Shown in pieces: positions 1 to 23,163 of a DNA stretch of 23,163 bases. Position numbers and translations under genes: made by a program. Each line of letters opens with the position of its first letter. The stretch's first letter is position 1. Location: IMG/VR virus record IMGVR_UViG_3300032213_001592, positions 1 to 23,163 of that record. One strand, given 5' to 3'. The notes beneath the pieces were generated by a model. That model was not told the origin of the DNA and did no database searches. It saw only the letters and a list, made by a program, of their open reading frames with translations. This stretch comes from a virus.

Positions 1-155
1 ACAGGACATTCTGGAACACACACTGCACAGTCAATGCATTCGTCTGGGTCAATGGCCAAAAAGTTTGGGCCTTCTACAAAACAGTCCACTGGACACACTT
101 CCACGCAGTCTGTGTGTTTGCATAAGATGCAGTCGTCAGTTACTACATAGGTCAT
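1..155 (-). CDS. fdxA: 7Fe (3Fe-4S/4Fe-4S) ferredoxin, 3'-truncated by window edge
   Basis: A small electron carrier, read from ATG at 155 to the window edge (51 complete codons). The sequence starts [17 protein letters not shown] and has Cys at 9, 12, 17 and 21 (C-x2-C-x4-C-x3-CP), an extra Cys25, then Cys40, 43, 46 and 50 (C-x2-C-x2-C-x3-CP). This is the exact pattern of Azotobacter-type 7Fe ferredoxin I (FdxA), whose clusters are low-potential one-electron carriers; roughly the N-terminal half of such a protein is visible. The start ATG overlaps the folE stop (ATGA, 152-155), so the gene is probably translated by coupling to folE from the promoter at 1024-1052. It is the last gene visible in this operon. 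Inference: it could supply electrons to the phage's radical SAM enzymes or to QueE. Family assignment is very secure; the phage role is not. Confidence 0.93.
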
Positions 156-982
156 CGTGGAGCAAAGTCCTGTTGTAGTTTGATATTGTCAAAAAACTCT
201 TTCTTTGTGCTTTGATCTGTATTGAACGCACCTTTAAGCACAGTAGTCTGTGTTAAACTACTATGTGCCATTATGCCCCTATTAGTACAACACCCATGTT
301 CAGCTTGAATGTAAACACCAACGTTGTTAGCATCTGTGGCCTTCATTATTTCTCTGGCAATGTCGTTAGCAAGTTCTTCTTGTAACGTGCCACGACGAGC
401 ACACCACTGAGCAATACGAGTGTACTTGCTAAGGCCAATGAGCTTTTGAGCGGCAATAATCCCGATATAAGCAACGCCACTGACAGGTTGGTGATGATGA
501 CTGCACATACTGCGAAGCTCACTACGCACCACAAGCATTCCTTCATATCGATCCGTTGAGTCATTTGGGAAAGCGGTTGCATCTGGTTCTGGTTCATATC
601 TACCTGCCATTATTTCGTTAAAGTACATTTTGGCCAAGCGTTTTGCTGTGCCTTTAGAGTTGGGATCTGTTTCACGATCAATCAGCAAACGATCCAGCAC
701 TGTTTCAAATGCTTCTGCGGCTTCGTCAATCAATCGTTCTCGATCGCCGTCGTGCAGATAGTCACTGATGTTGTCGCCGGCCCAGAAACGTTTGTTATCA
801 CGTTTCATCTTGAAGCGAATAGCATCGCCTAGGTAACCTTCTTCATAATCTTTGTCTGACATAATTTCAGTTGCTGTTGTAATTGGGCCTGGCTCTGTGG
901 CACTGAGGCCGATGCGGTCTGGTATAAATTTCTTTTTAGTATCCGAGTGGAACACTGGATCTGGTACAAATTCTTTTTTCAA
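152..982 (-). CDS. folE: GTP cyclohydrolase I
   Basis: Converts GTP to 7,8-dihydroneopterin triphosphate, the first step to folate and to 7-deazaguanines. The C-terminal half (about residues 145-276) carries the family signature: Cys160-S-H-H163-H matches the zinc Cys-x-x-His of E. coli FolE (the usual Glu after Cys is Ser), then [13 protein letters not shown] at about 185-197, and AEHGC with Cys231 as third zinc ligand followed by NRGI. The 276 residues exceed the 222 of E. coli because of a charged N-terminal extension with a repeated K-K-x-F-(V/I)-P-D motif. The start is TTG at 982, chosen because GGAG (990-993) sits 7 bases upstream and an in-frame TGA precedes it directly. ATG at 984-986 is in another frame and opens only 16 codons. 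First gene after a consensus promoter, coupled to the ferredoxin downstream. In a phage with a TGT-like gene, a role in deazaguanine synthesis is likelier than folate. Confidence 0.95.
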
Positions 983-1017
983 TCATAATCTCCGATGTTA
1001 AGGCAGTGGATTGCCAT
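979..1017 (-). other. possible 12-codon leader ORF ahead of folE
   Basis: ATG at 1017 opens a 12-codon frame ([12 protein letters not shown]) whose TGA at 979-981 overlaps the TTG start of folE as TTGA. The ATG lies where transcription from the promoter at 1024-1052 should start, so the transcript would be leaderless or nearly so. The same stretch can form a small hairpin (GGCA / TGCC arms, 6-base loop). There is no ribosome binding site for it. It may be fortuitous or a coupling device that feeds ribosomes to a TTG start. Confidence 0.25.
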
Positions 1018-1023
1018 TGTGTT

Positions 1024-1052
1024 ATTATACAAGGTATTTAGGTTATTGTCAA
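1024..1052 (-). promoter_or_regulatory. consensus sigma70 promoter for folE-fdxA
   Basis: On the minus strand TTGACA (1047-1052) is followed after exactly 17 bases by TATAAT (1024-1029). Both hexamers are perfect sigma70 consensus. The -35 overlaps the last codons of the 2OG oxygenase gene. Transcription should start near 1017, about 35 bases before the folE start. It implies strong reading by unmodified host RNA polymerase. Confidence 0.9.
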
Positions 1053-1588
1053 GACTTTTTAAGAAAACCTGATACCTGAAGAGTATATTTGTCCTCCATA
1101 CCAGCGTTTCCGCTTAAATGCAATATTTCGCTGTCCCACATAAACCCATCTCCGGCTTGCCAGTTAATGCTAGTTTCAAATCCATCGGGTGTTTGATATT
1201 GAATCATGTGTCCTAATTTGCAATCTTCGAGATAAATGTTTGCTCTGACCTTGAGTTCTTTACGATCAGGATAACGGTTATTAATTTGATAAAATGTATC
1301 TCTATGCAATGGGACTACACAGCCCGGCGGCTGACAAATGCTACTAACAGTGACAACTTCGATTCCTAATTGTTTCTCTAAGTTAACAAAATCAATTTGT
1401 GTATTGTCCCACCATAGTTGATGAATTTTTGTATTCTCAAAACAATAACTTTTTGGAAAGCCGCCGTATGCTTCATGAATATCAGTAAGTTCATATACTT
1501 GATGTTGAATACAACTAGACAGTGTACTTGAATAATCTGCTTTTAGGAATATCTCAAAGTCCCAATCGAGATGTATTTTTGATAACAT
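1049..1588 (-). CDS. 2-oxoglutarate/Fe(II)-dependent oxygenase-like protein
   Basis: Probable non-heme iron oxygenase of the double-stranded beta-helix fold, 179 residues. The visible iron triad is His95-x-Asp97 (in PLHRDTFY) and His157 (in SEILHLSGN), spaced as expected. The stretch RANIYLED followed by INWQAGDGFMWDSEILH resembles aspartyl/phytanoyl-type hydroxylases. The usual distal Arg that binds 2-oxoglutarate is not obvious; Lys167 in KYTLQVSG sits near its place. The gene lies 10 bases downstream of the mini aminotransferase and ends inside the folE promoter. Its neighbours (aminotransferase, putative glycosyltransferase, GalE) suggest it hydroxylates or oxidises a sugar or small molecule of that pathway, though a nucleobase substrate is possible. 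Fold assignment is good; the substrate is unknown. Confidence 0.72.
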   Translation of the reverse strand: MLSKIHLDWDFEIFLKADYSSTLSSCIQHQVYELTDIHEAYGGFPKSYCFENTKIHQLWWDNTQIDFVNLEKQLGIEVVTVSSICQPPGCVVPLHRDTFYQINNRYPDRKELKVRANIYLEDCKLGHMIQYQTPDGFETSINWQAGDGFMWDSEILHLSGNAGMEDKYTLQVSGFLKKS

Positions 1589-1598
1589 GTTCTATACC

Positions 1599-2198
1599 TT
1601 AATTTAAAATTTTAATTTTCCTGCAATCTGGGTAATCAACCGGGATTGGTTTTGGTCGATTTATCTTGACACCTTCTAGTAACGCAAGTCCTTGCACCGC
1701 CTCTTCAATGGTAGGCTTGTAATGATATCCTACTTGAAATACTTGTTGCTCATTCCAGGGACTAACGGTTAAATCTCTACCGTCGTATCTTTGTGCCAAC
1801 ATAGTATCATACGCAACAACATCATCTAAAAGGATAGCACCGCCACGTCCAATATTCAAGGGTTTGCCATGACCAAAACTCAAACATTGCATTGTACCTT
1901 CTCGATACATGTCTTTTTCGAGTCTACGTGCCGAATCCCAAATGCGTGTTCCAAGGATAGGGTATTCACCAACCCAACGTTGCCATTCATGATCTAGTAG
2001 TTCGTATTTGATGCCTAACTTGTGCATGGTCATTGGTATGCTCAAGTAGGTGTGCGGAGTAAACTTACACTCTGTAACTTGGTCGTAGCGCAAGCACAGT
2101 TCAATTGCATGGGTACAGCAATCAGTCATAATGGCATATGGAGCACCAGTAAACTCAGCCAGCGCAGTTTCAAATTTTAATATAGTATCAAAGCTCAT
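1599..2198 (-). CDS. short DegT/DnrJ/EryC1/StrS-family aminotransferase
   Basis: PLP-dependent sugar aminotransferase relative, only 199 residues against about 370 for the family. Family blocks are visible in order: an N-terminal FETALAEFTGAPYAI start, a cofactor-binding stretch TDCCTHAIEL (25-34), the acid of the vEDaA block as IWDSARRL (Asp88), the PLP lysine in SFGHGKPLNIGRGGA (Lys112), and the GYHYKPTIEEAVQGLALLE helix (157-175). The middle is condensed and the C-terminal small domain is missing, so this is a miniature or an inactive/regulatory form rather than a simple break: the ends are clean and the catalytic Lys remains. Its ATG overlaps the upstream stop (ATGA, 2195-2198). With GalE and the putative glycosyltransferase it suggests an amino-sugar, but activity needs testing. 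Confidence 0.75.
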   Translation of the reverse strand: MSFDTILKFETALAEFTGAPYAIMTDCCTHAIELCLRYDQVTECKFTPHTYLSIPMTMHKLGIKYELLDHEWQRWVGEYPILGTRIWDSARRLEKDMYREGTMQCLSFGHGKPLNIGRGGAILLDDVVAYDTMLAQRYDGRDLTVSPWNEQQVFQVGYHYKPTIEEAVQGLALLEGVKINRPKPIPVDYPDCRKIKILN

Positions 2199-3244
2199 TG
2201 AGTTAGTAGGTTAAGAAAATCCTGTTGATATTTGATACCAAACTTTCCGTTGAAGAATTTTTCAGCATTGGCCATTCTACGTTGTTGAGTATTTGCATAT
2301 ATTGATTCAAGATCTTGTGTTAGTAAATTGTTGATTACTTGATGAATTTTTTGTATTCGAATCTGCCAATCAGACTCTTGGTCATAATAATCATGATCAA
2401 CAATGTCGTCAAACGTGTCTACTCCTAGTATTCTGAGATGTGAAATTATGTTTTTATATCCCACAATTAAAAATAACTGTGCGTTGGCTATAGGCTTCCA
2501 TGTTTTTTCTGTAATAAACATGTTGTTGGACACATCTGTTTCGGTTACTAGATTAATATAGCTATCGGTATACGCAGGATCTTTAATATCGATACCGGGA
2601 TTAAATCTATGTTGCGGCTTGGATTCTGGCAAATTATTCTGTATTGCATTCCATTGTTGTATTATTTCGTCAGGCATGCTGTTTTTTGTAAGTAGTTCGG
2701 GGTAGTCAGCGTCGGACGGCTCTGTTCTTCTCTGGCGCATGCTAATGCGAAAAGTTTCTACATCGGGATGCGATTGTAACAACACATAATTGTATACTCG
2801 ATGCCACCTTGGAACATTATTCAAGCACGATACCTTGTATTTTCTTCTATCGGTTGACTGGAGCCTGTGAGTAGGCGCATTATTAACTCTAAGCCAGTGG
2901 TAAAGATTCGGATAATACAAACACTTAGGGCGAATTTGATGATTGGGTAACTTATGATTTAGTATAATAAAATTTATACCAAGCTCTTCAAATGCATCAT
3001 ATAACGTAAAATGATCAAATCGTTCGTAACTAAAATCTGCAATTACTAAAGAATATTTTTTTAAGTTGGAAAGTTTTTGTTGCAGTTCTGGAGAATAATA
3101 ATCTTCTTTTTTGTCAAGATTTCCAAGAAAACTAAAATAAAAAATTGTTTGTTGGCCGATTGTGTAAACTATTCCCTGATCGATACTGATGTCACTATTG
3201 GCTAGTTTGGCCATGTTATATAACAACTGGTCAATATTGTTCAT
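2195..3244 (-). CDS. putative glycosyltransferase (TEK-motif family)
   Basis: 349-residue protein with no certain named family. The C-terminal third reads YINLVTETD then FITEKTWKPI (about 243-252) and LRILGVDTFDDIVDH, and the middle has KYKVSCLNNVPRWHR. A T-E-K motif before a conserved hydrophobic block recalls the C-terminal donor site of alpha-1,3-fucosyltransferases (GT10), so a nucleotide-sugar transferase is a reasonable guess. Two more proteins here (17502-18527 and 20326-21429) share this layout, making a three-member diverged family. I prefer ATG at 3244 over TTG at 3256 because 3241-3244 gives an ATGA overlap with galE, as at most junctions here. AT-rich compared with polymerase and dpdA, so probably acquired cargo. 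Function is inferred only. Confidence 0.55.
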   Translation of the reverse strand: MNNIDQLLYNMAKLANSDISIDQGIVYTIGQQTIFYFSFLGNLDKKEDYYSPELQQKLSNLKKYSLVIADFSYERFDHFTLYDAFEELGINFIILNHKLPNHQIRPKCLYYPNLYHWLRVNNAPTHRLQSTDRRKYKVSCLNNVPRWHRVYNYVLLQSHPDVETFRISMRQRRTEPSDADYPELLTKNSMPDEIIQQWNAIQNNLPESKPQHRFNPGIDIKDPAYTDSYINLVTETDVSNNMFITEKTWKPIANAQLFLIVGYKNIISHLRILGVDTFDDIVDHDYYDQESDWQIRIQKIHQVINNLLTQDLESIYANTQQRRMANAEKFFNGKFGIKYQQDFLNLLTQ

Positions 3245-4194
3245 TTGGTATACCAATTCCAGGCATGTTGAATCATATCATTTAAGTTATGCGATTGCCA
3301 TGCACTGGCCACATCATTAAACTTATCTGCACTGGCTGTCAGCATAGGAGGATCACCCACACGTTGTTCACCTACTATGACTTTCAATGTCTTGCCTGTG
3401 ATACGTTTGGCTGCCGCAATGATTTCGCGATTGCTAGTACCTGTGCTTGATCCAAGATTGTAAATTCCTGCAGGAATTGTGTGATCCAACGCTAGAGCAT
3501 GAGCCCGAGCAATATCGTCCACGTGTACGTAGTCGCGAACACAAGTGCCATCTGCGGTGGGATAATTGTCGCCGTACAGTGTAAACTCTTGGTTGTCTCT
3601 AATGCTTTCTAGAACACGAGCAATGATGTGCGTAGCACCTGGTTCTTGTCCATGTCTGCCTTGCGGATCTGCACCACACGCATTAAAATAACGAAAACTA
3701 ACATAGTCGAGCCCATATGCCCGACGATACGACTCTAACATCATATCAATCATCAGTTTACTTTGTCCGTACGGGCTAACTGGCTCGGTGGGATCAACTT
3801 CGTCACACGGAACCATAACGGGCTCGCCGTATGTTGCCGCACTAGAACTAAAGATAAATCTAGTCCGAGGTATGGCTCGTGTTATGAAAGTAATCAACTC
3901 CAGTGTCTTGGCCACATTGTTAAAGTAGTATTCTGATGGATTTTTAATACTAGGACCAACTAGGCTGGTGCCCGCACAGTGTACAATAGCATCTGGGCGT
4001 AAATTTAACAACTTTTTAAATGTAGTATCACTATCAAAGTCTGCTAGAACAAAACTATCGAGTAGTCCTTTTTGATGTTTTTGTAAAGGCCTATGGTCAA
4101 TACCCACAACTGTATGCCCTGCGTCTTTTAACTGCAAGGCAATCTGTCCGCCGATATAGCCAGCAACCCCCGTTACAACAATTGTTTTTTTCAT
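3241..4194 (-). CDS. galE: UDP-glucose 4-epimerase (extended SDR)
   Basis: Interconverts UDP-glucose and UDP-galactose (or the N-acetyl forms), supplying a sugar donor. The 317-residue protein has the NAD-binding TGVAGYIGG (Gly9, Gly12, Gly15), FSSSAATYG with the catalytic Ser near 117, and Tyr142-x3-Lys146 in YGQSK. FRYFNACGADP, GDNYPTADGTCVRDYVHVDD and YNLGSS follow in the usual GalE order. It is complete, slightly shorter than the 338 of E. coli. It starts 3 bases after the radical SAM gene and its stop overlaps the next ATG. It is probably the sugar-supply step for the flanking glycosyltransferases. A related epimerase specificity cannot be excluded. Confidence 0.93.
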   Translation of the reverse strand: MKKTIVVTGVAGYIGGQIALQLKDAGHTVVGIDHRPLQKHQKGLLDSFVLADFDSDTTFKKLLNLRPDAIVHCAGTSLVGPSIKNPSEYYFNNVAKTLELITFITRAIPRTRFIFSSSAATYGEPVMVPCDEVDPTEPVSPYGQSKLMIDMMLESYRRAYGLDYVSFRYFNACGADPQGRHGQEPGATHIIARVLESIRDNQEFTLYGDNYPTADGTCVRDYVHVDDIARAHALALDHTIPAGIYNLGSSTGTSNREIIAAAKRITGKTLKVIVGEQRVGDPPMLTASADKFNDVASAWQSHNLNDMIQHAWNWYTK

Positions 4195-4197
4195 ATA

Positions 4198-5046
4198 TTA
4201 TCCACAACTTTTGATACAAAGTCGATCATTAAGATCTGTTGCAGTATTTAACAGCGTACTTGCATCTGTAAATCTATCTTGTCTACTTAAATAACAACAC
4301 CTGCTTAATTTACCATCGGCTGACATGTACACACTCGGTATTGATAAATGCATACAATTATTAAACTCAACTGTTGTGTTTGGACGATTGATGTTAGTCA
4401 ATGATTTTAAAGAGTCTGCCGGTAACAACTCAAATTCAATTCCGGTTTTATAATTTTTAGCAACTGTTTGTTTTCTGTAAAGTTTTGCTAGTTTAAACTT
4501 TTTAAATCTCATTTGTTGACTAAGTTTAAAACAATCTTTAGTTTGGTGCTCGTTGTGTTTATAAGGTATAAACTGCCATGTAGCATACCCGCCGGATTCA
4601 ATAAACGAAGTTGCATTTTGCATTATTTTCTCAAAGTCTGTTCCTTGGCGATAAATTTCATGAATGCCGCTGAGCCCATCGATACCGAACCAAACATCGT
4701 GTTCTATGTCTGCTAATTGTTTAGCAAACTCATGCCACCAACCAGTGTTTCTAAGGCTTCCATTTGTATGGATCTGTATTTTTTTAACATACTTTTTTGC
4801 AATAGAAACAAGTTCATTTATATAAGACGAAGCAATTGGATCACCGTAGTTGCCGCACAATTGAACACATTCTAACGCAGGAAAACTTGCTAATGCTTTT
4901 TCAAACATAGCAGGCGTTAAATCTTGCTCCACAAGCCCGTCAATTAATCCAAATCCTTTATTGTTGCGAGGACATGCCGGACACCATGCGTTGCATTTTG
5001 AACTTGCTTCTACATGGAACCATTTAATGTCCTCGGCAACTAACAT
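4198..5046 (-). CDS. radical SAM protein with C-terminal SPASM-like cysteines
   Basis: 282-residue radical SAM enzyme. Near the N-terminus HVEASSKCNAWCPACPR holds Cys18-x3-Cys22-x2-Cys25, which binds the [4Fe-4S] cluster that cleaves S-adenosylmethionine. LCGNYGDP is the GGE-like SAM-binding strand. The C-terminal 55 residues hold Cys231, the pair Cys250-Cys251 in GKLSRCCYLSR, and Cys277-x3-Cys281 at the very end, as in SPASM/twitch auxiliary-cluster domains. It lacks the N-terminal cysteine region of the other three radical SAM proteins here, so it belongs to another subfamily. It is coupled to the upstream GT-B gene (TAATG at 5044-5048) and followed by galE. QueE is ruled out by length and layout. 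Substrate unknown; a sugar, peptide or nucleotide all fit the context. Confidence 0.87.
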   Translation of the reverse strand: MLVAEDIKWFHVEASSKCNAWCPACPRNNKGFGLIDGLVEQDLTPAMFEKALASFPALECVQLCGNYGDPIASSYINELVSIAKKYVKKIQIHTNGSLRNTGWWHEFAKQLADIEHDVWFGIDGLSGIHEIYRQGTDFEKIMQNATSFIESGGYATWQFIPYKHNEHQTKDCFKLSQQMRFKKFKLAKLYRKQTVAKNYKTGIEFELLPADSLKSLTNINRPNTTVEFNNCMHLSIPSVYMSADGKLSRCCYLSRQDRFTDASTLLNTATDLNDRLCIKSCG

Positions 5047-6248
5047 TATCCTTCGATTCTTCTTACTTGGTATTTCTCATGTGCAGTATGATCACGATAG
5101 CGATTGCCTGCACGATTCCATTCCTCGCCTTTACCTTCCATAATATCGATAACGCGGTCAATGGTTCCGTTGTTCCAATCTGAGATCAAGCCCATGTTGT
5201 GATGTGGATCACGCAATAAGTTTTGCATCTTGTGATAGGCATCATCTATGCTCCAAGGAACGTAGAGCCTGTTAGGGTCATTTGCAAAAGTTTCAGGGAA
5301 ACTGCGGTAAGCAGGATAGAGAACGTTACAGCCCAAAGTATCTGCTTCACTGACAGTGTTAGACACCCAGTCTTGTAACGCACAATTAAAAAGCACACGA
5401 GTATCATTGAGGAGATTATAGTAGTCATTTTTACTTAGGTTATCGTAAATTTTTAACTTGCCTTCCTGCTCGTACATTCTAGCACGTTCAAGGTATTTGG
5501 GATTGTTACTACGCAATGGACCACCTGAAAAAATAGCAAACTCACATGGCTCTGTAGTCAAGTAACCATACATTTCAATCAAGTCCATAAAGAAGTCTGG
5601 TTGCTTCTCTTGGTCAAAACGTGCGGCAAAGCCTACCCGACGTTTGCGTTCGCCAAATGGTTTGATGTTGTCAACACCGCCTACTCGTTCTAATACTTCT
5701 TCTTTGCCAAATGCTAGACCAGAAATATTATAGATAGGAGCACGCCATCCAGCAATGCGCATATGAGCAACCATCTCTTCGTTCGTGGCGAGAACTCCTG
5801 TAACGAACTCATTAACCATGTGTTCGTAGAGGCCCATCCATTTTGCCATACCCCATACATGTACGAAGTCATCAGGATCAATGGACTGAGCAAGACACCG
5901 CACATAAACACGGGGACGCTGATTAGCAGGAATTTGGTCAAATATATATGGTAATGACTCGATGCCTGGTTGAAACATGTCTTCAAAGTAAATAACGTCT
6001 TCACTTGTAACTTCTCCCTTGCGCATCATTTGAACCAAGTTCATCATTTGGCTCATGCTAAAATAACTGCGACCGTGTGCGTCTAGCACTTGTCCTACTG
6101 AAATAGATTGGCTATTGTCAATCGTTGTACCAGGAACATAAACAACGTCTAGACCTCTACGGTCAAAAACACGTCGGTTCCACTCTGTCAGTTGTAGTGT
6201 GTATCGAGCCTCGTAAGACTCGAGTCCCATGTAGTATAGTTTTCTCAT
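5046..6248 (-). CDS. GT-B fold glycosyltransferase (GT4-like)
   Basis: 400-residue probable retaining glycosyltransferase. The junction of the two Rossmann domains is seen as RRVGFAARFDQEKQPD (about 204-218), the beginning of the donor-binding half. The later block QDWVSNTVSEADTLGCNVLYP (about 292-312) with Glu301 matches the nucleotide-sugar binding E-x7-E region of GT4 enzymes. FAIFSGGP and LKIYDNLSKNDYYNLL fit the intervening strands and helices. Composition is closer to the replication genes than to the AT-rich cargo, so this may be a backbone phage gene. ATG at 6248 follows the 73-aa gene stop directly. In T4-like phages such enzymes may glucosylate DNA or decorate surfaces; the acceptor is unknown here. 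Confidence 0.78.
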   Translation of the reverse strand: MRKLYYMGLESYEARYTLQLTEWNRRVFDRRGLDVVYVPGTTIDNSQSISVGQVLDAHGRSYFSMSQMMNLVQMMRKGEVTSEDVIYFEDMFQPGIESLPYIFDQIPANQRPRVYVRCLAQSIDPDDFVHVWGMAKWMGLYEHMVNEFVTGVLATNEEMVAHMRIAGWRAPIYNISGLAFGKEEVLERVGGVDNIKPFGERKRRVGFAARFDQEKQPDFFMDLIEMYGYLTTEPCEFAIFSGGPLRSNNPKYLERARMYEQEGKLKIYDNLSKNDYYNLLNDTRVLFNCALQDWVSNTVSEADTLGCNVLYPAYRSFPETFANDPNRLYVPWSIDDAYHKMQNLLRDPHHNMGLISDWNNGTIDRVIDIMEGKGEEWNRAGNRYRDHTAHEKYQVRRIEG

Positions 6249-6249
6249 G

Positions 6250-6471
6250 TTAGATAGGTCTATTCAACCGACGAGCATCCTCTGCCCACATGTCACGAGC
6301 ATTCTTGCCCTGTGAGAACTTGTTGTATTGCTGCCAAGCATAACTTTTAAAGTTATACAAGTCTGCTTCGTTGAAGCGATATCCATAATCGCGGCAGAAG
6401 TCTAGAAAGTGATCTAGCTCATCCTGCGCGGCCTGGGCCTTAGGGTTAGAATATACTGCTTGTTTACCCAT
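6250..6471 (-). CDS. small conserved-looking hypothetical protein
   Basis: 73 residues, soluble, mixed charge, rich in aromatic residues (several Tyr, Phe, Trp), predicted largely helical from its pattern; no signal peptide or membrane segment. A good ribosome binding site (AAAAGGA) precedes ATG at 6471, and the stop lies one base before the glycosyltransferase start, so it is a real operon member. I do not recognise the family. Base composition matches the backbone genes. It lies between the QueD-like gene and the glycosyltransferase and could be a small partner of either; nothing in the sequence proves that. Confidence 0.7.
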   Translation of the reverse strand: MGKQAVYSNPKAQAAQDELDHFLDFCRDYGYRFNEADLYNFKSYAWQQYNKFSQGKNARDMWAEDARRLNRPI

Positions 6472-6482
6472 GGTAAATCCTT

Positions 6483-6926
6483 TTAAATTTTAATGTTAAG
6501 GTTAGGACGAGAAATTTCATATTTGATCAAAGCGCCGTTCTCGCCATCCTCGGCCACTTCAATCCATACTGCACGGTCGGGATACCGAGCGGCAATTTGT
6601 AAGTACAGATCATCACTGATCATTTCGCAACTCTTAAAGTTCAGTTCCAGTGTTCCGCCTGCGTAGAGATTCTCTAACCAGCGTTTGAACTGAATAAATT
6701 CAATGTCTCGATCGTTGTGGAACACATCAATCCAAACACGGAAGTGAAAGATGTGCCTATGTGGCACACCAAGAAAACTAACATCATACTCATCGCCTGT
6801 GGCCAGTGCAGGATCACTTGCGGCAGCAGGATACATGTGAATGCCTTCTTTGCGGAACGTGACCCAGATTTTTCGTTCTGCATGTTGTTTACATCTTTCG
6901 ATCTTTTCTCGTTGCTCTTGATTCAT
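6483..6926 (-). CDS. QueD/PTPS-like T-fold protein
   Basis: 147-residue protein aligning by eye with 6-carboxytetrahydropterin synthase (QueD) and 6-pyruvoyl-tetrahydropterin synthase. Order of blocks: WVTFRKEGIHMYPAA with His30 as first zinc ligand, VPHRHIFHFRVWIDV with His56 and His58 as the HxH ligands, RDIEFIQFKRWLE as the DF-x-x-L-K block, SCEMISDDLY at the PTxENxA position, and VWIEVAEDGENGALIKYE as the final strand pair. The catalytic Cys that normally lies four residues before the HxH motif is absent (Gly/Val there), and the Asp-His pair of QueD is not visible. The zinc site is therefore kept but catalysis may differ. QueD uses the FolE product, and folE and a TGT-like gene are nearby, which supports a deazaguanine link. 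Alternative: another pterin-binding T-fold role. Confidence 0.72.
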   Translation of the reverse strand: MNQEQREKIERCKQHAERKIWVTFRKEGIHMYPAAASDPALATGDEYDVSFLGVPHRHIFHFRVWIDVFHNDRDIEFIQFKRWLENLYAGGTLELNFKSCEMISDDLYLQIAARYPDRAVWIEVAEDGENGALIKYEISRPNLNIKI

Positions 6927-6943
6927 ATTTTTCTCAATTAATA

Positions 6944-8080
6944 TTATACGTTTACATACACTTCTGGAAACAAAACTTTACTGTTGGTGCCATGTCTTTG
7001 GTCAACTCCTTCTAAAAATTTTATTAAATCTGGATGGGCCTGATCGGCATGGTCGTTTCTGCCCGGCAATTGTAGTTGTTCTATTATGGAGGTGACACTG
7101 GGCGTAATATGTGCATAATTAGTTAATAACGAAATGGCAGTTGCACGTGCCGAATCCGGCAAGTTTTGTGGATCTAGTGGTCCTCCATGACCACTGTTGT
7201 AATAAGTCATACTTATATCTTGAATCGAACGGCCCCAATTTTTAATTTGGTCAATATAGTCAAACATACTAATAGTAGTCAGTGCGGTATATACCAAATT
7301 AAAACTGATCGTTATAGTAGGGTGCTCATTCATTAGGGTAGTAATATTCTTAGTAAATGTTTCCCAGTCACTTCCATACCGAATATAATTATAATGTTCT
7401 CCAACTGCCTCGCCGCTGAGGACAAAATGTACTTTTTTAAATTTACAAATTAAATTAAAAATCTCATTATTAATTATTGACAAGTTGGTATTAACTATAA
7501 TTTTACAATCTGGATTTTCACGATATAAATTTGTCAGAAGCCATATATTTTCTTTTGTTAACATTGGTTCGCCACCGGCTAGATAAACTGTTTCGATGTC
7601 TTTGATTTTATCTATTAAAAATTCTTTTATGCGTGTGATCTTTTGGTGATCGACCACTTGCAATATGTTTAACTCTTCGGCTAATTTTGAGCTATATGTC
7701 GGGGCACAATACACACATGCAGAATTGCATATGTTTGTCCATCGTATATCTAAATAGTTTAATTTAAAACTGTTATCATTATAAACTGAAAGTGGTACTG
7801 ATGAATTCATTCCTAACATATGGTGTCTTAATGAGGCAGTAGTTGTATCTTTGCGGTTACATCCCTGACACCCTGTAGGTAATATCCCATCTAACATCTG
7901 TTGTTTAACCAGTTGATTTTTTTCCAAAAACATTACATCTAAGATGTCATGCGTCACTGCATTTCCGATGCGATTGTTTGAAATACAACAATTATCAATG
8001 TATCCAGTGGAATCTATATAGATAGAGGTCCACGGTGCTGGACAAAACGTTGGATTATTTTTATAGTCGTGGTCGTTCAT
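6944..8080 (-). CDS. radical SAM protein with N-terminal twitch-like domain (copy 1)
   Basis: 378-residue radical SAM enzyme of the type with an N-terminal auxiliary-cluster region. Cys13 (TFCPAPW), the pair Cys31-Cys32 (GYIDNCC) and Cys71-x2-Cys74 (GCQGC) form the twitch-like part. The core follows: LDIRWTNICNSACVYC with Cys118-x3-Cys122-x2-Cys125, and LAGGEPML (GGEP 169-172). It shares this layout and many local motifs (CPAPW, LDxRWxNxCN, VYCxPTYSS, GGEPxL, IxYxR-G) with 8576-9634, so the two are paralogs. Coupled to the 168-aa gene by ATGA at 8077-8080. Very AT-rich. Substrate unknown; the auxiliary clusters suggest modification of a peptide, sugar or other bulky substrate. It does not look like QueE. 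Confidence 0.88.
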   Translation of the reverse strand: MNDHDYKNNPTFCPAPWTSIYIDSTGYIDNCCISNNRIGNAVTHDILDVMFLEKNQLVKQQMLDGILPTGCQGCNRKDTTTASLRHHMLGMNSSVPLSVYNDNSFKLNYLDIRWTNICNSACVYCAPTYSSKLAEELNILQVVDHQKITRIKEFLIDKIKDIETVYLAGGEPMLTKENIWLLTNLYRENPDCKIIVNTNLSIINNEIFNLICKFKKVHFVLSGEAVGEHYNYIRYGSDWETFTKNITTLMNEHPTITISFNLVYTALTTISMFDYIDQIKNWGRSIQDISMTYYNSGHGGPLDPQNLPDSARATAISLLTNYAHITPSVTSIIEQLQLPGRNDHADQAHPDLIKFLEGVDQRHGTNSKVLFPEVYVNV

Positions 8081-8583
8081 ACTACTGTTTTGTCCTTTGT
8101 GTATTTAGACCAGTCAGTGAACACGTTTCGATTTTGTAAACTATGTAAATTATGGCACCATACACCGGGGTTGGTAGCCGCAAAGTCTTTGTCGTCTAGC
8201 TTAATTGTAGCGTTATATCCAAGTTGACGAATGTATGGAAGTTTTACAGAGATCATTGGAATGAAGTTATTGTGCTCACACAAGCCACCTTCTAGCAATC
8301 CTTCTACACAGCCGACTGGAATATCTAGTGTACACAGATATCCCTTGGCCAGGAACGGCATAATCATTTCTTCCCACTTGGTCCACACAGGATCAGTATA
8401 ATATAGATCTGGGAAGCTCATGTTTGCACCAAAGTAGATATGTTCACTGCCTTGCAAATTCAGTGCAATGTTCTCTTGCGTTTGAATGCCAACAACAAAT
8501 AGTGTTTTCTTGCCATATGCAGGAGTATGTTCTACTTCTGTGCCGGTAAAGAAACTAACTCCGTTATGTCCTTCTCTATTCAT
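8077..8583 (-). CDS. unrecognised 168-aa phage-type protein
   Basis: 168 residues, soluble, with no catalytic motif I can name. Notable stretches are VSFFTGTEVEHTPAYGKKTL near the N-terminus, EHIYFGANMSFPDLYY, KGYLCTLDIPVGCVEGLL, then FIPMISVKLPY and ATIKLDDKDFAATNPGVWCH. The alternating hydrophobic strands and acidic patch suggest a compact alpha/beta fold. It is framed by two radical SAM paralogs, overlapping both (8 bases at its start, ATGA at its end), but its composition matches dpdA and the QueD-like gene. That suggests an original order dpdA, this gene, QueD-like gene, later split by AT-rich cargo. If so it may take part in deazaguanine modification. That is inference from position only. 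Confidence 0.75.
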   Translation of the reverse strand: MNREGHNGVSFFTGTEVEHTPAYGKKTLFVVGIQTQENIALNLQGSEHIYFGANMSFPDLYYTDPVWTKWEEMIMPFLAKGYLCTLDIPVGCVEGLLEGGLCEHNNFIPMISVKLPYIRQLGYNATIKLDDKDFAATNPGVWCHNLHSLQNRNVFTDWSKYTKDKTVV

Positions 8584-9634
8584 ATAACTCCGGAAAAATT
8601 AAACGATGATTTTGGTTAGTTAGTTGATCAAATTTTTCATACAACGGAAGATGGGTAGTCAGACGTTGAGTAGTAGAAATTTTTATTTGATCTAACAGTC
8701 TGTGTTTTATTATGTCAGGCAATTTATTGCTGTAATCTATATTTTTTTGGTTTATCAATTGTAACACATGTTGTCCTACAAAGTCAAATCCGTGTCCACC
8801 GAATTGGCTCACAATGAACACATTGTCTGGAGTAGTATGTTCAAGAGCAACATCGATGGCATTAGAAATATCAACCGAACTCAATGGAAAATAGACCATG
8901 TTTATCTGTATATTCAAAAAGTCCGTTGTTAGCTGTACTAGATTTGATTGAAACTCTGCCCATTTAGCACCATTTCTAATATATTCAAATTTATCGCCAG
9001 TGCTTTCGTAGCTAACAACAAAGGTTACATTGTCAAAGTTTTTTAATAACTGATAAATTTTATTATTATGAATTGATGTTAAATTGGTTGTTACCTCAAT
9101 TTTAACATGTGAATTAATTCTTAATACTCTTTCTAGTAATTCGTAATTTTCTTTGATCAATAATGGTTCTCCGCCGGCAAGTTGTAAAAATTTTAAATTG
9201 GCCAGGTCCAAGTCAGTTACTGTGGGAGATACTCTAAACTTTTGTGTTAGTCCTCTGAGTTCGGCCCACCGGCTACTGTATGTAGGACTACAGTAAACAC
9301 AGTTAAGATTACAAGTATTACTCCATCGTAGATCTAAATGTTCTAATTGGAATGTTTCCGCATTATTAAGGTCGTGAAAAAAATCATCATATTGATACAT
9401 ACTTCTGCGACTATCAAGATCGCCAGTGGCTTCTCTATCCCAACATTGTTGGCATCCTGGATGTTGCTCATCATTAATTATTGCTGTTCTTATACCCATA
9501 AAAACAGAATTGCTTTTAATATCGTTGAATGTGTTAATTGCCCCACGAGTCAGATTAACGCAACATACCTTTGCAGACCCATCAGAATCTAAACTTAACC
9601 CGGACCATGGAGCAGCACAGAAGTGTTTTCTCAT
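8576..9634 (-). CDS. radical SAM protein with N-terminal twitch-like domain (copy 2)
   Basis: 352-residue paralog of 6944-8080. N-terminal auxiliary cysteines: Cys6 (HFCAAPW), Cys24-Cys25 (AKVCC), Cys61-x2-Cys64 (GCQQC). Radical SAM core: LDLRWSNTCNLNCVYC with Cys108, Cys112 and Cys115; SAM-binding LAGGEPLL with GGEP at 154-157. The start ATG overlaps the dpdA stop (TAATG, 9632-9636), so translation is coupled. Strikingly AT-rich: 9061-9120 has 13 G/C in 60, against 29 in 60 at 10501-10560 within dpdA. Product unknown. Duplicated radical SAM enzymes of one type in one operon suggest successive or alternative steps on related substrates. Confidence 0.88.
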   Translation of the reverse strand: MRKHFCAAPWSGLSLDSDGSAKVCCVNLTRGAINTFNDIKSNSVFMGIRTAIINDEQHPGCQQCWDREATGDLDSRRSMYQYDDFFHDLNNAETFQLEHLDLRWSNTCNLNCVYCSPTYSSRWAELRGLTQKFRVSPTVTDLDLANLKFLQLAGGEPLLIKENYELLERVLRINSHVKIEVTTNLTSIHNNKIYQLLKNFDNVTFVVSYESTGDKFEYIRNGAKWAEFQSNLVQLTTDFLNIQINMVYFPLSSVDISNAIDVALEHTTPDNVFIVSQFGGHGFDFVGQHVLQLINQKNIDYSNKLPDIIKHRLLDQIKISTTQRLTTHLPLYEKFDQLTNQNHRLIFPELYE

Positions 9635-11175
9635 TATGCCTCAAGTTGATCTAATTTAGATTCGTCAAACTTTACGTCATCATCCGTTGATTGCTCGGCA
9701 GTTTCGAATAGACTGTTAAATTGAGTGTGTGCATTTTTGGCCTTTTTGCCTTTGAACCCGCGTGTGCCAACAATGTCCATCCAATAACGATCGTATTGTT
9801 CAATAATGGCTTCTGCTTCTGCACGATCGGGTGTAGCAAAGATTGCTTCAACAATGTCCTCAAATCGAGTATGGTCACCGTTTGTGTCCCACATCATTCG
9901 AGGCCTTTTACCAGCATCAAACTCGCGATTGGCACGTTGCACAGACTCTAAGTGTAACCAAACATTATGGCCCATGAGCAATGCATACGAGAAACTGTCC
10001 CAAGATGTCTTACCTTCTTTGCCAATCTTGTTCAGATCACCTGGTTTGTAGTAGCAAATATCTTTCATTTGTAAATGCCGACTAATGGGACTGTCTTCAA
10101 ATGTATCAACCAATCCATCTGCCACAACACCTTGACTAAATGGGCGTGTGTCTGCGGCATACTTCTTGTCATCCACAATGGGATTCATTCTATAACTCCA
10201 CTTGCCGTTGTGTGGCAATACAATCTCATGGTACACCTGTCCATTGGCTGTAGCGAGGAATGGGCTGGCACAGTCAAAGGAAATAGTAAATTGTGGATTC
10301 ACATACTTACGTACTGCCCTTTGAATCACGGTGAGTAACACAGCCCATTCCAACTTGCTTGTGCCCAAGAAGTGCATCCAATCATGAATGCCCGGTTGTA
10401 GCAGGTTATCATGTCGTAGTGCTACCAAACGCCGTAGCACCAAATGCACATCGCACATGTTCTGTCCACCCATACTCCAACCATTAAAGTGTGTGTCTGG
10501 GTATTTTGCCGGATCGCAGTACTCTTTCATCATGTCATACCAACGATCTGCGTCGGCATGATTGGCACCTTGCAACACGTTCAAGAACTTGGCACCGCCA
10601 TTCTTAACACCTTTACGGTGCTTCATGAAGTATTCATTATTGTACTTAGTAGCATCGACTGCTTCTTGCAGTGTGGTAATCTGACAAGCCGCACTGGCTT
10701 TCTTATCGTGAATAACCCAGGTAGGGATATCCAAGATCATGCCATAGTCAGAAACTCCATCCAACCACTTTAGTACAGCATCACGCTTCTTCTGTGCTTT
10801 GGGACAACCTGAGTTGGCTTTCCAGTCACCTTCCCACAGGCCTTTGGCAATTTGGAATCCACCAGAGTCGCCTAGTATCAGTGTGCCTGGCTCTCGATTG
10901 CGAACCATGTCCTCGCTCCAGTCCGGCTTGTTAAGATCTAAGTTGGCATGGCCACCGGAATATAAACTCCATCGGTATGGAAACAGACCTTTTTGACTAC
11001 TAAGCCAGTTCATCTGTTCCATGTCCGGCATACCTTGCGGCATACGTGCAGGCTCTACATATGGCCCATTAACTGGATCACGTTGCTTGCCTATGAACGT
11101 GGCATAGAAGCCAGATATAGCCGGCAGGAATACTGCATAGTCGTTTTGCTTGGCGGTTAAATTATCTTGGGTCAT
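9634..11175 (-). CDS. dpdA: TGT-fold DNA/tRNA-guanine transglycosylase (DpdA-like)
   Basis: 513-residue protein of the tRNA-guanine transglycosylase superfamily, which swaps guanine for a 7-deazaguanine base; DpdA relatives do this on DNA. Signatures in order (numbering from ATG 11175): LILGDSGGFQIAKG with DSGGFQ at 103-108, the substrate-binding Asp motif of TGT; FLNVLQGANHADADRWYDMM; GWSMGGQN in place of the GG-x-A-(V/I)-G loop; MHFLGTSKLEW; and ISFDCASPF with Asp301 at the nucleophile position (FDCV-P in TGT). The Cys-x-Cys-x2-Cys zinc site of bacterial tRNA TGT is not obvious and the protein is much longer than Tgt (about 375), both in favour of DpdA. I choose ATG 11175 over 11193 because a diverged second copy of this 5' end (11797-11865) begins at the equivalent ATG. 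A tRNA substrate cannot be excluded. Confidence 0.85.
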   Translation of the reverse strand: MTQDNLTAKQNDYAVFLPAISGFYATFIGKQRDPVNGPYVEPARMPQGMPDMEQMNWLSSQKGLFPYRWSLYSGGHANLDLNKPDWSEDMVRNREPGTLILGDSGGFQIAKGLWEGDWKANSGCPKAQKKRDAVLKWLDGVSDYGMILDIPTWVIHDKKASAACQITTLQEAVDATKYNNEYFMKHRKGVKNGGAKFLNVLQGANHADADRWYDMMKEYCDPAKYPDTHFNGWSMGGQNMCDVHLVLRRLVALRHDNLLQPGIHDWMHFLGTSKLEWAVLLTVIQRAVRKYVNPQFTISFDCASPFLATANGQVYHEIVLPHNGKWSYRMNPIVDDKKYAADTRPFSQGVVADGLVDTFEDSPISRHLQMKDICYYKPGDLNKIGKEGKTSWDSFSYALLMGHNVWLHLESVQRANREFDAGKRPRMMWDTNGDHTRFEDIVEAIFATPDRAEAEAIIEQYDRYWMDIVGTRGFKGKKAKNAHTQFNSLFETAEQSTDDDVKFDESKLDQLEA

Positions 11176-11797
11176 AATATGGTACTTGGTCAATTAAATA
11201 ATAATCTTCTATAAAATAAGTTTTAAGTTGATTAATGTAATCGGGGTTTGTTAGTATGTGGTTAAATGAATTTTTAAATTTAGTACGAATTGGTGATTGA
11301 TTGCCTACATTTTTATAACTATAGGTGTCAAACTGATTGTTAATACCTAACTTAGATAGATAATGTGAAAAATTAGTTCTATAGGTAGAATCACATTTAA
11401 AAAAAGTACAATTATCTGTATCTAATCCTTCGATAAAATATCTTTGTTTTTCAGTGTGATCATCAAATGTAATGCGATCCAACAATAATTCATAAAATGC
11501 ATTGTTAAACTGATTAGTATCTACATCTTTGTGATACAATGTGAAATATTCACAAATACCACTGAGCCATCTTTCTATTGGATCTCTTAATACTACTAAC
11601 GCATGTGTTTGATGCATTTTTTTAAGATGGTAATTTGTTAATTGCCAACCTACTGATTCTAAATTACTTTTAGTCCAGCTACTTGCACATTTAGGAATAT
11701 TAACATATATCAAATTATTATCACCGGACACAAAGCAACTTCCAAGTTGATGCCCTTTGTGGCTCCAGTGATTAATAAAATTTGATGTGACTATCAT
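11162..11797 (-). CDS. sulfotransferase-family protein
   Basis: 211-residue probable PAPS-dependent sulfotransferase, which moves sulfate onto a sugar, lipid or peptide. YVNIPKCASSWTKSNL (residues 31-46) is the 5'-phosphosulfate-binding PK-x-x-S-(S/T)-W loop, and VVLRDPIERWLSGICEYF (68-85) is the 3'-phosphate-binding R-D-P-x-x-R block. FKCDSTYRTN and the terminal FIEDYYLIDQV resemble the family's C-terminal region. Length fits the short membrane-less bacterial and phage forms. AT-rich: 11281-11340 holds 19 G/C of 60. The gene starts in a TAATG overlap with a relict dpdA 5' fragment, and its last codons and stop (YDPR-stop) are read out of frame from the first codons of dpdA. It is therefore a clear insert between a radical SAM gene and dpdA. 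The acceptor is unknown. Confidence 0.83.
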   Translation of the reverse strand: MIVTSNFINHWSHKGHQLGSCFVSGDNNLIYVNIPKCASSWTKSNLESVGWQLTNYHLKKMHQTHALVVLRDPIERWLSGICEYFTLYHKDVDTNQFNNAFYELLLDRITFDDHTEKQRYFIEGLDTDNCTFFKCDSTYRTNFSHYLSKLGINNQFDTYSYKNVGNQSPIRTKFKNSFNHILTNPDYINQLKTYFIEDYYLIDQVPYYDPR

Positions 11798-11865
11798 TAT
11801 TTAGATTGTGCTGCCAAGAATACCGCGTAATCATTTTGCTTGGCGGTTAGATTGTCTTGGGTCAT
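11797..11865 (-). pseudogene. relict/duplicate 5' end of dpdA (22-codon mini-ORF)
   Basis: ATG at 11865 opens 22 codons beginning MTQDNLTAKQNDYAVFL, identical over these 17 residues to the N-terminus of the transglycosylase at 11175, then diverging and stopping with TAA at 11797-11799. The 17 shared codons differ from dpdA at seven positions, all synonymous. The mini-ORF overlaps the radical SAM stop (ATGA, 11862-11865) and the sulfotransferase start (TAATG). It is best explained as the start of a dpdA from a related lineage left behind when the sulfotransferase gene was recombined in. It may still act as a translated coupling leader for the sulfotransferase. Confidence 0.85.
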
Positions 11866-12878
11866 AAAAGTTTTTTTATATTCGAAGCAAGTATAATTTG
11901 TGATGATTTATCTGCATCTCGCAACTGAGTTATTGTGGCTTGATATAGTGGATGATTAGGATCGTCGAGCACTGCTTGACTTGCAAAGTCTTTAAATGTA
12001 TTCCAATTTTCAAGTTGAGTAATTATTCCAAGGAATCCGTAGTGTTCGCACATGCTGACAAAATTTCCTACATCCGAGGCATTGTTAGCAGATAAGGTAT
12101 AATTTAAAGTAACTTTAGAATGTTCTGGTTTATTGTCTGCTAACCAATCTAAATTCTCTCTCAAGTTTTTAAATTTTCCAGGGCTACGAACAACTTCGTA
12201 AACCTCACTACTGCCTGCATCGACACTGATTTGAAATTCTGAAATGTAACTAAAAACTGTACTCTCAGGCAACAACTTTTTCATTAACAGACCATTAGTG
12301 AATAACGTAATGGTCTGATTGTTTTTTGGAACCCAATTCAACACAATTGGTCGCATAATTAAACTAGATAATGGATCACCGCTGCCAATTAGAACAACTT
12401 TTGTTGGCTCATTAAAATTTTCTAAAAGTGTTAAAAAGTGTTTGACTAATTTTAAGCGACTATCAAACACGTCACCTTCTGTATAATTGATCATCTCTGT
12501 GCGACAGCTAGGACATACTAAATTACAACTATTATCCATATTTACTGCTATATGGTATTCTGACTGTGGCATAGAGAAATCTTCGATCCCGCAACGTTCA
12601 ACAGCACAGTATTCATAGCTGTGATTAGTAACACTATCTTGTAAGGTCTTAGCGATTGGATTTGTCCAAACATCAGCAAGTGAACTGAACTCGCTGATGT
12701 TTCCAACAGAGATTGGCAACCAAGCTTCACAAATACAAAGGTAACAATTTCCGTTAGAATCAATACTTAAACTGCGGAAAGGTCGTTCGCAAGAATTTAA
12801 TATCGGCGGACGATCCTTTCCTCGAACTAATCGAGTAACCTGATTTATTATCGGTATAACTTGTTGATTGCTTGACAT
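11862..12878 (-). CDS. radical SAM protein with N-terminal auxiliary cysteines (copy 3)
   Basis: 338-residue radical SAM enzyme. The N-terminal part has Cys30 (NSCERPF), Cys45, Cys48 and Cys50 (NGNCYLCIC) and Cys91/Cys96 (YEYCAVERC), an auxiliary-cluster arrangement. The core is AVNMDNSCNLVCPSC with Cys118-x3-Cys122-x2-Cys125, then LIGSGDPL (165-169 GSGDP) for SAM binding. It is more distant from the two copies at 6944 and 8576, with GSGDP for GGEP and PSCR for VYC. The stop overlaps the ATG of the relict dpdA fragment, which points to an ancestral direct radical SAM-dpdA junction. AT-rich cargo. Substrate unknown. Confidence 0.86.
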   Translation of the reverse strand: MSSNQQVIPIINQVTRLVRGKDRPPILNSCERPFRSLSIDSNGNCYLCICEAWLPISVGNISEFSSLADVWTNPIAKTLQDSVTNHSYEYCAVERCGIEDFSMPQSEYHIAVNMDNSCNLVCPSCRTEMINYTEGDVFDSRLKLVKHFLTLLENFNEPTKVVLIGSGDPLSSLIMRPIVLNWVPKNNQTITLFTNGLLMKKLLPESTVFSYISEFQISVDAGSSEVYEVVRSPGKFKNLRENLDWLADNKPEHSKVTLNYTLSANNASDVGNFVSMCEHYGFLGIITQLENWNTFKDFASQAVLDDPNHPLYQATITQLRDADKSSQIILASNIKKLL

Positions 12879-12890
12879 TGTTTTAATTAT

Positions 12891-13106
12891 TTAAACCAGA
12901 TCTTTATCAATTTTGCCCCATTTGATTTTAAGCCAGATTCGTTCATGTATGTAATAATCGATACTTAATAATACATGCAGTGCAGTAGCAAAGCCTGCTG
13001 AGCTGCCTAGATTGCCAGTGAACAAGTATGTCCAAAAGATTGTAAACAGCCATGCAGTCAGTCGATACGTAAGCATCCTGACCACAGTGCGTTTTTTAGT
13101 TTCCAT
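12891..13106 (-). CDS. DUF2061-type small membrane protein
   Basis: 71 residues. The N-terminal KKRTVVRMLTYRLTAWLFT and the later YYIHERIWLKIKWG match the DUF2061 pattern (K-R-x2-K-x-L-x-[WY]-R at the start, Y-x-H-E-R-[IV]-W near the end). There are two hydrophobic segments at about 12-29 and 36-50 with a short TGNLG turn, so it is likely a two-helix inner-membrane protein. Its ATG overlaps the clamp stop (TAATG, 13104-13108), so it is co-translated with the clamp. Biochemical function of this family is unknown. Confidence 0.82.
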   Translation of the reverse strand: METKKRTVVRMLTYRLTAWLFTIFWTYLFTGNLGSSAGFATALHVLLSIDYYIHERIWLKIKWGKIDKDLV

Positions 13107-13828
13107 TATTTACTCTGTGCCGGCAAGATGTAGTTGTAAACAGCAAGACCAGAGTCAACCGTGATCATTGCGGCACCATCATCGCTGATCTTAACAACTT
13201 TGTCGCCTGTAAGATCCATGATGGAAATAAATGTCTTGATAGGCCAACTCCATGCACGTTTCAACTGACCAGTGATACCAGGATGGAACACAAAGTTACC
13301 AGCGTGTGTGCTATGGTCGCCAAAGAAGAACATCAAATTGCCATTTTCTGTTTTTGCCTGGAAGTTTGTTTCTTCACTGTTGGCCTGTGCCTGCATCTTT
13401 AAACGCATGATGCTGGCATTGGTTGGTTCAAACTCAATGTGCCAGTTGACACCTTTAAACTTGACAGTTTTAAGTTTCTCGTTGACAATTTCGCTGGCCA
13501 TAAAGCGATAACTGTTTTTAAAGTCACCTAGTTTGTTTTCAAAGTTAATACCGTCAGGTTCACCAGTGCCGCGCCGTGTGATGCCGAGTTTGGCATCCTC
13601 ACGATACTCTTGCAAGTTCAGCAAGATTTTTAACTTGCTCAAGTTAGGCATACCAAAATTACCAATAAAGTCTGGCACCGGGTTGGCAAACTTGCCCTCA
13701 ACCACCACAGATCTGTCTTCTGCCAATCCAGAAATAACTGTCTCAGATTCTGTGCCTGTAATTTTTACCAAATCGATCACACCCAAATCCAGTGTGTGTT
13801 CAACCAAGTCTAATAAATGATCTCTCAT
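13106..13828 (-). CDS. 45: sliding clamp, T4 gp45-like
   Basis: 240-residue DNA polymerase processivity clamp, similar in length to T4 gp45 (228). It forms a ring on DNA, tethers the polymerase and, in T4, also activates late transcription. Recognisable parts are the N-terminal VEHTLDLGVIDLVKITGTE, the NLSKLKILLNL strand-helix block at about 62-72, the RFMASEIVNEK turn, and the C-terminal LTGDKVVKISDDGAAMITVDSGLAVYNYILPA. It has an AGGAG ribosome site at 13837-13841, 8 bases before ATG, and its own promoter (13849-13877). Location close behind the polymerase supports the call. No odd features. Confidence 0.93.
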   Translation of the reverse strand: MRDHLLDLVEHTLDLGVIDLVKITGTESETVISGLAEDRSVVVEGKFANPVPDFIGNFGMPNLSKLKILLNLQEYREDAKLGITRRGTGEPDGINFENKLGDFKNSYRFMASEIVNEKLKTVKFKGVNWHIEFEPTNASIMRLKMQAQANSEETNFQAKTENGNLMFFFGDHSTHAGNFVFHPGITGQLKRAWSWPIKTFISIMDLTGDKVVKISDDGAAMITVDSGLAVYNYILPAQSK

Positions 13829-13848
13829 GTTTAATTCTCCTATTGTGT

Positions 13849-13877
13849 ATTGTATATGATTTATTTAGATTTTGCAA
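13849..13877 (-). promoter_or_regulatory. probable sigma70-type promoter for the clamp gene
   Basis: Minus-strand TTGCAA (13872-13877), 17 bases, TACAAT (13849-13854): four and five matches to the consensus hexamers. It fills the 50-base gap between the methyltransferase-like gene and gp45, with AGGAG at 13837-13841 downstream. The spacer includes TAAATAAA, which resembles T4-type late promoter TATAAATA, so use by a modified polymerase is also possible. Confidence 0.6.
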
Positions 13878-13878
13878 G

Positions 13879-14844
13879 TCATTTGTGAACTATTTTTGCC
13901 AAAGTTTGGCCGCCTCGGATACTTTCTAATTCTCCAGGTTTGCGTAATTCTAACCAAGTTAGATTTCCCATGTCCGTCCAACTGAACATCTGTCGATATC
14001 CAATTGATTTTGCAATTGCCTTTACTTGTTTTCCAGGTGTATAGAAACAAAAATTCTTTTCAACTAGCGCCACACAGTGTGCCCGGTCGCAATCGTTGAA
14101 TGTCATTGCCAGTATACCACCAGGGCGTAGCTTAACAAAAATGTTTTTCAAGTATTGCTCTAATACTTCAAGCGGTGTAAATTCAAAAAAGTTAAATGCA
14201 AGACACATGCCAAATTGATTATTTGGCAGTGTATCTAACACGTTAGTTGAGCATGGATCTTGTTCGTACATTCGCAGTCTGCGCTGATACTCGTTGGGAA
14301 AGGTAGATAACGCTGGCTGTAGTAGTTCTTTACTGTAGTCAACAATATACAAAGGATCAAGTGCAACTAAGTCACTGATAAATGTTTCGACTCCGGGACG
14401 AATAATCAGTCCCGGATACTTCCAATCGACATAACTTTTAATACGATTAGAAATCATTTGTTGCACATCGGCGGTCATTGGCATTCGCCGATCAAGTATC
14501 TGTTGATTAACTTGTTTATTAGTATTCTCGTCAAGTCGACCGTAACGTGCTACTTCTTCATTGTAGAGTCGACTGCTGTCGGCATACTGCGTTTTTTCGG
14601 CCGTCTCAATCATGCTGTCTAACTCATTTATTAATTCTACAAATGTAGAACTAAAATGATCAAATGCATCAATAACACGTTCTTGATCTTCTTTTAGTGT
14701 TTGGGTAAATGCACGTGGCTGTATCACACTGTTCTTTACATTGTAAACTATTTCTTCTAGTTTATGTCGTGCGGCATACTGAATGTCGCCAACATCAAAC
14801 TCTGACAGATGATTGCGATATGCTACTAATTCACTAAGTTTCAT
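13879..14844 (-). CDS. class I SAM methyltransferase-like protein
   Basis: 321 residues. The N-terminal 150 are helical and charged (likely coiled segments around 50-85) without a known domain. The second half resembles a Rossmann methyltransferase: PGVETFISDLVALDPLYIVDYS (motif I and acidic motif II), NQFGMCLAFNFFEFTPL (motif IV region) and LKNIFVKLRPGGILAMTFNDCD (motif V/VI). The glycine-rich G-x-G-x-G loop is degenerate, so SAM binding is not certain. It begins 3 bases after the polymerase stop and has backbone-like composition, so it is probably a stable member of this phage group's replication region. Substrate unknown; DNA-related action is plausible from context. Confidence 0.6.
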   Translation of the reverse strand: MKLSELVAYRNHLSEFDVGDIQYAARHKLEEIVYNVKNSVIQPRAFTQTLKEDQERVIDAFDHFSSTFVELINELDSMIETAEKTQYADSSRLYNEEVARYGRLDENTNKQVNQQILDRRMPMTADVQQMISNRIKSYVDWKYPGLIIRPGVETFISDLVALDPLYIVDYSKELLQPALSTFPNEYQRRLRMYEQDPCSTNVLDTLPNNQFGMCLAFNFFEFTPLEVLEQYLKNIFVKLRPGGILAMTFNDCDRAHCVALVEKNFCFYTPGKQVKAIAKSIGYRQMFSWTDMGNLTWLELRKPGELESIRGGQTLAKIVHK

Positions 14845-14847
14845 ATA

Positions 14848-17505
14848 TCACCATTCAAATAAAGTTTGGAATGTGTTCTCTGTGTTGGTAGCACTTGCCA
14901 AGTCCCAATCCAGCACACCCAGCAAGTTGTCAATCTTCTGATCCACTACAGTTGCCTCCATCAATCCATCGTCAAACGGCAGTTCTGTAAACCAAGCAGG
15001 CAAGCGTTGTTCATCTGTGGGATAGCCAATGGAGGTCCACCCAAGAGCATTGCTCTTGAGTTTACACACAATAGTTTTCATACCATCAACAATCTGCATA
15101 CTGTAGTTGTCGCCGTTCATCTTGCGCATGTTGTTCCAGTTCATGGCTGCTCGCACATGCCCCGGCATGTTGGCTTTGCCAAGACGTGCTTCTTCTGCAC
15201 CATATTTGGTCAAGTTGTTTACACGCTTGGGCGAGCCCTTTTCCCAACCTGGCCGCTCCATAAACTCGTACTTGAATTCTCGGATACGTTCAATAATAGA
15301 TTCACGATCTGCGCCATGCAATGTACTATTTAGAATTTCCAACAAGAAGTCTTGAATAACCTTGGGAGTATCACTACGTTTCAGATCCAATCCCATAGCC
15401 TTGGTCTTGCCCTTCTTACCCTCTACATCCAGTCGTTTGCCTTCCAAGTCAATGATGTTTACAGCATAGCGTTTCTTAGTGATAAACAATCCACGATCTG
15501 CTACCAATTCTCGACCCGCGGCAATCAGCGCACCCATCTCACGAGGGCAATGGAATGCCTGCTCCATGAAGGCCGGAAAACTACCATTAACTTGATCGGC
15601 AATAGAGTCATACAGGGCAATGGCAGTTTCTTTTGACCACTCCATACGACCTTCCTGTACTTCTTTCTTAAGTACCGGCCAAGCAGTAAAGTAACAAGAG
15701 TCTGTGTCACCATAGATAATAGCTTCGCCTGTGTGGTCATATGTGCCTGTAATGCACTCATTAATGTGTGCATCCATGTGCCGAGCAATGGCACGACCAG
15801 TTAGCGTAGTACTCTGTCCAATACGATGATCAAAGAATCTACAACCTGGATTTAAAATAGCACCATACAAACTGTTCAAGTTAATCTTCTTGACCAGTTG
15901 TCGCTTGTCCCAGAATGCTTCTTCTTTTTTGTCCTTGGCTGTTTTCTTTTTGGCCTGTAGTTCTTTGCGTTCACTATACCAGCGTTCTAACAAGCCCGGA
16001 ATGATACCCTTCTTCTCGTATGTGAGAATAGTTCCATTGGCGCTCATGATCCACGGTTGGTTGCTATCAAACATGATAGTCCAAATCTCTGCGGCACTGT
16101 GTGTGCTTTCTGTGCCATCCTGCCAGTCGATAGTGATCTCTGTGCCACGTTGTTGTTCCATCACAGCAGTGTATTCTAAACTGCCAAACAAGCCCTCCCA
16201 GGCAGCCGCAAAACTTGCGCCCTTGGCAATCTTTTCTTTAATGTAGTGATCAGTCATGATGGGACGCAGTTGTCCTACCACGGTCTCTGGTCCCATGTTC
16301 ATGGCACGAATTGCCGATGGATACAGACTGTTGATGTCCACTGATCCGATCCAGTCATGCAGGCCCTTTTTAGGGTACGCAACATACGCACCTGCGGCCT
16401 GGGTGTCGTCGTCTGTTAGGCGTTGCTTGCGATTTGGAACCACTACGCCACGTTCGTGTGCTTCATTGATAATGGCCTGCTCAGTTACGGCCACTGCACC
16501 CATTGTAGTTTGTAGCAACACAGTGTTGGCATGGGCCAACTCGCATGCCAGCGATAAAAACTGTAACTTACGATCCAATTTGTGCAACAACATGGTATCT
16601 TGTCTGTTGTATTCAATAAATTTTTTAAAGTGTTGATTGTACAACGAATCTAATGTGCCTTCAAACTGTGTCTTGCGTTCGTTGAGTTCGTGCTCACCAA
16701 TGGCATCCAAACTGTAACTATGACGTTCTTCGTATGTGTACTTGCGATACAGTTGCATATAGTCCATATGCACCCGACCAACCAAGTCGTATGTTTGGCT
16801 TTCACTGCCAAAGCGTTCAAACATACGCATCTTGGGCAGTTGTCCCCACAGGCAGAATTTACGTGTGTCGTCTTTGGATAGCACACGAGTACACCGATTC
16901 ACAGTGTATGGAATATCGTAGCCCTCTGAGTTCCACCCTGACAATACATCTGCATCCTCAATCAAGTCCAGGAATGTTTTAATCATGTCCTCTTCTCGTT
17001 CAAACAAGATGGTATTTTCAAAGTCTTTAACAAGCTCTTGTGCAGTGGCCCAACTCAGGCCTTTGGGTGGCACTGCCAGTGTGACCAATTGATCCAACCA
17101 GTTTAGGTAGACTGAGATTGCAGTAATAGGATTGAATGGATCCTCTACCGGTGAGAAGCCGCGCTCTTTGTCAAAGTCTACCTCAATGTCGAAAAATGCA
17201 ACATTGAGTTCCGGTGCGTCTTGGTCTTTGTAGTTTTCTTCCAAGCAACGAAAAATAGGATTGATATCACTCTCATACAATTGCTTGCTGGAATGCATAC
17301 GAACTTCTTTGCGGAACTCTTTGTTGTTGCGGGTGGAGAAACGACTGACAGGTGTGCCGTAGATGCTTTGGAACTTACCACGTGGGTCGTCAAAATAAAA
17401 GATGTAGTTGGCAGGATACTCTTGGTATTTCCTCACGCCGTCTCGGCGTTCTACAACGTGAATGCGATCGTGTTCACGATCAAAAAGTGCGTCAATATAG
17501 CTCAA
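14848..17505 (-). CDS. 43: family-B replicative DNA polymerase, T4 gp43-like
   Basis: 885 residues (T4 gp43 has 898), with both proofreading and polymerase domains. Exonuclease motifs: Exo I FFDIEVD (Asp106, Glu108), Exo II SGWNSEGYD (189-197), Exo III YNRQD (299-303). Polymerase motifs: A VDINSLYPS (Asp390), B KKINLNSLYG (540-548), C YGDTDS (598-603). The final TFQTLFEW resembles the T4 gp43 C-terminal clamp-binding peptide, fitting the gp45 gene downstream. The start is TTG at 17505, forming a TTGA overlap with the upstream gene's stop; an in-frame TAA lies five codons upstream and no ATG is available, and alignment with gp43 begins at once. Expression may thus depend on coupling to the upstream cargo gene. 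It is the most secure viral hallmark in the window. Confidence 0.97.
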   Translation of the reverse strand: MSYIDALFDREHDRIHVVERRDGVRKYQEYPANYIFYFDDPRGKFQSIYGTPVSRFSTRNNKEFRKEVRMHSSKQLYESDINPIFRCLEENYKDQDAPELNVAFFDIEVDFDKERGFSPVEDPFNPITAISVYLNWLDQLVTLAVPPKGLSWATAQELVKDFENTILFEREEDMIKTFLDLIEDADVLSGWNSEGYDIPYTVNRCTRVLSKDDTRKFCLWGQLPKMRMFERFGSESQTYDLVGRVHMDYMQLYRKYTYEERHSYSLDAIGEHELNERKTQFEGTLDSLYNQHFKKFIEYNRQDTMLLHKLDRKLQFLSLACELAHANTVLLQTTMGAVAVTEQAIINEAHERGVVVPNRKQRLTDDDTQAAGAYVAYPKKGLHDWIGSVDINSLYPSAIRAMNMGPETVVGQLRPIMTDHYIKEKIAKGASFAAAWEGLFGSLEYTAVMEQQRGTEITIDWQDGTESTHSAAEIWTIMFDSNQPWIMSANGTILTYEKKGIIPGLLERWYSERKELQAKKKTAKDKKEEAFWDKRQLVKKINLNSLYGAILNPGCRFFDHRIGQSTTLTGRAIARHMDAHINECITGTYDHTGEAIIYGDTDSCYFTAWPVLKKEVQEGRMEWSKETAIALYDSIADQVNGSFPAFMEQAFHCPREMGALIAAGRELVADRGLFITKKRYAVNIIDLEGKRLDVEGKKGKTKAMGLDLKRSDTPKVIQDFLLEILNSTLHGADRESIIERIREFKYEFMERPGWEKGSPKRVNNLTKYGAEEARLGKANMPGHVRAAMNWNNMRKMNGDNYSMQIVDGMKTIVCKLKSNALGWTSIGYPTDEQRLPAWFTELPFDDGLMEATVVDQKIDNLLGVLDWDLASATNTENTFQTLFEW

Positions 17506-18527
17506 ACGGATAATGCCTTAGTGTAAAAATTATCAAAAAAGTTTGCTTTATTATAAGCAACCTTCCAAGATTGTAACAACCAACGGTTGTGCTGGCTTTG
17601 ATTATACAACTCATTAGAGTTAAAGTCAAATTGGTCATCGACTAAAATTTTTAATAATTGTTGCTGCCTGTCTTGCCAAGGCAACAAATCTATTTTAGCT
17701 AAATTAGTATCAAACTCTAATCCTAAATTTCGCAGTTTTGATAACCCTTGCTTTTGCAAGAACAATAATGGAATAGTTGGGAACTGTAATGTTCGTAAAG
17801 ACTTTTCTGTAAAACACCAAATCTGCGTATCATCTTCTAGTGCATATGTTTCTATCACCAAAGAATATTTAGAATCTAAAATAAATGGTAATAGGTTGTT
17901 GGTTTCTGGAAAATTTCTATATGGAACTTTTTCTCTTAGTGCCTGATATGCTTGCTCAAAATGCGATAGTTGGTTAAGTTGATATTTTTCGTGTATAAAG
18001 TCAAATAATTCTTGCCCGGTGAGCTCACTGTAACTAACTAATTGTTTTAACAACAAACTTACATACCCACGATCTAATAAATCATAGTGATATAACAAGT
18101 AAAACCAACTTTGCCTTACCGAACAAACCCGTTGCATAAAACAATTATATAATTTTGATGGGGTTTTTGCTGCGGGTATGTCATTGTAGGATGCAGTTAC
18201 TCCTAGTAATTCTGGGTAACTAAAGAATTCAATGCCTGGCAATTCTTCAAACTCAACAATATTATCAGTAACAACCAATACCTGTTTACCTAGTTGTTGA
18301 CATTGTTGACTTATGCTTTGCCAATATGTAAAACTGCCAATTATATCAAACAGCCACATATATACAATTTTTGAATGTTTACTATGTTGTATTCTTTGGG
18401 CTAAACGATTTTCTGCGAATGTAATATTATTTCCAATACAGAAATTTTCTATGCGGCGATTTAACTTCTTACGTTCTTCTCGCCACACGTATTGATCAAC
18501 GCTATTAATTTCTTCTTGATTAAACAA
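17502..18527 (-). CDS. putative glycosyltransferase (TEK-motif family)
   Basis: 341 residues, same family as 2195-3244 and 20326-21429 but diverged: SKLYNCFMQRVCSVRQSWF in the middle, then YSLVIETYALEDDTQIWCFTEKSLRTLQF (TEK at 240-242) and LSKLRNLGLEF. The family has GT10-like features, so a sugar transferase is proposed. The start is TTG at 18527, backed by a strong GGAGG at 18533-18537 five bases upstream; no nearer in-frame ATG exists at the N-terminus. The gene is AT-rich and sits between dsbA and DNA polymerase, with its TGA forming TTGA with the polymerase start. It looks like cargo inserted into the replication core. Function not proven. Confidence 0.5.
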   Translation of the reverse strand: MFNQEEINSVDQYVWREERKKLNRRIENFCIGNNITFAENRLAQRIQHSKHSKIVYMWLFDIIGSFTYWQSISQQCQQLGKQVLVVTDNIVEFEELPGIEFFSYPELLGVTASYNDIPAAKTPSKLYNCFMQRVCSVRQSWFYLLYHYDLLDRGYVSLLLKQLVSYSELTGQELFDFIHEKYQLNQLSHFEQAYQALREKVPYRNFPETNNLLPFILDSKYSLVIETYALEDDTQIWCFTEKSLRTLQFPTIPLLFLQKQGLSKLRNLGLEFDTNLAKIDLLPWQDRQQQLLKILVDDQFDFNSNELYNQSQHNRWLLQSWKVAYNKANFFDNFYTKALSV

Positions 18528-18543
18528 ATCTTCCTCCGTTTGT

Positions 18544-18599
18544 GGCCGGTAAGCCGTGATTCATGTTCCTTACGGGAACGACTCGCTGTTGTAAAACAG
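18544..18599 (-). other. cluster of small hairpins between dsbA and the next gene
   Basis: The 75-base spacer contains perfect short stem-loops: CTGTT/AACAG at 18586-18599 (4-base loop) and GTTCC/GGAAC at 18565-18579 (5-base loop), with a weaker GGC/GCC pair at 18544-18555. Loops share TTAC or its complement. There is no T-tract, so these are not standard terminators; they may be mRNA-processing or translational control elements, or joints of an insertion. A 14-codon frame from 18566 overlaps the TTG start but has poor signals. Confidence 0.4.
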
Positions 18600-18602
18600 T
18601 AC

Positions 18603-18866
18603 TTATAGCGTTTTGCCAACAGTCTCGAGAATTGTTTCAAGTGTTTCGTGGTCTTGTTTCTCTCGACCAAACTCGGCCTTGTGTGCCAGTTTAATAGCCT
18701 TCTTTAAAATGGCGGGCTTAACTTCTAACTCTTCGGCAATGGCTTTAATAGTGTCGTTAAGACCACCTTGAAGTGTGTCAATTTCGTGCATGACCTGCAT
18801 GCCCTCATTGATGATTTGGACGAGTTTGATCTTTTGATCGCCGTTAAATGATTTGGGTTGTGACAT
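18603..18866 (-). CDS. dsbA: DsbA-like small dsDNA-binding protein (T4-type)
   Basis: 87-residue helical protein resembling the dsDNA-binding DsbA proteins of T4-like marine phages (T4 DsbA has 89 residues and binds double-stranded DNA near late promoters; it is unrelated to the disulfide enzyme). The core INEGMQVMHEIDTLQGGLNDTIKAIAEELEVKPAILKKAIKLAHKAEF suggests a coiled helix then a helix-turn-helix-like segment with a basic face. The gene follows a good promoter (18894-18922) and an AGGAG at 18873-18877, six bases before ATG. It is the first gene of the transcription unit leading to the polymerase. Identification is by memory of the family, so moderately sure. Confidence 0.65.
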   Translation of the reverse strand: MSQPKSFNGDQKIKLVQIINEGMQVMHEIDTLQGGLNDTIKAIAEELEVKPAILKKAIKLAHKAEFGREKQDHETLETILETVGKTL

Positions 18867-18893
18867 AAAGTTCTCCTAAAAGTGTATATGCTT

Positions 18894-18922
18894 ATTATAT
18901 ATTAAATGTCTGATTAATGCAA
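18894..18922 (-). promoter_or_regulatory. sigma70-type promoter upstream of dsbA
   Basis: Minus-strand TTGCAT (18917-18922), a 17-base spacer, then TATAAT (18894-18899), a perfect -10. It lies in the 91-base gap after the SGNH-like gene; transcription should start near 18887 and reach AGGAG (18873-18877) and ATG 18866. It probably drives dsbA, the putative glycosyltransferase and the polymerase. Confidence 0.8.
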
Positions 18923-18957
18923 CCTATTAGAGTTACGATATAGATCTTGATTTAATC

Positions 18958-19533
18958 TTAAGATGAAGAGATGGTAGACATTAATTTTTGGAACACCAGA
19001 TCATGTCCTTGATTGTCTAAGTGGTTCCACATGCCTGGATAGTTTTTCCAAACAGGAAAAAAATCTATAATATCAATTGATCGATCAATGTGTGTACAAT
19101 CAAAAAAACTAATAGGAATTATATTATAATAAGCCTTACAGTCGTTAACTACTAGCAAATTATGCATATATTTGGCCTGGTCGAGATCAAACACATTTTC
19201 AAACCACCATACTAATTTTTGTGCTGTTTGGTCTGGCAGCTTATCAACAACGTCTTGGTAGATAAAATCACAATCAGCGTGAGTAGAGTGCGAGGTGCTG
19301 TAAAAAGGATTATATTCTGTGTGACAACGGTAAGGGCTTGTGATTGAATAGATAACACTATCAAATTGTTGGTGTGCTGTGCTGAGTTGTTTGTGAATCT
19401 TGTATTGCCCTACTCCGCATTGTGAGAAATTTGTCACGTGAAAATAATTGCCCATAAGATTGTGCCATGATTTGGCATGATCATTGGCAGCACAAAAGCT
19501 ATCGCCTACAATTAGAATTCTTTTTTTTGCCAT
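18958..19533 (-). CDS. SGNH/GDSL-hydrolase-like protein
   Basis: 191-residue probable SGNH-fold esterase or acyltransferase-type protein. Block I is ILIVGDSFCA with Ser12 of GDS; block II Gly appears in NFSQCGVGQYKI; near the C-terminus NHLDNQGHDLV supplies His171/Asp173 and His177 as candidates for the catalytic Asp/His. Such proteins remove or transfer acetyl groups on glycans. It overlaps the next SGNH-like gene by 22 bases (19512-19533), and the pair may act together. AT-rich cargo, no signal peptide. Substrate unknown. Confidence 0.7.
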   Translation of the reverse strand: MAKKRILIVGDSFCAANDHAKSWHNLMGNYFHVTNFSQCGVGQYKIHKQLSTAHQQFDSVIYSITSPYRCHTEYNPFYSTSHSTHADCDFIYQDVVDKLPDQTAQKLVWWFENVFDLDQAKYMHNLLVVNDCKAYYNIIPISFFDCTHIDRSIDIIDFFPVWKNYPGMWNHLDNQGHDLVFQKLMSTISSS

Positions 19534-20360
19534 TTATTTGTCATTCGATCCGCCATTTCTACAAAAGTAGCGTCTAAGTCTATCAACTCAATGTGCGGGT
19601 AGTTCTTATGTATCCAAGGGACAATTTTTTGTTGAAAATATTTTAAATGGCTGATGCTAGGAGGGTGTGGCCCATATAGATCACTCGCCCATGGTAAATC
19701 ATGCTCCAGACAAAATCCAATTAGTCCTTGATCATCTACTGTGTACGACTGCAACACCGACCACGCTGGCGCAACCAATGGGTTTTGTTCTAGATTGTGT
19801 GATTGGATTATTTTTTGGTGTTTACAAAAATCATTTATTTGACTTTCTGTATATTTAAGTACTGGGCTGTCAAACATCATTAAGAATGGTGTGTTTTTAT
19901 CTTGGCAATATTTGACCAATCCTAATGTCTGGGTTAAATTTTGTGATGTTGCTAGTTCTAAATTAAAAAAGTTCTCTCGATAAATTTCTTTTTTAAGAGG
20001 AAAGTGACTACCTGTACACCAAAATCCTTCATGCTCGGCCACTTGCCCATTGATCCAATGAGGAGGGTGCTTTTCACCATGTAATTCTTGACATGCACTA
20101 CCTGTAACCCACATGTCATACTTGTCAAAATTAGTCAACATGATTGCTAAAAACTTGTTATTATCAGAATCATTTACAGCATGAAACGCACTGGAAATTA
20201 TGAACTGATTACCAGCGCCTTTGCAACTGTAATTTGTGACGGTAGATGGACGTAGGCTTTCTATCAAACAATCTACCCAGGTCAACCATGGACATTTACT
20301 GATGCTTGCGCCACCTATACACAAATTATGAATGGTAGAATTGGTCAATGTGGTGGGCAT
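19512..20360 (-). CDS. SGNH-hydrolase-like protein, second copy
   Basis: 282 residues, apparently a larger relative of the adjacent 191-aa protein. LCIGGASIS (16-21) stands where GDS normally does, with Ser19 as candidate nucleophile but Ala for Asp. CKGAGNQFI (46-54) matches the block II Gly region, and SDLYGPHPPSISH (226-238) gives Asp227 and His232 as the D-x-x-H-like block V. An SGNH fold is likely; activity is uncertain because block I is altered. It overlaps the glycosyltransferase-like gene upstream by 35 bases and the smaller SGNH gene downstream by 22. Context suggests glycan acyl modification. Confidence 0.6.
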   Translation of the reverse strand: MPTTLTNSTIHNLCIGGASISKCPWLTWVDCLIESLRPSTVTNYSCKGAGNQFIISSAFHAVNDSDNNKFLAIMLTNFDKYDMWVTGSACQELHGEKHPPHWINGQVAEHEGFWCTGSHFPLKKEIYRENFFNLELATSQNLTQTLGLVKYCQDKNTPFLMMFDSPVLKYTESQINDFCKHQKIIQSHNLEQNPLVAPAWSVLQSYTVDDQGLIGFCLEHDLPWASDLYGPHPPSISHLKYFQQKIVPWIHKNYPHIELIDLDATFVEMADRMTNKWQKKEF

Positions 20361-21429
20361 TTTTTGCAGAGGTCAATGATAAAAAATTGCCGCTGATTAT
20401 GTGTTCTCTGTTATGATCACAACTGTATTTAATTTTTTGTTTGATGTAGTCAAAATTTAATTCGTTGACTTGATCTAATGTATCAAATACTTTTTCAATT
20501 CTTGATATATCTTCCGGGATACTGTCAAAACTAGTATCCCAGGGATAGTCAAAATGAAATCCAAGTGACTGTAAATATTCATAAGTTTTATATTGCCCGG
20601 CAGGTAGTAGTGCAGTTCGACTTAGCAGGCACTTCATTGTTTTTTCAGTTAGATATGGCCCAGGCATGATATAATCTTTATCATTTATTAATTGAAAAGA
20701 ATTATTAACACTTTCGTTGCTTACATTTATCAAACAATCGGTATATGCAGACCAAGTATAGTCAAGATTTGCCAAGGGTGTGTTGATAAACTGTTGTTCT
20801 GGTATAATTTTTATATCTAAAAAAGAATTTTTTATAAAGTCAATTACATTATCTACTTTTGCATTTCCTGTGCAATTTAACAAATATAAATCTTCTAGTT
20901 TATTTAATTTGCTATGCCAAGACATCACGTAGTCTTTTTGATTCCAGTTTTGATACAAATAAGCACTTATATAAGCCCTGAACTGTGAAACTCTATTAGA
21001 CAACGAACTAATTTTTTTTGTTTTACAATCAAATGTTACGTCAGACCATCCATACTCTTTTTGATACCAGGATAATGCCATTGGCCAACCTTGATATTCC
21101 AGTAATATAAGATTCTGGCATTGATACTTACAAGTGTTGTAAGGAGTGATTAATAGTACCTTGCTTGGATGAACTTTTGAACAGAAATCTCTAATCCACT
21201 CAAAATCTGCATATTCAAATTGAAAATTAATAACATAGGTGTCATAGTCCATTGGGCACTCTGATATTACAGTTTGTTTTGGCCAACACAAATTAAAATA
21301 ACAATATGTTTTTCCAAGTTTGCTTTTTAATGCAGGTAGCCAATCAAACATTTTTCTAGTGTAAACATTTAGACTATTCCAATTATCCAAATTACCCTGT
21401 TCTTGGGTTATTAAAAAATACGTGAGCAT
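20326..21429 (-). CDS. putative glycosyltransferase (TEK-motif family)
   Basis: 367 residues, related to 2195-3244: KTKKISSLSNRVSQFRAYIS (136-155) parallels the KYKVSCLNNVPRWHR block, and YTDCLINVSNES followed by GPYLTEKTMKCLL (TEK at 261-263) and LQSLGFHFD parallels its C-terminal block. A nucleotide-sugar transferase of GT10-like type is proposed. ATG 21429 has only a weak ribosome site and lies behind a 116-base structured spacer. AT-rich. Its 3' end overlaps the SGNH-like gene, which may indicate that the two decorate the same glycan. The assignment rests on motif likeness only. Confidence 0.5.
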   Translation of the reverse strand: MLTYFLITQEQGNLDNWNSLNVYTRKMFDWLPALKSKLGKTYCYFNLCWPKQTVISECPMDYDTYVINFQFEYADFEWIRDFCSKVHPSKVLLITPYNTCKYQCQNLILLEYQGWPMALSWYQKEYGWSDVTFDCKTKKISSLSNRVSQFRAYISAYLYQNWNQKDYVMSWHSKLNKLEDLYLLNCTGNAKVDNVIDFIKNSFLDIKIIPEQQFINTPLANLDYTWSAYTDCLINVSNESVNNSFQLINDKDYIMPGPYLTEKTMKCLLSRTALLPAGQYKTYEYLQSLGFHFDYPWDTSFDSIPEDISRIEKVFDTLDQVNELNFDYIKQKIKYSCDHNREHIISGNFLSLTSAKNAHHIDQFYHS

Positions 21430-21504
21430 CTGTTACTTATTGCGTAAAAATGGTCACTTTTAGTTTCACGGTAGCGAATCGTTTGACTAGGCCAGCACCC
21501 GGCC

Positions 21505-21540
21505 CACACTTACGGTAACAAGTACCGGTCCTAAGGTGTG
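21505..21540. other. strong stem-loop in 116-base spacer
   Basis: CACAC-TTA-CGGTA pairs with TACCG, TAA and GTGTG across a 5-base loop, with a 4-base and a 1-base bulge on one side. A second small stem (GGCC/GGCC, 7-base loop) lies at about 21490-21504. Read on the minus strand it follows the deaminase stop, but no T-tract follows, so it is not a textbook terminator. It may be a processing site, a structured RNA or an insertion boundary. The rest of the gap (21430-21504) shows no gene, promoter or tRNA I can support. Confidence 0.5.
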
Positions 21541-21545
21541 TTCTT

Positions 21546-22178
21546 TTATTTGCCGGCAACTGCTAGTGCGGCTCCTTTGTTAAAACTTGGAGACCAGGGT
21601 GAGTTGCCTTGCTTTAATCCTTTACGCTTTGACCATTCGTATCCAGCACGATGTCCAGAGCAGTCTTTAGTACACTGTGATCCCAGGAAACTCAGTTCGT
21701 CTAAATGATCTTTTAAAAATGTATCAGCAAACGCCTTGCACAGTTCTTTGATGCGTGGGTTCGTTGTGGTCTTAACATGAAACTGTTTGTGTGCTTCATC
21801 CTGCGATGGATCTGCATAGCCTGCATACACTTTGTGTACACCAGATCGGTTGATCAAGTCTGTGCAACTTTCACCATGACGATCTGGCATGTCTTCTGTG
21901 CAGGGACTCAGTGTGGTGATTATGATACTACCAGGAGGAATGCTGCCAAACTGTTCCTGGTAAGCATCCATTGCGGCACGTTCTGCGTGTACACGTGAGC
22001 CATCTTCGGCGGGATAGTTGATAGCACTCACACAAATGTCGTTGGGATCTAACACTGCGGCAGCCACCATGCCCAGGTCAGTGTGGTCACGTTTGGCCCG
22101 AACAATTTCACTGCAGAGATCCACTAGAATACGATCTAGTTTGTCTAGGTTCCGAATTCTAAAGTCACTTAGCAGCAT
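21546..22178 (-). CDS. RibD-type cytidine-deaminase-fold protein with extra C-terminal domain
   Basis: 210 residues in two parts. Residues about 15-140 are a zinc-dependent deaminase: HAE at 64-66 (zinc His, catalytic Glu) and SPCTEDMPDRHGESC, where Cys93 and Cys105 are spaced as in RibD (PC-x(n)-C) rather than the PC-x2-C of cytidine/dCMP deaminases. Residues 165-210 (GSQCTKDCSGHRAGYEW then SPSFNKGAAL) form a separate small module, with two Cys and a His, that I associate with other phage proteins. The start overlaps the preceding mini-gene (TAATG). The substrate could be a nucleotide, a pterin-like ring or a deazaguanine intermediate. The fusion is unusual. Confidence 0.75.
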   Translation of the reverse strand: MLLSDFRIRNLDKLDRILVDLCSEIVRAKRDHTDLGMVAAAVLDPNDICVSAINYPAEDGSRVHAERAAMDAYQEQFGSIPPGSIIITTLSPCTEDMPDRHGESCTDLINRSGVHKVYAGYADPSQDEAHKQFHVKTTTNPRIKELCKAFADTFLKDHLDELSFLGSQCTKDCSGHRAGYEWSKRKGLKQGNSPWSPSFNKGAALAVAGK

Positions 22179-22255
22179 TATACTGGTGAGTAGGGATTGC
22201 GAAAACGATCGTATCCGTCATCTTCGGGATATACTGGATATTCGTTTTCTCTCAT
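22178..22255 (-). CDS. 25-residue mini-gene between two phage genes
   Basis: ATG at 22253-22255 overlaps the stop of the upstream gene (ATGA), and its TAA at 22178-22180 overlaps the deaminase start (TAATG), so the frame is stitched into the operon at both ends. The peptide, starting MRENEYPVYPEDDGYDRF, is acidic and rich in Tyr and Pro, with no hydrophobic segment. It may be a functional micropeptide or a coupling leader. No family recognised. Confidence 0.55.
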   Translation of the reverse strand: MRENEYPVYPEDDGYDRFRNPYSPV

Positions 22256-23163
22256 TTTTTAGGTTGCACTGCTGTTGGAACGTTTCGATACACACGCTTT
22301 GCAGGGTCGTACACTGTTTTCATTGGGCCCGCGCCAGCCAACTGTTTAAGGCGAGACATGGCTGCGTCAAACCGGTCAGCATCCATGTTGCCAACTTTTT
22401 CGCCTTCGTCAATATCGGGCTCTGTCATTTTGCCCAGTCTGGAAATATGCGATTTACTCATCAAGTGATTGTCTTCATTATCGGGCTCTGTTCCACCGTA
22501 CCGACTGGCGTCTGCATGATGACGAATACCTGTTGCGGTCTTTTCGACTCGTCCAGGCATAACAGGCGTAGTATCCTGCTGGCTTGACGGAGGGCGGCCA
22601 CGGCCTCTCTCGCCTTCATCCAGTTCAGGTTCTTGATTGGATTCAATGTAGTCAGCGGCTGTGTCAAGGTAGTCGGCAGCCAAGGTAACTTTCATTTGTA
22701 CCCACTCTGGCATGTTCTCGTTGTCATCTAACATGCCATCAAGTCTGCGAGCCGCACGTACAATAGTGTTCATCTGATCTCTAGCTTGATCGCCTTCGTA
22801 ATCGTATTCACCAGAGTCAGCATGATCAACAGAGTATCCGTCACTGTCTACATCGCCTTCTGCCATGCCTTGTTGGTCAGTAGTTTTACGTCGAGCAACA
22901 TCGCTCAAGTGTGTGACTACTCCACGTGGATCTTTGGGTTGACCTTGTTTGTTCTTTTCGGCTCGGTGCCATTCTGAGTCGTCTTTCCAACTGACAACTT
23001 TGCCTTGTTTGTCTTTGACTTCTGTGTGGCCCTCTGCTACACCTTCATCTCTTACCGGAGCAAATCTTCCTAAGCTACGGATCACTTGACTTACCCATCC
23101 GCTTACATCGCTTGAGCCAATTTCATCAACGTCACCCACAAAATCTGCAATTTCGTCAATGGC
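22252..23163 (-). CDS. probable phage head/scaffold-type protein, 5'-truncated
   Basis: The frame stays open to the window edge (residues AIDEIADF precede a GTG at 23139), so this is the C-terminal 303 residues of a longer protein, not a gene starting at 23139. It is acidic, low in hydrophobics and mostly disordered except a helical pair, ARDQMNTIVRAARRLDGMLD and PEWVQMKVTLAADYLDTAAD (about 119-165 from the GTG), typical of marine T4-like phage proteins. Four tetrapeptides, VAEG, MAEG, LDEG and IDEG, fit the T4 prohead protease rule (hydrophobic-x-Glu, cut before Gly). A role as an internal head or scaffold component is inferred. The basic QPKK end overlaps the mini-gene start. Confidence 0.65.
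   Translation of the reverse strand, partial: AIDEIADFVGDVDEIGSSDVSGWVSQVIRSLGRFAPVRDEGVAEGHTEVKDKQGKVVSWKDDSEWHRAEKNKQGQPKDPRGVVTHLSDVARRKTTDQQGMAEGDVDSDGYSVDHADSGEYDYEGDQARDQMNTIVRAARRLDGMLDDNENMPEWVQMKVTLAADYLDTAADYIESNQEPELDEGERGRGRPPSSQQDTTPVMPGRVEKTATGIRHHADASRYGGTEPDNEDNHLMSKSHISRLGKMTEPDIDEGEKVGNMDADRFDAAMSRLKQLAGAGPMKTVYDPAKRVYRNVPTAVQPKK

Follow-up and report, generated by a model that had tools for sequence, protein, structure and literature searches.

The origin of accessory genes placed neatly between core phage genes is usually only inferred, because the joins are clean. The nearest published case to the one described here is mycobacteriophage Island3, where at the gene 67/68 junction the 18 C-terminal residues of gene 68 (about 50 bp) repeat those of the upstream gene, a repeat that was interpreted as the mark of recombination, in or out, at a slot flanked by two core genes (Pope et al. 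2011, PMC3029335). Accessory genes that separate core genes which adjoin each other in relatives are termed morons, in the definition passed on through the same report (PMC3029335). For T4-related phages, illegitimate recombination has been proposed for DNA additions at junctions without mobile-element signatures (review PMC2993671).

We analysed a window, the whole stretch of 23,163 nucleotides from an uncultured large phage, represented by a single metagenomic contig, in which two modules of accessory (cargo) genes are separated by a 69-nt mini-ORF of 22 codons, hereafter the scar. Whereas the process in T4-related phages was inferred in general, at this one junction parts of both parental borders can still be recognised, which allows the exchange to be read directly. 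As in Island3, an inserted gene has at its border a second copy of the end of an adjacent core gene; the Island3 repeat involves one border sequence, whereas here the head of the right neighbour and the tail of the left neighbour are combined in one element, which lies between two stacked cargo modules in a slot sampled in 204 intervals. The scar is a variant of the Island3-type trace. Very probably it is a remnant of recombination at the border of the two modules, and its mini-ORF may still relay translation.

The core genes flanking this slot, a sliding clamp gene and dpdA, directly adjoin each other in 73 of 204 distinct intervals, and the cargo between them is placed like a moron. Morons typically carry their own promoter and terminator, whereas the slot cargo has no promoter or terminator signal above chance in a consensus scan, and no Shine-Dalgarno site. 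The PeSL mobile regulatory cassettes of T4-type phages, reportedly described by Arbiol and colleagues in 2010, are said to be intergenic elements of a promoter plus a stem-loop. Short repeats at gene borders accompany modular shuffling in both systems; the shared sequences here are instead coding ends of core genes, with no promoter excess and no RNA structure at the scar beyond that of shuffled sequences (z -0.38).

The scar as an in-frame hybrid of two core-gene ends

The minus strand carries, in order, a DNA polymerase gene, a methyltransferase-like gene, the sliding clamp gene, a DUF2061 gene, a radical SAM/SPASM gene, the scar, a sulfotransferase-like gene, dpdA and further radical SAM genes (Table 1). 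The clamp model (pLDDT 91) has a PCNA-like fold, with a PCNA match at E=2.5e-12. The AlphaFold model of the right-hand border gene has the fold of tRNA-guanine transglycosylases (TGT; E=1.5e-6, prob 1.0), and its sequence matches no family model in Pfam, PHROGs, NCBIfam or PADLOC, so it is the predicted fold that supports the name dpdA, which stands for a TGT-like DNA transglycosylase associated with 7-deazaguanine in phage DNA. Only 13 deposited phages encode a distant relative of this dpdA-like protein, at no more than 35% identity. The sulfotransferase-like product matches Sulfotransfer_2 at E=5e-4, just under the curated cut-off, and no relative of it was found in bacterial and archaeal genomes. 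Related loci, labelled by L numbers, were taken from IMG/VR through dpdA and sulfotransferase searches.

Table 1 Features of the clamp-dpdA region in the window
Feature	Position	Strand	Remarks
Sliding clamp, PCNA-like fold, left slot border	13106..13828	-	Shine-Dalgarno AGGAGA
Cargo 1, DUF2061 membrane protein	12891..13106	-	Start overlaps clamp stop
Cargo 2, radical SAM/SPASM protein	11862..12878	-	L021 relative 73%, joined directly to dpdA
Scar, hybrid 22-codon mini-ORF	11797..11865	-	dpdA head in frame with clamp tail; basis, sequence
dpdA-head half of scar	11815..11865	-	17 codons, 7 synonymous differences from downstream dpdA
Clamp-tail half of scar	11797..11820	-	TTCTTGGCAGCACAATCTAAATAA
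Cargo 3, sulfotransferase-like	11162..11797	-	Stop inside dpdA head, 14-nt overlap
dpdA, TGT-like fold, right slot border	9634..11175	-	Structure model

The scar frame translates as MTQDNLTAKQNDYAVFLAAQSK followed by a stop; its start overlaps the radical SAM stop (ATGA) and its stop overlaps the sulfotransferase start (TAATG). An earlier, sequence-only reading had noted that the 22-codon frame at 11865 repeats the first 17 codons of dpdA with seven synonymous differences. The repeat is real and its coordinates are correct: it is the sole direct repeat of at least 30 nt within the 23-kb window, BLAST of the scar region against the window recovers it at E=1.3e-13, and the two copies are 82% alike over 65 nt. 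Codons 1-17 of the scar and of dpdA encode the same protein sequence, and all seven nucleotide differences are transitions. Against a dpdA-head profile built on 126 distinct relatives, the scar reaches 44.8 of 47.7 bits and is the sole non-dpdA match above 16 bits in 5.8 million positions.

The description of the fragment as a copy of the dpdA 5' end holds for these 17 codons and missed the nature of the last five. These, with their stop (AAQSK-stop), correspond to the clamp gene's 3' terminus (LPAQSK-stop), the clamp product ending in YILPAQSK. With a profile of 138 distinct clamp tails, the scar scores 21.2 bits and the next non-clamp match 14.2 (5.78 million positions scanned), and the clamp tails of L219 and L285 plus the next start codon are identical to the scar end at 20 of 21 nt. 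Because its first 17 codons match the dpdA head and its last five the clamp 3' end, the scar is an in-frame dpdA-head/clamp-tail hybrid. The change-over falls at Leu-Pro-Ala codons, which the dpdA head and the clamp tail have in common in equal frame and where the scar reads Leu-Ala-Ala; since it lies inside these Leu-Pro/Ala-Ala codons, the two halves overlap by a few bases.

Among dpdA heads with nearly equal head protein, synonymous differences occur at 6.9 +/- 2.1 of 15 codons and the protein is almost unchanged, so the divergence of the scar head is typical of allele pairs. This agrees with the earlier proposal that the fragment derives from a diverged dpdA allele, and the synonymous pattern speaks against recent duplication of the dpdA present in the window. 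The fragment had also been taken to date the insertion, and what it offers is a relative date, with the join made after the two dpdA alleles had diverged. The suggested search for a donor among the dpdA genes of relatives found none.

Turnover of cargo in the clamp-dpdA slot

Of 293 records, 284 contain both clamp and dpdA, and these collapsed to 204 distinct intervals. The two genes flank every slot in the relatives examined; the clamp adjoins dpdA in the 73 empty intervals, and the other 131 carry one to four cargo genes, 168 in total from about 20 families. The start of dpdA had been proposed as a cargo landing site, which is borne out by these 131 intervals as far as the place is concerned, the site being the clamp-dpdA junction and not the dpdA start alone. 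On a dpdA tree with many open forks (199 proteins, first 30 codons left out, FastTree) slot content changes at least 75 times, a number that is approximate. Closely related backbones carry unlike cargo, with the slot empty in L018 and L020 and holding radical SAM in L021, and with DUF2061 in L001 and L007 and sulfotransferase in L003 and L008, and the nearest relatives of the window have a slot that holds DUF2061 or another sulfotransferase or is empty. The clamp-dpdA junction is therefore a slot that gains, swaps and loses accessory genes with fast turnover.

The largest share of the cargo consists of diverged sulfotransferase-like genes (89 of 168, in slots from L003 to L295), ahead of a small protein family (26), DUF2061 (14) and radical SAM (8). 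The frequency of the sulfotransferases points to a role in infection that is under selection. A GIY-YIG-like gene that has NUMOD3 motifs and resembles homing endonucleases occupies the slot in L110 (7147-7848), L193 (3313-4014) and L202 (3289-3990); it belongs to the few cargo families with a Shine-Dalgarno-like site upstream and could drive exchange at the slot.

Both parental arrangements are present among relatives. The order clamp-DUF2061-dpdA occurs in L001, L007 and L013, and clamp-radical SAM-dpdA in L021, where the radical SAM stop is joined to the dpdA start by ATGA, exactly the sulfotransferase-free site that had been predicted. All 52 sulfotransferase relatives lie 3' of the clamp in the slot; in the 48 of these loci whose contig reaches dpdA, that gene is on the other side, sometimes with more cargo between, and clamp-sulfotransferase-dpdA is the arrangement of most of the 52. 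Because relatives show both parental arrangements, the window reads as clamp-DUF2061-radical SAM-[dpdA head / clamp tail]-sulfotransferase-dpdA, two slots in tandem. Relatives carrying the fragment without a sulfotransferase, named by the sequence-only reading as its refutation, were absent from the collections searched.

Stacking arose more than once, since in L096 and L099-L102 radical SAM and sulfotransferase genes are stacked with a clean ATGA junction and no scar. Most other stacked cargo is also joined cleanly, and a second full hybrid was found neither at other stacked cargo nor elsewhere in the collections searched. Imprecise joins at the dpdA head nevertheless exist in other loci. At L114:5964-5979 (on the same contig as L291), a 16-nt dpdA-head remnant, ATGACCCAAGATAATG, lies between two tandem sulfotransferase genes, giving the first its stop and overlapping the start of the second; L112:5940-5970 has an eroded form of this remnant between sulfotransferases. 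The dpdA start of L075 (3246-3275), ATGACTCAAGAT-CTAATCCAAGACAATC, contains a four-codon repeat, formed from its own opening codons, such as an imprecise cargo join might leave.

Two further candidates were rejected. An older second scar at the DUF2061-radical SAM junction (12879-12895) was dismissed because its AATTGA belongs to DUF2061, as in L277, and neither profile scores there. Pattern matches in L296 and L297 are due to chance; L297 is an unrelated phage, and tblastn of both with the slot genes returned nothing.

Origin of the scar

We infer a single exchange between two genomes. One genome would have carried clamp-(DUF2061)-radical SAM-dpdA and the other clamp-sulfotransferase-dpdA, and an illegitimate exchange, in this phage or an ancestor, would have connected the dpdA head from the former with the clamp tail from the latter. 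The exchange point was probably at the Leu-Pro-Ala codons common to both ends in equal frame, and the outcome would be a sulfotransferase slot behind the radical SAM slot, with the hybrid left between them. Both junctions of the scar equal native ones, with a -4 overlap at the head, the one found in L021, and a -1 overlap at the tail, shared with 76 of 131 slots. The earlier idea that the whole fragment came in with the sulfotransferase would then apply to one half of it: the clamp tail most likely travelled with that gene, and the dpdA head is assigned to the radical SAM side. Among the sampled alleles, head and tail share runs at the Leu-Pro-Ala codons whose median length is 4 nt; in some pairs they reach 8-13 nt, 13 nt being the maximum, so guidance of the join by microhomology is possible but unproven.

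Neither parent was found in the loci sampled: the closest sulfotransferase is 54% identical to that of the window, no radical SAM gene is nearer than the one in L021, and the dpdA head of L021 has an insertion that is not in the scar. A breakpoint inside dpdA itself was also considered and set aside, as codons 1-100 are about equally near to outside lineages and to the gene's own clade and the signal is too weak.

An identical hybrid product would result from tandem duplication of clamp-slot-dpdA, deletion from the first dpdA head to the second clamp tail, and later replacement of one cargo by the sulfotransferase through homologous exchange at the flanks, which are conserved and would permit such a swap. 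This path takes three steps against one, and because the scar head is unlike the window's dpdA at seven positions it needs an allele replacement as well; we consider it improbable.

That purifying selection acts on the encoded protein sequence and maintains the 22-codon frame as a gene or peptide is very unlikely. Both ends of the frame, start and stop, are intact and overlap the neighbouring genes, and seven of seven differences being synonymous has a probability of about 3e-4 to 7e-4 under unconstrained change, a pattern from which the sequence-only reading had argued that the fragment might still be translated. However, allelic divergence before the join predicts an equal pattern, and no relative conserves such a peptide. 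Since typical allele pairs already differ synonymously, the scar needs no ongoing selection; its synonymous-only change appears to be ordinary allelic divergence and does not imply maintenance of the fragment, and selection as the necessary explanation was dropped.

Assembly of two strains into a chimera comes to mind for a metagenomic contig whose hybrid is unique among the data searched. The new head-tail join, however, shares at most 13 nt of identity between sampled alleles, below usual assembly overlaps, which makes a chimera very unlikely; moreover, the joins of radical SAM to dpdA head and of clamp tail to cargo start are of kinds present in independent contigs, and a repeat of 82% is too diverged for a repeat-collapse artefact. 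A target-site duplication, or what is left of a transposon or homing element responsible for the sulfotransferase insertion, would account for repeats flanking that gene and could draw on the GIY-YIG-like family of the slot, but is hardly credible given copies that differ by 18% over 65 nt, a left copy ending in clamp sequence, no transposase or endonuclease gene between the window's clamp and dpdA, and, in the window, none of the short identical direct repeats with a transposase that mark such insertions.

Expression signals and a possible translational relay

A recombination remnant at this position may nevertheless be of use to the phage. Shine-Dalgarno sites of at least 5 nt precede 201 of 202 clamp genes, 6 of 168 cargo genes and 3 of 204 dpdA genes. 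In 105 of 131 slots the first cargo gene starts at -1 or -4 with respect to the clamp stop, and a start within 20 nt of the previous stop was seen for 155 of 165 cargo genes. Promoter- and terminator-like sites in 9500-14100 of the window are at chance level in the consensus scan, which phage-specific promoters could escape. Slot cargo seems to depend on translational coupling.

If the mini-ORF were absent, 64 nt would separate the radical SAM stop from the sulfotransferase start of the window, which lacks a Shine-Dalgarno site; its presence gives two overlaps of the native types, the -4 overlap that ends cargo and the -1 overlap that starts it. Ribosomes could go from the radical SAM gene via the 22 codons to the sulfotransferase gene, and these retained overlaps, with the missing Shine-Dalgarno site, make it attractive to suppose that the mini-ORF may act as such a relay.

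In the window the dpdA head reads ATGACNCAAGATAAY (11155-11175), and its two alternative reading frames contain TGA and TAA, so that cargo arriving in either frame ends inside the first codons of dpdA. Stops in both other frames are found in 99 of 155 distinct dpdA heads, against 11% of control positions inside dpdA. Tentatively, and as a possibility that we hold with some doubt, the core-gene ends might serve as portable adaptors for cargo without promoter or Shine-Dalgarno site, the clamp tail launching it by stop-start overlap, the dpdA head ending it and restarting the ribosome, and the scar being an adaptor reused inside the slot. If this were true, the phage could stack cargo without new expression signals. 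Together, the clamp-dpdA slot and the apparent coupling yield a rule, open to testing, on the places where phages can carry accessory genes and on how such genes are stacked.

Cargo may also lie elsewhere in these genomes. In L105 (4249-5208) and L106-L108, a radical SAM gene is located upstream of the clamp, between the methyltransferase and the clamp, which is a second cargo position. On the other side of the slot, the further radical SAM genes 3' of dpdA (window 6944-9634) are missing or replaced in close relatives, and this stretch may be another variable region.
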